Below, one piece after another: positions 1 to 64,000 of a DNA stretch of 64,000 nt. Every line of letters starts with the position of its first letter. The stretch's first letter is position 1. Under the pieces are notes generated by a model. That model did not search any database. It had not been told where the DNA came from and was given only the letters and a program-made list of their open reading frames with translations. This stretch comes from Tildeniella torsiva UHER 1998/13D (GTDB lineage Bacteria; Cyanobacteriota; Cyanobacteriia; Phormidesmidales; Phormidesmidaceae), in assembly GCA_019358835.1 (NCBI GenBank), contig JAHHIH010000021.1:1-64000 (forward strand), written 5' to 3'. A program made the position numbers and the translations under genes.

Positions 1-170
1 GTGGGGGGGGCGGGGGGTGGGGTGGTGGGGGTGGTGGTGGGGGGGTGGGGGGGGGGGGGGGGGGGGGGTCGGGGGTGAGGGTGTCACTTGCCCTACCTCC
101 CTTACCTCCCTTATGTCCGCACTCCCCACCCCCCACTCCCCACCCCCCACAGCTTCAGCCTTCAGCCACA
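1..170. repeat. G-rich low-complexity tract inside kinase frame
   Basis: Positions 1-70 are almost pure G with interspersed T (GGTGG units). Positions 70-170 hold short repeats of GGAGGTAAG type (read on the minus strand) and CCCCAC type. On the minus strand the tract stays open in the kinase frame and encodes Pro/His runs. Similar tracts occur at 9335-9490 and 63327-63469, so this is a recurring simple-sequence class in this genome. Homopolymer length here may be inaccurate. Confidence 0.8.
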
Positions 171-2493
171 CCGTTTCCCCTGGGCGCGAGAACTTGATAG
201 CGTTACTGAGCAGGTTAGTGAGCACCTGAATGAGGCCGTCGGGGGCGGCCCACAGGGTGAGATTTAGCGGCATGAGGGCGATGGTAATGCCGGAGCGATC
301 GGCCAGGGGCTGAACACTGTCGATGGCCTGGTACATTAGGGTGGCTACCTGACAGGCTTCTTTTTCGAGCTGCACTTTGCCCGATTCGAGGCGCTCAAAG
401 CTGAGAATATCGTCCACTAAACGCACCAGGCGATCGCTGTTGTTGATGGCAATGTCGAGCATGCGGCGGGCCTTCTCAGGGCGGTTGGCGTAGACCCCGG
501 CCCCGAGCAGCGCCAGCGCCCCCTGAATGGCGGTAATCGGGGTGCGCAACTCGTGGCTGACCACGGAGATAAACTCGTCTTTCATGCGGTCGATGGCCAG
601 GCGATCGCGAATATCCTGCACGTGGCCGACGGAGTAGATCGGGTTGCCCGCCGCATCGTAGATCGGGGCCGCATTGATCACCACCGGAATCACCTCCCCC
701 TGCTTGGTGAGGTAGCGTTTTTCGATTTCGTAGGTGCGGGCGACGCCGCTCATCATGCGCTGAAATCCGGCCCAGTCCTCGGCCCAGTCGTCGGGGTGGG
801 TAATGTCTTTGAAGGTCAGCGTCAGCAGCTCAGCCTCGGTGTAGCCCAGCAGGGTGCAGTAGTAGGCGTTGGCCAGCACAAACTGCCCGGTGGTTGTCAC
901 CAGCGAAATGCCGTAGGGGGCGTCGTCAAAGGCGCTGCGAAAGCGGGTTTCGCTCTGGCGGAGCGCTTCTTCGGTGCGCTTGCTCTCGGTGATATTTTCT
1001 ACGGTACCGACCACGCGCACCACTTGACCCATGCCATCACATAGGGGAAAGGCCTTTGACCTCAGCCAGCGCAGCTCGCCGCTGGGGGTAATGTAGCGGT
1101 ACTCTTGGTCAAAGTTTTCGCCCTGGCGCTCTTGCTCTAGGGCGGCGATGACGCGATCGCGATCGTCGGGGTGAATGCCGGCGATCCATTGGGCTTCGCT
1201 GTCGGGGCCAGGGTTGGGGTCAGGGTCAATGCCTCGAATTTCCCAGTAGGACGAATTGACGTAGGCATAGTGGGCGGTCTCGGTATCGTAGACGAAAAAG
1301 CCTTCCTGTACCGCGTCGGCCAGCTGCCGAAAGCGGGTTTCGCTCTCCTGAAGGGCTAGCTCCACCTGTTTGCGATCGGTGATATCCATCGAGACGCCCA
1401 CCAGCTTGACCACCCGCCCCTGGTCGTCGAAGACCGGCTCCCCCCGGGCGTCGAGGTAGTGAACTGAGCCATCGGGGTGGATGGGGCGCAGGTCTACCCG
1501 GTAGGGCAGGCCCCCGGCAATGGCGGTCTCTAAATGCTGGGTGAGGCGATCGCGATCTTCGGTCGGCAGCTTTTGCAGCAGCTCGTCGTAGGTGGGGGGG
1601 GCCGAGGCGGGCTCAAGCCCCCAGTTGCGAAAGGTCATCTCTGACCAGGTGACGGCTTGGCTGGCCACGTCAAATTCCCAGTAGCCCACCTGGGCCACCC
1701 GCTGGGCCAGGGCCAGCTGCTGCTGGCTTTCGCGCAAGGCGGCTTCGGCCCGGTGGCGATCGGTGATGTCGCGGTGGGTGACAATCAGGCAGTCCTGTCC
1801 ATCCAGGGGCTGGGCCTCGGCGGAGAGCAGCACGGTTTTGACCTCGCCCGCCTTCGTTTTGACCTGAATCTCTAGATTGCGCACCCGGCCCTGCTGCGCT
1901 AGCAGGGTTCGGTAGCGATCGCGCTGGCTCAGATCGACCCACAGGTTGAGCTCGATGGCCGTGAGCCCCACCATCTCATCGCGGTCGTAGCCAAAAAACT
2001 CCAGCAGGCTGTGGTTGACATCCAGCAGGCGGCCTTCCTCCCGAGTGGCAATGGCCATGGGGTCAGGGCTGGTGCGAAAAATGGTGATGAACTTAGTCTC
2101 TGACTCGGTCAGGGTGGTCTGCATGCGCTGAAACGACTGCTGCAGCTGGTCGGCCATCTGGTTGAAGGAGCGAGCCAGGTGGTTAAATTCGCTAATGCGG
2201 CTGTTGGTGGGCAACCGCTGGGCTAAATTGCCCGCCGCCAGCTCGCCGCTGACCCGGGCAAACAGCCGCAGGCGGGCCAGCAGCCCCTGGGTGAGCACGG
2301 CCCCGAGGGCGATCGCCCCGGCCAGGGTGAGCAGCGACAGCAGCAAAATTTGGCCCACCCTATCGGGGCCTTGCCCCGCCGACAGGTAGCCCACCACCAC
2401 CATCGCCACTAGCGTAACCAGCCCTAGCGGCACCGTTAGCACCCAGTGCAGCGGTAGGGGGGGAGGCAGATGATTTAGTCGAGGCAGGCGCAT
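1..2493 (-). CDS. Multi-PAS sensor histidine kinase, partial (3' end outside window)
   Basis: Membrane sensor kinase that should autophosphorylate on His and pass phosphate to the response regulator encoded 58 bases upstream (2552-3628). I read 831 codons from ATG at 2491-2493 with no stop to the window edge. Two hydrophobic segments (about residues 17-40 and 46-70) are followed by a HAMP-like linker, four PAS/PAC units in series (each closing with a DITDRK- or NITESK-like motif), a HisKA domain with H-box SHELRTP (His647) and an N-box NLLSNAIKFS. After the next strand (VWLKAEA) the frame enters a Gly/Glu/Val- then Pro/His-rich low-complexity stretch encoded by the G-rich tract at 1-170. The G-boxes must lie beyond the window. 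Seen: order and motifs. Inferred: that the ATPase domain resumes outside. Confidence 0.85.
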   Translation of the reverse strand, partial: MRLPRLNHLPPPLPLHWVLTVPLGLVTLVAMVVVGYLSAGQGPDRVGQILLLSLLTLAGAIALGAVLTQGLLARLRLFARVSGELAAGNLAQRLPTNSRISEFNHLARSFNQMADQLQQSFQRMQTTLTESETKFITIFRTSPDPMAIATREEGRLLDVNHSLLEFFGYDRDEMVGLTAIELNLWVDLSQRDRYRTLLAQQGRVRNLEIQVKTKAGEVKTVLLSAEAQPLDGQDCLIVTHRDITDRHRAEAALRESQQQLALAQRVAQVGYWEFDVASQAVTWSEMTFRNWGLEPASAPPTYDELLQKLPTEDRDRLTQHLETAIAGGLPYRVDLRPIHPDGSVHYLDARGEPVFDDQGRVVKLVGVSMDITDRKQVELALQESETRFRQLADAVQEGFFVYDTETAHYAYVNSSYWEIRGIDPDPNPGPDSEAQWIAGIHPDDRDRVIAALEQERQGENFDQEYRYITPSGELRWLRSKAFPLCDGMGQVVRVVGTVENITESKRTEEALRQSETRFRSAFDDAPYGISLVTTTGQFVLANAYYCTLLGYTEAELLTLTFKDITHPDDWAEDWAGFQRMMSGVARTYEIEKRYLTKQGEVIPVVINAAPIYDAAGNPIYSVGHVQDIRDRLAIDRMKDEFISVVSHELRTPITAIQGALALLGAGVYANRPEKARRMLDIAINNSDRLVRLVDDILSFERLESGKVQLEKEACQVATLMYQAIDSVQPLADRSGITIALMPLNLTLWAAPDGLIQVLTNLLSNAIKFSRPGETVWLKAEAVGGGEWGVGSADIREVREVGQVTPSPPTPPPPPPPPPHHHPHHPTPRPPH

Positions 2494-2551
2494 GGGGTGG
2501 GCAGACCGCTAAGATCGCATCAGTCTAGGGGGTCTAGGAGGTTTAAGGAGT

Positions 2552-3628
2552 CTAGGGCATTGCTCCGGGGCTTTCATAGCTAGGCGATACCGTCTCGTCC
2601 CCCGCCGCAAGCAGCAGCGATCGCTTCAGCAGCTCCAGTCGGTCGGTCAGCTGGGGCCGCAGCTGGTGGTGGGGCGCAGTGCGCAGCAGCAGCTCGATCG
2701 TCTCCGCCACCGCCGATGCCTGAGTATAGCCAAACAGCCCCAGCCCTCCGGCCAGGCGGTGGGCTTCGGCGATCGCCAACTGCCGCTGTTCGGGGCTAAA
2801 GGTGCCAGCCGTAAGGGCCTGTATGGCTCCGTCTAAGACCCCCAGCCGCTGCTCAAGGGAGGCTCGAAACCGCTGAGTGGCCTGCTGCATCACCCGATCT
2901 AGCCGGGGCGAGGGCGGGCTGGGCAGGTGGGCTAAGGAAGCCTCGGGCTCGTCTTGGGGCACGGCCTTGAGCCGATAGCCCAGCCCATAAACCGTTTCAA
3001 TGGGGCTGGCCACCAGGCCCGCCGCCTTCAGCCGCTGGCGCAGGTCTTTGATCAGGTTGGTGACTGAGCCTTCGACCGGGGTGTCGGCCATGGGCCACAG
3101 GTGATCGATAATGGCGCTGCGGGTCAGCATCCGCTGGGGGTGGCGCAAAAACAGCTCGAGTAGCTCGTATTCTTTGGGGCGGCAGGCAATGGGCTGGTGG
3201 CGGTAGGTCACCTGGGTCAGGGCCGGGTCGAGGCGCAGCTCACCCCAGCTCAGAATTGGTGCGGCAGCGCTACTGCGGCGCAGCAGTGCCCGCACCCGCG
3301 CCAGCAGCTGTGCCGCATCGCAGGATTTGGCTAAATAGTCGTCGGCACCAGCATCTAGTCCGGCGACAATGTCGGCACTGGCCGCCTTGCTCGTCAGCAT
3401 CAGAATGGGGGTGCGGCTGCCCTGGGCCCGCAGGCGGCGACACACCTCTAAACCGTCTAGGGTGGGCAGCATCCAGTCAACAATCAGCAGATCGTAGGGC
3501 CAGCAGCTGGCTAAATCGAGGCCGGTAGCGCCGTCGGCGATCGCATCGACAGCGTAGCGATGGGTCGCCAGGGTATCAGCTAGAAACTCACTGGTGGATG
3601 GATCATCCTCTAGCAGCAGTATTTTCAT
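2552..3628 (-). CDS. Response regulator, REC-wHTH-Hpt fusion
   Basis: OmpR/PhoB-type DNA-binding response regulator with an extra C-terminal phosphotransfer domain, 358 aa. Residues 1-115 form the receiver domain: acidic pocket E7-D8-D9, phospho-acceptor D51 in LLIVDWMLP, conserved Lys near 101. Residues about 125-222 form the winged helix, with the usual ending ETVYGLGYRL. Residues about 245-345 look like an Hpt domain with AEAHRLAGGLGLFG, placing the phosphorylatable His at 290; the usual Lys after HxL is Ala here. It precedes the histidine kinase gene by 58 bases on the same strand, so the two are probably one operon. REC-wHTH-Hpt is an uncommon order and suggests a phosphorelay step inside the regulator. 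The ATG at 3626-3628 lacks a strong Shine-Dalgarno sequence. Confidence 0.88.
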   Translation of the reverse strand: MKILLLEDDPSTSEFLADTLATHRYAVDAIADGATGLDLASCWPYDLLIVDWMLPTLDGLEVCRRLRAQGSRTPILMLTSKAASADIVAGLDAGADDYLAKSCDAAQLLARVRALLRRSSAAAPILSWGELRLDPALTQVTYRHQPIACRPKEYELLELFLRHPQRMLTRSAIIDHLWPMADTPVEGSVTNLIKDLRQRLKAAGLVASPIETVYGLGYRLKAVPQDEPEASLAHLPSPPSPRLDRVMQQATQRFRASLEQRLGVLDGAIQALTAGTFSPEQRQLAIAEAHRLAGGLGLFGYTQASAVAETIELLLRTAPHHQLRPQLTDRLELLKRSLLLAAGDETVSPSYESPGAMP

Positions 3629-3770
3629 TACAAGGGGGCATCAACAAAATATATCTAAGGAGAGATGCTATCTTGCCCCCTACCATACTCTGGCCGCTCG
3701 CTGGCCACAATCCCCCCCGCCGACAATGGAAACTGTTTAGGCAGCTCTATGGCTTTACTCTAGAAACCGT

Positions 3771-6683
3771 TTAGGCGGACCTATGGCTTTGCTGCTGAAT
3801 AAACGTTTCCATCTGGTCAGAGGGCAGCGGTGGCGCAATCCAGTAGCCCTGAAACGCGTCACAGCCCAGCTGCTCCAGTCGGCCAATCTGAAATTCGGTT
3901 TCGCCCCCTTCGGCGATCACCGTCATACCCAGCGACTTGGCAATCTGAATAATGGCTTTGACAATGCTGACGTCGTCGTGGTCAACGTCAATATTTTCGA
4001 CAAACGACTGGTCAATCTTGAGGGTATTGATGGGGAATTGCTTCAGATAGCTGAGGGATGAATAGCCAGTGCCAAAGTCATCAATTTTGATATCAATGCC
4101 CTGGGCCTGGAGGTGCGACAGCGTCGAGAGCACGCCCTTTACGTTCAGCAGCAGCAGACTCTCGGTCACCTCTAGACCCAAATTCATGGCTGGCAGCGAT
4201 GTCCGTTCCAGAATGGCCTTGATCTGCTCAAAAAAATCGGGCTGCTCAAAATGCGCCGCCGCCACATTCACATTCATTGTCAGCCCCTTGACCACCGGAA
4301 ACCGCTGCCGCCAATCGGCCATCTGGCGGCAGGCGGTCTCAAAAATCCAGGCGCTGAGGGGAATGATCAGCCCCGTTTCCTCGGCGAGGGGAATAAATTC
4401 GCCGGGGGCAATCAGCCCGCGCTGGGGATGCACCCACCGCACCAGAGCCTCAAACCCCAGCAGCTGCCGATTGGCCAAGCTGACGATCGGTTGATAGTAG
4501 AGGATGAAGTCTTGGCGCTCTAGGGCCTGGCGCAGATGGGTTTCTAGCTCAAACAGCGCGATCGCGCTGGTGTGCATAGCCGGGCTAAAAATTTCGTAGC
4601 CAGACGACTGCCCCCCGGCCTTGGCCCGATACATGGCGTTGTCGGCATCTCTCAGCATGTCTTCGCCCCGGTGGTAGTCGGGGCTAGATAGGGCAATGCC
4701 CAGGCTGGCGGAGGTAAAGACCATGTGGCCCATCAGCGTAAACGGCGCTTTGATGTCTCCCTGAATGCGCTCCACCACCTGGATGGCCTCGTGTAGACTA
4801 TCAATTTGCTCTAGCAAAATGACAAACTCATCGCCCCCCAGGCGGGCTACAGTATCGCTAGCCCTGACGTGGCGCTGCAGAATGTGGGCAATTTGCACCA
4901 GCAGCTGATCGCCCACCAGATGGCCCAGACTGTCGTTGATTACCTTGAAGCGGTCTAGGTCGATAAATAAAACGGCAAACAGCTGGTCTGGGTAGCGCTT
5001 GACCCGCTGCACCGCCTGATCGAGGCGCTCGGTGAACAGGGTGCGGTTGGGCAGGCCGGTGAGGGCATCGTGCAGGGCCTGGTGGCGCAGTTCTTCTTCG
5101 GCTAATTTGCGATCGCTGATGTCGATAAAGGTCACCACCACCTGGGTCAGCCGCTGGGCCGCGTCAAATGTGGGAAACGCGTTGACCAAAACCCAAATAC
5201 AGTGCTGCTGCTGGGGGGAGCAAATGCCCAACACGTAGTTTTGTAGCGGGCTTTGGCGGGCGATCACCTGATTGACTGGATACTGCTCTGCTGACAAGGT
5301 CGCGCCGGTTTCATCCACCATGGGCCAGGTCGACTGGTCGGTGCGGTGGCCGATCATGACCTCCGCTGGCAATCCCAGGATTTGCGCCGCCATGTGGTTA
5401 CACATCACAATGCTCGTATCGGCGGCATGGACAACGACCCCAGCATGGAGATGATTGACCAGGAGCCGGTAATCAGCCTCACTGTGGCGTAGTTTTTCAA
5501 GGGCAACTTCTAAGGAGTGGGCCTGATCTTGCAGCGCTTGATTTGCCGTGGCCAGAGCCTCGGTGCGCTGATCGACCCGTTGCTCTAGGGTATCTAAGGT
5601 TTGCCGCAGCTGGCTCACCATATGGTTAAAGGCCTGGGCCACCGCCGTAAATTCGTTGTCTCCTGCGATCGCCAGGGGCTGGCTCAGGTCTTGCTGGGCA
5701 ATGCGATCGGCGGCGATCGCCATCAGCGTTAGGGGGGTCATAATCCGTCGCCCCAGCAAAACGCTGGCCCAGATCGCCAGAGCCAGGGCGGTTAAGGCCG
5801 TGGCCAGCAGGGCGGCGCTGCTCTGGTTGGCGGTGTTGGCTAGTTCCAGGCGGGCCTGAGCCGAGCGGGCGGCGGAGCGATCGCTGACGGTTTGAATAAT
5901 CTCGTTGATGTCTCGGTTGATATTGGCCGCAATGATGCGGTTAACCTGCACCTGCTGATCGAGAAACAGCAGCGCATTGAGGGAGAGCATGTAGGTTTGC
6001 ACCAGCGCCTGGGCCTCAGGGTCTAACGTTCCCGCTGGCAACCGATCCAGCGTTGCCGACAGCTGATCCAGTCCCGATTGCAGATCGTCGAGATAGGCGG
6101 GGTCTTGGGTATTCAGGTAGGTCTGCTGCTCAGCCATCAGCTGCCACACCAGCATCCGCAGGTTTAGGGTCTCTGATCGCTGGCTGTTGGGCAGGGTGGC
6201 GAGCAACTCCTTGAGCTGCTGGTGAACCTCATGGTTCAGACTGTCCTCCTCAATGCGGCGAGTGGTGGTTTCAAAGGCCGATTCGTAGTTGTTAAACAGC
6301 GAATCCAGCAGGGTAAATTCTTCGGTCAGCTCAGGGTTTCGCGCTTCTAATTCCCTCAGAGCGGCTAAATTCTGGCGGGCCTGGGCCAAATAGGCCTGGT
6401 TGGTTTGCCCATGCAGCCGGGCGTTGGCGTCGATATTGCCCCCTTGCCAGGTATCAAAATAGGCCTCCTCAGCCTGCCGCGCCAGCAAAAAGTTGGTTTT
6501 TAGCTCTAAGCTCAGCTCCCGCAGCTGCGCAGCATTGTCGAGGGTGGTCTGGCTGCGGTGCCGCAGCCGCTGCAAACTGCCGTAGCCAATGGCCGCGCTG
6601 ATGCCGTGCAGCAGCAAAATAATGCCAAACCCCAGCATGAGCTGAGCCCGAATGGTCTTAAACCACCGCAGACGGTTGATCAT
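3771..6683 (-). CDS. HAMP-PAS-GGDEF-EAL cyclic-di-GMP turnover protein
   Basis: Predicted inner-membrane protein that makes and/or degrades c-di-GMP, 970 aa. TM1 is at about 12-32 and a helical periplasmic sensor region at 35-285. TM2 is at about 288-311, then HAMP (312-365), coiled coil and a PAS domain (400-525). The GGDEF domain has an intact GGDEF at 616-620 and an RxxD inhibitory site (RASD, 607-610). The EAL domain starts with FEAL near 744-747 and keeps DDFGTGYSSL and the KIDQSF region. Both enzymatic signatures look intact, so it may be bifunctional. I chose the ATG at 6681-6683 because it overlaps the stop of the upstream binding-protein gene as ATGA. A longer reading would run into that gene in another frame. 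The coupling suggests that the binding protein delivers a ligand signal to this sensor. Confidence 0.92.
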   Translation of the reverse strand: MINRLRWFKTIRAQLMLGFGIILLLHGISAAIGYGSLQRLRHRSQTTLDNAAQLRELSLELKTNFLLARQAEEAYFDTWQGGNIDANARLHGQTNQAYLAQARQNLAALRELEARNPELTEEFTLLDSLFNNYESAFETTTRRIEEDSLNHEVHQQLKELLATLPNSQRSETLNLRMLVWQLMAEQQTYLNTQDPAYLDDLQSGLDQLSATLDRLPAGTLDPEAQALVQTYMLSLNALLFLDQQVQVNRIIAANINRDINEIIQTVSDRSAARSAQARLELANTANQSSAALLATALTALALAIWASVLLGRRIMTPLTLMAIAADRIAQQDLSQPLAIAGDNEFTAVAQAFNHMVSQLRQTLDTLEQRVDQRTEALATANQALQDQAHSLEVALEKLRHSEADYRLLVNHLHAGVVVHAADTSIVMCNHMAAQILGLPAEVMIGHRTDQSTWPMVDETGATLSAEQYPVNQVIARQSPLQNYVLGICSPQQQHCIWVLVNAFPTFDAAQRLTQVVVTFIDISDRKLAEEELRHQALHDALTGLPNRTLFTERLDQAVQRVKRYPDQLFAVLFIDLDRFKVINDSLGHLVGDQLLVQIAHILQRHVRASDTVARLGGDEFVILLEQIDSLHEAIQVVERIQGDIKAPFTLMGHMVFTSASLGIALSSPDYHRGEDMLRDADNAMYRAKAGGQSSGYEIFSPAMHTSAIALFELETHLRQALERQDFILYYQPIVSLANRQLLGFEALVRWVHPQRGLIAPGEFIPLAEETGLIIPLSAWIFETACRQMADWRQRFPVVKGLTMNVNVAAAHFEQPDFFEQIKAILERTSLPAMNLGLEVTESLLLLNVKGVLSTLSHLQAQGIDIKIDDFGTGYSSLSYLKQFPINTLKIDQSFVENIDVDHDDVSIVKAIIQIAKSLGMTVIAEGGETEFQIGRLEQLGCDAFQGYWIAPPLPSDQMETFIQQQSHRSA

Positions 6684-8107
6684 GGCGACCCCTCGCCCGC
6701 CATCAGCTGCTGCACGGTGGTCTGGAGCTGGTCGGCGGCCAGGGCAGGCTCTACCCCGTCGTAGATGTCGTGAATGGTCGCCGCGATCGCCAGGGCCACC
6801 TGGTTCCATTTAGGGTGCAGCACCGCCGTCGGGCGCGAGGTTTGCATAGCGGTTTGCACGGCCAGGGCATAGTCAACATTAATAGCCTCGGTGTAGACCG
6901 ACGGCGTCAACCAGCTCGAAAACCGGGGTGCCCCCCCCGTTGCCACGGCAATTTTAGCCTCCATCGCCTGGCTGGTGGCCCACTGAATAAACAGCCAGGC
7001 CGCCTGGGGCTGGCGAGCCCGCCGGGGAATGCCGAGCCCCCACAGCCAGTGGCCCGTCAGGCTCTGCTGGTGAACCCGAGGCAGCACGGTATAGCCGACC
7101 TGACCGGCGATCGCAGAGGTGTCCCGCTGCTCAAAGTCTGGCCCAAACAGGCTGGCATCAATGTAAAACGCCGCTTTCCCTGCCTGAAAGAGCTGGGTGG
7201 CCTCGGGCCAGTTCATTTGTTTGATATTGGCTGGCCCCGCCTGCATCAGCCGGGCGTAGGTGGTCAACCCCTCGACAATGCGAGGATCATTCAGGCAGGG
7301 CTGTTGCCAGTCGCCGTCGAACCACAGGTTAAAAGGCAGCGGGGTCGGCTCAGCCCCCCAACCGTTGAGCACAATTCCCGATACCGTATCGATAATGGCG
7401 TCAGACTTAACCCCGCGCATGACTGCCCCCAACGCCTGTCCGCTCTGGTTGATCTCGGTCGCGGCCTGCACCAGCTCGGCCATGGTTTGGGGCACCCGAC
7501 CCGCCAAAAATTGATTCACCAGGCGCTTGTTATAGAACAGAATATACGCTTCAAAGGTGGCGGGGATGCCAAAGAGCTGCTGGCTACCGCTGTTGGGTGG
7601 ATACATGGCGGCCAGCCGAAAGCCTTCGGGGAAGTCAAACAGGTTGTAGCTAGCCGCCGTCAGCGTCGGGTCGTTCAGCAACGGCGTCAGCGGTAGCAGC
7701 AGATCGTCTCCCCACAGACGGTAGGCCGTCGAATCCATCGGCAGGAAAAAGGCATCCGCCTGCACGGGGTCAGCCCGCAGAATGGCTTCCATCTCAGCAA
7801 AGTACGCCGGTTCCGCCACCATGCGAGGCTTCAAGGTGATGCCCGTCAAGGCCTCAAATTCTGGCAAGTAAGGCTGAATGCCGCTGGTCCAGGGATGGTC
7901 ATCCAGCAGTAGCCCAATCTCATCCCCCGCAAACCGTCGCCAGTCAAACTTTGGGTCAAAATCGATCGCAGCTTCTCCAGTAGGGGATCGTGCCGATTGA
8001 CGGCAGGTCGTGGCCAAGGTTGTTAAGACCCCTGACGCTACCGCAAGTTGCATAAATCGACGGCGTCTGAAGCTCCTTATAGAACCAGAAAATGGTTTTG
8101 GTATCAT
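6680..8107 (-). CDS. ABC-type extracellular solute-binding protein, probable sensor partner
   Basis: Periplasmic solute-binding protein of the sugar-binding (family 1-like) type, 475 aa. The N-terminus has an arginine-rich export signal FRRRRFMQLAVASGVLTTLA followed by TTC. This resembles a Tat signal with a poor lipobox, so lipidation is uncertain. The body has features of this family (YNKRLV in the hinge region, WPEATQLFQAGKAAFYID, and the AWLFIQWATS region near the C-terminus). No ABC permease or ATPase gene is nearby. Its stop overlaps the start of the GGDEF-EAL gene by four bases. I infer a role in ligand sensing, not transport. The substrate is unknown. Confidence 0.85.
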   Translation of the reverse strand: MIPKPFSGSIRSFRRRRFMQLAVASGVLTTLATTCRQSARSPTGEAAIDFDPKFDWRRFAGDEIGLLLDDHPWTSGIQPYLPEFEALTGITLKPRMVAEPAYFAEMEAILRADPVQADAFFLPMDSTAYRLWGDDLLLPLTPLLNDPTLTAASYNLFDFPEGFRLAAMYPPNSGSQQLFGIPATFEAYILFYNKRLVNQFLAGRVPQTMAELVQAATEINQSGQALGAVMRGVKSDAIIDTVSGIVLNGWGAEPTPLPFNLWFDGDWQQPCLNDPRIVEGLTTYARLMQAGPANIKQMNWPEATQLFQAGKAAFYIDASLFGPDFEQRDTSAIAGQVGYTVLPRVHQQSLTGHWLWGLGIPRRARQPQAAWLFIQWATSQAMEAKIAVATGGAPRFSSWLTPSVYTEAINVDYALAVQTAMQTSRPTAVLHPKWNQVALAIAATIHDIYDGVEPALAADQLQTTVQQLMAGEGSP

Positions 8108-8317
8108 AGTGACAATTCATCAGGATCGCTGACCAGCGGAAGACTACCCAGCGTTTTCCTTAAGAATGCCCCCAATGGGTGAGCGATTGGTTTAAATTCC
8201 TGTTTTGCGCAGCAAAAGATTGGGATCCCTCTAAAATTCTTTACCCTACACCCAGCCGCAATCGTCTACTCTTGGTGCACCCTACAATCCGACCTTGCCC
8301 GTTTAACATTCACGGTT

Positions 8318-9373
8318 CTACTGAGCCAATGCCTGCTTAATATCCCCCACCAGCGCATCGATCGCCGCAGTGGTCGTGTTCCAGGCGCACATCAGCCGAG
8401 CCCCGTCACTGCCAATAAAGGTGTAAAACTGCCAGCCCCGGCGGTATAGCTCCTCAGTTAGCGCCTGGGGCATTTGCACAAACACCCCATTGGCCTGGCG
8501 GGGAAACAGAATGTTTAGCTCGGGAATTTGCCGCAGCTGCTGTTCTAGATAGGCGGCCATGCGGTTGGCGTGGTCGGCGTTGCGCAGCCAGGCACCGGTC
8601 TCTAACAGCCCCAGCCAGGGGGCCGAAATAAAGCGCATCTTTGAGCACAGCTGCCCCGCCTGCTTACAGCGGTAGGCAAAGTCTTCGGCCAGGGCGCGGT
8701 CAAAGAAGAGAATGGCTTCCCCAATGCCCATGCCGTTTTTGGTGCCGCAGCAGCACAGCACATCAATGCCAGCCTGCCAGGTCAGCTCTGCCGGGGTTTT
8801 GTCTGAAGCCACCAGGGCGTTGGCAAAGCGCGCCCCGTCCATGTGCACCTTCAGCCCGTGGTGGCGCGCTAGGTCGCTGAGGGCGGCTAGCTCGTCGGTG
8901 CTGTAGAGGGTGCCCACCTCGGTCGCCTGGGTGAGGCTAATTACCTTGGGTTTGGGGTAGTGGATGTCGGTGCGCTTAGAAATCAGGCGTTCTACATCAA
9001 CGGGGTCGAGTTTGCCGTTGTCTCCTTTTGCCAGCAATAGCTTAGAGCCATTGCTGGCAAACTCGGGTGCGCCGCACTCGTCGGTTTCGACATGGGCCAG
9101 CTCGTGGCAAATCACGCTGTGGTACGACTGGCATAGAGAGGCCAGGGTGAGGGAATTTGCGGCGGTGCCGTTGAAGACAAAAAATACCTCACAGTCGATT
9201 TCAAAGGTTTCGCGAAATTTGTCTGCCGCCTTTTGGGTCCACTCGTCGTCGCCGTAGGCGGGCACATCTCCCTGGTTGGCCTTCAGCAGATAGTCCAGGG
9301 CCTCGGGGCAGATGCCGGAGTAGTTGTCGCTGGCAAATTGGAGGGGGTGGTGAGGGGGTGGGGCGGTGGGCAT
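8318..9373 (-). CDS. Low-specificity threonine aldolase
   Basis: PLP enzyme that cleaves threonine or allo-threonine to glycine and acetaldehyde, 351 aa, cytosolic. Recognisable pieces are QFASDNYSGICPEAL at the N-terminus, the HMDGARFANAL segment (Asp near 179 contacts the PLP ring) and CCGTKNGMGIGEA with the Schiff-base Lys at 212. The first ten residues (MPTAPPPHHP) are encoded by the edge of a G-rich simple-sequence tract, which seems to have extended the N-terminus. The family normally begins near QFASDNYSG. It stands alone between the sensory operon and the divergent lpt genes. Confidence 0.9.
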   Translation of the reverse strand: MPTAPPPHHPLQFASDNYSGICPEALDYLLKANQGDVPAYGDDEWTQKAADKFRETFEIDCEVFFVFNGTAANSLTLASLCQSYHSVICHELAHVETDECGAPEFASNGSKLLLAKGDNGKLDPVDVERLISKRTDIHYPKPKVISLTQATEVGTLYSTDELAALSDLARHHGLKVHMDGARFANALVASDKTPAELTWQAGIDVLCCCGTKNGMGIGEAILFFDRALAEDFAYRCKQAGQLCSKMRFISAPWLGLLETGAWLRNADHANRMAAYLEQQLRQIPELNILFPRQANGVFVQMPQALTEELYRRGWQFYTFIGSDGARLMCAWNTTTAAIDALVGDIKQALAQ

Positions 9374-9490
9374 GGTGGGGTGGGGTAGGGGTGTTTTGAG
9401 GATAGCGTGGGGGTTGGGGGAGGTGAGGAGTGGGGGGTGGGGGGTGATGAGATAGGGGGGTGACGGGGTAATGGGTCTATTGGGGCGGGA
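9335..9490. repeat. G-rich low-complexity tract
   Basis: A run of GGGGTGGGG, GGAGGTGAGG and GGGGGGTGGGG-like units covers the start of the threonine aldolase gene and most of the gap to lptA. It is the same class as the tracts at 1-170 and 63327-63469. It may be able to form G-quadruplexes. I see no promoter that I can place within it. Confidence 0.7.
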
Positions 9491-9564
9491 GGGTGGACAG
9501 CATGGGGGAGTGGGCTAGGGGCGTGGCGTGGGAGCCGGGGGGATGGAGTAAGATTGTGGGGCTT

Positions 9565-10125
9565 ATGGAAGCATTAAACCGCAACAGAACTGGGTATTGG
9601 GCTATGGTGCGTGGGTCTCGCTGGGTTTGGATGGTAGCAGCGGTGGCGGGGGCTTCGGTGGCCCTAGACGGGGGAACATTGGCTCCCCTCGGTGGGGCAC
9701 CGGCCCAGGCGCAGGATGGGGGCACGATTACTCTGCGATCGGATATTCAGGAAGCCAATGCCGCCACGGGCATCATTACCGCTCGGGGCAATGTGCAAAT
9801 TGATTACCCGACTCGCGGCATTCAGGCCACGTCGGCCCAGGCCGATTATTTCAGCAATGAAGATCGCATTGTGCTCAGCGGCAATGTCGTTGTCACCCAG
9901 CAGGGCAACACGCTGCGGGCCGAGGTGGTGACTTACCTGATTGAAGAAGACCGGTTTGTGGCTACCCCTCGCCCCAACGACCAGGTGGAGGCGGTTTACA
10001 ATCTGCCTGCGTCGCAGCCAGCCCCAGGGCCAAGCGGTGCGGGGGGCGATCGCCCCCCCGCCCCCCGCCCTCCAGCGGTGCTAGATGTCAGCCCAGTCGG
10101 GCCGGCTCAACCATCAACCCCCTAA
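9565..10125 (+). CDS. lptA: LptA/OstA-like periplasmic LPS transport protein
   Basis: OstA-family beta-jellyroll protein that would bridge lipopolysaccharide from the inner-membrane Lpt complex to the outer membrane, 186 aa. An N-terminal signal (hydrophobic VWMVAAVAGASVAL) is followed by an AxA-type site (APAQAQ). The mature part has the OstA pattern: TLRSDIQEANAATGIITARGNV, QATSAQADYFSNEDRIVLSGNVVVTQQGNTLRAE. The C-terminus is Pro-rich and probably disordered. I chose ATG at 9565, since codons upstream (from 9493) run into the G-rich tract; ATG at 9604 is an alternative. lptB and lptF lie downstream on the same strand but 3.2 kb away. Confidence 0.8.
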   Translation: MEALNRNRTGYWAMVRGSRWVWMVAAVAGASVALDGGTLAPLGGAPAQAQDGGTITLRSDIQEANAATGIITARGNVQIDYPTRGIQATSAQADYFSNEDRIVLSGNVVVTQQGNTLRAEVVTYLIEEDRFVATPRPNDQVEAVYNLPASQPAPGPSGAGGDRPPAPRPPAVLDVSPVGPAQPSTP

Positions 10126-10791
10126 TTGATCGGTGCGGCACCAGCTTCTCCGTATCGAGGAAAGCCTTTGAGGTATAAATTGTCGCAAATTAGGAATGTC
10201 TGGATCGGTGAGGGGTCTGGCCCACTTGACGCAAATAATCACAATGTTACGCTCGATAGGTTGTTTAGAATGGTTTTTGCCTACGGGCCACTAATTATTA
10301 TGAGGCTAAGTTTTTTGAGCCGCACTTTATCAAGTTCTTACGAACAAAGGCTATTTTGAGAAGTCTTTTCTTGCGATCGCAAGTTATAGCCCCCAGTCTA
10401 GCTAACATTGGGCAAGCACTCGCGGCATCAGGCCAGTGGTGAGGTCTGAAAATCGTTAGAGATTAGGTGTTCCGTAGATTATCAAATGCTGTTGTGTTGT
10501 TAGTTAGGCTGAGTTACTTCCTCCAGAATAAAGCCTTGCCAAGGTCATACATGCGTGAAGAAACGATCATGTTTTAGGCGGTCAAGTCTTTGATATCAGG
10601 CTGCTCAGCTGGTGCCAAAACTTTTTTATTGTCGGTTAGCTGCCGGCATCTCACCATTTTTATAAATTGATGCAGGCCTGGATTCCAGGAATTTGCAGGT
10701 GTCGCTGATGTCTGCTGCGGCTCTTTGCGGTTGCCAATAATTTTTAGGTCTGTGAAGCGTTGCGAATAGTATTTTCGTGATTTAAATCAAC
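10126..10791. other. 666-base AT-richer gap with no supported gene
   Basis: This stretch separates lptA from the dioxygenase gene and is visibly less GC-rich than the flanking genes. A 77-codon open frame starting at 10126 shows no recognisable protein features, and I do not call it. The gap presumably carries the promoter of the downstream dioxygenase/glycosyltransferase pair and may mark the left end of an inserted block. Confidence 0.5.
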
Positions 10792-11754
10792 ATGCTTACC
10801 AATTTTTCCCGCGTTCCATTTCTGACGGCGGAAGCTCCTGCCTTCAAGCTATTGCAGCGAACGACCCAAAAAATGCAGTCTATTCTGCGTCTTTTCTGGG
10901 GTGATCCCAGATTTTTGATCATGAGCTGGCTGGCTCGCTTCATTGCAATCCGGGAGTGGGTGGCCCAGCAGGGCCACTACCTACCCCCAGCGGTGTTCGG
11001 TGCGACGGTCATTCACGCAGTCGAAGGCGCTTGCCCCCTAGAGAGTCCGGGGCAGGTGGCAAAACTGATCCAGGCTAACGGCTATTACGTCGGGTTTTCG
11101 CTGCAACCCAGCATCTTGCAAGAGCTGCTTGCCTTTGCCGAGACGACACCCTGCTACGCCAACCGCAACCCAGCCCAGCCCTTTTACATCAGCCACCGAG
11201 ACCAATTTGAGCAAGAGCTGGGCCAACCGCTGCTGGCGGCGGGCTATCTAGACGCCCATGAGGACTGTGAGGCCTATCAGAAGATCAGGCACGATCCTTA
11301 TCTTTTGGCGGTAGCCAGCCAGTACCTCAATCACCCTGCGATTTACCTCCGAGGGGAATTGTCTTGGGGGTTTCCGGCTCCCAACACCCTGACCGACAAA
11401 ATCAAAACGGCGCGGGTCTACCACTGCGATATCAACGACTTTAAGACAATCAAGTTTTTCTTTTACCTCACCGATGTGGGTGAAGGTGAAGGGCCCCACG
11501 TCTATATGCAGGGCACCCACCGCACGCGCAGGTTTGGCCACCAGCGCATCGGTCAGGGCTGTGCCGCGATCGCCGATGAAGACCTGGTGCAAATCTACGG
11601 TCGCGATCGCGTTCAGGTGGTCACGGGTGCTGCCGGTTTGGGCTTTGTTGGAGACCCGTACTGTCTTCACAAAGGCACCGTACCCGTTGACAATTCTCGC
11701 CTGCTGCTACAGCTGGAGTTTGGCATTACCCCCTACCGCATTTGGTACTTTTAG
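10792..11754 (+). CDS. Phytanoyl-CoA dioxygenase (PhyH) family protein
   Basis: Probable non-haem Fe(II)/2-oxoglutarate dioxygenase, 320 aa, cytosolic. The iron triad is visible: HxD as H211-C-D213 in YHCDINDFK, and distal H293 in GDPYCLHKGTVP. R303 in NSRLLLQLEFG probably binds 2-oxoglutarate. The N-terminal 60 residues are not clearly part of the fold, and Met44 (position 10921) is an alternative start. It lies 137 bases before a glycosyltransferase gene, both placed between lptA and lptB, so its substrate may be a surface glycan or lipid precursor. That is inference; PhyH proteins hydroxylate many different molecules. Confidence 0.75.
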   Translation: MLTNFSRVPFLTAEAPAFKLLQRTTQKMQSILRLFWGDPRFLIMSWLARFIAIREWVAQQGHYLPPAVFGATVIHAVEGACPLESPGQVAKLIQANGYYVGFSLQPSILQELLAFAETTPCYANRNPAQPFYISHRDQFEQELGQPLLAAGYLDAHEDCEAYQKIRHDPYLLAVASQYLNHPAIYLRGELSWGFPAPNTLTDKIKTARVYHCDINDFKTIKFFFYLTDVGEGEGPHVYMQGTHRTRRFGHQRIGQGCAAIADEDLVQIYGRDRVQVVTGAAGLGFVGDPYCLHKGTVPVDNSRLLLQLEFGITPYRIWYF

Positions 11755-11891
11755 CGCTGGCATGGGTAAATCTAGGGCTTATATTGGTAAAAATCTGGCC
11801 CATCGTACGTTCAACTTTTAATGGGAGGTGGGATTTATTAGCAGTATTTTTATCTGCAAACGTAAAGATTATTAACTAGGAACATATAGAG

Positions 11892-13217
11892 ATGTCGATC
11901 GCTCAACTTGATGCTACTGACCAGGTGCCTAGCACAATAGCCTACCTAGTCAACCAGTACCCTAAGGTTAGCCACAGTTTTATTCGCCGTGAGATTGCCG
12001 CCCTAGAGGCCCATGGCGTAACCGTAGCCCGGTTCTCAATTCGCTCCTGCGCCGATGAGCTGGTAGATGCCGACGACATCGAAGAGTTAGCCAAAACTCA
12101 GGTTGTCTTAGACCAGCGCTGGTTCACTCTCCTAGCGGGGGTTGGGCGCGTCGTGGTGCAGCGACCGCTGGCCTTTTTGATGGCCCTTGGCTTAGCGCTT
12201 AAGCTGGGTTCAAAAGAAGAATCCGGCGCGCTTTACCACCTGGCCTACCTGGCCGAAGCCTGCGTACTGCTGGGCTGGTTTGAGGCGGCCGATGTCGGCC
12301 ATGTACACGCTCACTTTGGCACCAACTCTACAACGGTGGCAATGCTCTGTCGGACTCTGGGTGGACCACCCTACAGCTTTACCACCCACGGCCCAGAGGA
12401 GTTTGATAAGGTACGCGCCATCTCTTTGAGTGAAAAAATCAGGCGCGCCGAGTTTGTGGTGGCCATTAGCTCCTTTGGCAAGAGTCAGCTGTATCGCTGG
12501 TCGGCCCTAGAGGACTGGCCCAAAATTCACGTGGTGCACTGTGGGCTAAACCAGGCCTATTTGTCTCAGGAATTCGTGCCGATTCCGGAGTCGCCCCACT
12601 TTGTCTGCGTGGGGCGACTCAGCGCGCAAAAGGGGCATTTGCTGCTGCTAGAGGCCGTAAGGCAGCTCGTGGCGGAGGGCTACCGGTTTACGGTGGCGCT
12701 GGTGGGCGATGGTGAGATGCGATCGCAAATTGAGCAGCTCGTGGTCGCCTACGATCTCCAGTCCTGCGTTTCGATCACCGGCTGGGCCTCTAACGACACG
12801 GTCAAGGCTGAGCTGCTGCGGGCTCAGGCGCTGGTGCTGCCCAGCTTTGCCGAGGGCCTGCCGGTGGTGATCATGGAGGCGCTAGCCCTGGGCAGACCGG
12901 TGATCACCACCACCATCGCCGGCATCCCTGAGCTGGTGGAGACAGGCGTTAACGGCTGGCTGGTGGTGCCCGGTTCGGTAGAGTCGCTGCTTGAAGCCAT
13001 GCGTTCGGCCCTGACTATGGCGGTGCCCTCCCTTGAGGCCATGGGCAAGGCGGGGCTTAAAAAAGTGGCCCAGCAGCACAATGTTGACCATGAGGCCTCT
13101 AATCTAGCCCAACTATTTGCCACCAGCAGCGGTTCTCAGCGCCTCAACAGCCTAGGCGGTGAGTCTCGGCCCACCGCCGTTATGGCGGGGCAACCGGTCT
13201 CAGTTAAGTCGATTTAG
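11892..13217 (+). CDS. Family 4 glycosyltransferase
   Basis: Retaining GT-B glycosyltransferase, 441 aa, of the type acting in exopolysaccharide or LPS assembly. The N-terminal Rossmann half has YLVNQYPKVSHSFIRREI and VHAHFGTNSTTVA. The C-terminal half has VCVGRLSAQKGHLLLLEA and the nucleotide-sugar EX7E motif E321-GLPVVIM-E329. The start ATG at 11892 is preceded by TAGGA. Its location inside the lpt cluster suggests a role in building the glycan exported by Lpt or a related polysaccharide. Donor and acceptor are unknown. Confidence 0.87.
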   Translation: MSIAQLDATDQVPSTIAYLVNQYPKVSHSFIRREIAALEAHGVTVARFSIRSCADELVDADDIEELAKTQVVLDQRWFTLLAGVGRVVVQRPLAFLMALGLALKLGSKEESGALYHLAYLAEACVLLGWFEAADVGHVHAHFGTNSTTVAMLCRTLGGPPYSFTTHGPEEFDKVRAISLSEKIRRAEFVVAISSFGKSQLYRWSALEDWPKIHVVHCGLNQAYLSQEFVPIPESPHFVCVGRLSAQKGHLLLLEAVRQLVAEGYRFTVALVGDGEMRSQIEQLVVAYDLQSCVSITGWASNDTVKAELLRAQALVLPSFAEGLPVVIMEALALGRPVITTTIAGIPELVETGVNGWLVVPGSVESLLEAMRSALTMAVPSLEAMGKAGLKKVAQQHNVDHEASNLAQLFATSSGSQRLNSLGGESRPTAVMAGQPVSVKSI

Positions 13218-13311
13218 GTGGCCCGGCTCGGCAGAGCCGCCCTCTAGACTGGGTAGGAGCTTTGATACAATTTGCTAAGCTCAGTAGCACTACCTTGGCC
13301 CAGGCGCGCCC

Positions 13312-14040
13312 TTGAAAATCGTACTTGACAACGTTCAAAAGACCTACGGCAAGCGCCAGGTGGTAAACCGGGTCAGCTTATCAGTGGCCCAGGGCGAAAT
13401 TGTTGGCCTGCTGGGGCCCAACGGCGCGGGCAAAACCACGACCTTTTATATGGCGACGGGCCTAGAGCGCCCCGACGCGGGCAAGGTTTGCCTCGACCAG
13501 ATCGACATTACCGACTTGCCCATGCACCAGCGGGCGCGGCTGGGCATGGGCTATCTAGCCCAGGAGCCGAGCATTTTCCGCAATCTGTCGGTGGCCGACA
13601 ACCTATTGCTGGTGATGCAGCAGACGCGGGTGCCCCCAGATGAGTACGGCGATCGCCTCCAAGACCTGCTGAAAGAATTTCGCCTGGAGAAAGTGGCGAA
13701 CACCCTGGGCATTCAGGTATCGGGGGGAGAACGGCGGCGCACCGAACTGGCCCGCTCTTTGGCCTCTGGCCCCGAAGGCCCCAGCTTTTTGTTTTTGGAT
13801 GAACCCTTCGCCGGGGTTGACCCCATCGCCGTCAACGAAATTCAGGAGATTGTGGCTAAACTGCGCGATCGCGACATGGGCATCCTGATCACCGACCACA
13901 ACGTGCGCGAAACTCTGCGGATTATCGATCGCGCCTACATCATGAGCGACGGGCAAATTCTCGCCTCGGGCAATGCTGACGATCTTTCCAGTAATCCCCT
14001 GGTGCGCGAGCACTACCTAGGCAAAGATTTCGCAATTTAG
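13312..14040 (+). CDS. lptB: LPS export ABC transporter ATPase LptB
   Basis: Cytoplasmic ATPase that powers extraction of LPS from the inner membrane, 242 aa (usual length). Motifs: Walker A GPNGAGKTT at 35-43, Q-loop AQEPSIFRNLSVADNL, signature SGGERRRTELAR, Walker B FLFLDEPFAGVDP, and H-loop ITDHNV. The start appears to be TTG at 13312: MKIVLDNVQKTYGKRQVVNRV matches the normal LptB N-terminus, and an in-frame TAG at 13285 precludes a nearby upstream ATG. The TTG may keep expression low. lptF follows after 110 bases. Confidence 0.95.
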   Translation: MKIVLDNVQKTYGKRQVVNRVSLSVAQGEIVGLLGPNGAGKTTTFYMATGLERPDAGKVCLDQIDITDLPMHQRARLGMGYLAQEPSIFRNLSVADNLLLVMQQTRVPPDEYGDRLQDLLKEFRLEKVANTLGIQVSGGERRRTELARSLASGPEGPSFLFLDEPFAGVDPIAVNEIQEIVAKLRDRDMGILITDHNVRETLRIIDRAYIMSDGQILASGNADDLSSNPLVREHYLGKDFAI

Positions 14041-14150
14041 CTGCTTCACCCTCCGACTGCTCAGTTTTAGAACCTCAACCGGCAGTGGGGACTACGCATC
14101 CTGAGCCCCCATTGCCCATAATGTAGAGTCAGGCCTCTTACCGTTACCCT

Positions 14151-15314
14151 ATGGCTTCAGCCTCCCCTGCCCCCTTTAAGCGCCTCAGCTCCCCGCTGCT
14201 GACGGTGATGGATCGCTACATCGCCAAAGAGCTGACCATGCCCTTTTTGTTTGGGGTAGGGGCGTTCTCCTCCATCGGTATATCGATCGGGGCGCTGTTT
14301 GAGCTAATTCGCCGCATCACTGAGTCGGGGCTGGCGGTTACCCTGGCGGCGCAGATCTTTCTGCTCAAACTGCCCGAGTTCATTGTGCTGGCCTTCCCCA
14401 TGTCAACGCTGCTGGCCACCATGATGACCTACAGCCGCTTCTCCAGCGACAGCGAGCTGATTGCCCTGCGTGGGGTGGGGGTGAGCATTCGCCGCATCAT
14501 TACCCCCGCCGTGGTGCTCAGCTTGATGGTGACGGGGCTGACTTTTGTGTTTAACGAGCTGATTACACCCGCCGCCAACTACCGAGCCGCCATCACTCTA
14601 GAACAGGCGCTGAAGTCAGAGCGGCCCCCGTTTCAAGAGCGCAACATCTTTTACCAGGAATTTCAGCCCGCCAGCGACGACCCTGCCGCCCAGGAGCTAA
14701 AGCGCCAGTTCTACGCCCGCCGCTTCGACGGCACCACCATGCACGGGCTGACCATCCTCGATTTTTCCCAGAAGGGGCTCAACCAGGTGGTCAGCGCCGA
14801 GTCGGCCAACTGGGATGTGGAGAGCAACGCCTGGACCTTCTACAACGGCACCATCTACGTGGTGGCCCCCGACGGCTCCTTCCGCAACATCATCACCTTT
14901 GAAACCCAGGAATTGCAGCTGCCCCGCACGCCTTTAGACCTAGCGGGCCGCACCAAAAACGACACCGAGATGAATATTGCCGAGGCCACCGAGCAGCTAG
15001 AGCTGGTGCGCCAGAGCGGCGACGAGAAGATGATCCGCCGCTGGCAAATTCGCATTATGCAGAAGTATGCGCTGCCCTTTGTGTGCGTGGTGTTTGGCTT
15101 AGTGGGGGCCTCGATTGGGGTGCTGCCCCAGCGCACCAGCCGCGCCACCAGCTTTGGCATAAGCATTGTGATTATTTTTGGCTATTACCTGCTGTCGTTT
15201 ATTACCAATGCCATGGGCGAGGTGGGGGTGCTGTCGCCGTTTATGTCGGCCTGGCTACCGACGCTGCTGGGGCTGGCGATCGGTCTGTATCTGCTGTTTA
15301 GGGCGTCTAAATAA
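14151..15314 (+). CDS. LptF/LptG family LPS export permease
   Basis: Inner-membrane permease of the Lpt exporter, 387 aa. TM segments are visible at about 24-47, 60-90 and 100-125, then a periplasmic beta-jellyroll region (about 130-290), and three more TM segments in the C-terminal 100 residues. Typical elements are MDRYIAKELTMPFLFGVGAF at the N-terminus and GVLPQRTSRATSFGISIVII near the C-terminus. As in other cyanobacteria there is one LptF/G gene, suggesting a homodimer with LptB2. It lies 110 bases downstream of lptB. Confidence 0.92.
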   Translation: MASASPAPFKRLSSPLLTVMDRYIAKELTMPFLFGVGAFSSIGISIGALFELIRRITESGLAVTLAAQIFLLKLPEFIVLAFPMSTLLATMMTYSRFSSDSELIALRGVGVSIRRIITPAVVLSLMVTGLTFVFNELITPAANYRAAITLEQALKSERPPFQERNIFYQEFQPASDDPAAQELKRQFYARRFDGTTMHGLTILDFSQKGLNQVVSAESANWDVESNAWTFYNGTIYVVAPDGSFRNIITFETQELQLPRTPLDLAGRTKNDTEMNIAEATEQLELVRQSGDEKMIRRWQIRIMQKYALPFVCVVFGLVGASIGVLPQRTSRATSFGISIVIIFGYYLLSFITNAMGEVGVLSPFMSAWLPTLLGLAIGLYLLFRASK

Positions 15315-15380
15315 TTGTCGTTCGGGGGTGGGAAGAATTTAGGGGCTGGAGAATTGGTTGCAGGTTGGAAGGTTGCAAGT

Positions 15381-15408
15381 TAGAACGTTCAAACGTTTGA
15401 ACGTTCTA
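15381..15408. repeat. 28-bp perfect palindrome
   Basis: Positions 15381-15394 (TAGAACGTTCAAAC) are followed directly by their reverse complement, with no loop. The site lies between the convergent lptF and HEAT-repeat genes. It has no U-run and no spacer, so it is a poor terminator; a protein-binding site or a dispersed repeat is more likely. The inner 14-mer ACGTTCAAACGTTT (15385-15398) recurs at 59168-59181. Confidence 0.85.
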
Positions 15409-15468
15409 GCCTGTTAACGCTTTAACCACAACAACAAGGTTACGTATCTCCCCAGTCCCGAAGCTCCG

Positions 15469-16224
15469 TCAAAAGAAAAACCCATCCTGCTCGATTTCTT
15501 CGATGGTTTGTAGACCGCGGGTGTCGCCGACCTTGAGTAGGGCGGTGCGGGCGTCTTCGCGCACGCCCAGATCATCTTCTTCGGCGAAGCTTTCGATCAG
15601 GGCGTCGATCGCCGTGTGGTAAACCACATTGCTGGGCAGCTCGCGGCAGAGCTGGCCCACGGCCCAGGCGCAGTTGCTACGCACCGCTGGTACCGGGTCG
15701 CGGCGCAGCCCCTCAATCAGCGGGGGAATGGCGGTGATCACCGTCTCGTAGCCTACCTGGGCCATCTGGGCCAGGGCGCTGGCGGCCCACAGCCGCACGG
15801 CAGAAATATCGGTGCGCAGGGCTTCGATCAGGGGCAGTAGCGATCGCGCATCGTGGGTGTTACCTAAGGCCCACACCAGGCCCTTGCGTACATAGCCGTT
15901 CCAGTCGGTGGCCAGCTGGGCAATCAGCGGCTCTACCGCCGAGCGATCGGGGTTGCGGCCCAGGGCGTAGGCGGCACTGACCCGCACCAAGGGGCAGAGA
16001 TCGGTCAGTAGCGCCGTCAGGGGGGCTACTGACCGCCCGTCTTCTACTTCACAAAAGGCCCGCGCCGCCAGCATGCGCTGCTGCGGGTCGGCGGCGGTTA
16101 GCAGGGGCAGCATCGCCTCGGGGTCGAACTGGGGAGCTTGTTCCTCGTCTACGGGGCCTAGGGCATCGAGGGGATCGGCAAATTCCAGGTCGGGGTTTAG
16201 GGTGGAGAGATCGTCGTCATACAT
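15469..16224 (-). CDS. HEAT-repeat protein (PBS-lyase-like repeats)
   Basis: Helical-repeat protein, 251 aa. After an acidic N-terminal tail (about 1-40) there are at least five HEAT/PBS-lyase-type repeats, such as VRVSAAYALGRNPDRSAVEPLI, VRKGLVWALGNTHDARSLLPLI and VRSNCAWAVGQL. Related repeats occur in phycobilin lyases (CpcE/NblB types), but this neighbourhood holds no phycobiliprotein genes, so a lyase role is not supported. A scaffold or protein-protein interaction role is the safest reading. Confidence 0.85.
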   Translation of the reverse strand: MYDDDLSTLNPDLEFADPLDALGPVDEEQAPQFDPEAMLPLLTAADPQQRMLAARAFCEVEDGRSVAPLTALLTDLCPLVRVSAAYALGRNPDRSAVEPLIAQLATDWNGYVRKGLVWALGNTHDARSLLPLIEALRTDISAVRLWAASALAQMAQVGYETVITAIPPLIEGLRRDPVPAVRSNCAWAVGQLCRELPSNVVYHTAIDALIESFAEEDDLGVREDARTALLKVGDTRGLQTIEEIEQDGFFF

Positions 16225-16486
16225 AGGGCTACTTTATCCGGTTACGCAGCACTTTTAGCGCTGGCAAGGGCACCCTGCAAACTTTCGTTAAGCAGGGCAA
16301 AGGGCCATTGCCTAAGGGCTGGGCAGCGGCGGGAGGGATAGCGATCGCCGCTAATCCCACCGGTTAGCTCTGCTTGGCTAAATTTTTCTGGCTGCTACGT
16401 AAACAACTGTATCGAGCAGGTCGCAGGGCGGGGCTCTTGCCCTAGACAGATGCAATAACCCACCCCAGAGCAGTTTTGTCAGATTT

Positions 16487-16670
16487 GATTTCCGAAGAAT
16501 ATTGGTAGATACCGGTGGCCCAAACCGGGCAGCCGCTACGATGAAGCCATCCGCCGGGGCTGTTTAAAGGAGCATTGGCAACGCTTCATCCCACCTGGCA
16601 GAGTGCGCTCTGTCAGGTTATCAATGCCGGTTTAGACCCAAGGAAGCCCCCGCCAACGTAATTAGGAATC
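16487..16670 (+). ncRNA. Structured RNA: 6S-like RNA or riboswitch-like leader
   Basis: Nested complementary segments fold a 184-nt block: 16487-16493 GATTTCC with 16665-16670 GGAATC, TTGG 502-505 with CCAA 653-656, GGGGCT 556-561 with AGCCCC 645-650, GCATTG 572-577 with CAATGC 622-627, and an 11-bp apical hairpin (593-603 with 608-618, one G-U pair, loop TGCG). A side hairpin (CCGGT/ACCGG, 512-527) and an alternative pairing GATGAAGC (540-547) with GCTTCATC (582-589) also exist. A long rod with internal bubbles of about 185 nt resembles cyanobacterial 6S RNA. The 3' strand also contains TAGGAA, the likely ribosome-binding site for the gene at 16679, so it could instead be a regulatory leader. 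Pairings were read by eye; no covariance was tested. Confidence 0.4.
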
Positions 16671-16678
16671 CCACCGCT

Positions 16679-17092
16679 ATGGCATCCCAAGACCAAGTTA
16701 GAGATTTTTTAGCCCACTGGTTTCAGCTGGGCAAGCCAGTCGTGCTGGCCGAAGGTCGAGGCGAATGTCTGCCCGACCCGATTTTTCAAAACGGCCGCTA
16801 CAGCCAGGCCTTTGAAGACTGCTGGCACCGCATTATGGTAACCAGCGGCCAAGACTGCTACCTCAAGGGCACTAGCCAGAGCATTGCCACCATGCTGTCG
16901 CCCGCCTGGGATGTAACTCCCTGCGCCCGCTGTGAAATGCCCATCGTTATTCCCACCGCTGGCACAATGACCGAGCTTTGCCCCTGTAATGATCTGACCA
17001 CCTGGCCCAACACAGAGGCTCCCATGCCCCGCACCGCCGTAGACAACCAGCAGCATCTTACGGATTTGCGGCAGCGATTGAGGGCGGTATAG
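16679..17092 (+). CDS. Small Cys-rich conserved hypothetical protein
   Basis: A 137-aa soluble protein I do not recognise by function. Its C-terminal half carries a Cys cluster, CARC (about 83-86) and CPC (about 101-103), spaced like a zinc ribbon or iron-binding site. It has no signal peptide and no TM segment. TAGGAA lies about 12 bases before the ATG, within the 3' strand of the structured RNA at 16487-16670. It converges on rnz. Codon use matches its neighbours, so it is likely a real gene. Confidence 0.7.
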   Translation: MASQDQVRDFLAHWFQLGKPVVLAEGRGECLPDPIFQNGRYSQAFEDCWHRIMVTSGQDCYLKGTSQSIATMLSPAWDVTPCARCEMPIVIPTAGTMTELCPCNDLTTWPNTEAPMPRTAVDNQQHLTDLRQRLRAV

Positions 17093-17121
17093 GGCAAACC
17101 TGCATCAGAGCCGCCGCAGAA

Positions 17122-18084
17122 CTACACCGGGGAAGCGGCCAGCACCTTCTCGTCGTGGCGCGGAATGTCGTAGATCATGAAGTCGTGGGCCATAGCGGTA
17201 TTGGGAAAAATGGCCCGCGCTTCGGCTAGTAGATCGCTCAGCTGAATGTCGTTGCCAGGGGCATAGCGAGGGCTAAAGTGGGTCATGATCAGCTGCTTGG
17301 CCTGGGCGCTAAGGGCGACCTGGGCCGCCATGGTGGAGGTCGAGTGCAGCCGCTGGTAGGCCAGGTCGGCATCGCGGTGGGAAAAGGTTGCCTCGTGGAT
17401 TAGCACGTCGGCTTGGGAGGCGAGGCTAACGGCGCGATCGCAGTAGATCGTATCGGTACAGTACACCAGCTTGCGCCCCACCAAATCTGGCCCGCAGAGG
17501 TCAGCCCCGTTGATGGTGCGACCGTCATCGAGCTTGACCCGCTGCCCCTGCTTCAGCTGACCGTAGATTGGCCCCGAGGGAATGCCCAGGGCTTGAGCGC
17601 GTTTAACATCGAAATGGCCGGGGCGATCGCGCTCCTCTATCCGATAGCCGTAAGCGGGCACCCGGTGCTCTAGCAGGTCGCAGAACACGCGAAACTCGTC
17701 ATCCTCAAACACTAGCCCCGGTTCCACCGCGTGGATTTTGATCGGCAGGGAAAAGTGGGTTTGGGAATAGCGGCGGCTGGCTTGTAGGTAGTCGTTGAGG
17801 GGTTTCGGGCCATAGATATCGATGCGCTGCTGCCGATTGCCCGCCAGGCCGCAGCTAGCCAGCAGCCCCATCAGACCAAAAATGTGGTCGCCGTGCATAT
17901 GGGTAATAAAAATGCGGCGAATCTGGCTTGACTTAAACTCGCTGCGCAAAAACTGGTGCTGGGTGCCCTCACCGCAGTCAAATAGCCACACCTCGGCCCG
18001 CTGGGGCAGCCGTAGGGCCACACTTGAGACGTTGCGAGCGCGGGTCGGCACGCCAGAACTGGTACCCAAAAATGTAATCTGCAA
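17122..18084 (-). CDS. rnz: Ribonuclease Z (tRNA 3' processing)
   Basis: Metallo-beta-lactamase-fold endonuclease that removes 3' trailers from tRNA precursors. The zinc-binding motif HMHGDH is in [27 protein letters not shown], a C-terminal VLIHEATF and the later MTHFSPRY histidine are also present. I chose TTG at 18082-18084, giving 320 aa that begin [21 protein letters not shown], the usual family N-terminus. An ATG at 18141 would add 19 residues without family character. Confidence 0.93.
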
Positions 18085-18269
18085 AGAAACCGCCTCTGGG
18101 GAACTCAATGGGGCATGGGCAGGAGCCCAAAGCCCACCCACCTATCTTGCCATGACCCCGAGCCAATGGCCGGAGCCACAGTTGAATCGAAGCCCAGGGA
18201 GTATCATCAACACAGCACGGTTTGCCCCTGAGCCGGGCACCAATTTGAGGCAGCAACGAGGAAACATCG

Positions 18270-18614
18270 ATGATTTCAATGACCTATTTGCTGACGGCGT
18301 TACTAACCGGGCTGGGGCTAGTTGCTACAACTGCCGCTAGCCAGGCGGTTCCGCCCGGCATGCACTACGCTTGGCAGGTTTTAGGCATCGACACCGCCCA
18401 ATGCTTGAGCCAGGCCCAACAGGCGCTAGAATCCCAGGGGCTAGAGCCGGTTCAAAACGACGCCACCAGCATAGCCGGGCGCTCTGAGACAGTTACGGCA
18501 ATGTTTGTGTGTCTCGAGAACCAGCCCGCCACCACCACGGTGATGGTGGTGGTGGCCAGTGACGACGACGCCCAGGCCCTAGCCCTGCGGGAAGCGCTCA
18601 AGCAAGCATTCTAA
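18270..18614 (+). CDS. Small secreted hypothetical protein
   Basis: A 114-aa protein with a clear Sec signal (MTYLLTALLTGLGLVATTAASQA, cleavage probably after SQA). The mature part is about 88 residues, with two Cys (in AQCLSQAQ and FVCLENQ) that could form a disulfide. The pattern suggests one small alpha/beta domain. No family recognised. It is followed four bases later by the recombinase-like gene, so the two may be cotranscribed. Confidence 0.65.
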   Translation: MISMTYLLTALLTGLGLVATTAASQAVPPGMHYAWQVLGIDTAQCLSQAQQALESQGLEPVQNDATSIAGRSETVTAMFVCLENQPATTTVMVVVASDDDAQALALREALKQAF

Positions 18615-18618
18615 AGCT

Positions 18619-19929
18619 ATGCGCGTTGTCGCCTATTGCTACCGAGAGGTGAATGGCTCCCCCGATATCTCCCCTGCCCTGGGGGAGGAAATATTGGCAG
18701 CGGTGGAACAGGTCTACACCGATGTGGCCCTACCGACGGAGCCGGGGTATCGGCCAGAGCGCGATCGCCTGCTGGCCGACCTACAGGCTCATCCCACCGA
18801 TCGGGTTCTGGTGGATAACCTTGCAACCCTGGGCAACAACCCCGCAGAGATTCGCTCCTGGGTGGAAGCAATCGAATCCGCCGGGGCTGAAGTGGTCACT
18901 CTAAATGATGACGCGATCGATTTAGACAGTATCTTGCAGGGGGCTAGCCTGGCTAGCGACCAGCGCCGCCGCCGCTTGCGCGAGGGCCATGCCCGCAGCC
19001 GCTTGCAGGCCCTACCGCCCCCAGGCAAAGCCCCCTACGGCTACCGCCGAGGCCAGGGCCGCTACCTGATCGATCGCGCCACGGCCCCGGTAGTCACCGC
19101 CTTTGTCAACGAATTCTTGCTCTACGGCTCGCTGCGGGGAGCGGTGCGGTTCATTGAGGGCAAGCTGGGCAAACGGATTTCGGTGTCTACCGGGCGGCGC
19201 TGGCTCACCCACCCGGTCTACCGGGGCGATCTGCAATACCAGGATGGCAACGTTCTGCGCGACACCCACGCCGCCATCATCAGCCGCGAAGAAGCGGCCC
19301 AGATCGATCGCCTGCTGCGCCGCAACCGCCCCCTGCCGCCGCGCACCGCTGGAGCACCGCGATCGCTGGCGGGCCTCGTCACCTGCCAGGAGTGCGGTCA
19401 ACCTCTGACCATTTCAAAAACTGCTCCCCGAGGACAGGCCAAAAGCTATCTTTACCTGCGGCCTAGCGGCTGCCCCAAGTCTCCCCGCTGCCAAGCTATT
19501 CCCTATGACGACGCACTGCACCGCATCGTGAATCAGATCTGTCAGGAGTTGCCCCCAGCGGTGGCTCAATTCACGGCCAGAATTCCCCCCGGTGCCCCGG
19601 CTCCTAGCACTGGTTTGCAAGGCGCGATCGCCGCCAAAGAAGCCGCGATCGCCCAGCTACCCACCCTAGAAGACTCTGGCATTCTCGATGCCGAAACCGC
19701 CGCTCTCCGCCGCTACAAGCTACAGTGCGAAATTTCGATCCTGCACCAGCAGCTCGCTCAGCTACCCCCGGTGAACCTCCAAGAGCTGTCCCAGTCGGTG
19801 TCGATTCCCCAGTTCTGGCTCGATCTCTCTGAGACCGAGCGACGCTTCTTCTTCCGCGAATTCATCCGCGACATCCAGATCGTGCGTGAGGATAGCGCTT
19901 GGCAGGTGGAGTTGGTATTAGTGTTTTGA
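18619..19929 (+). CDS. Serine-recombinase-like protein with degenerate catalytic domain
   Basis: Resolvase/XisF-like architecture, 436 aa. An N-terminal resolvase-fold region (about 1-105) is followed by a Recombinase domain (about 130-240: GKAPYGYRRGQGRYLID, RWLTHPVYRGDLQYQ). A zinc-ribbon segment follows (CQECGQPL with CPKSPRC) and then a C-terminal helical part. The catalytic landmarks look lost. The usual YxRVSTxxQ is VVAYCYREVNGSP, with no Ser at the nucleophile position. The usual Arg-containing segment VxxLDRLxR reads VLVDNLATLGNN. The DNA-binding parts look intact. It is not flanked by any element I can see. I infer a domesticated DNA-binding protein, not an active recombinase. Confidence 0.75.
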   Translation: MRVVAYCYREVNGSPDISPALGEEILAAVEQVYTDVALPTEPGYRPERDRLLADLQAHPTDRVLVDNLATLGNNPAEIRSWVEAIESAGAEVVTLNDDAIDLDSILQGASLASDQRRRRLREGHARSRLQALPPPGKAPYGYRRGQGRYLIDRATAPVVTAFVNEFLLYGSLRGAVRFIEGKLGKRISVSTGRRWLTHPVYRGDLQYQDGNVLRDTHAAIISREEAAQIDRLLRRNRPLPPRTAGAPRSLAGLVTCQECGQPLTISKTAPRGQAKSYLYLRPSGCPKSPRCQAIPYDDALHRIVNQICQELPPAVAQFTARIPPGAPAPSTGLQGAIAAKEAAIAQLPTLEDSGILDAETAALRRYKLQCEISILHQQLAQLPPVNLQELSQSVSIPQFWLDLSETERRFFFREFIRDIQIVREDSAWQVELVLVF

Positions 19930-20060
19930 AACGGCCTTTGGCACGGTCGAATAATTCTCAAGTTAAGAGCTGGTTTATCTACCTGGTTCGCTCCCAACCA
20001 GATGTCCAGAATCAGGGTCTCCTGAGCCATACTTGAACTATTCATCGCTATGAGCCAACC

Positions 20061-20708
20061 ATGACGGCCACCCTCGCCACTCCCCTTAGCCAGATCGAAC
20101 TCACCCCTGGCAGTGCCCTACGTATTTCGGGCGTGGCCTGGGAGAGCTATATTGCGCTGCTGACCGAGTTGGGAGACAACCGTGCTACCCGAATTGCCTA
20201 CGACGGCGGAGTTTTAGAAATCAGAATGCCAGGACAACTCCATGAGGTTATCAATCGCCTATTGGCATCGATTATTCAAGCCCTGGCCGAAGAATTAGGA
20301 ACTGAGTTTAATAATCTTGGCTCAATGCGTATAAATCGATCAGATTTAGCCAAGGGTATTGAGCCTGACAGCTGTTTCTACATTCAAAATGCTCAAGCCG
20401 GGCAGGGCTTAGAAACATCTATATCTCCAGATCTGCCGCCAGATTTAGCGCTAGAGATTGATATTGCCAGTCGGTCAGATAGTAAGCTCCCAATTTACTT
20501 AGCTATAGGGGTATCAGAAGTGTGGCTTTATCGACAGGAGATGCTCTCGATTCTGGTGTTGCGCGCGGGTGAATACCACGTCGAGACCCAAAGCCAAGCC
20601 TTTCCATCGGTGACGGCTGGACAGCTTGACCAATGGGTAAAACTTCGCAAAATCGGAACTGATCTAACTGTGATTAGAGCCGTGCGTCAGTTCTGTCAGA
20701 GTCGCTAA
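20061..20708 (+). CDS. Uma2 family (DUF820) PD-(D/E)XK nuclease-like protein
   Basis: A 215-aa Uma2-type protein, a family expanded in cyanobacteria with a restriction-endonuclease-like fold and poorly known function. Seen: RIAYDGGVLEIRMPGQLHEVINRLL, IEPDSCFYI (acidic active-site Asp), and PDLALEIDIASRSDSKLPIYLAIGVSEVWLY, which holds the E-x-D-type and Lys positions. Its codon use is somewhat less GC-rich than asnS. It ends four bases before the convergent asnS stop. Confidence 0.87.
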   Translation: MTATLATPLSQIELTPGSALRISGVAWESYIALLTELGDNRATRIAYDGGVLEIRMPGQLHEVINRLLASIIQALAEELGTEFNNLGSMRINRSDLAKGIEPDSCFYIQNAQAGQGLETSISPDLPPDLALEIDIASRSDSKLPIYLAIGVSEVWLYRQEMLSILVLRAGEYHVETQSQAFPSVTAGQLDQWVKLRKIGTDLTVIRAVRQFCQSR

Positions 20709-20712
20709 GGCT

Positions 20713-22098
20713 CTAAAACTCGATGCTGTCGGGGGTGCGGGGGAAGGGGATGACATCGCGGATGTTGCCCATACCGGTCATAAACTGCACCAGGCGCTCG
20801 AAGCCCAGGCCAAAGCCCGCGTGGGGCACGGTGCCAAAGCGGCGCAGATCGAGGTACCACCAGTAATCCTCTAGGGGCAGGCCTGCCTCGACGATGCGGC
20901 GCTCCAGCACATCCAGCCGCTCTTCCCGCTGGGAGCCGCCGATGATTTCGCCTACCTTGGGGGCCAGCACATCCATGGCTGCAACAGTTTCACCGCCGTC
21001 GTTGAGGCGCATGTAGAAGGCTTTGATGCCGGTGGGGTAGTCGGTGACGATCACCGGCTTTTTGAACAGTTCCTCGGCTAGGTAACGCTCGTGCTCCGAT
21101 TGTAGGTCGATGCCCCACTCGATGGGGAACTCAAATTTTCGGTCGGTCTTTTCTAATAGTTTCACCGCATCGGTGTAGGTAATGCGCTCGAAGGTGTTGT
21201 TGATGATGTTGTCGGCGGTGGCCAGTACTGTGTTGTCGATGCGATCGTTGAAGAAGGCCATGTCTTCCGGGCAGTGCTCTAGCACCGAGTGGAAGATGTA
21301 TTTGAGAAATTCTTCGGCCAGATCCATATTGCCTATTAAATCGCAGAAGGCTTGCTCTGGCTCTACCATCCAAAACTCGGCCAGGTGGCGGGAGGTGTTG
21401 GAGTTTTCGGCCCGAAAGGTAGGGCCAAAGGTGTAGACATTGCTAAAGGCCATCGCCATAATTTCGGCCTCAAGCTGGCCGCTGACGGTGAGGTAGGCGG
21501 GCTTGCCAAAGAAATCCTGGCTGTAGTCCACAGCCCCCTCTTTGGTTTTGGGAGGATTCGCCAGGTCTAACCCCGTAACGGCAAACATTTCCCCCGCCCC
21601 CTCGCAGTCGCTGGCGGTGATGATTGGGGTGTGCATCCACAAAAAGCCGCGCTCATTGAAAAACTGGTGAATCGCCTGGGCGCAGGCGTTGCGCACGCGG
21701 AAGACGGCACCGAGGGTGTTGGTGCGCGATCGCAAATGCCCCAGCGATCGCAAATACTCAAAGGAATGCCGCTTTTTCTGGAGGGGATAGGTTTCTCCAT
21801 CCGCCGTGCCGTAGACGGTAATGGTTTCGCCCTGCAATTCTACCCGCTGGCCTTTGCCCGGTGATTCCACCAGGGTGCCGCCAATTTCTACCGACGAGCC
21901 GGTGGTTAGGTCTTTGACCACGGTGTCGTAGTCCGCCAGGTCGGCACTCAGCACCACCTGCAACCCGGCCATCGACGAGCCATCGTTGACCTCCACAAAG
22001 GTGATGCCCTTGGCCTCGCGCTTGGTGCGCACCCAGCCCTGGATGGTGGTGCTCTGGCCCGGTTCGCCAGCGTGCAGAATGTCTCGAATGCGCGGCAT
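20713..22098 (-). CDS. asnS: Asparaginyl-tRNA synthetase
   Basis: Class IIb aminoacyl-tRNA synthetase, 461 aa (usual length about 463). An N-terminal OB-fold anticodon-binding domain (about 15-105, [21 protein letters not shown]) is followed by the catalytic core. Motif 2 is near [25 protein letters not shown], and motif 3 is [27 protein letters not shown] at the C-terminus. It charges tRNA-Asn directly. Confidence 0.97.
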
Positions 22099-22846
22099 AG
22101 TTCTGCTGATCTGTAGGTGGTTTATGCGGAATGTTAACTATTCTGACCCACAGCGGCGCGGAAAGGGGGCTCAGCGCCGACAAAATGGCGGCCCTCTGAA
22201 TCCGCCTAGAGGCCAGACCCCAGCAGACATCAATCTTTAAGGAATCTGGATTAGCTGGCAAAGGTATTTATAGCTACAAAAGCCCCCCGCCTTTGCCTCT
22301 ACTATCCATAATGCAAATTTCTATGGGTTTTTAAGACTGATCGCTGGCAAAAACAATGGATTGCAGTGGTGATTTTTGAGTTAGTCTCAGGGCACGAATT
22401 TTCAGACGTAGCATTGGTTAGAACGGTGCAAGTTTCTGGTTAGATAGTAAGGTTTTAGTTCCTCAAAGTTAACTGAGGGTGACAGCGTTAACGGTGGCTC
22501 AAAGAGAGTTAGGTGTAGGCCCATGAGCCATTTGCCCTTAGCACTTTTGAGGCCTTTGTGATTGTCTGGGGGGTTTGTTTAGACCGCTGAGACGATAAGC
22601 ATTGTAGACAGAAATTTCCCATTAATTGGGGTTGCCAGTTTCTGATTTGGCAATGTGGTTTTTCAAAGATGTCTAAACAGCTAAGTCTCTCAGGCTTTTC
22701 TACTGCACGGGCGATCGCGATCGCCCCCAGGGCTAATTTTACCCATCACAGTTTCCATAGCGGGCTTTTCTGATCCTGTCGACTTTAGAATTGCCCCACG
22801 CCAGTGACAGCTTTGCTTAAATTTCCCATTTAACTAGGAGACTTCT
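22099..22846. other. 748-base divergent promoter region of asnS and glnN
   Basis: Long noncoding stretch between divergent genes. It holds a tandem HIP1 site (GGGCGATCGCGATCGCCC, about 22709-22726) and the candidate NtcA site listed separately. TAGGAG before the glnN ATG (22834-22839) is a good ribosome-binding site. I checked for a glutamine riboswitch (glnA motif) and did not find its core. Confidence 0.6.
22408..22421 (+). promoter_or_regulatory. Candidate NtcA-binding site upstream of glnN
   Basis: GTA (22408-22410), eight bases, TAG (22419-22421) is one mismatch from the NtcA consensus GTA-N8-TAC. A weak -10-like TAGATA lies at 22441-22446, about the right distance for an NtcA-activated promoter. 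glnN genes in other cyanobacteria are induced by nitrogen starvation through NtcA. The resulting leader would be about 390 nt, which is long, so confidence is low. Confidence 0.3.
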
Positions 22847-25018
22847 ATGAGCGGAAACGAATTACGTGCCCAGGCTATTGCCAGTATCGCCTGCCGTCCC
22901 AAAGTATCTGTAAGCACCCCTGGGCGGCTCGAAGACCTGTGGGCCAAGGACGTTTTTAGCCTCAGCAAAATGCAGGAGTGCCTGCCCAAGTCGGTGTTCA
23001 AGTCGGTGCAAAAAACCATCACCACGGGCTCCGCTCTCGATGTCTCGGTGGCCGATGTTGTGGCCGTGGCCATGAAGGACTGGGCCATTTCCAAGGGGGC
23101 GCTCTATTACTCCCACATGTTCTATCCCCTGACCAATGCCACCGCCGAAAAGCACGACGGCTTTATCTCGGTGCAGAGCGATGGATCAGTGATTTCAGAA
23201 TTTTCTGGCAAAGTGCTGGTACAGGGAGAGCCCGACGGTTCGTCTTTCCCCAACGGCGGCATTCGCTCTACCTTTGAGGCACGGGGCTACACCGCCTGGG
23301 ATGTCACCAGCCCCGCCTTCGTCATGGAGACCGAGAACGGCGTCACCCTGTGCATTCCCACGGTGTTTGTATCGTGGACGGGAGAAGCGCTGGATAAGAA
23401 AACCCCGCTGCTGCGCTCTAACGCCGCCATGAGCAAGGCCGCCACCCGCGTACTCAAGCTGCTGGGCCACAGCGAAGTCGCCCCGGTCAACTCTAGCTGC
23501 GGTGCTGAGCAAGAGTACTTTTTGGTGGATTCTAGCTTTGCTAGCGTGCGCCCCGACTTGCTACTGGCGGGTCGTACCCTATTCGGCAAGGCTCCAGCCA
23601 AGGGCCAGCAGTTCGACGACCACTACTTCGGGGCTATCCCTGAGCGGGTGCAGATTTTCATGCAGGATGTGGAGGAAAAGCTCTACCGCCTCGGCATTCC
23701 GGCCAAAACTCGCCACAACGAGGTGGCTCCTGGCCAGTTTGAGATCGCCCCCTTCTTTGAGGCGGCCAACGTCGCCAGCGACCACCAGCAGCTGATTATG
23801 ACGGTGCTGCGCAACACAGCCAAAAAGCACGGCTTTGTCTGTCTTCTCCACGAGAAGCCTTTCGCGGGCATCAATGGGTCGGGCAAGCACGTCAACTGGT
23901 CGGTGGGCAATGCCACCCAGGGCAATCTGCTGGATCCGGGCGACACGCCCCACTCTAACGCGCAGTTTCTGGTGTTCTGTGGTGCGGTGATTCGCGGTGT
24001 GCACAAGTATGGGCCGCTGATGCGGGCGGTGATTGCCAGCGCCAGCAATGACCACCGTCTGGGGGCCAACGAAGCGCCACCGGCGATCATCTCCATCTAC
24101 CTGGGCAGCCAGCTCCAGGATGTGTTTGACCAGATTGCCTCGGGCGAGGTCACCGGCTCCCAGTCGAAGGGCGATATGGATCTGGGTGTGCCGACTCTGC
24201 CGGTGTTTCCGAAGGATGCGGGCGATCGCAACCGCACCTCTCCCTTTGCCTTTACCGGCAACCGCTTTGAGTTTCGCGCTGTAGGTTCGGGCCAGTCGGT
24301 CTCTGGGCCGCTGGTGGCGATGAACACCATTCTGGCCGACTCACTCGACTGGATGGCCGACCAGCTTGAGGCCAAACTGGGCAGCGGTGTCGAACTCAAC
24401 GTCGCCATCCACGACATTTTGCGCGACGTGATTCGCGACCACGGTGCCGTGGTGTTTAACGGCAACGGCTATTCCACCGAATGGCATGAGATGGCCGTCA
24501 ACGAGCGCGGGCTGCTCAACCTGCGCACCACCGCCGACGCCCTGCCCGTGCTGCGCGAACAGTACATCGAAGACCTGTTCTCTAAAGAAAATGTGCTCAC
24601 CCCGGTGGAGCTGGGCAGCCGCTTTGAGGCCTACTCCGAGCAATACATTCAGCACATTGAGGTCGAAGCCAAGCTGGTGATCAGCATGGCTAAGACCATC
24701 ATTTACCCCGCGGCGATTCGCTACATGGGTGAACTTGCCAAGACCATTGACAGCCTCGATGAGATTGGCATTGAGTTTGGCAAAGACAGCGTCGTCAAGG
24801 TGGCCGAGCTGGCCAAGTCGATGATGGTCTCGGTGGGCGACTTGGGCGACATGCTGACCAAACACTTTATGTCGGTGGAAGAGCACATGCAGTTCTGCGC
24901 CCAAACCATTCGCCCCCTGATGGACCAGGTGCGTGAGTACGCCGATGCCCTGGAGGGTGAAGTGGCCGACGACCTCTGGCCCCTGCCCACCTACCAGGAG
25001 ATGCTGTTCATCAAGTAG
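22847..25018 (+). CDS. glnN: Type III glutamine synthetase
   Basis: GSIII enzyme making glutamine from glutamate, ammonium and ATP; 723 aa, the typical GSIII length and much longer than GlnA. Seen: N-terminal [29 protein letters not shown] (metal-binding Glu), [39 protein letters not shown], and [23 protein letters not shown]. In cyanobacteria GlnN typically supports recovery from nitrogen starvation. The ATG is preceded by TAGGAG. A candidate NtcA site lies far upstream. Confidence 0.97.
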
Positions 25019-25141
25019 AGGCAAAGCACAAAGGATCAGGGGTTTAAGGTATTAGGTATCGGGTTCAAGGGGTTATACCTCGAACCTGATGCCTTGTCTC
25101 TTGACCCCTCTTTTGACGTTTCAGAGATCTACCGTTGCCCT

Positions 25142-25615
25142 GTGAGCAAGACCAACGCCGCCCGCCTTCTCGATCGCCTCAAGCTGCCCTACGAGATTCT
25201 GGAGTACGAGGTGGATCCCGATGACTTGGCCGCTGAGAGCACCGCCGAGAAGCTGGGACTGCCAGCCGAGCAGGTATTTAAGACTTTGGTCGCCAAGGGC
25301 GATCGCAACGGGGTGTGCCTCGCCGTTATCCCCGGCAGTGCCCAGCTCGACCTCAAGGCGCTGGCGGTGCTGGCGGGCGATCGCAAAACCGATACCGTGC
25401 CCCTCAAAGATGTACAACCCCTCACCGGCTACATTCGCGGCGGCGTCACCGCCCTGGGCACCAAAAAAGCCTACCCCGTCTACGTGGATGACTCGATCCT
25501 CACCTTTGAAACCGTGGCTGTATCGGCGGGCAAGCGGGGCCTGATGCTGTGGCTCACACCCCAGGTTTACCTGACCGCTACCCAGGGGCGGTTGGGAGCG
25601 CTGACCAAAGGTTAG
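25142..25615 (+). CDS. ybaK: YbaK/EbsC family Cys-tRNA(Pro) deacylase
   Basis: Trans-editing enzyme that hydrolyses mischarged Cys-tRNA-Pro; 157 aa from the GTG at 25142. I chose that start because MSKTNAARLLDRLKLPYEILEYEVD matches the family N-terminus. The in-frame TTG at 25094 adds 16 residues without family character. Seen: AEQVFKTLVAKGD (the invariant active-site Lys) and GYIRGGVTALGTKK. The 76-bp gap after glnN contains an imperfect inverted repeat (GGTATCGGGTTC with GAACCTGATGCC). Confidence 0.9.
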   Translation: MSKTNAARLLDRLKLPYEILEYEVDPDDLAAESTAEKLGLPAEQVFKTLVAKGDRNGVCLAVIPGSAQLDLKALAVLAGDRKTDTVPLKDVQPLTGYIRGGVTALGTKKAYPVYVDDSILTFETVAVSAGKRGLMLWLTPQVYLTATQGRLGALTKG

Positions 25616-25681
25616 TACCGGCTACTGACAGGCCAACCCATCGGGCTTACAACCGGCATGGTTTTGCAGGGTGGGCGTTTA

Positions 25682-26344
25682 CTAGAGCGAACGCGCTGCC
25701 TGCTCTAGAGCTTTTAACCCCCGTAGAGATCCACGGATGAAGGTTGCAGCGGCCATTGGGTTTTTGAGGAAACTCAGGGTTAGAACGACGGGCCGCAGAC
25801 TGCCGTCTGGGCCGATCGCAGCCGCAATATCGGGCAAGTCCTCGCTACAGTCGTCGCTGATTACCCGCAGAATGGCGACTTTGGCCTGGGGCATGGCCGC
25901 CAGCAGCACGGCACTTTCCATATCGACTACAGCGGCCTGGTAGCGATCGCCCAGCCGTCGCTTTTCTGTGACTGTGGTGATGACGCGATCGCAGGTTACC
26001 CCCGTCTCAATAGGAATCTTGAGGCGTTGGGCTAGCGCTTGGGTGAGGGTGCGATCGCAAGAGTAACCCTTCGAACCATCTTTCCCAGCAGCATCCCAAA
26101 CCTGCTCAAGCAAAAGTCCGTCTCCTACCGAATGCCCAGGCGATAGGCTGCCGCCCAGGCCCATCAGCAGAATCCCCCGATTGGCAAAGCGCGATCGGTC
26201 TGCCCAGCTCTCCAAAAAGGCTCGAAACGCCGCCGGGCCTGCCGGAACCGCCACCACCGGGGGCGCATGGGAAACCGCCCTCAAGCCCCGCATCACCGCC
26301 TGGTATTCTGCCCCAGCGGGCACCAAAATCACCTGAGCTGTCAT
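25682..26344 (-). CDS. Nucleoside phosphorylase family protein, HpnG-like
   Basis: PNP/UDP-phosphorylase-fold protein, 220 aa. Seen: ILLMGLGGSLSPGHSVGDGLLL and the substrate-binding VVDMESAVLLAA, typical of MTA/SAH-nucleosidase-like enzymes. Short phosphorylases of this type include HpnG, which releases adenine from adenosylhopane to give ribosylhopane. HpnH, which makes adenosylhopane, is encoded 11 kb away at 36718. That makes HpnG plausible but unproven; another nucleosidase function is possible. Its ATG overlaps the stop of the RND gene by one base (TAATG), so the two are translationally coupled. Confidence 0.65.
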   Translation of the reverse strand: MTAQVILVPAGAEYQAVMRGLRAVSHAPPVVAVPAGPAAFRAFLESWADRSRFANRGILLMGLGGSLSPGHSVGDGLLLEQVWDAAGKDGSKGYSCDRTLTQALAQRLKIPIETGVTCDRVITTVTEKRRLGDRYQAAVVDMESAVLLAAMPQAKVAILRVISDDCSEDLPDIAAAIGPDGSLRPVVLTLSFLKNPMAAATFIRGSLRGLKALEQAARSL

Positions 26345-29130
26345 TAGGCCGACCGCTTGGTGAGCTTGAGCCAGCTATCTTCGAGTAGGGTGTAGAGCAC
26401 CGGCACCACCACCAGACTCAGCAGGGTTGAGGTCAGCAACCCGCCCATAATCGCCACGGCCATGGGCTGACGCAGCTCGGCCCCGGCCCCCAGGCCAATG
26501 GCGAGCGGTACCATGCCCAGCACCGTCGAAGCGGTGGTCATCAGAATGGGGCGCAGCCGCACCAGACCCGTTTTTTTGATCGCCTCCGTGCGCTCAAGCC
26601 CGGCCCGGCGCAGCTGGTTGATGTAGTCCAGCAGCAAAATCGCGTTTTTGCTGAGCAGGCCCAGCAAAAACAGCAGGCCCAGCAGCGAGACAATGCCAAA
26701 GTCGCTGCGGGTAATCCACAGGGCCAGCATGGCACCCACAATCGAGAGCGGCAGCGACAGGCCCACCACCGCCGGTTCGAGCAGCCGCCCAAAGGGCACC
26801 AGCAGCACCAGCAGCATGCAGACCACCGCCAAAATCAGCGTGCGGCCAAAACTGCCCAGCACTTCGCCCGCCCGGGCCGAGTCACCCGCCAGGTCAATGC
26901 GCACTCCCGGTGGCACCACCGATTCTGCAATGGCTACCACCTGGGCGGTGGCGTCGCCCAGGGCATTGCCGTCACTCAGGTTGGCGCTAACGATCGCAAC
27001 CCGCTCCCCATTCTGTCGATTGATTTCAACGATCGCATCGGCGGTGTTCTCAGCGCCAGAAATGCGCACATCGGCAAAACCGGGCAGCGCTTTCACCTGG
27101 GCCTGAATCTCAGCGGCGGCAGTTTGCAGGGCCGCTACGTCGTCGCCCACCAGGGCCACCTGGAGGGGTTTTTCGCCGCCGGTATCGACAAACTGAAGGT
27201 CTTCAACGCTGGTTTCTAGGCCCGCCTGGGAGGGTAAGTCTTGGCGGAGCTGGGCCTGCACGGCGGCGGTGGTGCGATTCGCAGAGCGATCCGTCCCGGA
27301 ATCGCGCTCCTCTCGTAGCTGAATGTAGAGACTGCCCTCGTTGGGTCGGCCCCGCCCGCCCACGGTGGTCAACACCGACTCAACTTCGGGGAGCTGGGCC
27401 ACCGTCGCCTCTAGGTCGTCGGCCTGCTGAAGGGTGCGCTGCAAGAGCTGCGATCGCCCGGCGGCGATTGCAGCCTCTGCTGCTGCTGCCGCTTGGGGTG
27501 TGTCTAGGGCCGTCGGTAGCTGCCCAGACGGTAGTTGCCCAGAGGGCGGCAGCTGAGCCCCACTGGGGCGCTGGGGCAGGGGCACCCGGTAGTTCAGCAA
27601 AAACTGCCCCTGGTCGAGCTGGGGAATAAACCCCTGGGGAATTAGCGGAATGATGGCGATGCCCGCGACCAGACTGGCGATCGCCAGCCCCACCACAATC
27701 CAGCGGTGGAGCAGCGACCAAGCGAGCAGCTGGCTGTACCGCCGCTCTAGCCAGGAGCCCGCCACCGCCTCTGTCAGCATCGCGGTGGCTGCCGGGTCGG
27801 GGGGGGCAGCGGCAGCGGGGTCGGTGCCCGAGGGCAAATGGGGAGCCTTCAGCCAATAGACTGCCAACACCGGAGTCAGGGTGCGGGCCACCAGCAGCGA
27901 AAACAGCACCGCCGCCGACACCGTCAGGCCAAAGGGTTTAAAGAACTGCCCCACGGTGCCGCCCATCAGCGCCACGGGCAAAAATACGGCCACAATGGTC
28001 AGCGTCGAGGCCGTCACCGTCAGGGCAATTTCGTCCGTGGCCCGCAGGGCCGCTTGGGACGGAGTAGCCCCGGCTTCTAGATGGCGCATGATGTTTTCGA
28101 TTTCAACGATCGCATCGTCCACAATGATGCCGATCACGATCGCCAGCGCCAGCAGCGTAATGGTTTCTAGATTAAAGCCGTAGATCGCCATGACAATCGC
28201 CGTGCCCAATAGCGACAGCGGAATCGCCAGCGCCGTAATCACCGTGGCTCGCCAGCTGCGCAAAAAGAACAAGATCACCAGCACCGCCAGCACGATCGCC
28301 TCCACCAGGGCATCGATGGTGGCCTCGGTCGATGAACGAATGAAGTCGGCCTGGGTAGCGGCTAGGGCAATCTGCACCTGGGGCTGCTGCTCGCGGATTT
28401 GCGCGATCGCCGCCTCGACGCGATCGACCACCTCCAGGGTGTTGGCCTCGCCCTGCTTTACCACCTGGAGTGCCAGTGCTGCCTCTCCATTGAACCGAAC
28501 TAGCGTGGGCGGATTTTGCAGCTCAGCCAAAAAGTCGCCTTCACCGCTGGCCACAGCTTGGGTGCCGGTGCCCCGCAAATCGACTCGCAGCACCCCGGCA
28601 ATGTCGCGCAGCGTCGGCAATATCTCCACCTCCACCAGTGTCGCCAGGTCGGCCAGGGGCAGCGTCTCACTGGTCAGGGCATAGCTAATCGCCGTCGCCT
28701 CATTCAAATTGAGCGGAATGATTTCATAGTCAAACCCGGTGGCCAGATCGGCCTGGGCGATCGCCTGCTCGACTGCTGCCGTGGTTTCTTCCAGGGCGGT
28801 ATTCACCGCAAAATTGAGCCGCAGAATCGCCTGCCCCGGCGAGGTGGTCGAGTTGAGCTTGGTCAACCCAGCCAGGGGTTGAAGCTGGGCCTCTAGGGGC
28901 ACAGTGAGCTGGGCTTCGGTTGCGATCGCCGTTTCGACCGGGGCGGTGGCGTTGACCAGCACCACCGGAAAGGTGATGTCGGGGAACAAGGCATACTTCA
29001 GAGAGCTAAAGGCAAACAGCCCGGCCACCCCAATCACAATCCAGCAGAAGATTGTCAGACCCCGGTTGCGCAGGGCAAATCGAGAGAGATTTAGTCGTTC
29101 TCGCAGCTGATTTAGATTGGGGCGGGGCAT
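26344..29130 (-). CDS. RND-type efflux transporter (AcrB/HAE-like)
   Basis: Proton-driven inner-membrane exporter, 928 aa, shorter than the 1030-1050 of canonical AcrB. TM1 is at about 25-45. The large periplasmic loops and repeated TM blocks (about 290-460 and 770-915) are visible. GIIVDDAIVEIENI carries the proton-relay Asp pair in TM4. A Pro/Gln/Ser-rich stretch (PSGAQLPPSGQLPSGQLP) sits in the second periplasmic region. No membrane-fusion or outer-membrane partner gene is adjacent. It is coupled to the downstream phosphorylase gene and divergent from the ABC exporter at 29265. Confidence 0.9.
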   Translation of the reverse strand: MPRPNLNQLRERLNLSRFALRNRGLTIFCWIVIGVAGLFAFSSLKYALFPDITFPVVLVNATAPVETAIATEAQLTVPLEAQLQPLAGLTKLNSTTSPGQAILRLNFAVNTALEETTAAVEQAIAQADLATGFDYEIIPLNLNEATAISYALTSETLPLADLATLVEVEILPTLRDIAGVLRVDLRGTGTQAVASGEGDFLAELQNPPTLVRFNGEAALALQVVKQGEANTLEVVDRVEAAIAQIREQQPQVQIALAATQADFIRSSTEATIDALVEAIVLAVLVILFFLRSWRATVITALAIPLSLLGTAIVMAIYGFNLETITLLALAIVIGIIVDDAIVEIENIMRHLEAGATPSQAALRATDEIALTVTASTLTIVAVFLPVALMGGTVGQFFKPFGLTVSAAVLFSLLVARTLTPVLAVYWLKAPHLPSGTDPAAAAPPDPAATAMLTEAVAGSWLERRYSQLLAWSLLHRWIVVGLAIASLVAGIAIIPLIPQGFIPQLDQGQFLLNYRVPLPQRPSGAQLPPSGQLPSGQLPTALDTPQAAAAAEAAIAAGRSQLLQRTLQQADDLEATVAQLPEVESVLTTVGGRGRPNEGSLYIQLREERDSGTDRSANRTTAAVQAQLRQDLPSQAGLETSVEDLQFVDTGGEKPLQVALVGDDVAALQTAAAEIQAQVKALPGFADVRISGAENTADAIVEINRQNGERVAIVSANLSDGNALGDATAQVVAIAESVVPPGVRIDLAGDSARAGEVLGSFGRTLILAVVCMLLVLLVPFGRLLEPAVVGLSLPLSIVGAMLALWITRSDFGIVSLLGLLFLLGLLSKNAILLLDYINQLRRAGLERTEAIKKTGLVRLRPILMTTASTVLGMVPLAIGLGAGAELRQPMAVAIMGGLLTSTLLSLVVVPVLYTLLEDSWLKLTKRSA

Positions 29131-29264
29131 CGCTTTCCTAGGAGAACAGAAACGCAGATATCATAACTTGTTCGACCGGTTGATCAGCCGCGCCGGGGTC
29201 GGTCACCGCCCGCGCCGATCGCCGTTCAGCCCCCAAGGCGTATCCCCCGATTTGAGAGATTGCC

Positions 29265-30899
29265 ATGAGCTTACTGTTGTTTCTCCTGCGCACCGCTGGG
29301 CCGGGGTTGTGGGTTGCCCTGGCCACGGGCCTGGTCAGCGGCGGCTGTAGTGCCGCGCTCATTGCGCTGATTAGTTTTGCGATCGCCCAGGGCACCACCG
29401 GAACGACGGTCGCCGCTGCGTTTGTGGGTCTGGGGGCGATCGCCCTGATCACGGCCATGGTGTCGCGCATTTTGCTGGTGCGGTTTTCTCAATCGGCAGT
29501 GGTGGAACTTCAGCTTCAGCTCTGTCGGCAAATTTTAGCGGCGGAGCTGAAGTCTTTAGAAAACCTCGGCTTGCCCAGCCTGCTGGTGCTGCTCACGGAG
29601 GATATTCAGGCGATCGCCGCCGCCGCCAGCATTCTGCCCGTGTTGATGATCAACATTGCGGGCACCGTCGGCTGCATGGTCTATGTATCGTGGCTGTCGT
29701 GGCAGGTGCTGGCCCTGGTGCTGCTGATTACCCTGGTGGCCTCGGTCAGCTGCCGCTGGTTTTTGGTGGCGGGGCGGCGCGGTCTGGCCGCTGCCCGCGA
29801 CCACCAGGAGCGGCTGTTCCAGCATTTTCGCAGTTTAATTGACGGCATCAAAGAGCTAAAGCTGCACTACCTGGGCCGCCAAGACTTTTTTGCGATCGAT
29901 CTCCAGCCCACCGCGCTTCAGGTGAAGCGCTACAACCAGCAGGGGTTGAGCCTGTTTGCAGTACTCGATAGCTGGGGTAAGTTTATCTACTTTTTTGCGG
30001 TCGGGTTGGTGCTGTTTGCCCTGCCCAATTGGCTGGGCATTAGCCCCAACACGCGGGTGGCCTACGTGCTCACCTTTACCTACCTGCTGGGGCCGATGGA
30101 AAACCTGGTGAACAAGCTGCCGCTACTGAGTCAGGCCAGCGTCGCCCTCGACAAGCTCAAAACCCTGGGCCTGAGTATCGATGCCGCGATCGCCGCTGCC
30201 CCCGTGCTGCCCATCGACCCAAACTGGCAGCAGCTAATGCTCAAAGGCGTTACCCACAGCTATCGCACCGATCGCGACGCCACCGAATTTACCCTGGGGC
30301 CGGTGAATCTGACCGTACACCCCGGCGAGCTAATTTTTATCATCGGCGGCAACGGCAGCGGCAAATCGACCCTGGCGAAGGTGCTCACGGGGCTCTATCA
30401 GCCCCAGTCAGGCGAAATTTGGCTCGATCAGCAGCCTATTGATGAGCACAATCAGGAGTGGTATCGGCAGCATTTTGCGGCGGTGTTTGCCGATTTTTAC
30501 CTGTTTGAGCGGCTGCTGGGCCTGAGTAGTGAGGCCGACGACAGCAAAGCCCAGGGCTATCTAGACCAGCTCCAGCTCAGCCACAAAGTGCGCATCGACC
30601 AGGGCCGATTTTCAACGGTGAATCTCTCCCAGGGGCAGCGCAAACGCCTGGCCCTGCTCAGCGCCTACATGGAAAGTCGCCCCATTTACCTCTTTGATGA
30701 ATGGGCTGCGGATCAAGATCCGGCCTTTAAGCAGGTGTTTTACACCCAGTTTTTGCCCGACCTCAAGGCCCAGGGAAAGACAGTGTTTGTGATCAGCCAC
30801 GACGATCACTATTTCTATGTGGGCGATCGCATCCTCAAGCTCGACTACGGTCAAGTTGAATTTGAGCAGAGCCCTGCACCGACCAAAAATTTGTTTTAA
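29265..30899 (+). CDS. Cyclic-peptide export ABC transporter (SyrD/PvdE type)
   Basis: Fused permease-ATPase half-transporter, 544 aa. Six TM segments occupy about residues 5-300. The ATPase has Walker A GGNGSGKST, signature VNLSQGQRKRLALLSAY and Walker B region IYLFDEWAADQDPAFK. The FDEWAADQDP variant is characteristic of the PvdE/SyrD group, which export non-ribosomal or cyclic peptides or siderophore precursors. No NRPS or peptide gene lies in the window, so the cargo is unknown. Start ATG at 29265. Confidence 0.88.
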   Translation: MSLLLFLLRTAGPGLWVALATGLVSGGCSAALIALISFAIAQGTTGTTVAAAFVGLGAIALITAMVSRILLVRFSQSAVVELQLQLCRQILAAELKSLENLGLPSLLVLLTEDIQAIAAAASILPVLMINIAGTVGCMVYVSWLSWQVLALVLLITLVASVSCRWFLVAGRRGLAAARDHQERLFQHFRSLIDGIKELKLHYLGRQDFFAIDLQPTALQVKRYNQQGLSLFAVLDSWGKFIYFFAVGLVLFALPNWLGISPNTRVAYVLTFTYLLGPMENLVNKLPLLSQASVALDKLKTLGLSIDAAIAAAPVLPIDPNWQQLMLKGVTHSYRTDRDATEFTLGPVNLTVHPGELIFIIGGNGSGKSTLAKVLTGLYQPQSGEIWLDQQPIDEHNQEWYRQHFAAVFADFYLFERLLGLSSEADDSKAQGYLDQLQLSHKVRIDQGRFSTVNLSQGQRKRLALLSAYMESRPIYLFDEWAADQDPAFKQVFYTQFLPDLKAQGKTVFVISHDDHYFYVGDRILKLDYGQVEFEQSPAPTKNLF

Positions 30900-30913
30900 A
30901 GACAGCCTTAGCG

Positions 30914-32260
30914 TTAAATACTTACAAAAACCTGGTTCCGCCCATTCTTTTTAGCCCTATACAGAGCCACATCTGCCATTTCTAGAATAATATCAAAGGT
31001 TATGTAACCGTTCATTGGAGCTACCCCTATGCTTACGGTTATGGTGATGATATTGTGATTCGCCCCGATGGGGCATGCTTCTATTTTTCTCCGGACGCGA
31101 TTGAGCACATCGACAGCTTCTTCAATCGGCGTTTCTCGCAGGATAACGGCAAACTCATCACCACCAATTCGGCCAAAGATGTCAGATTCACGCAACTCGC
31201 CAGAACAGATCTGAACCAGATGGACTAAGGCTTTGTCACCCACAGCATGTCCATAGGTATCGTTGATGGCCTTGAAATGATCGATGTCAAATAGAGCTAC
31301 GGCAAGCGTTCTCCCATTGCGGCTGTGAACGGCCATCTCCTGCTGACACAGAGCCATAAATTGCCGACGATTGCTAATGTTTGTGAGTGGATCACATGTG
31401 GCTTCTTTGTATAATCGCTCTTCAAAGGCAATCCGGTCAGCATAATCCAGTTTTAGAAAATATCGGGTCAAGAATATGGCCAAACAGAAAAACGGTGTCA
31501 CGATGCCAATCACCTTCGGTGCAATGAGCAGACTTGGCTTTTCCACAAACCACGTCAGACATCCGATGGCTTGATTGGAGGCATCAAGCAGCACCTTAGA
31601 GCTCATAGCGTCTTCTGTCTTGTTAGCAAGGCGCAAACCTGGAAGCTCATAGGAAGATTCAAGTTTCCCAATATATTCGGTATCCAGCCGTCTACCCAGA
31701 GATAAGTAGCTATCAGGCCTAATTTCCTCGGTTTTCTCATCTTTGAACGGGCTCAGGACGACCAAATAAATATCAGTCCCGGCAAGAACATATCCAGCTA
31801 CCGAACCCTCATCGCCTTCTTGAACTTGCAAAGACTCCTCAATCAGATCTTCCAGTCCACCTGACATGAGTCTTTCAAACTCAAGTCCTTTAACTTCGTC
31901 GTTGATACTCAGGTTTGCCAGTTGCCTATTTGCCTTGATGGCCAGAGTGAAATCAAACCCATGTTGATCAATCAAGTATTGGCCAGAATTACCTTCGACC
32001 CAGGTTTCGTCCAAATCAACAATGAGATTCTCGTAAGCCTCATCCCAGCCGGAGTACTCGAGTAGGATCGCTTTCAAATACCGGGTTTCCAAATTCAGAG
32101 CGATATCTACCTGTTTGGCTCGAGCTAGCTTGGCTGCTTGATCCAGAGAAGTTAGCAGAAAAAGGATGCTGAACACAACTGCAAAGCCAGTCGCAATATA
32201 AAGCCCACTGATTAAGGCAATGACAGATTCGGTTGTGACGAAATTTTTATTCTCACTCAT
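30914..32260 (-). CDS. CHASE4-GGDEF diguanylate cyclase
   Basis: Membrane-bound c-di-GMP synthase, 448 aa. TM1 is at about 12-36. The periplasmic CHASE4-type domain (about 40-245) includes the diagnostic SGWDEAYENL. TM2 is at about 247-268, and the GGDEF domain runs from 283 to the end with intact GGDEF at 366-370 and an RxxD inhibitory site (RESD, 357-360). There is no EAL domain. The gene and the 700 bases upstream are noticeably less GC-rich than the neighbours, which suggests acquisition. It converges on the ABC exporter with a 14-base gap. Confidence 0.93.
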   Translation of the reverse strand: MSENKNFVTTESVIALISGLYIATGFAVVFSILFLLTSLDQAAKLARAKQVDIALNLETRYLKAILLEYSGWDEAYENLIVDLDETWVEGNSGQYLIDQHGFDFTLAIKANRQLANLSINDEVKGLEFERLMSGGLEDLIEESLQVQEGDEGSVAGYVLAGTDIYLVVLSPFKDEKTEEIRPDSYLSLGRRLDTEYIGKLESSYELPGLRLANKTEDAMSSKVLLDASNQAIGCLTWFVEKPSLLIAPKVIGIVTPFFCLAIFLTRYFLKLDYADRIAFEERLYKEATCDPLTNISNRRQFMALCQQEMAVHSRNGRTLAVALFDIDHFKAINDTYGHAVGDKALVHLVQICSGELRESDIFGRIGGDEFAVILRETPIEEAVDVLNRVRRKIEACPIGANHNIITITVSIGVAPMNGYITFDIILEMADVALYRAKKNGRNQVFVSI

Positions 32261-32519
32261 TTTTGGGATCAGCCGCGAAGATAGAGTCCATATGTTTTAA
32301 AACGTTGTTTCACTAAGGTTTTCAAAAAATTTTGTTCATCAAGTACAATCGCTTCGGATGCTGCACAACTATGTTTTGAAAATTCAGATCTAACGCTTAA
32401 GATTCCCCATGCTCTATATTATTCACCATTTCTGGGAAGCAATATTTCAGCATTTAAAGTATTGATCATAATTTTAAAGATTAAGCTCAAGTTTCAGGGG
32501 GGCATCCCACTTTCGATGA

Positions 32520-32870
32520 AACAGTCAGCTGGCGAACTGCCCATTGAGGTAGGCACAGCGCAGACCCAACATGGCATTAACGGATGTAGTCTCGCCACGG
32601 GCTATCGGACTCCACGAGGTCACGCAAACGAACTTTGCCGCCATCAAGGCTGACTTCACTGACGCCTTTGCTTGGCCTCGGCGCACTCGAAAATTTCTGC
32701 TGTACAAACTTCCAATCGCCTTTGGTCTTCAGGTGGGATGGTGAGTCATCCCTGGGGCTCCTCTTCCATTCTCCCTCTTCGAACTGTTTCCGCGAAAGTG
32801 GGATACTCCCAAAAGCGTCTTGCAGGCTACAAGATCTTGCTGATTTAGAAAATCTTGGCGAGCAATGCTC
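32520..32870 (-). pseudogene. Remnant of an ISKra4-type transposase
   Basis: Read on the minus strand, the frame ending at a stop at 32577-32579 contains VQQKFSSAP, then VSEVSLDGGKVRLR, then SPWRDYIR. This matches the conserved core xSLDGGKVRLR...WRDYK of ISKra4-family transposases. The flanking residues continue in shifted frames (for example RQDFLNQQDL on the 5' side), so the gene is frameshifted and truncated. No inverted repeats were found. The rest of 32261-32961 holds no supported gene. Confidence 0.5.
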
Positions 32871-32961
32871 AAATTAGTCCCCTGACAGACGAGTTGACTC
32901 TATCTGAGAAAGCCACCCTAGCTGCACCATTGTTAACAAAAAGCAGACTTTATTAAACAGC

Positions 32962-34044
32962 CTATAGGCTGTAGCCCCAGCGTTGAATGTAGGGAAACCA
33001 AGCATTCTCGATCGCACTAACCGTTTCAGCATCAAGAGAATACTGGTTTTGCTGGTAGTCTTCTAGCCCCGCTAAATAGGTTTCAAAATGGGGAGAAGCC
33101 GCCTCAAAATCGGGCAGTTCTAGCTGCTCAAATATCTTTTTTAGCACCGACAGCGGATCGCTCTGCAAATCCTCAAAGCTGAGTTCTGCAAATTGATTGG
33201 GGGGCAGATCTGCCGTGTCAGATTTGAGGGCGTCCAAAAGAAACGGGTAGCTTTCTAACACCAGCGATTCGATCGGTAACTCACCGTAGTCTTGCAGCGC
33301 CAATTCGGGCAGCAGCCGCGTAAAGTAGTGCCGCGCCGAGACAAACACCCGGTAGGGGTTGCGGTAAATGTGAATGAACTTGGCCCCCGGCCACAGCTCT
33401 CGCAGATGGCGAATATAGCCGGTATAGACCGGGTTTTTGATCAGCAGCGGGCGGTGCCCCTGGTGCACCGAAACCTTCCGCAGCAGGTGGCGATGCAGGC
33501 GTTTCCACCGCTCTACATCGGCCTCTTCGCCTTCCCCAAATACATCCCGGCGAAAGTGAGTTTCAAACTGCCGAGGAAAATACATGCCGTGGTAGTAGGA
33601 GGCTGCCCCCATCGTCGCTAGGGGAATGGAATCTTCCTGGGGCGAGGTGGGCGTGACCGCTACGTTATCGACGTAGCGATCCTGGGGTAGGGCTTGCTCT
33701 AGTAGGGGTTCCAGCGATCGCACTATCCCCAAAATATCCCATGGCATTCCCGTGGCCAGCGGCGTGATGTAGCCAAAGGCAGGGCACTGGGCCATGACGT
33801 TGTGCAGGTGGGTGGTGCCCGATCGCCAGTAGCCGACGATAAACACAGGGTCGGGCATCGGCTGCTTTTGGGACAGGGCAAACGCCACTTGTTCCGCCGT
33901 CGAAAAGGGCCAGCGGGCCAATGACACCGCCAGGGCCAGAGCCACCTGGGGGCAGCGGTTAGCCGCAGGCAAGCCATTTTCGAGCAGCAGCCGGAGCAGG
34001 GTGGGTGGGTTGCTGCCGCACAGCGGGTGAAACAGGCTGGCCAT
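32962..34044 (-). CDS. Sulfotransferase family protein
   Basis: PAPS-dependent sulfotransferase, 360 aa. The 5'-phosphosulfate-binding loop is VFIVGYWRSGTTHLHNVM, and the 3'-phosphate-binding segment is FIHIYRNPYRVFVSARHYF. A catalytic His cannot be assigned with certainty. I chose ATG at 34042-34044, eight bases after the HpnO-like stop; longer readings would overlap that gene in a shifted frame. The tight spacing implies one operon with the aminotransferase, so the substrate may be a hopanoid or another lipid with a terminal hydroxyl or amino group. That is inference. Confidence 0.88.
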   Translation of the reverse strand: MASLFHPLCGSNPPTLLRLLLENGLPAANRCPQVALALAVSLARWPFSTAEQVAFALSQKQPMPDPVFIVGYWRSGTTHLHNVMAQCPAFGYITPLATGMPWDILGIVRSLEPLLEQALPQDRYVDNVAVTPTSPQEDSIPLATMGAASYYHGMYFPRQFETHFRRDVFGEGEEADVERWKRLHRHLLRKVSVHQGHRPLLIKNPVYTGYIRHLRELWPGAKFIHIYRNPYRVFVSARHYFTRLLPELALQDYGELPIESLVLESYPFLLDALKSDTADLPPNQFAELSFEDLQSDPLSVLKKIFEQLELPDFEAASPHFETYLAGLEDYQQNQYSLDAETVSAIENAWFPYIQRWGYSL

Positions 34045-34052
34045 GGCGGGGG

Positions 34053-35441
34053 CTACCGGGCTCCGGCTTTGGTTTTCATCGCCTGGGTGGCCAGGGTTTT
34101 GCCAAATTCCCAGGCGGCACCCGGCACCCGGTGGGCATCGGCCACTACGTCGGTGACGGCCTCGGCAATCCAGCGGCGATCGCTCTCTTGCAGAGTCAGG
34201 GGCGGAATAAACTTGACCACGTTCATGCCGTAGCCCGCCACCTGCGACAAAATCCGGTGACGGGTAAACAGCGGCACCGTAATGATTTGGGAAAACAGGC
34301 CCCGGTTGGCGGTTTCGAGCATCTTCCACGACATTTTTAGCGTCAGGCTCTTGGGTTCGCCAAACTCCAGCGCCATCATCATGCCTAAGCCCCGCACCGC
34401 TTTCAGGCACTCGTACTGGCTGACTAGCGGCTGCAAGTCGGCCACAATCTGCCGCCCCATCTGCGCCGCGTGGTCAATCCAGCCGTCGGTTTCGAGCACG
34501 TCGAGGGTGGCCAGGCCAGCGGCCATGGCCAGGTTGTTTTTGCCAAAGGTGCTGCCGTGAACCACGGCGCGATCCATGCGGTTAAACACTTTGTCGAAGA
34601 TCCACGACCGGCAGGCTACGGCCCCGATCGGAACGAACCCGCCCGACAGGGCCTTCGCCATGCAGAGCAGATCGGGCTCAACGCCAAAGTGCTCGACCGC
34701 CCACCATTTGCCCGTGCGGCCCAGCCCAGTCTGCACCTCGTCAGCGATGAACAGGCTGCCGTATTTGCGGCAGAGCGCCGCCGCCCCCGGTAGGTAACTG
34801 GCTTCTGGAATCCACACGCCGTGGCCCTGGATGGGCTCGGTGATAAAAGCAGCCACGTCTTTGCGAGACAGAGCCTTTTCCAGCGCAGCCAAATCCCCAA
34901 ACGGCACTTCGATAAAGTCGGGCAGAAAGGGGCCAAAACCCTCCCGAAAATGCGGATCTCCGGTGGCGGATAGGGATCCTAGCGTGAGGCCGTGGTAGCC
35001 CCCCTCGCAGTAGACAATCTTGCTGCGCCCGGTGGCGTAGCGGCTAAACTTAATCGCCGCCTCGACGCTTTCGGTGCCAGAGTTGGCAAAAAAGATGCGG
35101 TCTAGCCCTGGCGGCGTGATCTGCTGAAGCTTTTCGGCCAAAAGCCCCGACAGAACCGACACATCCAGCTGCACCAGGTTGGGCAGTTCTGCCGTCAGGA
35201 CATCCTGTAGAGCCTGCACGACTTTGGGATGGTTGCGCCCCAGGGCAAAGACGCCAAACCCGGCCAGCAGGTCGAGGTAGCGATCGCCCTGGTCGTCAAA
35301 CAGATAAGGCCCCTCGGCGCGCACATAGTGGCGATCGAACCCGATCGTTTTGAGCACGTTGACCATCTGTGGGTTGAGGTACTGGCTGTGCAGCGAGAAA
35401 TTGTCGCGCTGCCGCTCGGCGATGCGATCGAGAATGTTCAT
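34053..35441 (-). CDS. hpnO: Class III aminotransferase, probable aminobacteriohopanetriol synthase
   Basis: PLP-dependent fold-type I aminotransferase, 462 aa. Seen: FFANSGTESVEAAIKFSRYATGR, IADEVQTGLGRTG (cofactor Asp) and AKALSGGFVPIGA with the Schiff-base Lys. The N-terminal VLKTIGFDRHYVRAEGPYLFD and the HGSTFGKNNLAMAAGLATL region resemble HpnO, which converts ribosylhopane-derived aldehyde to aminobacteriohopanetriol. Gene order supports it: a squalene/phytoene synthase gene 33 bases upstream and HpnH just beyond. A generic ornithine-type aminotransferase is the alternative. Confidence 0.7.
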   Translation of the reverse strand: MNILDRIAERQRDNFSLHSQYLNPQMVNVLKTIGFDRHYVRAEGPYLFDDQGDRYLDLLAGFGVFALGRNHPKVVQALQDVLTAELPNLVQLDVSVLSGLLAEKLQQITPPGLDRIFFANSGTESVEAAIKFSRYATGRSKIVYCEGGYHGLTLGSLSATGDPHFREGFGPFLPDFIEVPFGDLAALEKALSRKDVAAFITEPIQGHGVWIPEASYLPGAAALCRKYGSLFIADEVQTGLGRTGKWWAVEHFGVEPDLLCMAKALSGGFVPIGAVACRSWIFDKVFNRMDRAVVHGSTFGKNNLAMAAGLATLDVLETDGWIDHAAQMGRQIVADLQPLVSQYECLKAVRGLGMMMALEFGEPKSLTLKMSWKMLETANRGLFSQIITVPLFTRHRILSQVAGYGMNVVKFIPPLTLQESDRRWIAEAVTDVVADAHRVPGAAWEFGKTLATQAMKTKAGAR

Positions 35442-35474
35442 TCACTAGCGAGGTAAGAGGAGCAACCGGTCTAA

Positions 35475-36320
35475 CTAGACTTTAGTCATAAGTTCGATCG
35501 ATTTGCCAACGCCGAGCAGCGGCGTCACGATCGCCATCACGTCGGCCCGGCTGAGCTTCTCGCGGCCCTGGGCCAGGGCGTCGATGGTAGCAGTAGCCAG
35601 CGCTAGGGGAATGCGGCAAAATAGCAGGGCTGGCCCCTTAGGCAGGGCTTGGGTATAGGCATCGGCCATTTTAAGGTTGCGGCGAGCGTAGAGCTGCATG
35701 TCGTCCGCCGTCCAGCCCTCCGGGAAAAAGTCTACGCCGCGATCTTTGTCTTCCAGGTGGTTGCGCAAAATATTCACCGATTGCAGGCCGCGCCCAAAGC
35801 CGATCGCCTCCATGCGGCTAGTTTCGGTGCCGTCGTACCAGGCCCAGAGGTCAGACAGCATCAGCCCCACGGCCCCGGCTACGCTAAAGGTGTAGCGATC
35901 GAGATCGGCCTCGGTTGTGATTCGCCAGTTTTGCTCGGCCCAGTAGGCCATGCGATCGGCCATGGCGGCGGTGGCATCCCAGATGCGGGGGGCGATCGTG
36001 TCGGGGGCCAGCAAGGCCCATTCGCCAATGCGCAGAGTCACTTCCTCAAGTTCGCCGCTGTGGCTATCTAGCCCTACCGCAAAATCAGCCACCGCTGAAG
36101 TTTCGGTGCCCGCTTGCAGGTTGAGGCTAATCTGGCGCAGCAGCCTGACCTTGGTGCCGCCATCGAGGGTGGGATGGTCTTCAATCTGGTCGATCGCCCG
36201 CATGCACAGGTACGCCGATGCCACCGCTTCCTGAAGCCCAGGGGGGAGTAAGCTGATCGGAATAAAAAATGTTCGGCTGGTCTCCTTTAGCAAGTCCAAC
36301 GCAGATTTAATCGACGGCAT
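35475..36320 (-). CDS. Squalene/phytoene synthase family protein
   Basis: Head-to-head prenyl synthase fold, 281 aa. Seen: KETSRTFFIPISLLPPGLQEAVASAYL, first Asp-rich motif AIDQIEDHP, second motif NHLEDKDRGVDFFPEGW. It probably condenses two prenyl diphosphates, most likely to squalene for hopanoids given the HpnH/HpnO neighbours. Phytoene synthesis is less likely but not excluded. It is the first gene of the minus-strand run with hpnO and the sulfotransferase, and is divergent from hpnH. Confidence 0.8.
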   Translation of the reverse strand: MPSIKSALDLLKETSRTFFIPISLLPPGLQEAVASAYLCMRAIDQIEDHPTLDGGTKVRLLRQISLNLQAGTETSAVADFAVGLDSHSGELEEVTLRIGEWALLAPDTIAPRIWDATAAMADRMAYWAEQNWRITTEADLDRYTFSVAGAVGLMLSDLWAWYDGTETSRMEAIGFGRGLQSVNILRNHLEDKDRGVDFFPEGWTADDMQLYARRNLKMADAYTQALPKGPALLFCRIPLALATATIDALAQGREKLSRADVMAIVTPLLGVGKSIELMTKV

Positions 36321-36717
36321 TGAGCGCTCTCCTCACGTGGCTTTGGCTTTCAACCATACTGGTTGACTTTCAATCTGTAAGCATTAACAGAGCATTAATA
36401 ATGAATCAACTCCCATGGATGGTATCTGGGGCTACATAAGCATCTAGATTACCTGTAGGCGGCCACAGGTCCACGGGCAGAGTTAACCGCATCTTACACC
36501 GTTAGCCCAAGGGGCGTAGCCTGGGCTAAAACCCCAACCACCACTCAAGATCTATACGGGCACAGGGTGGGCCACAGACAACCGTTTTTGCAAAAATGAA
36601 TTACGGTAGTTGGGTATCACCATCAGGGTTCGAAGCATTAGCCGCCATGATCTAGGCAATTCGCCCGGTTCAGCGGTTCTGCTCTCGAATCCTCCCCAAC
36701 TGAGGAGTGAAGAGACA
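36321..36717. other. Divergent promoter region between prenyl synthase gene and hpnH
   Basis: 397 bases with no gene. It contains a hairpin AGCCCA...TGGGCT (36504-36527) and GAGGAGTGAAGAG just before the hpnH ATG, which serves as ribosome-binding site. No known operator was recognised. Confidence 0.5.
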
Positions 36718-37728
36718 ATGGCAATCAGTTTGCAGCAGGCCCTGGGCGTGGGGCAATATCTTGTCACTCAGCGCCTCAGAGGACGCAAGCAATATCCTCT
36801 GGTGTTGATGCTAGAGCCGCTGTTTCGCTGCAACCTGGCCTGCTCAGGCTGCGGCAAAATTCAGCATCCCAAAGAAATCTTGAAGCAGAACCTATCGCCC
36901 GAAGACTGCTTTGCGGCGGCGGAAGAATGCGGTGCCCCGGTGGTCTCAATCCCCGGTGGGGAACCACTGCTGCACCCGCAGATTGACGAGATTGTGCAGG
37001 GTTTAGTAGCCCGCAAAAAGTTCGTCTACCTCTGCACCAACGGCCTGCTGCTCGAAAAAAGTCTAGATAAATTTACGCCGTCGCCCTATCTTTCGTTCAG
37101 TGTTCACCTAGATGGCATGAAGGATCTCCACGATCGCTGCGTCGATCGCAATGGGGTCTTCGATATTGCCATCAGCGCCATTCGAGCCGCCAAGGCGCGG
37201 GGCTTCCGGGTCACCACCAACACCACGGTGTTCGAGGGCACCGATCCGCAGGAAATCCAAACGCTGTTTGACTACCTCACCGAGCTGAAAGTAGACGGCA
37301 TGATGGTGTCGCCGGGCTACAGCTACGACTGGGCTCCCAATCAGGAGCACTTCCTCAAGCGCGACCAAACCAAGGCGCTGTTTCGAGAAATTTTGGCCCC
37401 GTTTACAGCAGGCAAAAAAAAGTGGGAATTTAACCACAACCCACTCTTTTTAGACTTTTTGATCGGGCAAAAAGACTACGACTGCACCCCCTGGGGCAGT
37501 CCTAGCTACAGCGTGCTGGGTTGGCAAAAACCCTGCTACCTGCTGAACGAAGGTCATTACGAGACCTTCCAAGAACTGCTCGACAACACCGACTGGGAGA
37601 AGTACGGCCACAAGAGCGGTAACCCCGAATGCGCCGACTGCATGGTGCACTGCGGCTACGAGCCGACGGCGGCAGAAGCGGCCCTACAGCCGCAGAATAT
37701 GCTGCGAGCGATGGGCAGCCTGTTTTAG
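36718..37728 (+). CDS. hpnH: Adenosyl-hopene transferase HpnH (radical SAM)
   Basis: Radical SAM enzyme that joins a 5'-deoxyadenosyl group to diploptene, giving adenosylhopane, the first step of extended hopanoids. 336 aa, usual length. The 4Fe-4S cluster motif CNLACSGC (CxxxCxxC) lies near residues 41-48, followed by [10 protein letters not shown]. The C-terminal Cys-rich [12 protein letters not shown] is typical. I chose ATG at 36718 because [22 protein letters not shown] is the family N-terminus and GGAG precedes it. No squalene-hopene cyclase gene is in the window. Confidence 0.93.
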
Positions 37729-37806
37729 GGAACTGGGCCGCGATCGCGCGGCAGGGGTAGAGACACATCTGCTGAGATGCACGCGGCGATCGCTGACCCA
37801 TTACCC

Positions 37807-40473
37807 CTAGCTCGGCTTACTCACTTTGACCCGGTGACGGCGTCGCCGCAGCTCGTAGAGAGCCAGCAGCCCCACCCCCACCAGCATGGGCAAAAAGTAG
37901 TAGACCAGCCTGTACACCAGCAGCGCCCCAAGCAATTGAACGGAGGGGATAGGCGGCGAGATCAGCAAGATTAGCACTGTTTCAAACACCCCTAGCCCCC
38001 CTGGTACATTGCTGATTACCCCGGCGATTTGGGCCAGCAGGTAGCTGCCAAAAAAGATGAAATAGTTTAAGTCGGGGTGGGCAGGCAGCAACACATAGAG
38101 CACCGCCGCCGCCAGCGCCCAGTCGCAGGAGGTGATCGCAATCTGACTCAGGGCCAGTTTGGGAGACAGGTGGGGCAGCACCCAGCCCTTGATTTTGACA
38201 GAGTGGCGGCTGACGCTGCTGAGCAACAGATAGGCCACCGTAATCACCAGAAACAGAATCCCCAAGGGATGCGCGGTCTGGAAGGGCAGGTGGAGCAGAC
38301 CCGGCACCGAGAGCGGCTCTACGGTAAACACCAGACCGCCCACCGCAAATAGACCCAGCCAAAAGCTGAGGTTGCAAAAGGCAATCATCTGGGCAATTTT
38401 GCCGGGGCTGAGCCCCCAGGCGGTATAAAAGCGATAGCGAATGGCGCTACCGCTAAGCAGGGCCAAGCCCACACTGTTGCTGATGCCGTAGCTGATCACC
38501 GCTACCAGAGCAGTTTTGGCGTAGGGCAGGGGCTGCCGCACAAACCGGACGGCCAGGGTGTCGTAGCCGGTGAGAAAGGCGTAGTTGAGGGCCGTAAGCG
38601 CGATCGCCTCCGCCAAGGCCCAGGCTGGAATTGCCCCAATACTGCGGAGAATGTCGCCTGGCTGGTGCTGATGTAGCTCGCTGGAGATGGCCCAGAGCGA
38701 TAGGGCAAACAGGCCCAGGCTGAACACAATTGGCACCATGTGGGCCAAGCGCTTAAAACCGTGGGTGAGGGCGGTGCTCAAGAACTGAGCCCCAAAATAG
38801 TCTTGCAGGCGATCGCCCGAATCGGCCCGCACCAGGGCCACCACCACCGCAGGCAAATCTGCCAGGCGAGGATATACGAAATAGCGGGGTTGCCAATCGG
38901 GGTGAAACTTGTCTTTGTAGGCCCGTAGCCCCTGAAAGTTGTAAATCGAGTTGAGGTGGTCATAGAGGTAGTGCATGCCCTTTTCGAGGCGAGGGGCTTC
39001 GGGCATTTCGCCCACCCCCGAGAGGGCTACCAGGCCCAGGTTAAAGCTGTCGTAGCCCTGGGCCCGGCAGTGCTGCATCAGCGAGACAAACAAAAAATCC
39101 ATCGCGCCGTGTTCGACCTCGCGGCGGTGGCGCATCAGGTCGAGGGTGGCCTCGTTGAGCTGGTATTCGGGCACCAGGTTGGCAAAGGCGACGGGAATGC
39201 CCTGGGCATCTTCGACCACGGCAATTTCACAGTCTCGCAGGTAGTCGGGGTCAAACCAGCCGAGGGAAAACTTCTTTTCGGCCCCTTCCATGGCCTCTAG
39301 CCAGTCGTCACTAATTGCTCTCAGCTCGGCCAGCAGCTCGTCGCTGAGGGGGGGCGCATAGTACTGCACCCGGTAGCCCTGCTTGGTGAACTTATTGGTG
39401 GCCGTACGTAGGTTGCGCCCAGGCTTGCCCTCCAGGGTGAATTGGTGCAAATCGACAATGGCTTCTTCACCAATTTTGAGGGTGTGAAACCCCAGGGCTT
39501 GGTAGTTTGCCAGGGCCTCGGGCAGGGTTTGGTAAAAGGCGGGGTGCCAGTCGTTGCGATCGCAAAAGACCCGAAACCCAACAATCGCCGCCTGCCGGTC
39601 AGTGTCTGGGCCGATGGGGTCGCCCAGGGCGATCGCCCCTTGCCCCTTGGCTACGTAGGCAATCACCGTCTGCCCCGACGGGCTGAAGTAGTAAGATTTA
39701 TCCTCTAACAGGGCAAACCGCGCCAGGGAAGAGCGTCCGTGCTGCTCGACAATAGCTTTGGCCCGCTGGCGCTCGGCCTCGCTGGCCTCTCCCCGAAAGA
39801 TCACCGGTCGAAACAGCATCCAGGCGGCATAGAGCAGCGTCACCCCGCCCACGATATAAATAGAGTCAGCAAAATGCTGTCCAAACCGGGTTGTAGGCAC
39901 CAGCCCGCCATTGTCGGCGGTAAAAAACATCGCCAGGGTTTGGCCCATGGCCTCGGGCAGGCTAAAGGGGGTGGCATAGTGGCGATCGAGCGCCCAAAAG
40001 CCCAGGGTGCCGTAGGCTAGGGTAAACAGCAGCGCCCCGGCCAGCACCCGCAACCCTTGCAGAATAGAGGGACGGTCAGACTGGGCGGTGAAGATGGGCC
40101 GCAGCCACAGCAGTTGCCCCAGCAGCACCAGCGACAGCAAGGTTTCTTCAATATCCAGCCCTTTGACTAGGTGGCTGACCATCGAAACCACCAACAGCCC
40201 CACGGCCAGCCCCCAGGCCGCCCGCTTGCGCCGCAGCAGATTGGCCGCCAGCAGCAGCAAAAAGAAGCCGCTCAGGGCAGCAAACACATGGGCCCCAATG
40301 CGCAGCTCAACCGGAAAGAGCTCCCTGACCCAGGTGATGCGATGGGGCAGCCCTGGCGTCACTGCTGACCATAGGTTCACCAGCCCCACCAGGGCCGTTA
40401 GGGCGGTAGCCGACCATAGACCAATTTGCGATCGCTGATTCAACACACCGTGCCCTCGCTCATCAGAGGTCAC
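37807..40473 (-). CDS. MprF-like aminoacyl-phosphatidylglycerol synthase/flippase, permuted domains
   Basis: Large membrane enzyme, 888 aa. Residues 20-225 hold about six TM segments. Residues about 235-560 form the DUF2156 acyltransferase-fold domain that transfers an amino acid from aminoacyl-tRNA to phosphatidylglycerol (GDPIGPDTDRQAAI, GRNLRTATNKFTKQGY, MDFLFVSLMQHCRAQGYDSFNLGL). Residues about 575-880 form a second multi-TM block of UPF0104 flippase type (YGISNSVGLALLSGSAIRYR, ISNVPGGLGVFETVL). In canonical Staphylococcus MprF the flippase is N-terminal and the synthase C-terminal; here the flippase is C-terminal. The amino acid used is unknown. Confidence 0.85.
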   Translation of the reverse strand: MTSDERGHGVLNQRSQIGLWSATALTALVGLVNLWSAVTPGLPHRITWVRELFPVELRIGAHVFAALSGFFLLLLAANLLRRKRAAWGLAVGLLVVSMVSHLVKGLDIEETLLSLVLLGQLLWLRPIFTAQSDRPSILQGLRVLAGALLFTLAYGTLGFWALDRHYATPFSLPEAMGQTLAMFFTADNGGLVPTTRFGQHFADSIYIVGGVTLLYAAWMLFRPVIFRGEASEAERQRAKAIVEQHGRSSLARFALLEDKSYYFSPSGQTVIAYVAKGQGAIALGDPIGPDTDRQAAIVGFRVFCDRNDWHPAFYQTLPEALANYQALGFHTLKIGEEAIVDLHQFTLEGKPGRNLRTATNKFTKQGYRVQYYAPPLSDELLAELRAISDDWLEAMEGAEKKFSLGWFDPDYLRDCEIAVVEDAQGIPVAFANLVPEYQLNEATLDLMRHRREVEHGAMDFLFVSLMQHCRAQGYDSFNLGLVALSGVGEMPEAPRLEKGMHYLYDHLNSIYNFQGLRAYKDKFHPDWQPRYFVYPRLADLPAVVVALVRADSGDRLQDYFGAQFLSTALTHGFKRLAHMVPIVFSLGLFALSLWAISSELHQHQPGDILRSIGAIPAWALAEAIALTALNYAFLTGYDTLAVRFVRQPLPYAKTALVAVISYGISNSVGLALLSGSAIRYRFYTAWGLSPGKIAQMIAFCNLSFWLGLFAVGGLVFTVEPLSVPGLLHLPFQTAHPLGILFLVITVAYLLLSSVSRHSVKIKGWVLPHLSPKLALSQIAITSCDWALAAAVLYVLLPAHPDLNYFIFFGSYLLAQIAGVISNVPGGLGVFETVLILLISPPIPSVQLLGALLVYRLVYYFLPMLVGVGLLALYELRRRRHRVKVSKPS

Positions 40474-41109
40474 TCTCAGTCTAGGTTGTTCCTCCTGTTA
40501 TCTTGCCTGAGCCTGGGTAAACTGCTCGCCTATGCAGGTCAGCGCATCGGTCAGTATCAGCCACTGCCTTCCAAAGCCCTAATTAACCGCAGAGTGAGGG
40601 GTATTGGCTGTCGGCGATTGTTCCTAGGCGGTGGCCTCAGGGTCTGGAAGGGCGATCGCCTTCCTCACCGATCAGATCATCGATCAGGTCTTATACCAAT
40701 ACAGAATGAGGATGAGCTGATAATGTGGTCTGCACGACGATGCAGGACAGCGAGAAACGCCATCTACTAGCGATCGCCAAACCCCAGCAGCTCACACAGC
40801 AGCTCCCCAATGTCTCAAACAGCTGCGCAAACTACCCCTACTGTTCGAAATTGTGGGCGATCTGCTGCGGCTTTACCTGATCAAGCCCTGAGTACAGAAT
40901 CCCTGCGCGGTACGATTCGATAAGTTAGCAACACCGCAGGTTAGACGGGGCGATTCGCAAAGCGTATAGCCTGCAGCATCCCAGAAACAGGAACCGACTC
41001 GGAACGAGCATTCGTGCCGGAATCGCAGAACGGATCAAAGCCCACTGTCGATAGGTTATGCTTCGCTCTGGCCGACCTACGATCGCCCTAATTTTCTAAT
41101 TTCCAAAAA
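40474..41109. other. 636-base gap without a supported gene
   Basis: The left 150 bases are presumably the mprF-like promoter. From about 40680 the sequence is patchy, with short open stretches such as KLPLLFEIVGDLLRLYLIKP (about 40828-40890, plus strand) that may be residue of a lost gene. I cannot assign a family. It borders the degraded acyltransferase/IS region. Confidence 0.45.
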
Positions 41110-41815
41110 CTAGTCATCAGGGCTAGTTCTCCGATTTTCTAACACTTTAGCCGGTACTCCTACAGCTACTGAGTAGGGCGGAATATCTTTAGTCACCACG
41201 GCCCCTGCACCAACTGCACTGCCGTAACCAATTGTTACACCATCTAAAATTTTGGCACCACTACCAATCCAACACTTGTCTTCGATCGTGATTCCCTTTT
41301 CGCTAGAGCCAACGTGGTGATGTTGGTTAGCATATATACCAACCATAGAAGCAATCATACAGTCACGACCAATCTTGACGGTACCAGGCCCAGATAAGTA
41401 TGAATATGGGCCTATATAAGTATTGTCGCCAATGTCAATGGTGCAGTTTTTTTTCTAGCCGAATGCTAACACCTCTATCTAGAGAAATGTTTTTCCCTAA
41501 TCTAAGCAAGCTATTCTCAAAGTTGCAGTTTAGAAGGGAGTATCTGAGGATGCTGATATTATCGCCAGCGACAATATTGTTAGCACCAAGAATTTCAACC
41601 CACGCCTGGATGTAAGGGGCTTTTCCCCAGTTCTTAGATAGAAGAGGGTAGATAAGTTTTCTCGCTACTGTTCCCAAAGGGCGAGGAATTGGCTCAATCA
41701 AGGAAAATATTAGTTGTCTTATTGCATGATTTTTTGGATTATTAGAGCTGACGATTCCTGTGTTCTGAAGCTTAATATCTTCAGCTCTAAGCTCTTCATG
41801 AACTTCAACTTTCAT
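41110..41815 (-). pseudogene. Hexapeptide-repeat acyltransferase, frameshifted
   Basis: Left-handed beta-helix acyltransferase of the LbH/CysE-WcaF type, split by one frameshift. The 5' part (41435-41815) reads to RLEKKLHH and stops. Shifting frame at the A8 run (minus strand; T8 at 41447-41454) gives KNCTIDIGDNTYIGPYSYLSGPG and joins the 3' part (41110-41358), which has GITIEDKCWIGSGAKILDGVTIG and VGVPAKVL. A one-base change in A8 restores about 230 residues. It could be a true pseudogene, a sequencing error, or a gene expressed by polymerase slippage. It is paralogous to 43153-43833. Confidence 0.8.
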
Positions 41816-41926
41816 TCTAGGAACTCCGCTCTTTTTATGAATTTATTACGTCTCGCAAGCGTTAACAAATGAATTGTGCTCCACTGTAGCGAAACAGCAG
41901 TGTTGCAAAGCTTTTACGTCAAGGCC

Positions 41927-42994
41927 TCAGTACAGGGACAAAAGTTGAAGCGCTTGATTGAACTCAGCGCGGTGTAAAGTTAGATCGCAGCAGGTCCGCC
42001 GCAAAAAGTCACAGCCCAGCCGGAATAGACTCTTGGCCCTGCGACCATGAGCCTTTAGTGCAATGGGGTGCTGCTGGTGTTGCCAGAGTCCCGTAAGCAT
42101 GGCCCAACAGAACGCCAACGCGAGCAGTGCTATCAACTTACTGAGGCGCTCGGCGTGGCAGAAATGGGTCGATTCAAGGTTGAAGCCTCGACTTTTCAGC
42201 GCAGCGAAGAGAGTCTCAATACCCCATCGCAAGCGGTAATCGACGAGTGCCGACTTGGGGCGATGGTTAGTTGCGAGAATCAGAAGCTCGCCATCCTCAA
42301 GCCGAGTGGCGACGATGTAGACCTGGCGGCCCCACACCCAACGCTTGCCCGAGAGAACTCGCTGCTCACCCACTCTCAAGTTGGCAAAGACCCGCTCGCC
42401 TTTCTGACGCCCCTTGCCCGAGCGAGAACTGATGCGGTCACTGTGGCGTAGCCTCAGGCGGAAGGGCATGGCCTTAGGCAGCAGCAAGAAGCTACACCAC
42501 TCCTTGCCGACAAACTCTCGGTCGCCCGTCAGACAATGGATCTGGGCATCGGGAAAGACTCGCTCAAAGCGTTCCATCAGGTCTATGCGCTCGTCACTGT
42601 TGCTGTTGCCGCGCTTGTCGAGCATCGTCCACATCACTGGAAAGGCCACACCCTCGTGAACAATCCCGAGCATCAAGATATTGATGTTGAGCGTGCCAAA
42701 GCACCAGTTCGTGCGGTCTAGGCTCAGTGTCCAGGGTTCAGGAATCTGACTCCAACTCACCACCGCTCGCGCAATCACATCGAAATCTACGGCAAAGCCG
42801 CGAAAGAAGCGGGTTAGGCGCTTGTAGCTCGATGCACTCTGCGCTTGATTGGCAAAGACACTCGCGAGCTTGTCTAGATTCACCTGCTCAACGCGAAACA
42901 GCGCGACTAGAAAGAGGGCTAGAAACCTCAGTCGCGCACCATGCCAGGGCAGGTGGGGTCGCAGAGCGGCTTGAATTCGGGTAATCTCGTTCAT
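41927..42994 (-). CDS. IS4-type transposase
   Basis: DDE transposase, 355 aa, apparently full length. Seen: TLSLDRTNWCFGTLNINILMLGIVHEG (first Asp), LTGDREFVGKEWCSFLLL (second Asp region) and the IS4-signature block YRLRWGIETLFAALKSRGFNLESTHF (Y-x-x-R-W-x-I-E, catalytic Glu). The stop codon overlaps the left inverted repeat. No internal stop, so the element may still be active. Confidence 0.93.
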   Translation of the reverse strand: MNEITRIQAALRPHLPWHGARLRFLALFLVALFRVEQVNLDKLASVFANQAQSASSYKRLTRFFRGFAVDFDVIARAVVSWSQIPEPWTLSLDRTNWCFGTLNINILMLGIVHEGVAFPVMWTMLDKRGNSNSDERIDLMERFERVFPDAQIHCLTGDREFVGKEWCSFLLLPKAMPFRLRLRHSDRISSRSGKGRQKGERVFANLRVGEQRVLSGKRWVWGRQVYIVATRLEDGELLILATNHRPKSALVDYRLRWGIETLFAALKSRGFNLESTHFCHAERLSKLIALLALAFCWAMLTGLWQHQQHPIALKAHGRRAKSLFRLGCDFLRRTCCDLTLHRAEFNQALQLLSLY

Positions 42995-43111
42995 GAGGAG
43001 GTCGATGGTAGGGGTGTGGTAATTCCTAGCTCACCTCCTCTCCCTTCAGTTTGTCAAATTCCCTTCAGCTCTAGCTCCCTGCCTCGTTCAAGTTTTGTCC
43101 CTGTACCTTGA
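41928..43111. mobile_element. Complete IS4-family-like insertion sequence with target duplication
   Basis: Element of about 1.18 kb carrying one transposase gene. The ends share GTACAGGGACAAAA(G/C)TTGAA as inverted repeats (left 41930-41949, right about 43088-43105). Outside the ends lie direct repeats GTCAAGGCCT (41918-41927) and GTCAAGGCTT (43112-43121), a 10-bp target duplication with one mismatch. It sits between two paralogous acyltransferase pseudogenes. Exact boundaries may be off by a few bases. Confidence 0.85.
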
Positions 43112-43152
43112 GTCAAGGCTTTTAGCAATCCGCTTCCTAACACAATGAGGTT

Positions 43153-43833
43153 TCATCTTTTATCTGAGCTAGCAGATAGCTGTTCTTTACGGCTTTTAAT
43201 TACTCTAGCGGGTACCCCTACCGCTATCGAATATGGGGGGATATCGCGGCTAACAACGGCTCCAGCTCCAATCACGCTTCCTATGCCAATAGTGACTCCG
43301 TCGAGCACTCTAACTCCTGTGCCTAGCCAACAGTCGTCTTCAATCGTTATTCCTAACGTAGTTAACGGCTGAGAATGCATTGGTCTTGTTAAATCATTGA
43401 ACCCATGATTGTTGGCATACATTGAGCAGTGCGATGCAATCATGCAGTTGCTGCCAATATTAATCGCTCCAGGCCCTGCTAAACAGCATTAAGGCCCTAG
43501 CCCCGAGTTTTCTCCAATCACAATGCCGCTTGACCGACCCTGATGGCCACAATCTCTAATGCTCACGCCGAGATCGATAGATGCATTAGCCTGAATCTGA
43601 ATGGGATTGCCCATGCTATGAATTTCGGCGTATTGATTGATCCAAGCACCTTTCTCAATAGAAATACGATTTGTGCCGCTGAATCTAACTCTTGAACCAA
43701 TTGTTGCAGAACTATCTAGCTGCTTAAATAAAGGTCGAAATGCTATAATCCTTGCCACCTTTCCCGCCTTTGTTGGAATGGCGCTTAGGCTTCCCGTTAT
43801 GATTGATTCAAGCCCTCGTCTTAAATAATTCAT
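43153..43833 (-). pseudogene. Hexapeptide-repeat acyltransferase with premature stop
   Basis: Second left-handed beta-helix acyltransferase, paralogue of 41110-41815. The frame is open from the ATG at 43831-43833 through IVIGENSGLGP, then hits TAA (43489-43491), and continues in the same frame as [29 protein letters not shown] to the normal end [12 protein letters not shown]. The paralogue has Tyr at the stop position (IGPYSYLSGPG), so a TAC/TAT-to-TAA nonsense change is the simplest explanation. Full length would be about 226 residues. An internal ATG at 43441-43443 could give a 96-residue fragment of doubtful function. Confidence 0.82.
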
Positions 43834-44682
43834 GATTTGAGACTCTCTATTTCTTTCTCTACTTAAATTGACTCGTTATGATTGTTCTGATGCATCCTGA
43901 AGACACATATCTTCAGCCCTTCTGCAATGCGTGCCTCAGCCTAATTGACAGGCATCTATACCTGCAAAATGCTAGTGCTTCACGGCGTAAGTTTGCCCGC
44001 CGCCGCGCAAGTTATTGGCTTGCTACAGGCGCGATGCTAGGCGAAAGATTTCGACCTCAGAGTACTAGTTCTGATGGCATAAATTTTGCCCATCAGAGTT
44101 CAGCTTAGGCAAAGAGTTTAAGCCCTTTGTTCATCGGTAGTCAGATCTTTGCCGTACAGCACAGGAATGTTTATCCCTATGCTGCTGCATCTCTAAAGAG
44201 CAGATAATCTGCTACCGCAAGTTGATTTTGCTGTTAAAGATAGAGGCGACTACAGCGCTGATAAATTTAGCCAGCGGCAAAACTAACATCAACCAGGCAA
44301 AAAGCTGATATAGCTTGACTTAGCTACGTTAATCACTGGAACAGATCCGAACGGAACATTCTGAAATGCTAGGAATGGTGCGCTCAGTCAATCAGTGCGA
44401 TCGCATTTCTTCTAAAAAAATACTTGTTTAGGGGGGAGTCAAGCCGCCTGGAATTCTCACCGCCATGACCGGCAGGCAAACTCGGTTTAAGCGGGCCAAG
44501 CGCAACCCTTTCAGCAAAGGCTGATAGATATCGGTGTAGAAGTATGACTTGTTAAGAATTGGCATAAACATACATCAACTTCATACAAGCTTTGCGTAAT
44601 TGTTAAGCTCTCAATTAAACGCAGAGCAGAGGGTTTGGGTTAAGTCTACTGCGAAACTCTTGCAGCGACAACCCATGTTTAA
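43834..44682. other. 849-base region with no firm gene
   Basis: AT-richer spacer between the degraded acyltransferase and the pentapeptide gene. Short open frames exist (76 codons at 43878 plus; 45 codons at 44428-44565 minus), but only the latter looks at all protein-like. Probably residue of an accessory insertion. Confidence 0.5.
44428..44565 (-). CDS. Doubtful 45-residue small ORF
   Basis: ATG at 44563-44565, stop TAA at 44428-44430. The peptide begins MPILNKSYFYTDIYQPLLKG and continues with a basic/hydrophobic middle (LRLARLNRVCLPVMAV). No family recognised and no clear ribosome-binding site. It may be a small protein or a fragment of a decayed gene. Confidence 0.25.
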   Translation of the reverse strand: MPILNKSYFYTDIYQPLLKGLRLARLNRVCLPVMAVRIPGGLTPP

Positions 44683-45396
44683 TTAGTTCTGCATTAATTC
44701 ATCCGGCAGAGTCGTCCTGGCTAGGTCGGCTTGGGTCAGGGCTGCCCCCGTTAGATCGGCTCCCTGTAGATTGGCCCCGCGCAGGATTGCGCCAGTTAGG
44801 TCGGCGTAGCTCAGATCGGCCCCCTGCAAGTTGGCCTCACTGAGGTCAGTTTTAGGGGCATCGGGGCGAAAGCTTTGCCATAGAGAGGCGCGGCAGAGCT
44901 TAGCCCCGCTCAAGTTGGCCTGGGCTAACTGAGCCCCACTGAGGTGGGCGTAGCTTAGATTAGCCCCCTGTAAGTTGGCTCCAATTAAATTCGTTTGCTG
45001 GTCAGAGGTGGGGCGCAGGTCGGCGTCAATGAGCAGCGCCTGGGATAGGTTGGCGCGCTGAAAATTGACGCCGCAGAGAATGGCTTTAATTAAGTTAGCG
45101 CCGCTCAGGTTGGCGTTCACAAACACGGCCCCGCTGAGGTCGGCATCGCGCAGCTGAGCCTGGGCACATTGGGCCTCGGTAAAGTCGGCCCCCCACAGCA
45201 GAGCTTCGCTGAGGTCGGCCTGAGTGAAGCTGCTGTGGGTAAAATGGGTGCGCCCCAGGCGAGCCTGGCGTAGGTCGCTGTGGCTAAAGTCGGTACCGCT
45301 GAGATTGGCTTGCAGTAGCTCAATGTCTACGAGCCTAAGGCCCGAGAAGGCGCGATCGCCCCTGCGATAGCGTTCTAAAAGTTCAACCGCATCCAT
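44683..45396 (-). CDS. Pentapeptide-repeat protein
   Basis: Right-handed quadrilateral beta-helix protein, 237 aa. From about residue 30 on it is nearly continuous A(D/N)LXX repeats (LQANLSGTDFSHSDLRQA, ADLSYADLTGAILRGANLQGA). I chose ATG at 45394-45396 because MDAVELLERYRRGDRAFSGL is the usual N-terminal cap and GGGAG lies just before it; a longer reading to 45588 adds non-conserved residues. No signal peptide. Function unknown, as for most of the many cyanobacterial members. Confidence 0.9.
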   Translation of the reverse strand: MDAVELLERYRRGDRAFSGLRLVDIELLQANLSGTDFSHSDLRQARLGRTHFTHSSFTQADLSEALLWGADFTEAQCAQAQLRDADLSGAVFVNANLSGANLIKAILCGVNFQRANLSQALLIDADLRPTSDQQTNLIGANLQGANLSYAHLSGAQLAQANLSGAKLCRASLWQSFRPDAPKTDLSEANLQGADLSYADLTGAILRGANLQGADLTGAALTQADLARTTLPDELMQN

Positions 45397-46004
45397 GGGT
45401 ACTCCCAGCACAAACACCCCAGCAGTGTACTGTACGCAGTCCCTCAAGGCCCTGTGCTTAAGGCTTTGTGAAGACTCCGAAGATATACCGAAAAAGCTAT
45501 GAACTTCACGGCCCAGCGCCAACGTTTTAAAGAGACCTATGCCACTATCAGAACTATCCCAGGGGAGAAAAAGCGTGACGGTCACCACTGCCGTCGCGCT
45601 GCGATCGAGACTACGTCTATCTAAAATTCCTAAAAGTCGTCACTAAAACTCTGTTATCTAGCCATTACCACCGTTACTCCGTGTTTTCTTCGACCCAGCT
45701 GCGGGAATTCTCGGAGTTCATCGGCATGGTAACGACGTGGCATTAGTCCACGGCAGCCCTAGCACTAACGCAAACACTTGTACCATCCAGTTCCCCAGGC
45801 CGATACGACGGGGCAACGGAATGGCACAGATGTTTAGCCGTCATGTTTGGGGCCAAAAGCGGCCCGCCCATTAGGCTAGCTCATTAGCCCCGATGGGTGG
45901 CCATTCATGCTTACCGGCCGATGCTGTTCGGGGAATTCTCCCAGCGGCAACTGTTTTTTGATGCCAAGACTACCGTAAACCACTACCGGAAACTGTAGGT
46001 TAAT
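45397..46004. other. Divergent intergenic region, no gene seen
   Basis: About 600 bases between the pentapeptide gene and the sugar phosphorylase gene. A 64-codon in-frame extension of the pentapeptide gene covers part of it but lacks family features. No operator or terminator recognised. Confidence 0.45.
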
Positions 46005-47888
46005 ATGACTGTCGCTAAAAATCGTGTTAAGCAATCTGCGCCCGCTCCCTACCCAAGCGTTGCAGCCCAGGCGGCCCCTGAAAATTACTCTATAAATAAG
46101 CTAGATATCCCTGTAGATAGCCCACCCTATTGTCGCGTGACCAATAACATTAAGCCCCTGCTAGAAAAGGTTTATCCCTCGGAAACAGCCGAGCGGTTGA
46201 CCACCGAAATCTATGCCCTGATTAAAGACACCCTGTGCCCCTCAGGCCGCGAAGATCTCAAAAAGTGGAACCATAACAATGTTCTGCTGATTACCTATGG
46301 CGATACCATCATCGATGGCAATCGCCCCCCCCTGTCGGTACTGGCTGAGTTTCTCGAAACCCACCTCTACGACACCATTACCGGCGTCCACATTCTGCCC
46401 TTTTTCCCCTACAGCTCCGACGATGGCTTTGCCATCATCGACTACCTCAAGGTCAACCCCGAACTGGGCAGCTGGGACGATATCAGGCGAATTGCCACCA
46501 ACTTCAACCTGATGGCCGACCTGGTGATCAACCATATCTCCAGTCAGCACGAGTGGTTTGAGCAGTTTAAGCAAAACGAGCTGCCCGGCCGCAACTATTT
46601 CATTACCGCCGATCCCAGCGAAGACCTTTCCCAAGTGGTGCGCCCCCGCAGTTCGCCGCTGCTGACCCCCGTAGAAACTACCGCAGGGGAAAAGCACGTC
46701 TGGACGACCTTTAGCGCTGACCAGGTCGATGTCAACTTTGAAAACCCCGATGTGCTGATTGAGTACGTCAAAATCATCCTGGCCTATGTTGAAGCCGGGG
46801 CGCGCTACATTCGCCTCGATGCGGTGGGCTTTTTGTGGAAAAAGCACAGCACCAACTGCATGCACCTGTCCGAAACCCACGCCATCGTGCGCCTGTTCCG
46901 CGAAATCTTGCAGCTGGTTGACCCCGGCATTTCGCTGATCACCGAGACCAATGTGCCCAACCGCGAAAACCTGAGCTACTTTGGCAACCGCAACGAAGCC
47001 CACATGATCTACAACTTCAGCCTGCCGCCGCTGCTGCTGAATGCGCTCATGCAGGGCCGCGCCGAGCACCTCAAAACCTGGATGATGAGCATGCCGCCCG
47101 CCCCCATTGGCTGCGCCTACTTCAACTTCACCGCCTCCCACGACGGTATTGGCATGCGCCCTGCCGAAGGGTTGCTGGCCGCTGATGAGTACGAGCAGCT
47201 GATCGCGGCCATGCGCGATTTTGGCGGCAAAATCAGCATGCGTAGCCGCCCCGACGGCACCGAGTCGCCCTACGAGATCAACATTTCGCTGTTCGATGCT
47301 CTTAAGGGCACCGTCAAGGGCGAAGACCAGTGGCAGGTCGAGCGGTTCCTCTGCTCCCAGACCATCATGATGGCGCTGGAGGGCATTCCCGCCTTCTATA
47401 TTCACAGTCTGCTGGCCACCCACAACTACACCGAAGGCGTGGAAGAAACTGGCCACAACCGCACCATCAACCGCTACAAGTGGGATCTCAAGGAGCTAGA
47501 AACCGCCCTGGCCGACCCCACCACCGCCCACGCTAAGGTGCTGGCGGAACTCAAACGGCTGATCAAGATCCGTCGCCAGCAGACCTCCTTTCACCCCAAC
47601 GCCACCCAGTACACGCTGCACCCCATGAACCCGGCCCTGTTTGCCTTCTGGCGGCAGAGCCTGACCCGCGACCAGAGCATTTTCTCGGTGCACAACCTCA
47701 GCGACCAGCCTCAGGATCTACGGCTGAGCGATCTCAACCTGGTTAGCACCGACGACTGGTATGACCTGATCAGCGGCCACCGGTTTACCGACGATCGCGC
47801 CATCTACGAGCTGGCTCCCTACCAGTCGGTGTGGATCACCAACAAGCCCAACTCTGCCCACGACGACACCATGCCCACGCTGCTGTAG
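46005..47888 (+). CDS. GH13_18 sugar phosphorylase (sucrose-phosphorylase-like)
   Basis: Alpha-amylase-superfamily phosphorylase, 627 aa, that would cleave an alpha-glucoside with phosphate to release glucose 1-phosphate. Catalytic residues: nucleophile D272 in RYIRLDAVGFLWK, acid/base E314 in SLITETNVPNR, and the transition-state Asp in TASHDGIGMRP. VHILPFFPYSSDDGF is the subfamily signature. GH13_18 includes sucrose, glucosylglycerate and glucosylglycerol phosphorylases, and I cannot tell which is the substrate. In a cyanobacterium a role in compatible-solute turnover is plausible. The first 45 residues are low-complexity. A strong terminator follows. Confidence 0.88.
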   Translation: MTVAKNRVKQSAPAPYPSVAAQAAPENYSINKLDIPVDSPPYCRVTNNIKPLLEKVYPSETAERLTTEIYALIKDTLCPSGREDLKKWNHNNVLLITYGDTIIDGNRPPLSVLAEFLETHLYDTITGVHILPFFPYSSDDGFAIIDYLKVNPELGSWDDIRRIATNFNLMADLVINHISSQHEWFEQFKQNELPGRNYFITADPSEDLSQVVRPRSSPLLTPVETTAGEKHVWTTFSADQVDVNFENPDVLIEYVKIILAYVEAGARYIRLDAVGFLWKKHSTNCMHLSETHAIVRLFREILQLVDPGISLITETNVPNRENLSYFGNRNEAHMIYNFSLPPLLLNALMQGRAEHLKTWMMSMPPAPIGCAYFNFTASHDGIGMRPAEGLLAADEYEQLIAAMRDFGGKISMRSRPDGTESPYEINISLFDALKGTVKGEDQWQVERFLCSQTIMMALEGIPAFYIHSLLATHNYTEGVEETGHNRTINRYKWDLKELETALADPTTAHAKVLAELKRLIKIRRQQTSFHPNATQYTLHPMNPALFAFWRQSLTRDQSIFSVHNLSDQPQDLRLSDLNLVSTDDWYDLISGHRFTDDRAIYELAPYQSVWITNKPNSAHDDTMPTLL

Positions 47889-47896
47889 AAAATTTG

Positions 47897-47931
47897 TAGG
47901 GGCGCAGCATGCTGCGCCCCTACTTTTTTTA
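47897..47931 (+). terminator. Rho-independent terminator made from a perfect palindrome
   Basis: GTAGGGGCGCAGCA (47897-47910) is followed directly by its reverse complement (to 47924) and then seven T. It lies 8 bases after the phosphorylase stop. The arm ending CCCCTAC resembles a dispersed cyanobacterial repeat; compare 49503-49522. Confidence 0.85.
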
Positions 47932-47939
47932 AGGCCCCA

Positions 47940-48395
47940 TTAATCTAAAAAATTGCGATCATCGTCGAGGCAGGCATCCCAGCTGGCGGAGAGGGCGTCG
48001 GCGACCATGGCCTCAAAGGCGGCGGTGTTCACCGATCGTGTGATGTGCTCGTGCATGGGGTCTGACAGCGGAATCAGGCGCAGCCGTCGGTTATCTTGCA
48101 CCAGATCAAAGTGGCTGCCATCGGTGTCGGTTTTGCCAATCTCTAGGCAATCAAAACTGTAAACGTTGATATAGAGTGTATGATTAGCCACGAGCGTGGC
48201 CTGCTGACCATCGGCAAACACCTCCATGACCAAACCCTGGCCCTCTGAGAGAGTGATGCCGTCTTGAAAGTGGCAATACTGTACCTGCCCCAGGTCTTGC
48301 AGTAGCCTGAGCATGTCGTTTTTGTTGACAACGACCCCGCTATCGATTAAACAAGGAGCGGGGATGCTCAAATTGCTAGCACGCTCGTGATTCAT
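47940..48395 (-). CDS. Conserved hypothetical protein
   Basis: A 151-aa acidic, soluble protein with no TM or signal segment. Predicted mixed beta/alpha (TLVANHTLYINVYSFDCLEIG; MLRLLQDLGQVQYCHF). I do not recognise a family. It ends 9 bases from the terminator of the convergent phosphorylase gene, and codon use matches the neighbours. Confidence 0.6.
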   Translation of the reverse strand: MNHERASNLSIPAPCLIDSGVVVNKNDMLRLLQDLGQVQYCHFQDGITLSEGQGLVMEVFADGQQATLVANHTLYINVYSFDCLEIGKTDTDGSHFDLVQDNRRLRLIPLSDPMHEHITRSVNTAAFEAMVADALSASWDACLDDDRNFLD

Positions 48396-48627
48396 GGGTT
48401 TTTAACCACGCTACGTTGGCGGGTGGAGCAAGGCCTGTGGCGATCGCTCCCGTCGGTCTATATCCACGATACTCGATATCGCTGGGAATGATCTGCCCTG
48501 CGATCGCTCAGCTCTGTGGAAAACACCGAGTTAATTCTGCCAAAGGCCCAATGGCTAAGCATTCCGCCAGAATGCTGAAGTCTCCGTATTTTTGCCCAAC
48601 AAATCTCCACAGCACAGAGGTGGATCC

Positions 48628-49422
48628 GTGACTCCATTGCCTCCAGCGCGGCCCGGTGAGACTACCCCCCGCCCCAGCTGGTTTGCCCGGCTGGGCGGAT
48701 CGATTCTCTTCTACACAAAGCTGCCTTTGCCTCCGGGTTGGGAGCCGCGCTTTGAGGGTATCGCCCCGCTGGCTCCTGTGGTGGGGCTTGGCCTCGGCCT
48801 TGGGTTAGTCGGGGTCGATTTAGCCCTGACTGAGCTGGGTATGCCAACCCTAATCCGCAGCGCCCTGGTAGTCGGCCTCGGGGTGTGGCTGACCGGTGGC
48901 CTGCACCTGGATGGCGCGATGGATACCGCCGACGGTCTGGCAGTGATGGATCCCCAGCGGCGGCTGGCGGTGATGGGCGATAGCCACAGCGGGGCGTTTG
49001 GGGTGATGGCGGCGATCGCCATTCTTGGTCTCAAAACCCTGGCCCTGGCTGAGCTAGCTACCGGGCGCGGCTGGGTGCTGGTGGCGGCGATGGTGTGGGG
49101 CCGCTGGGGTCAGGTGGTGGCGATCGCTCGCTACCCCTACCTGCGGGCCGAGGGCAAGGGGGCGCTACATCGAGAGCATATGCGATCGCCCCAGGACTGG
49201 CTGCTAGGGCTAACGCTGGCTCTAGGGATACACGGTCTCTGGTTCTGGAGACAGCCCGATCAAATGTTGCCCATCGGTATCAGCCTAACGGGGGGACTGG
49301 TTTCCTCCCTTCTCATAGGAGCTTGGCTAAATCGTCGTCTGGGGGGCCACACTGGCGACACCTACGGAGCCACGGTGGAATGGACTGAAACTCTGCTGCT
49401 ATGCCTAGCCACCTTGGCATAG
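48628..49422 (+). CDS. cobS: Adenosylcobinamide-GDP ribazoletransferase (cobalamin synthase)
   Basis: Membrane enzyme that joins adenosylcobinamide-GDP and alpha-ribazole in the last stage of B12 synthesis, 264 aa. Seen: GGLHLDGAMDTADGL (metal-binding Asp cluster), DSHSGAFGVMAA and the C-terminal GGHTGDTYGA. Several TM segments. I chose GTG at 48628 because GAGGTGGAT precedes it; an upstream in-frame TTG at 48592 is possible. No cobalamin riboswitch was found upstream. Confidence 0.93.
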   Translation: MTPLPPARPGETTPRPSWFARLGGSILFYTKLPLPPGWEPRFEGIAPLAPVVGLGLGLGLVGVDLALTELGMPTLIRSALVVGLGVWLTGGLHLDGAMDTADGLAVMDPQRRLAVMGDSHSGAFGVMAAIAILGLKTLALAELATGRGWVLVAAMVWGRWGQVVAIARYPYLRAEGKGALHREHMRSPQDWLLGLTLALGIHGLWFWRQPDQMLPIGISLTGGLVSSLLIGAWLNRRLGGHTGDTYGATVEWTETLLLCLATLA

Positions 49423-49502
49423 AGTCTCCCGTGTCTGCTCAGGCGAATGTTGCAGCAACTGACTTTAGTCGCGTAATTATCGGAGTTTGCTGAATTTGAG
49501 CA

Positions 49503-49522
49503 GGGCAAACGACCGTTTGCCC
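49503..49522. repeat. Short perfect inverted repeat ending in CCCTAC-type arm
   Basis: GGGCAAACG-AC-CGTTTGCCC, followed by CCTAC. It lies between the convergent cobS and 49548 genes, in the same kind of position as 47897-47924, and may be a member of a dispersed repeat class. No T-run follows on the plus strand, so a terminator role is uncertain. Confidence 0.6.
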
Positions 49523-49547
49523 CTACAGGAAGCTCCGAATGCCCTGA

Positions 49548-50180
49548 TTATCGAATTGCCCCTAAGGTATTCTTCCAGCTCAGCTCTTTGCCCAGCACCA
49601 TTAGCGCCTTCTGGTCGGCCCCAGTGAACAGACCGCTCTCTACTAATTCGGCCAGCACCTGCTGGGCCAGCTGGGCCGCAAACATGCCCCCCGACCTGAG
49701 CAAATGGCTGTAGTAGCTAAACTGCGTCCGCCCATCCTCATTGCAGTGGAAGCAGTGCACCTGCTCTGGCGTCAGACCATACACGGGAGTATTGGCGGGT
49801 ACCACCACACGAGGAATGCCGTGTTTCCCGTGGCGCTGGTTACCCTCCCCTTCGAGGGTGCCCACCAGTACCACCCCCAGCAGGGTGCGGGTCTCCTGCA
49901 CCAGATCGGGGGTAAATAATGGATCAGGTTCACTAGAGAGCCGTGGCCCACTGTTAAAAAATAGCGGGTTGAATAGCTGCGAGTTGTACACCAGACCCAC
50001 CGCCCAGTGGCGGCTGTCATTGTCAAAACTGACAAACTGGCCAAAGCCACAGGCTTCGGGGGAGGGCGGCGAACAGACATCCTGGGCGTCGTCAACCTGC
50101 ACCACGTAGTCACAGTGGGAATTCGACTTCACCACTTTGCCGAGACGGCAGGGGGGTAGGGCCGTAGAGAACAGATCCAT
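49548..50180 (-). CDS. Conserved cyanobacterial protein, HAS-barrel-like N-terminus
   Basis: A 210-aa soluble protein. The N-terminal 100 residues look like a small beta-barrel resembling HAS-barrel proteins (GKVVKSNSHCDYVVQV, CGFGQFVSFDNDSRHWAVGLVYNSQL). The rest has ARTLLGVVLVG-like and FHCNEDGRTQFSYYSHLL segments. No ATPase domain. It is last in the minus-strand run proS, DUF2993, GerMN. Family placement is from memory of similar sequences and is tentative. Confidence 0.6.
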   Translation of the reverse strand: MDLFSTALPPCRLGKVVKSNSHCDYVVQVDDAQDVCSPPSPEACGFGQFVSFDNDSRHWAVGLVYNSQLFNPLFFNSGPRLSSEPDPLFTPDLVQETRTLLGVVLVGTLEGEGNQRHGKHGIPRVVVPANTPVYGLTPEQVHCFHCNEDGRTQFSYYSHLLRSGGMFAAQLAQQVLAELVESGLFTGADQKALMVLGKELSWKNTLGAIR

Positions 50181-50312
50181 AGAGCGCTCTAGGGTGGAAC
50201 ATGGGTACTTATTGTAGACCGTTCCATCCTATGTGAGCACTCTGGCTTCGACTTCGCTCAGCCATCGCCACGATTCTGGAGGTTGAGCAGAGTCGAAACC
50301 TTTGGAGCTGCT

Positions 50313-51005
50313 CTAGAGCCCAAACCCTTCGTCAAAATCGCTGCGGGTCATGGGCTGACTTACCTCTAAGCCCTCGCCTCCCAGGACCGTCAAGGGCTTG
50401 CCATCCACTGAAATCCAAACGGGAGCGGCGGGGTCAAAGGCGGTGGCGGTATAGATCACCTGGCCCAGGCGACCCGTCATTGCGGAGCTGCCGCCGCCGG
50501 TCTCAAAGTTACCTGACAAATCGACGTGAACCCCATCCGCCTCCACTGAGGCCGCAATCAGCTGGGTCTGTTCAGGAATGGTGGTGAATGCCTGCTGGCT
50601 GGGGTCGCCCGACTTAGAAAGTAGGTCATTAAATACGGCGGTGACCTTCTCTGAGGGGGAGGCATCGGCTGCGACGGTAATGGGCTGGGGCACCAGCGCC
50701 ATGCCTGTCCCCTCATCTTTTAGCCAGTAGACTTGGCCGGTAATTTCTGCCGGAGCGGGCTGGCTGACCGGATCTTTGGGGGCGGTGTCTTCGACCTTAG
50801 ATGGTTCGGCGGGGGTGGTGACCTCCGGCACGGTCATGATCGGGTCGGGGTCAATGTCGAGGTTAGGAAACTCTGCCACTGGAGGAGTGGGGTTGAGGGC
50901 ACGCCAGGTAAACCACGCCACAGATCCGCCTGAGGCCACTACCAGAGTGGTTAATCCGGCCAAAACGCCGAGGGGAATACGTCTTAGCTTGCTTTTGAGA
51001 TCCAT
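50313..51005 (-). CDS. GerMN domain lipoprotein-like membrane protein
   Basis: A 230-aa protein with one N-terminal TM anchor (about 10-35), a Pro/Glu-rich linker (about 40-90) and a C-terminal GerMN domain (about 95-225: SPSEKVTAVFNDLLS, GVHVDLSGNFETGGGSSAMTGRLGQVIYTATAF). GerMN domains are thought to bind envelope components; in cyanobacteria the role is unknown. I chose ATG at 51003-51005; the TTG at 51015-51017 gives four more residues. It is 51 bases after the DUF2993 gene, so probably cotranscribed. Confidence 0.82.
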   Translation of the reverse strand: MDLKSKLRRIPLGVLAGLTTLVVASGGSVAWFTWRALNPTPPVAEFPNLDIDPDPIMTVPEVTTPAEPSKVEDTAPKDPVSQPAPAEITGQVYWLKDEGTGMALVPQPITVAADASPSEKVTAVFNDLLSKSGDPSQQAFTTIPEQTQLIAASVEADGVHVDLSGNFETGGGSSAMTGRLGQVIYTATAFDPAAPVWISVDGKPLTVLGGEGLEVSQPMTRSDFDEGFGL

Positions 51006-51056
51006 GGTGGGGTCCAAATGGGGTCACAACCTTAGCCTAGGGTAGTTCAATCTGCC

Positions 51057-51893
51057 CTAGGGCGCGGGGGGGACAGCTTCTTGAGCTGGCTGCCGGGTCA
51101 AGAGAGGGGAAGATGGTTCTATTCTGGCAAAGATGGCAATATCCAGCTCATTGTCTCGGACTTTAAAGTTGATCACGCGGGCCACTACGCCCAAGGCCTC
51201 TAGCCGCCGCAGGGTGAGCCGCTCTTGGGCCCCCTGCACAAAGGATTCGAGCAGCTGGGGCGGAGTTTCTTCGCCATCGACGGTAATAGTGGGGTCAACC
51301 AGGGCAAAGCGATGGCCGTTGAGAATGGTCAACCCCAGCTCGACCACGATCGCAATATTCTCCTGGGTCACCCGGTCTTGCAGGTCAACCACAATGCGAA
51401 AGCGATCGCCCTCTAGAAACTCCAGCGATGGGTTGGCCAGACCGTAGCGATTTTGTTCGCGTTCGCCCGCCACCCCCGGCAGGCTAAATTGCAGGGTATC
51501 GAGCCAGCCTTGCACCAGGGGTGACTGAAAGAACGTATTTAAATCGTCATCGTTGAGGCGCAAGCGCAGGGCTGCCTGAGCGGGCTCATCGAGCACCAAA
51601 TTACCCTGCTGCAATCGACCGAGATCGACATCGACCGCGTCGGTCTCCAGATCGATAGAGTCGATGCGAAGGCCTGGCAGCTGCCGGGTTTCTACCCCCC
51701 GAGCGGCAATGCGAGTGTGCTCAATGCGGCCGCTGGCCAGCTGATAGTTGGGCACATTGTCGATGCGCACCTGCAACGTTTCGGCCCCGGCGAGCTGGTT
51801 GCGCAGAGCAGCCTCGGCCAGGGTATCGACCACCACACCCCCGCTACCCACCACGCCGAGCAGGGTTGAAAGAAGAATGGTGATCAGTTCCAT
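51057..51893 (-). CDS. DUF2993 (LmeA-like) protein
   Basis: A 278-aa protein with an N-terminal hydrophobic segment (ITILLSTLLGVVGSGGVVVDTL). The DUF2993/LmeA phospholipid-binding fold follows (LAGAETLQVRIDNVPNYQLASGRIEHTRIAARGV...IDSIDLETDAVDVDLGRL). A lipid-carrier or envelope role is suggested by the family. It lies 30 bases after proS and 51 bases before the GerMN gene. Confidence 0.85.
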   Translation of the reverse strand: MELITILLSTLLGVVGSGGVVVDTLAEAALRNQLAGAETLQVRIDNVPNYQLASGRIEHTRIAARGVETRQLPGLRIDSIDLETDAVDVDLGRLQQGNLVLDEPAQAALRLRLNDDDLNTFFQSPLVQGWLDTLQFSLPGVAGEREQNRYGLANPSLEFLEGDRFRIVVDLQDRVTQENIAIVVELGLTILNGHRFALVDPTITVDGEETPPQLLESFVQGAQERLTLRRLEALGVVARVINFKVRDNELDIAIFARIEPSSPLLTRQPAQEAVPPAP

Positions 51894-51923
51894 AGCCCGT
51901 CCTTGGGTGTGGGGTATTAGGTG

Positions 51924-53738
51924 CTAGCGGCTGGCCAGCAGTTCATCGACAATCCAGCCTTTGACCAGGGCGACGACCTCGGCCAGGGCCACTTCCTGCA
52001 CAATGCCCGTGGCCCGATCGACCACTTCAACTTTGCCATCCCTCAGGGCTCGCCCGGTGACAATGCGGTAGGGAATACCAATTAGATCGGCGTCTTTGAA
52101 CTTGACCCCGGCCCGTTCATCGCGATCGTCGAGCAGCGCTTCGACGCCTACCGCCAGCAGCTCTTTGTAAATGGTCTTGGCGGCTTCCACCTGCAAATCG
52201 TCGCCCATGTTGGGGATGACCACGATCGCCTGGTAGGGCGCGATCGCCACCGGCCAGACAATGCCGTTCTTATCATAGGACTGCTCCACCGCCGCCTGGG
52301 CCAGGCGCGAAACGCCGACCCCGTAGCAGCCCATCACCAGGGGCAGCTCCGCCCCATTTTCGTTGGTGAAGGTGGCCCCCAGCGCTTTGGAGTACTTAGT
52401 CCCAAGCTGAAAGATATGGCCAATTTCGATGCCCCGAGCAGTTTGCAGGGTTTGGCTGGGGTCGTGCAGGGCGCGATCGCCCGCCGCCGCCTTTCGCACA
52501 TCCACCACTTTCTCAGGCAAGATGAATTCTTTGCCCCAGTTGCCGCCTACGGTGTGGTAGCTCGCCTCGTTAGAGCCAGTGACAAAGTTCTTGAGGTCGG
52601 TGGCGGTGCGATCGACCAGACGCAGAAACTTAGCATCTATATCTTTGCCACCCTGGATGTAATCGTCGCCCAAGTCGGGGGCCATGTAGCCCAGGGGTAG
52701 GGGCTTGGCGGCCCACTTTTGCTGGGCGGCTTCGTCAGGAACCGTCAAGGAAATTACGGCAGTGCCCCCGTAATTCGCGGCTAGCTTGGTCAATTCGTTG
52801 GTGAGCTTCACGTCGTTGACATCCTGGTCGCCGCGAATACTGACCACCACCAGCACCGTTTTGCCGTTGTCGAACTCAGCCTGGTAAAGCACGTTCTTGA
52901 CGATCTGGGTGGGCGAACACTTGAAGAATTTGGCCAGCGAGTCAATCGTAGGCGTATTAGGAGTTTCCAACTTTTCAAATTTGGTGAAGGTAGACGGCAC
53001 CGCATCCACCGAGCGCGACACCGCCTTCTCCACGTTGGCGGCGTACTTGCCGTCTTCGGTGTAGAGCACCTCGTCTTCCCCCGCCTCAGCCAGCACCATA
53101 AACTCGGTCGAGCCCGACCCGCCGATCGCGCCCGAATCCGCATCCACCGCCCGAAACTCCAGCCCGCAGCGGCGCAGAATGTTGCTGTAGGCGGTGTACA
53201 TCTCCTGGTAGGTTTCCCTTAGACTGCTCTCGCTGGTGTGGAACGAGTAGCCGTCCTTCATAATGAATTCGCGCCCGCGCATGAGGCCAAAGCGGGGGCG
53301 AATCTCATCGCGAAATTTGGTTTGAATCTGGTACAGGTGCAGCGGTAGCTGCCGGTAAGAGCGAATCATGTCGCGGGCGACGGCGGTGATTACCTCCTCG
53401 TGGGTGGGGCCAAGGCCGACCTCCTGCTGGCGGCGATCGATCAGCGAAAACATAATGCCTTCAGCCTTGGTGTAGGTATCCCACCTGCCCGACTCGCGCC
53501 AGAGTTCAGCCGGTTGCAGCTGGGGCAGCAAACATTCCTGTGCCCCCGTGGCATTCATCTCGTCGCGCACAATATCTGAGATCTTGTTGAGTACCCGCCA
53601 CAGCAGGGGCAGGTAGGCGTAAACCCCGCTGGCAATGCGACGCATGTACCCCGCCCGCAGCAGCAGCTTGTGGCTCGGGATCTCGGCCTCAGCCGGCTCC
53701 TCCCGCAGGGTGACAAACAGCATTTGGGATAGACGCAT
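51924..53738 (-). CDS. proS: Prolyl-tRNA synthetase
   Basis: Class IIa synthetase of bacterial type, 604 aa. Motif 1 region is [24 protein letters not shown], motif 2 is [26 protein letters not shown], and motif 3 is [18 protein letters not shown]. An editing-type insertion lies between motifs 2 and 3 (about 225-400), and a C-terminal anticodon domain ends the protein. It begins a likely operon with DUF2993 and GerMN genes. The window also holds ybaK, which edits Cys-tRNA-Pro made by this enzyme. Confidence 0.97.
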
Positions 53739-54115
53739 TGGGGGTCTCCAGGGGTGACGGCGAGGCTCAAGCGGAAAGACTCATAGGTCATAGTAAACGA
53801 GGACGGGCAGCCCTGACCTAGACCCGTTAGCCGAGCCCTGGCGGTTGGCCTGCCGATTCCCCCCTAGCTACCATCGGGAATGGGAACGAATTCCGCTACA
53901 GTGTCTAAACAGCCCTTCTAGAATTGGCGCGAGGCGTTGGCTTTTGCCCGGTCTTTGACCATCGCCCCTGGCTCATCCAGAATTGTTGTACCGCAAGGGA
54001 AACGGCATCTGCCCACCGTTCCTGAAAATAGCCTTGCCGAGAGACTGACGCTGCACTATTCCAGCATCCTCAAAGGTTTCTGGGCTGGGCGTATCGTCTC
54101 AACTATTGCTCCTCT
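53739..54115. other. Divergent promoter region of proS and phoH2
   Basis: 377 bases without a supported gene. I see no known operator. A 60-codon frame at 53937 overlaps the phoH2 start and is not credible. Confidence 0.5.
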
Positions 54116-55441
54116 ATGAAAAAAGTTTTCGTCCTCGATACCAACGTATTGCTTCACGATCCGATGGCAATGTTCAGGTTTGAGGACAATGATGTGGTGT
54201 TGCCCATCACCATCATCGAAGAACTCGATCGCTTCAAAAAAGGCACCGCCGACACGGGCCGTAACGCCCGCTACGTATCGCGCACGCTGGATGATCTGCG
54301 GCAGCAGGGCTCCCTGGTACACGGCATTCCCCTTGAAAAGGGCGGCACTTTAAAGGTGGCCCTGTGCCACCGCGATACCCTACTCCAGCTGCCCGCCGAG
54401 CTAGAGGGCGACCAGGGCGACAATGCCATTTTGGCTGTGGCGATGGAGTACAAACACAACCACGACATGCCCGTGGTGTTGGTCAGCAAAGACACCAACC
54501 TGCGCATCAAGGCCGATGCGGTGGGGCTGGTGGCCGAAGACTACGAAACCGACAAAATCGACTACGACGACCTCTACACCGGCACCCTGGAGGTGATGAC
54601 CTCCGCCGAGGCCATGAGCCAGCTGTTTGGCGACGGCCACCTCAGGCTCGATGTGCCCCTCTACCCCAACCAGGCCGTGACCCTGGTCGATGAGTCGAAC
54701 CCCAACCACACGGCACTGGCCATGGTGCAGGGCAGCAGCGGCAAGCTGGTACCCCTCAGCAAGCTACCCCACGCGGGGGTGTCGCGGGTGCAGCCCCGCA
54801 ACCGCGAGCAGCGGTTTGCCTTTGAGCTGCTGCTGCAAGACTCGATCTCGCTGGTGACGCTGGTGGGTAGGGCGGGCACGGGGAAGACGCTGCTGGCGAT
54901 CGCCGCTGGGGTGCAAAAAGTCGCTGACGAGCGCCTCTACTCGCGCCTGCTGATCGCCCGCCCCATCGTGCCCCTGGGCCGCGACATTGGCTACCTGCCC
55001 GGCGACATCCGCGACAAGCTCAACCCTTGGATGCAGCCCCTCTACGACAACTTCGACCTGATCTTTGGCACCCAGGATATGCGCGGTCGCCCGGAGCACT
55101 GGCGGCGCGGCCACGAGGAAATGATCGACCAGGGCTTATTGCAGATTGAGCCGCTGACCTACATTCGGGGGCGATCGATTCCCAAGCAGTTTTTGGTGGT
55201 GGATGAGGCCCAAAACCTTACCCCCCACGAGGTCAAAACCATTCTCACCCGTGCCGGGGAAGGCACCAAAATCATTCTTACCGGCGACCCCGACCAGATC
55301 GACAACCCCTATGTCGATGCCTCTAGCAACGGCCTCACCTACGTGGTCGAGCGCTTTAAGGACGAAGCCCTGGCTGGTCATATAACCCTCAATAAAGGGG
55401 AGCGATCGAGCCTAGCCGAGCGGGCGGCGATGTTGCTGTAG
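54116..55441 (+). CDS. PhoH2-type PIN-PhoH ATPase
   Basis: Fusion of an N-terminal PIN ribonuclease domain (about 1-135: KVFVLDTNVLLHDP, EELDRFKKG, KDTNLRIKADAVG) and a C-terminal PhoH helicase-like ATPase (about 225-440: GRAGTGKTLLAIAAG, FLVVDEAQNLTPHEVKT). 441 aa. PhoH2 proteins are sequence-specific RNA helicase/RNases, and in mycobacteria are paired with PhoAT. No small antitoxin-like gene is visible just upstream here, so a classical toxin-antitoxin role is not supported. Confidence 0.92.
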   Translation: MKKVFVLDTNVLLHDPMAMFRFEDNDVVLPITIIEELDRFKKGTADTGRNARYVSRTLDDLRQQGSLVHGIPLEKGGTLKVALCHRDTLLQLPAELEGDQGDNAILAVAMEYKHNHDMPVVLVSKDTNLRIKADAVGLVAEDYETDKIDYDDLYTGTLEVMTSAEAMSQLFGDGHLRLDVPLYPNQAVTLVDESNPNHTALAMVQGSSGKLVPLSKLPHAGVSRVQPRNREQRFAFELLLQDSISLVTLVGRAGTGKTLLAIAAGVQKVADERLYSRLLIARPIVPLGRDIGYLPGDIRDKLNPWMQPLYDNFDLIFGTQDMRGRPEHWRRGHEEMIDQGLLQIEPLTYIRGRSIPKQFLVVDEAQNLTPHEVKTILTRAGEGTKIILTGDPDQIDNPYVDASSNGLTYVVERFKDEALAGHITLNKGERSSLAERAAMLL

Positions 55442-55808
55442 AGTCGGCAAATCTATTAAATTCGCTAGCGAGCTAACGTAACTTTTAGAAAATAATTTCT
55501 CCACTGGTGGGCACTTCCCACCCTACGATTGAGTATCCTATTACTCAGTTCTGAGCTGTTGGGTTAAGTCGGCACTGCGATAGAGGCTTATCGGTTAACA
55601 GTATCTGCTCTTTATGAGTAGCCTTCATATTCATTCATTAAACAGTACTTAAATCAACACCAAACAGCATTGCAAACAACAGAAATGCCCTGGAATTATC
55701 CGCATTTCTTGATTCTTCTGGAGAGGAAATTAACCTTTAGCGTTGCGCCCCATGGATCCCTTTTAACTTGTTAAGATCACCACCAAATCTAGCAACGGGA
55801 GATTCTTT
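55442..55808. other. 367-base gap, no gene
   Basis: AT-richer stretch between two plus-strand genes. It contains a small hairpin GGTGGG-CACTT-CCCACC (about 55507-55523) without a T-run, and GGGAG just before the next ATG. Nothing else recognised. Confidence 0.5.
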
Positions 55809-56315
55809 ATGACTCGCTTTCTAGTAGCCGTAGTGGATGGTGCTAAAGCCAAGTTTTTAACTCTAGAGCCCGTGGCAGTGCCAGAGGTAGAATCTGGTCC
55901 CGATTTGATCGAGCGCTGCGAACTGCTGAATCCAGCGACAGAAACGACCGCTCAAGACCTGGGGGCCAGCCGCAACCGGGGCAGCGGCAACCGGGGCCAT
56001 AGCTATGACGATCGCCGAGGCAATTACCTGGTTGAATTTGAGCGCCGCTTTGCCCAAGCCATTGGGGCACAGATGGAAACGTTGATCAAGGCCTACGATC
56101 TCAACAGTCTGGTGCTGGTGGCCGAGCCGCAGATTTTGGGTACCTTGCGCGACTGTTTGGCGGGGGTGAATAACCGTTTGCAGGTGCAAGAACTGGCCAA
56201 AGACCTGTGCAAAATGAAGCCTCGACAGCTGCAAGATTACCTGGCCGAAAAGGGCGTGCTGCCGACTCGACAGGTGGCGTGGGCAACGGTGCGATCGCGC
56301 TACAGCAACAGCTAG
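55809..56315 (+). CDS. Host attachment protein family (Host_attach)
   Basis: A 168-aa member of the family first described as required for attachment to host (Agrobacterium), now known as a bacterial eRF1-like fold in many free-living bacteria. Seen: MTRFLVAVVDGAKAKFLTLEP and the C-terminal LAKDLCKMKPRQLQDYLAEKG. An internal basic Gly-rich stretch (SRNRGSGNRGHSYDD) is unusual and probably flexible. The family name should not be read as function; a translation- or stress-related role is more likely. Confidence 0.85.
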   Translation: MTRFLVAVVDGAKAKFLTLEPVAVPEVESGPDLIERCELLNPATETTAQDLGASRNRGSGNRGHSYDDRRGNYLVEFERRFAQAIGAQMETLIKAYDLNSLVLVAEPQILGTLRDCLAGVNNRLQVQELAKDLCKMKPRQLQDYLAEKGVLPTRQVAWATVRSRYSNS

Positions 56316-56326
56316 CCCCTACCCGT

Positions 56327-57649
56327 TCAATCCAGCAGAGCCAGGGCCTCAGTCAGCGGCAGAGGACGGCTGAATAAAAAGCCCTGGCCAATGTCGCAGC
56401 CCATCGATTTTAGGGCCGCCATCTGGGCCGGGGTTTCAATGCCCTCAGCCACGGTGGGCAGGCCCAGCTGGCGGGCGATGTCGATAATTGAGCCAACGAG
56501 AATTTTGGCGCGATCGCTGCTGCACAGTTTTTGAATAAACGACTGATCGATTTTTAGACAGTCAATTTCGCAGCGTTCTAGGTAGTTGAGGCTAGAGTAG
56601 CCCGTGCCAAAGTCGTCGAGGGAAACCTCGAACCCGGCGGCGCGACACTTGCCGATAGAGTCGATCGCCTCAACCTCATTCAAAAAGATGCGCTCTGTCA
56701 CCTCCAGCTTAATTTGCTGGGCATCAACGCCGTGGCGCTGGGTGCAGGCAATCAACCGTTCAAAAAAGTCGGGCTGCTGAAACTGGCGCACCGAGATGTT
56801 GATGCTAATAAAAAAGTCGGTGCTGCTCTGGCCAAGACTCTCTAAATGGGTTTGAAAGCGGCATAGATCGGCACAGGAATGCTCTAAAATCCAGTCGCCC
56901 ATGGGCAAAATTAGCGACGTTTCTTCGGCCAAAGCAATAAAGCGCTGGGGAGTAACCGCACCGCGCTGGGGGCACTGCCACCGCAGCAGCGCCTCAAAGC
57001 CCACAATGGTGCCATTGGTGAGGTTAATAAGGGGTTGATACACCAGCGATAAATCGTCGTTGCGGACGGCATTTTGCAGGTCAGACTCCAGTTTAATGTC
57101 GTCTAAGATTTCTTGATATTGCTGACTTCTGGCGTAGGCTTGCTCGGTGACGGCGGGGCGGGGCAGGCTAATTTGCGGGGTCGCTAGCGTTCTCAGGTAG
57201 GCGTTGTAGGCCCGATTGCGGTGCAGCGACATCGAGATAAACAGCCGCACCATGGGCGACGACGACTCAATACGCTCGGCCACCTGAGCTGCCGACACCA
57301 CCATGCAGCGGCAGGGGCTCAGGGCCTTGGCTGAGGCCGACCGGGGCGAGGCGTCAATAATACCCATTTCCCCAAAAATATCTCCAGCCCCCAGCACATT
57401 GAGCTGGAGTGAATCGTCCCCCGTGCCCACAAAAATTTCAACGTAACCTGACTCAAGAATGTAGGCTTTATCGGCGGTGCTGCCCTCGATAAAAATGGTT
57501 TCACCAGCCGTAAACAGGCGAATGTTGCAGTTAGGGGCGATCGCAATGTCAGCCGCCAGACCAGTACCGTCGCCGTCTTCGGGGGCAGGTTCCATGGGGA
57601 CTAATGAACCGGGTGGTAAAGGGCAAGACAAATGAGGAATATTTTTCAT
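56327..57649 (-). CDS. Cyclic-nucleotide-binding EAL phosphodiesterase
   Basis: Cytoplasmic c-di-GMP phosphodiesterase with an N-terminal cNMP domain, 440 aa. The cNMP domain (about 30-150) has IFVGTGDDSLQLN, the phosphate-binding-cassette-like GDIFGEMGIIDASPRSASA, and the conserved Arg-Ser pair. The EAL domain (about 195-435) has FEALLRW, TERIFLNEVEAID, DDFGTGYSSLNYLERCEIDCLKIDQSF and the C-terminal EGIETPAQ. Catalytic residues look intact. cAMP or cGMP binding would control c-di-GMP breakdown. A perfect CRP-type operator lies 138 bases upstream of its ATG. Confidence 0.93.
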   Translation of the reverse strand: MKNIPHLSCPLPPGSLVPMEPAPEDGDGTGLAADIAIAPNCNIRLFTAGETIFIEGSTADKAYILESGYVEIFVGTGDDSLQLNVLGAGDIFGEMGIIDASPRSASAKALSPCRCMVVSAAQVAERIESSSPMVRLFISMSLHRNRAYNAYLRTLATPQISLPRPAVTEQAYARSQQYQEILDDIKLESDLQNAVRNDDLSLVYQPLINLTNGTIVGFEALLRWQCPQRGAVTPQRFIALAEETSLILPMGDWILEHSCADLCRFQTHLESLGQSSTDFFISINISVRQFQQPDFFERLIACTQRHGVDAQQIKLEVTERIFLNEVEAIDSIGKCRAAGFEVSLDDFGTGYSSLNYLERCEIDCLKIDQSFIQKLCSSDRAKILVGSIIDIARQLGLPTVAEGIETPAQMAALKSMGCDIGQGFLFSRPLPLTEALALLD

Positions 57650-57786
57650 AGCGAGAGCGATTTTCAGGGGGTTGCCTTAGCATCCCCTATTTTTTGAAGA
57701 CCGTTCATGGCCCCAGTGTGAAGTGTCAGTAAGCATTTATGAAAACTATAGCCAATCACAGAATCGTCTGGTAGCTGTCACACCCA

Positions 57787-57806
57787 GTTGTGATCTAAAT
57801 CACAAC
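57787..57806. promoter_or_regulatory. Perfect CRP/SyCRP1-type operator
   Basis: GTTGTGAT-CTAA-ATCACAAC, a 20-bp palindrome with exact 8-bp arms, containing TGTGA-N6-TCACA, the CRP consensus also used by SyCRP1 in Synechocystis. It lies between the divergent cNMP-EAL gene (ATG at 57649) and mdh (ATG at 57931), 138 and 124 bases away. Either or both may be cAMP-controlled. Confidence 0.75.
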
Positions 57807-57930
57807 AACTAAAGGATAAACGACTTAGCATCCGCCAGAATATGGACGGTGTCCCAGGCCTCATTGAGGGCATCATCAGGCTAGGGGCATCTCAGGATGC
57901 CCAGCCAAGTCCTTTCGCTGTGTTAACGCC

Positions 57931-58902
57931 ATGACTGCCTTCTCTGCCACCTCTGCTTGCAGCCCGGTTAGCCAGGTTACTGTGGTGGGGGCGGGCAACG
58001 TGGGCAGCACCCTCGCCCAGCGCCTGCTAGAGCGCAACCTGGCCAACGTGGTGCTGGTCGATATTGTCGAAGGCCGACCTCAGGGCGTTGCCCTCGACCT
58101 GTCCCAGGCGGCGGGCTGTGAGGGGCACAACCGCACCATTGTGGGCACCAACGACTACCGAGATACCGCCAACTCAGACATTGTGGTGATTACCGCTGGG
58201 CTGCCCCGCCGACCGGGCATGACCCGCGACGACCTCACCCAAGTGAATGGCAAGATTGTGGTAGATACCCTGCGCCAGGCCCTGGCCGTATCGCCCCAGG
58301 CCAGCGTGATTGTGGTGACTAACCCGCTCGATGTGATGGCCTACCTGGCCTGGAAAGCCAGCGACCTCCCCCCCCAGCGGGTGATGGGCATGGCTGGGGT
58401 GCTCGACTCGGCCCGGTTTCAAACCTTTATTGCCTGGGAGTTGGGGGTGCCGCCGCGCGATGTCTCGGCCATGGTGCTGGGGGGTCACGGTGACCTGATG
58501 GTGCCCCTGCCCAGCTACACCACCGTCAACGGCATTCCGGTGGCTGAACTGCTGCCCGCAGACCGGCTACAAGCGCTGATCGATCGCACCCGCAACGGCG
58601 GCGCTGAAATTGTGCAGTTGCTCAAGCAGGGGGGGGCTTACTACGCGCCAGCTTCTTCGGCCTGCGTCATGGTGGAGTCGATGCTGCTCAACCAGCGGCG
58701 CATTTTGCCCCTGGCCGCCCATCTCACGGGCCAGTACGGCCTAGACGGTCTATATCTGGGGGTGCCCTGTCGCCTGGGCCAGGGCGGTGTTGAAGAGATT
58801 CTAGAACTGTCGCTGACCCCGGCAGAGCAGTCGGCCTTGGAGCGATCGGCGGCCTCGGTCAAAGAGCAGCTACCGCAAGCCCTAGCCCTGTTAAACTCGT
58901 AA
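57931..58902 (+). CDS. mdh: Malate dehydrogenase
   Basis: NAD-dependent malate dehydrogenase of the LDH-like type, 323 aa. Seen: Rossmann [19 protein letters not shown], the substrate-specificity loop [15 protein letters not shown] (Arg where lactate dehydrogenase has Gln), [11 protein letters not shown] and catalytic His in [12 protein letters not shown]. It interconverts malate and oxaloacetate in the central pathways. A CRP-type operator lies upstream. Confidence 0.94.
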
Positions 58903-58975
58903 TTCCTATGCTGGGCATAACAAATCTGAGGTGCACATCTAGCTAGTCTCAATAGATCATAAAGTCCCCGCGACC

Positions 58976-59062
58976 CTCACCCCCGGCCCCTCTCCCAGGA
59001 AGGAGAGGGGAGCCGGAACCAGACTTCAAAGCCCCTCTCCCAGCTTGGTAGAGGGATTTAGG
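58976..59062. repeat. Dispersed cyanobacterial CCCCTCTCCC hairpin repeat
   Basis: Two hairpins: CGGCCCCTCTCC with GGAGAGGGGAGCCG (58984-59015), then CCCCTCTCCC with the imperfect partner GGTAGAGGG (59032-59055). This paired CCCCTCTCCC/GGAGAGGGG unit is common in cyanobacterial intergenic regions, and here follows mdh. It may act as a processing or termination structure. Confidence 0.75.
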
Positions 59063-59146
59063 CTGTAGCTTGCTTCCCGCAGGGTGGGTTGGATTACGGT
59101 AAGAAAGCGTGTTTGTGATCTTACTGAGTCTAGCTGAGGCATTTTT

Positions 59147-59186
59147 CCTTAAACGTTCGATGTTTGGACGTTCAAACGTTTTAAGG
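59147..59186. repeat. Imperfect inverted repeat sharing a 14-mer with 15381-15408
   Basis: CCTTAAACGTTCG (59147-59159) pairs imperfectly with CGTTTTAAGG (59177-59186). The internal ACGTTCAAACGTTT (59168-59181) is identical to the core of the palindrome at 15385-15398. Probably the same repeat or operator family. Confidence 0.65.
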
Positions 59187-59239
59187 ATTTCTTGTCGTGC
59201 TGACCAACGTGACTGTGGCTATATCTCGCACAGCCCGTT

Positions 59240-59326
59240 TCAGGCTAGCAGAATAACTAGCAGCAGAAAGCCGAAGACGGAAGCGCCGGACTGCCAGAAA
59301 ATTTTAGAAGCGGTGTTGTTGACCAT
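59240..59326 (-). CDS. Candidate 28-residue single-span membrane peptide
   Basis: ATG at 59324-59326, TGA at 59240-59242. The peptide starts MVNNTASKIFWQSG and ends with a hydrophobic stretch SVFGFLLLVILLA, enough for one membrane span. GGTAAGAG lies just upstream as ribosome-binding site. Size and shape resemble the tiny membrane subunits common in cyanobacteria, but I cannot match it to a named one. Confidence 0.4.
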   Translation of the reverse strand: MVNNTASKIFWQSGASVFGFLLLVILLA

Positions 59327-59532
59327 GACTCTTACCTTACAGGTTAAGGATAGAAACACTGTGTGGTCTAAGCATTCCCAAATCTAACCTTAGAATCTTT
59401 GGGATTTAGACTACTAGGCTCTACTCTCACTGTAGGTCTCTGGGCCTAGAACTATCGTGATGGATGTGCCACAACTCCGGTGATTCTAGAGCCCAGCGGC
59501 GGTGACCTCGATCAGCTGTTTCGTCGAATGCT

Positions 59533-60885
59533 ATGAATTCAACCGCCCTGCCCGAGTTTTTGCAGCGCTCTGCCGATCACTACTGGCTACAAAACGCCCG
59601 CCTGCCCCTGGCCTGCATCGATGGGTCGGTATCTTGGAAGACTGCGATCGCCGCCCTCTCCGCTCTCCCAATATCAGAAGAATTGGTCGCCGCCCACCTA
59701 GAAATTCAGGACGGACGGATCGCGGCCATAATTCCGGCCAGCCAGCCCCTCGACCTCGGCCAGCCCTCCTGGGATTTGCGCCAGGGCATGGTGTGGCCCT
59801 GCTTTGCCGACTGTCACACCCATTTAGATAAAGGGCATACCTGGTTTCGCAACCCAAACCCCGACGGTACCTTTGACTCAGCTCTTAAGGCCGCCGAAGC
59901 CGACCACAGTAATTGGAGCGCTGAAGATCTTTACCCCCGCATGAGCTTTGGCCTGCGGTGCAGCTATGCCCACGGTACCCAGGCCGTCAGAACCCATCTG
60001 GATTGTTTGGATGGACAAGCGGAGATTAGCTTTGCGGTCTTCGATCGGCTGCGGCAGGAGTGGGCGGGCAAGATTGTGCTCCAGGCGGTGTGTCTGGTGT
60101 CGATGGACTACTACGATGGCCCGGAAGCTGAAAAGCTGGCCGATATCGTTGCCCAGTACGGCGGCATTTTGGGCGGGGTGATCTATCCCCAACCGGGTCT
60201 AGAGGCCCAGATCGATCGCGCCTTTGAGCTGGCCGAGGCGCGGGGGCTTGACCTCGATTTTCATGTGGATGAAAGCCTGAACCCCAAGGCGGAAGGGCTG
60301 CGGGTGGTGGCCGAAACCAAGCTGCGGCGAGGGTTTCAGGGTAAGGTCAACTGCGGCCACTGCTGTAGTCTATCGGTGCAGGGGGGCGATCGCGCCCAAC
60401 ATACCCTGGCCCTGCTCCAGCAAGCGGGCATCAGCGTCGTGAGCCTGCCCATGTGCAACCTCTATCTGCAAGACCGCCAGCCGGGCCGTATGCCTCGCTA
60501 TCGCGGCGTCACCCTGCTGCCCGAGCTGCGCCAGTTTGAGGTGGCGGTGGCCCTGTCCAGCGACAACTGCCGCGACGCCTTTTTTGCCTACGGCGACCAC
60601 GACATGGTGGAAGTCTTTACTCAGTCGGTGCGCATTGGCCACCTCGATCGCCCCATTGGCGACTGGCCCCAAGCGGTGACCTGCACCCCAGCCCAGACCA
60701 TGGGGCTCGATGTCGGGCTGCTGGGGGTGGGTCGCCCCGCCGACCTGGTGGTGTTTAAAGCTCGCAGCTTTAGCGAACTGCTGTCGCGGCACCAGGGCGA
60801 TCGCGTCGTGATTCGCGATGGCTGCCCCATCGACACCACCCTGCCCGACTACGCCGAACTCGATGCCGTGGTGGGAATCGCCTAG
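59533..60885 (+). CDS. Cytosine deaminase-like amidohydrolase
   Basis: Metal-dependent amidohydrolase of the cytosine deaminase (CodA-like) type, 450 aa. Metal ligands: DCHTHLDKG (HxH), FHVDESLN (His), GHCCSL (His) and SSDNCRDAF (Asp). It would convert cytosine to uracil, or act on a related heterocycle such as isoguanine or creatinine-like compounds. No uptake gene is next to it. Start ATG at 59533. Confidence 0.88.
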   Translation: MNSTALPEFLQRSADHYWLQNARLPLACIDGSVSWKTAIAALSALPISEELVAAHLEIQDGRIAAIIPASQPLDLGQPSWDLRQGMVWPCFADCHTHLDKGHTWFRNPNPDGTFDSALKAAEADHSNWSAEDLYPRMSFGLRCSYAHGTQAVRTHLDCLDGQAEISFAVFDRLRQEWAGKIVLQAVCLVSMDYYDGPEAEKLADIVAQYGGILGGVIYPQPGLEAQIDRAFELAEARGLDLDFHVDESLNPKAEGLRVVAETKLRRGFQGKVNCGHCCSLSVQGGDRAQHTLALLQQAGISVVSLPMCNLYLQDRQPGRMPRYRGVTLLPELRQFEVAVALSSDNCRDAFFAYGDHDMVEVFTQSVRIGHLDRPIGDWPQAVTCTPAQTMGLDVGLLGVGRPADLVVFKARSFSELLSRHQGDRVVIRDGCPIDTTLPDYAELDAVVGIA

Positions 60886-61050
60886 CCAATTTCACCCCAA
60901 CCAGGAAAACCGAACTTCCTTCGGGCGTGGGGTTTGCTACGCTAAATCCAGAGCTAGACGCGGGTCTGGAGGAATTGGCGGTAGCCCTCCTCCGGCCAGA
61001 GTTGACTACAATAGTCGCCAGCTTGAGCGCGGGTTTTTAGGAGGACAGGA

Positions 61051-62034
61051 ATGGCTGCTACGGGCTTTAAAGACTACTACGCGGTGCTGGGGGTCAATCG
61101 CACGGCAAGTGCCGACGAGATTAAGCAGTCTTTTCGCAAGCTGGCCCGCAAGTACCACCCCGACGTTAACCCCGACGACAAAACCGCCGAGGCCAAGTTC
61201 AAAGAGGTGAGCGAAGCCTACGAGGTGCTTTCCGACGCCGACAAGCGCAAAAAGTACGACCAATACGGTCAGTATTGGCAGCAGGCCAGCCGGGCCGGGG
61301 CCGGGGCTCCCTACGGCAACCCTGGCGACATGGGCGGCTTTGACTTTAGCAATTACGGCAGCTTCGACGAGTTCATCAACGAGCTGCTGGGTCGTTTTGC
61401 CACCCCCGGTGGCGGCAGCGCCCGCTCCTATCCCTACGGGACTCCTGGGGGCGGGCCGGGTGGCTCTGGCTTTGGCTACGAAACCGCCCCTACCCAATCC
61501 TTTGATCAAGAGGCCAGCATTCGCCTCACCTTTGGCGAAGCCTTTAACGGTGCTCAGAAGCGGCTGCGCATTGGCAACGACAGCGTCGATGTGCGAATTC
61601 CACCGGGGGTTAAGCAGGGCAGCAAAATTCGCCTCAAAGGCAAGGGGCCAATCAACCCCTACAGCAAGCAGCCCGCCGACATCTACCTGGTGGTGCAGCT
61701 AGAGGGCCACAGCTTTTACACCCTGGAGGGCGATAGCCTCACCGCTGAAGTGCCCATTGCCCCCGACGAGGCCGTGCTGGGGGGCAAAATCGACGTGCCC
61801 ATCCCCGACGGTAGCGTGACCATGAACTTGCCTGCGGGGGTGCGATCGGGCCAAACCCTGCGGCTGCGAGGCAAGGGCTGGCCCCGACCCAAGGGCGATC
61901 GCGGCGACCTGCTGATCAAAGTCGTGATCACCCCTCCGACCAGCCTCAGCGACAGCGAGCGACAGCTCTATGAAAAAATTCGCGACGGTCGCACCACCAA
62001 CCCCCGCCAAAGCCTGGCCAACACCCGGCTGTAG
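61051..62034 (+). CDS. DnaJ-family co-chaperone (type II, CbpA-like)
   Basis: J-domain protein, 327 aa. J domain at about 5-72 with HPD at 36-38 ([12 protein letters not shown]), a Gly-rich linker (about 80-155), and two C-terminal beta domains (about 160-310: [38 protein letters not shown]). There is no CxxCxGxG zinc-finger, hence type II. It stimulates a DnaK ATPase. GGAGGACAGGA precedes the ATG. Confidence 0.95.
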
Positions 62035-62060
62035 AACAAGGCCCCCGATCGCAATAAAAA

Positions 62061-62099
62061 GCCCCCAGGGTTCCTCAAATAGGGAGGAACCCTGGGGGC
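62061..62099 (-). terminator. Strong intrinsic terminator between convergent genes
   Basis: A perfect 16-bp stem (GCCCCCAGGGTTCCTC, 62061-62076, with 62084-62099) and a 7-base loop. Read on the minus strand the stem is followed by TTTTTATT, so it best terminates the gene at 62119-62649. It probably also limits read-through from dnaJ. Confidence 0.88.
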
Positions 62100-62118
62100 C
62101 AGCTTAGCCGAGACGAAA

Positions 62119-62649
62119 TTACAGATCTTCAGCTCGACTGAGATCGCCGTAGAGCAGACTCAGCAGCGCACCACAGCCCAGCAGCTTGACGGCCTCTAGG
62201 CCAAAGTACAGCCCGTGCATCTGGTTCATAGCACCGGGTACCTCAACGGTGGCGGCAAAGGGGTCTAGCGCTGCACCCAAGGCACCCATGGCCGGTGCCA
62301 CCGCGTAGGTTAGCACTAGGGTAAGAGCCAGCAGGCCTAGCCCTAGCTCCACTGCCCAGCGGCTGCGCAGGCCGCTGGCGACCACGGGGCGCTGAGGGCG
62401 CGACTGCCGAGCCGCCAGCAGCCCCGTCAAAATAACGCCAGCGCAGAGCAGCTCCAGGCGGTTAAACACCCAAAACATGGCGTAGCCCGCCGAGCCAAAG
62501 TCGGGCTGGCTCATCATGCCGCCGACAAACAGCCCCGGCATAATCACAAAATCCATCAGCAGGCTGCTGCTGAACCAAAACATGAGCGCAAACAAAACCG
62601 CCCCGACCCAGGGGGTGGCTTTAGCAGTGGGATGAGATAGCGAATTCAT
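62119..62649 (-). CDS. Four-span membrane protein, DUF4149-like
   Basis: A 176-aa integral membrane protein with about four TM segments (12-40, 58-80, 98-122, 150-168). The segment SAGYAMFWVFNRLELLCAGVIL resembles DUF4149/TMEM205-like proteins. Function unknown. It is followed by a strong terminator. Confidence 0.72.
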   Translation of the reverse strand: MNSLSHPTAKATPWVGAVLFALMFWFSSSLLMDFVIMPGLFVGGMMSQPDFGSAGYAMFWVFNRLELLCAGVILTGLLAARQSRPQRPVVASGLRSRWAVELGLGLLALTLVLTYAVAPAMGALGAALDPFAATVEVPGAMNQMHGLYFGLEAVKLLGCGALLSLLYGDLSRAEDL

Positions 62650-62954
62650 GGATATAGGCCCTGTGAACTGAGATAAGCATGAAGCGTCGGGTTTAGAACT
62701 CGCGGGTTGGGCTGAGTTCCTTATTTATCAATGATTTCAGCCTAGCGAACTTTATTGGTCGCCCGTGTGAATTATTCTTTCGGCGCTGCGGTTTTCACGC
62801 CGTCGTTACGTTGCGACATGGAGGCCAAAGGCTTTAGCGCACTGGGGTTTGGGGCGATCGCAACGCTCTTTCACCCCCTACAGGTGAGAAAAAACGTAAC
62901 CTGCTGTCACAGGCGGTAATATTCTCAGCCCTGCCAAAATCTACAAAATACTCT
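62650..62954. other. 305-base gap, no gene
   Basis: Lies between the membrane-protein gene start and the sodX stop. No credible open frame. It probably carries the promoter of the membrane-protein gene; one HIP1-related site is present near 62855. Confidence 0.45.
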
Positions 62955-63326
62955 TTATGGAAACCGACACCCCACCCGGCCCACAATGTTTACCCAGGGC
63001 ACCCGGCCAAACTCGCGGCTATCAGTACTCTCCGCCGCGTTTAGCCCCTGCAAAAAGCAGCCGTCCTCGTCTACATACACCACCCACTTAATCAGCCTTA
63101 GCCCCGGCTGACGCGGATGGTAGGCCACTACCAAATCTCCCGGCTGGGGGCGCTGCCGTCGGTAGGCGAAGGGATCGATCAACACCTCCGTACCTGGCTC
63201 TAGCAGCGGCAGCATAGACGCCCCCACAATGCGAAACCGCCGCCGCTGGCGCAGCAGCCAGAGCACCACATCGGTGAGCTGACTATGGCGCAACTGCGGC
63301 GGCGGTTGGAGCGAAGGGGAAGTCAC
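62955..63326 (-). CDS. sodX: Nickel-SOD maturation protease (SodX)
   Basis: Signal-peptidase-like S26 protease, 123 aa, that removes the propeptide of NiSOD. Ser is in FRIVGASMLPLLEPG and the general-base Lys in LRLIKWVVYV, with a typical GDLVVAYHPRQ segment. No TM anchor is seen, as in other SodX. It is 143 bases after sodN, and the gap is a G-rich simple-sequence tract. Confidence 0.92.
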   Translation of the reverse strand: MTSPSLQPPPQLRHSQLTDVVLWLLRQRRRFRIVGASMLPLLEPGTEVLIDPFAYRRQRPQPGDLVVAYHPRQPGLRLIKWVVYVDEDGCFLQGLNAAESTDSREFGRVPWVNIVGRVGCRFP

Positions 63327-63469
63327 GGCGGGGGAGGTAAGGAGGGTGGGGAAGGTAAGGGAGGTGAGGAGGATTAGAATGGTAAGGAAAAAGACCTTCC
63401 ATCTCCCCTATCTGCTCACTCCCCCATCTCCCTTATCCCCCCAATCTCCCTCATCTTTTCTACCTACCC
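63327..63469. repeat. G-rich/C-rich low-complexity tract
   Basis: Tandem GGAGGTAAGG- and GGGAAGGTAAGG-like units on the left and CCCCCATCTCCC-like units on the right fill the space between sodX and sodN. Same class as 1-170 and 9335-9490. The left and right halves are loosely complementary and may form a hairpin between the two genes. Confidence 0.7.
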
Positions 63470-63943
63470 CTAGCTCGCGGTGTACCAAGACACATCGCGG
63501 TTCTTAGTCGTCCAGAAGATACCGTGGATTTTCTGGACGGCTTCCATCAGTTCGGTGGCGTGCTGCACGCTGACTTCGACCTTGCAGGCCGAGCAGAGTT
63601 TAGCCGCTTTCCAGAAGGTGTCGTGCAGGTCAGGGAACTGCTCAAGGTGCACGGGCTTGAAGTAGTCAGTCCACAGAACCAGCAGTTCATCTTTGGCGAT
63701 CTGGGCCTGCTCTTCTTTAATGGCGGTGTAGCGGGCGAAGGTGTTGTGGTAGGCAACAGCAGCCGCTTTGTCGCCACTGGCGGGGGTTTCAAGATCCACC
63801 AGTTTTTTGGTCATTGACAGCACTGCCTCAGCGGCTACGCGAGCCGAGGAGGGGTCATAAACGCCGCAGGGGCCATCGCAGTGGGCGTGTACCGCTTCGG
63901 CGGGGAACCATGCCTGTAGCTTGGCGATCGCTTGGTTGAGCAT
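63470..63943 (-). CDS. sodN: Nickel superoxide dismutase
   Basis: Cytosolic NiSOD that dismutates superoxide, about 157 aa before processing. The nickel hook is HCDGPCGVYD, with a short propeptide (LNQAIAKLQAWFPAEAVHA) to be removed by SodX to expose His1. I chose ATG at 63941-63943, since AGGA lies five bases before it; the ATG at 63947-63949 is two codons earlier, and a TTG at 63974-63976 is unlikely. The promoter lies close to the right window edge. Confidence 0.96.
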   Translation of the reverse strand: MLNQAIAKLQAWFPAEAVHAHCDGPCGVYDPSSARVAAEAVLSMTKKLVDLETPASGDKAAAVAYHNTFARYTAIKEEQAQIAKDELLVLWTDYFKPVHLEQFPDLHDTFWKAAKLCSACKVEVSVQHATELMEAVQKIHGIFWTTKNRDVSWYTAS

Positions 63944-64000
63944 AATCATCCTGGTAGTGAATGGGAATACGGGCAAAAAACGGGAATTTTCTTGCGCCTG

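What the first reader, a model, noticed from the sequence alone, without database searches (positions are those of the whole stretch)
3771..8107. Solute-binding protein without a transporter, translationally coupled to a GGDEF-EAL receptor
A periplasmic ABC-type binding protein gene overlaps a HAMP-PAS-GGDEF-EAL gene by ATGA, and no permease or ATPase gene is nearby. The receptor has a large helical periplasmic domain. This looks like a dedicated ligand-sensing module in which the binding protein reports a sugar or similar ligand to c-di-GMP output. The overlap and domains are seen; the signalling role is inferred.
Basis: partly seen in the sequence, partly recalled or inferred. Interest (0 to 1): 0.7.

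Follow-up and report, generated by a model that had tools for sequence, protein, structure and literature searches.

The report
Sugar-type binding protein coupled to c-di-GMP receptor
Some filamentous cyanobacteria carry a sugar-importer-type binding protein whose gene overlaps not a transporter gene but the gene of a membrane receptor that probably makes and breaks the messenger c-di-GMP, which looks like a device for tasting an outside molecule without importing it.

Summary
A MalE-type binding protein with a Tat/lipoprotein-like leader (6680-8107, -) overlaps by ATGA a TM-periplasmic-TM-HAMP-PAS-GGDEF-EAL receptor (3771-6683, -). In 19 of 19 genomes found with the binding protein the receptor gene follows directly, overlapping by 1-10 nt in 18. 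In 388 genomes of the class, binding protein and receptor periplasmic domain, searched apart, occur in the same 15. No match to nine importer permeases lies beside the pair in 26 stretches. Two candidate permeases elsewhere do not co-occur strictly, though one is commoner with the pair and the other is in all 11 pair genomes of the genus; the first lies near another binding protein in 6 of 6 relatives. The periplasmic domain models as a TorS/McpS-like helical bundle; TorS is driven by a binding protein. GGDEF, RxxD and EAL catalytic residues are intact in 10 of 10 aligned. Best reading: a binding-protein-gated c-di-GMP receptor that works like NspS-MbaA, with a sugar-type instead of a PotD-type sensor. 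Contact, ligand and signalling are inferred. New variant of a known kind.

The parts
6680..8107 (-). solute-binding protein gene (475 aa, MalE-type, SBP_bac_1)
   Evidence: ORF; Pfam SBP_bac_1 2.2e-20 and SBP_bac_8 4.4e-16; best PDB sequence matches are sorbitol-, sugar-, trehalose/maltose- and sulfoquinovose-type binding proteins
8003..8107 (-). export leader: twin arginine (R15, R16) and cysteine C35, invariant in 17 of 17 aligned rows (17 of 19 genomes); lipobox weak
   Evidence: alignment A5; Tat/lipoprotein reading is from recalled motifs
6965..7885 (-). SBP_bac_1 domain
6680..6683 (-). ATGA overlap of the two genes (translational coupling inferred)
   Evidence: sequence; in relatives
3771..6683 (-). 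receptor gene, 970 aa, TM-periplasmic-TM-HAMP-PAS-GGDEF-EAL
6573..6647 (-). transmembrane segment 1 (residues 13-37)
   Evidence: hydropathy
5823..6572 (-). periplasmic helical domain (residues 38-287), TorS/McpS-like in the model
   Evidence: AlphaFold2 model, VIA-align 2
5748..5822 (-). transmembrane segment 2 (residues 288-312)
   Evidence: hydropathy
5601..5759 (-). HAMP domain
   Evidence: Pfam 3.3e-13
5118..5474 (-). PAS domain
   Evidence: Pfam 7.3e-08
4605..5078 (-). GGDEF domain, GGDEF motif and RxxD I-site intact
   Evidence: Pfam 2.7e-49; invariant in 10 of 10 rows of A2
3828..4538 (-). EAL domain, catalytic residues intact
   Evidence: Pfam 8.4e-75; named residues invariant in 10 of 10 rows of A2

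Best explanation
A dedicated two-protein extracellular sensor. The MalE-type binding protein is exported (probably by Tat and probably lipid-anchored), catches a small molecule, most likely a sugar or polyol, in the periplasm and docks on the helical TorS/HBM-like periplasmic domain of the co-made receptor. Docking, or its change on ligand binding, moves TM2 and the HAMP, and through the PAS shifts the balance between the GGDEF (synthesis) and EAL (breakdown) halves, so that the outside ligand sets c-di-GMP without being imported. Shown: gene order, overlap, conservation as a unit, domain content, intact catalytic motifs, no importer permease of the kinds searched beside it, fold of the receptor domain in a model. 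Inferred: translational coupling, export route, ligand class, contact, signal direction, output.
For: 19 of 19 genomes with the binding protein have the receptor directly downstream, 18 of 19 overlapping. In the same 388 genomes, binding protein and periplasmic domain are found in the same 15. Flanks change while the pair stays: the response regulator and kinase behind it are in 4 of 16 stretches tested, two of the 12 misses ending right behind the receptor. None of nine permease queries matches in 26 stretches that hold the pair, from 19 genomes. Of the nearest non-orthologous binding proteins, 5 of 5 examined of one type sit in complete SBP-MalF-MalG-MalK operons. The periplasmic domain aligns nearly end to end with McpS (Z 16.0, rmsd 3.7, 212 of 235) and V. 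parahaemolyticus TorS (Z 15.1, rmsd 4.5, 205 of 229). Among distant members the binding protein is better conserved (59-67%, 8 rows) than the sensor domain (41-50%, 7 rows), as expected if ligand recognition is kept. Known precedent with the same layout: nspS and mbaA overlap by 3-16 bp in most species (PMC9993111, passages).
Against: No call shows contact, ligand or a c-di-GMP effect. The model of the binding protein failed (pLDDT 47.4), so pocket and interface are unseen. The fold match is not clear-cut: a four-helix chemoreceptor domain (6s37, Z 16.0, 139 of 139) and a designed bundle (6egc, Z 15.4, 138 of 147) score as high over part of the domain, and Foldseek has no match at E<=0.001. 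The C41 sugar permease is commoner with the pair: 11 of 15 genomes against 48 of 373 without it. The lone C40 sugar permease is in 11 of 11 pair genomes of the genus and 12 of 15 others, so a shared permease stays possible. 41 of 43 permease hits were not tested for co-occurrence. The receptor frame is interrupted in 2 of 19 genomes while the binding-protein frame is whole. A review notes that SBP_bac_1 and SBP_bac_8 members mix in its tree (PMC9602780, passage), and this protein matches both, which weakens the ligand guess.
Confidence: 0.72

Rival explanations
1. The binding protein feeds a transporter encoded elsewhere and is merely co-transcribed with a c-di-GMP enzyme that responds to something else (for example through its PAS domain).
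For: The genome has 43 permease hits, some without a neighbouring binding protein; the C41 sugar permease is commoner in genomes with the pair, 11 of 15 against 48 of 373; the C40 one is in 11 of 11 pair genomes of the genus.
Against: C41-type permease is missing from 4 of 15 pair genomes, and in 6 of 6 relatives examined (2 with the pair, 4 without) a C9-type binding protein lies within about 3.2 kb of it. The C40 permease is also in 12 of 15 genomes of the genus without the pair. The pair is kept adjacent in 19 of 19.
Confidence: 0.13
2. The binding protein is both a transport and a signalling protein, as maltose-binding protein is: it shares a generic sugar permease and also reports to the receptor.
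For: The lone C40 sugar permease is present in 11 of 11 pair genomes of the genus; loaded maltose-binding protein acts on a chemoreceptor (PMC6321045, passages).
Against: The subfamily is sharply set off from transport binding proteins: class hits at E<=1e-30 are the orthologues only, the next best are about 30% over part of the length. The C40 permease does not need the pair (12 of 15 without it).
Confidence: 0.12
3. The binding protein is a ligand-free structural or adaptor partner of the receptor that no longer binds a solute.
For: Ligand unknown; model too poor to see a pocket; one sugar-contact tryptophan of 1eu8 (recalled) is an alanine here.
Against: It is more conserved than the receptor's sensor domain, and two positions aligned with sugar contacts of 1eu8 (contacts recalled, alignment) are invariant in 17 of 17 rows: E186 and W356.
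Confidence: 0.07

Closest known systems
NspS-MbaA (Vibrio cholerae, Sinorhizobium meliloti)
   Same: Binding-protein gene immediately upstream of, and mostly overlapping, a TM-periplasmic(about 230 aa)-TM-HAMP-GGDEF-EAL gene (PMC8079147 and PMC9993111, passages).
   Different: NspS is PotD/PotF-like and binds polyamines; here the binding protein is MalE-type, and none of the 46 PDB sequences matched at E<=0.1 is named PotD or PotF. MbaA has SGDEF and no RxxD site; here both GGDEF and RxxD are intact. A PAS domain is added. The published survey looked at proteobacterial genomes only.
TorT-TorS (trimethylamine oxide sensing)
   Same: Periplasmic helical domain of similar fold in the model that docks a periplasmic binding protein (PMC6321045, passages).
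   Different: TorT is another binding-protein family and TorS a histidine kinase, not a c-di-GMP enzyme (both recalled).
ScrB-ScrC (Vibrio parahaemolyticus; recalled, only a fragment of a reference title seen)
   Same: Periplasmic binding protein plus GGDEF-EAL receptor encoded together (recalled).
   Different: Comes with ScrA, a signal-making enzyme (recalled); no third gene is conserved with the present pair among the neighbours tested.
CUT1 (MalEFGK-type) ABC importers
   Same: The binding protein is of the same Pfam family, and most of its nearest relatives examined serve such importers.
   Different: No MalF/MalG-type match beside it.

Membership tests
NspS-MbaA system | binding-protein gene directly upstream of and overlapping a GGDEF-EAL receptor gene | tested here: met
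   19 of 19 adjacent, 18 of 19 overlapping
NspS-MbaA system | receptor: two TMs around a periplasmic domain of about 230-250 aa, HAMP, GGDEF, EAL | tested here: met
NspS-MbaA system | binding protein PotD/PotF-like | tested here: not met
   none of 46 PDB sequences at E<=0.1 is named PotD or PotF (most bear sugar names, some only general ones); the genome's own PotD-like protein (named by eye) matches mainly in the leader, E 0.006, against 231 aa at E 6e-9 for its MalE-type protein
NspS-MbaA system | sequence kinship of the sensor domain with MbaA | not tested
   no MbaA sequence was at hand
NspS-MbaA system | polyamine-controlled c-di-GMP | not testable with these tools
   needs assay
TorS/HBM-type helical bimodular sensor | two stacked helical bundles over the whole domain | tested here: inconclusive
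   McpS Z 16.0, 212 of 235; TorS Z 15.1, 205 of 229; but a four-helix chemoreceptor domain (Z 16.0) and a designed bundle (Z 15.4) tie over part of it, and Foldseek E is 4.5e-3 at best
TorS/HBM-type helical bimodular sensor | match to a Pfam sensor-domain profile | tested here: not met
   no HBM or PilJ model among the families listed at E<=1 for the 11 members; the commonest is CHASE3, 4 of 11, best 0.016, under its cut-off in the member shown
CUT1 sugar ABC importer | SBP_bac_1 binding protein | tested here: met
CUT1 sugar ABC importer | permease genes beside it | tested here: not met
   no match to nine permease queries at E<=1e-4 in 26 stretches that hold the pair; a MalK-like ATPase (28-31%) 3-7 kb away in 3 of them
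CUT1 sugar ABC importer | a permease elsewhere that strictly co-occurs | tested here: inconclusive
   two candidates tested, neither strict; 41 other permease hits not tested
catalytic GGDEF-EAL enzyme | GGDEF motif, RxxD, and EAL metal/base residues | tested here: met
   GGDEF 616-620, R607/D610, E745, N806, E838, E841, D868, D869, K889, E925, Q945 invariant in 10 of 10 rows (10 of 19 genomes); one row reads ESL for EAL; roles recalled

The most novel reading that the evidence does not exclude
A sugar/polyol importer's binding protein was captured by a c-di-GMP receptor in Leptolyngbya-type cyanobacteria and now acts only as an external taste receptor: a first binding-protein-gated c-di-GMP system in cyanobacteria and a first built on a MalE-type protein, letting phototrophic mats set attachment or motility by sugars or osmolytes leaking from neighbours, without eating them.
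Probability: 0.48. Interest if true: 0.62.

Novelty: new variant of a known kind. Interest (0 to 1): 0.47.

Why it matters
For most c-di-GMP enzymes the outside signal is unknown (stated for GGDEF/EAL enzymes in PMC8079147, passage). Here the ligand could be fished out directly: a binding protein that should be soluble without its leader can reveal it, and the conserved co-made receptor gives the read-out. It would extend binding-protein-gated c-di-GMP signalling from polyamines in proteobacteria to, probably, sugars or polyols in cyanobacteria, and it suggests a route of origin: an importer's binding protein re-used for sensing.

Tried and rejected
Transport partner on contig C41: looked promising (MalF-MalG-MalK without a binding protein in this genome, commoner in pair-bearing genomes), but in 6 of 6 relatives examined a C9-type binding protein lies within about 3.2 kb, so it was set aside; in the own genome that C9-type gene is on another contig. 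Lone sugar permease on C40: in 11 of 11 pair genomes of the genus but also in 12 of 15 others; not a strict partner, not excluded as a shared one. A conserved third gene: the response regulator and kinase behind the pair are in 4 of 16 stretches (L039 and L040 end too early to tell); aldolase, LptA and glycosyltransferase neighbours in 0 of 16. Polyamine ligand: not favoured. Structure of the binding protein: predicted, too poor to use. Complex of the two proteins: not attempted, the tool folds one chain. Comparison with MbaA: no sequence at hand. Sensor domain by sequence profile: no sensor-domain hit in PDB beyond the TM2-HAMP part and none in Pfam over cut-off. Promoter/terminator scan gave only consensus matches and was not used. 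The class searches score only the best few candidates per genome (4, 7, 6) and the genome-contig scan uses two short peptide patterns, so distant relatives of the pair may have been missed. Alignment A1, used, has 10 rows but two loci are in it twice.

In print: eight searches of the open library listed no paper on a cyanobacterial binding-protein/GGDEF-EAL pair, judged from titles and starts of abstracts; two lists were cut (20 of 82, 5 of 1,999), and the library lacks most subscription papers. One search gave the NspS-MbaA papers. A review passage says that, of the binding-protein clan as receptor domains, only SBP_bac_3 had been studied in c-di-GMP networks (PMC8846402, passages).
Full report
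OBSERVATION. The two genes are at the stated place. The first encodes a 475-aa solute-binding protein of Pfam SBP_bac_1 (2.2e-20; also SBP_bac_8, 4.4e-16). Its leader has a twin arginine (R15, R16) and a cysteine (C35) that are invariant in 17 of 17 aligned rows, 17 of the 19 genomes, which reads as a Tat lipoprotein leader, although the residues before the cysteine fit a lipobox poorly (motifs recalled). The second gene starts at the ATG that overlaps the TGA of the first (ATGA, 6680-6683) and encodes 970 aa: two hydrophobic segments (13-37, 288-312) around about 250 residues that are helical in the model, then HAMP, PAS, GGDEF and EAL. In 10 of 10 aligned receptors (10 of 19 genomes) the GGDEF motif, the RxxD site five residues before it and the usual EAL-domain residues are invariant; one row (L042) reads ESL for EAL (roles recalled). 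Both activities are therefore possible. The window's own copy has EGGE where the other 9 rows have EGVE.

CONSERVATION. In 57 genomes (own genome and relatives) the orthologous binding protein (64-100% identity) is in 13. The class search adds two. That makes 19 distinct genomes. In 19 of 19 the receptor gene follows on the same strand. The junction is a 4-nt ATGA overlap in 12, a 1-nt overlap in 5 (one of these also offers a TTG three bases earlier), a 10-nt overlap in 1, and a gap of 2 or 5 nt in 1. The receptor frame is interrupted in 2 of 19 (G020 = L033/L043, and L053). Record names include Nodosilinea, Leptolyngbya, Phormidium, Halomicronema, unnamed filamentous cyanobacteria, one 'unicellular cyanobacterium' and one MAG labelled Crocosphaera; in the class sample all 15 are in one family, 3 of 159 genera.

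CO-OCCURRENCE. In the same 388 genomes of the class the binding protein (E<=1e-30) and, searched apart, the receptor's periplasmic domain (E<=1e-6) were found in the same 15 genomes and in no others; each search scored only the best 4 or 7 candidates per genome. Within the own genus 11 of 26 genomes have the pair. Genomes are related and the genes adjacent, so one deletion removes both; this supports a unit but is not a probability.

NO TRANSPORTER BESIDE IT. None of 43 BPD_transp_1 hits of the genome is on the window's contig. Nine permease proteins of the own genome (sugar, polyamine-like, phosphate-like and peptide-like, named by eye or) were searched at E<=1e-4 in 27 stretches: 26 that hold the pair, from 19 genomes (the window, 12 relatives' stretches, 13 contig loci; L043 left out as a duplicate), and the next 20 kb of the own contig. 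None matched. A MalK-like ATPase (28-31%) lies 3-7 kb away in 3 of them (L038, L042, L053). The genome has one complete sugar importer with its own binding protein (C2), lone sugar-type binding proteins on C9 and C36, a lone MalG on C40, and a MalF-MalG-MalK operon on C41. The C40 MalG is in 23 of 26 genomes of the genus: 11 of 11 with the pair and 12 of 15 without. The C41 MalG is in 12 of 26 of the genus (8 of 11 with, 4 of 15 without) and 59 of 388 of the class: 11 of the 15 with the pair and 48 of the 373 without, a partial association. In 6 of 6 relatives examined (2 with the pair, 4 without) a C9-type binding protein lies within about 3.2 kb of this C41-type permease, so it seems to have its own partner. 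The other 41 permease hits were not tested, and a permease shared with another system is not excluded.

ORIGIN. The binding protein has no close paralogue in the own genome (1 match at E<=0.001, itself). The best non-orthologous relatives elsewhere (about 30% over part of the length) were looked at in 8 genomes. Five (L124-L128) are of one type and 5 of 5 sit in a complete SBP-MalF-MalG-MalK operon with sugar/polyol-type neighbours (named by eye); three (L129-L131) resemble the C2 protein, one with MalF-MalG beside it and two with no such match. Best PDB sequence matches are sorbitol-, sugar-, trehalose/maltose- and sulfoquinovose-binding proteins. A library review states that almost all SBP_bac_1 members are predicted sugar binders, but also that SBP_bac_1 and SBP_bac_8 mix in its tree (PMC9602780, passages). 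In the alignment with 1eu8 invariant E186 and W356 fall on two sugar-contact positions that I recall for that protein; another contact, a tryptophan, is an alanine here. A sugar or polyol is therefore the likeliest class, not shown.

RECEPTOR DOMAIN. The AlphaFold2 model of residues 1-400 (17 rows, pLDDT 73.9, pTM 0.56; 10-residue means 75-93 over residues 41-280) aligns nearly end to end over its periplasmic part with McpS (Z 16.0, rmsd 3.7, 212 of 235), V. parahaemolyticus TorS (Z 15.1, rmsd 4.5, 205 of 229), TorS from the TorS-TorT complex (3o1i, Z 14.3, rmsd 6.7, 211 of 270) and, lower, E. coli TorS (12.4) and PilJ (13.2). Against this, the four-helix chemoreceptor domain of PcaY_PP ties at Z 16.0 over 139 residues, a designed bundle scores 15.4 over 138, and the tool warns that for helical bundles Z under about 13 may mean only a common arrangement; Foldseek's best E is 4.5e-3, and Pfam finds no known sensor domain over cut-off. 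I take the bimodular fold as likely because only those matches cover the whole domain. TorS is docked by TorT, and the helical bimodular chemoreceptor CtpL is driven by the binding protein PstS (PMC6321045, passages), so this kind of domain is a known docking platform.

MECHANISM AND KIND. It works like NspS-MbaA: nspS lies immediately upstream of mbaA (PMC8079147, passages), the genes overlap by 3-16 bp in most species surveyed, and S. meliloti MbaA has periplasmic residues 24-256, HAMP, SGDEF and EAL (PMC9993111, first part of the text and passages). There the norspermidine-loaded binding protein favours c-di-GMP synthesis and its absence favours breakdown. The present pair is not a member by the tested feature of a PotD-like binding protein. 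It has instead a sugar-type sensor, an extra PAS, intact GGDEF and RxxD, and cyanobacterial hosts. Hence 'new variant of a known kind'. Direction of the effect and the phenotype are unknown.

Noticed in passing
L095:1532-6520 (own genome, contig C41) and L118:7177-12412: A sugar-type MalF-MalG-MalK operon is followed directly by a PAS/GGDEF protein of 577 aa; in G008 the order is MalG, GGDEF protein, C9-type binding protein. The GGDEF gene matched in 1 of 6 relatives' stretches examined; a second possible link between sugar uptake and c-di-GMP.
   Followed up: partly
L033/L043 (G020, FACHB-60) and L053 (SIOISBB): The receptor reading frame is interrupted while the binding-protein frame is whole; sequencing error and decay were not told apart.
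   Followed up: no
window 2552-3628 (-): OmpR-type response regulator with a C-terminal Hpt domain, followed by a multi-PAS histidine kinase (about 1-2493, -; by eye); both present behind the pair in 4 of 16 stretches.
   Followed up: partly
window 1-170: Very G-rich low-complexity start of the window, which is also the start of contig C4; the kinase frame runs into it, probably an assembly edge.
   Followed up: no
window 56327-57649 (-): A cyclic-nucleotide-binding-like N-terminus joined to an EAL-like domain (by eye), another possible c-di-GMP gene in the window.
   Followed up: no
L124-L128: Complete sugar/polyol ABC operons with kinase- and dehydrogenase-like neighbours (by eye) in relatives; the own genome shows no such close match to the window's binding protein.
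   Followed up: partly
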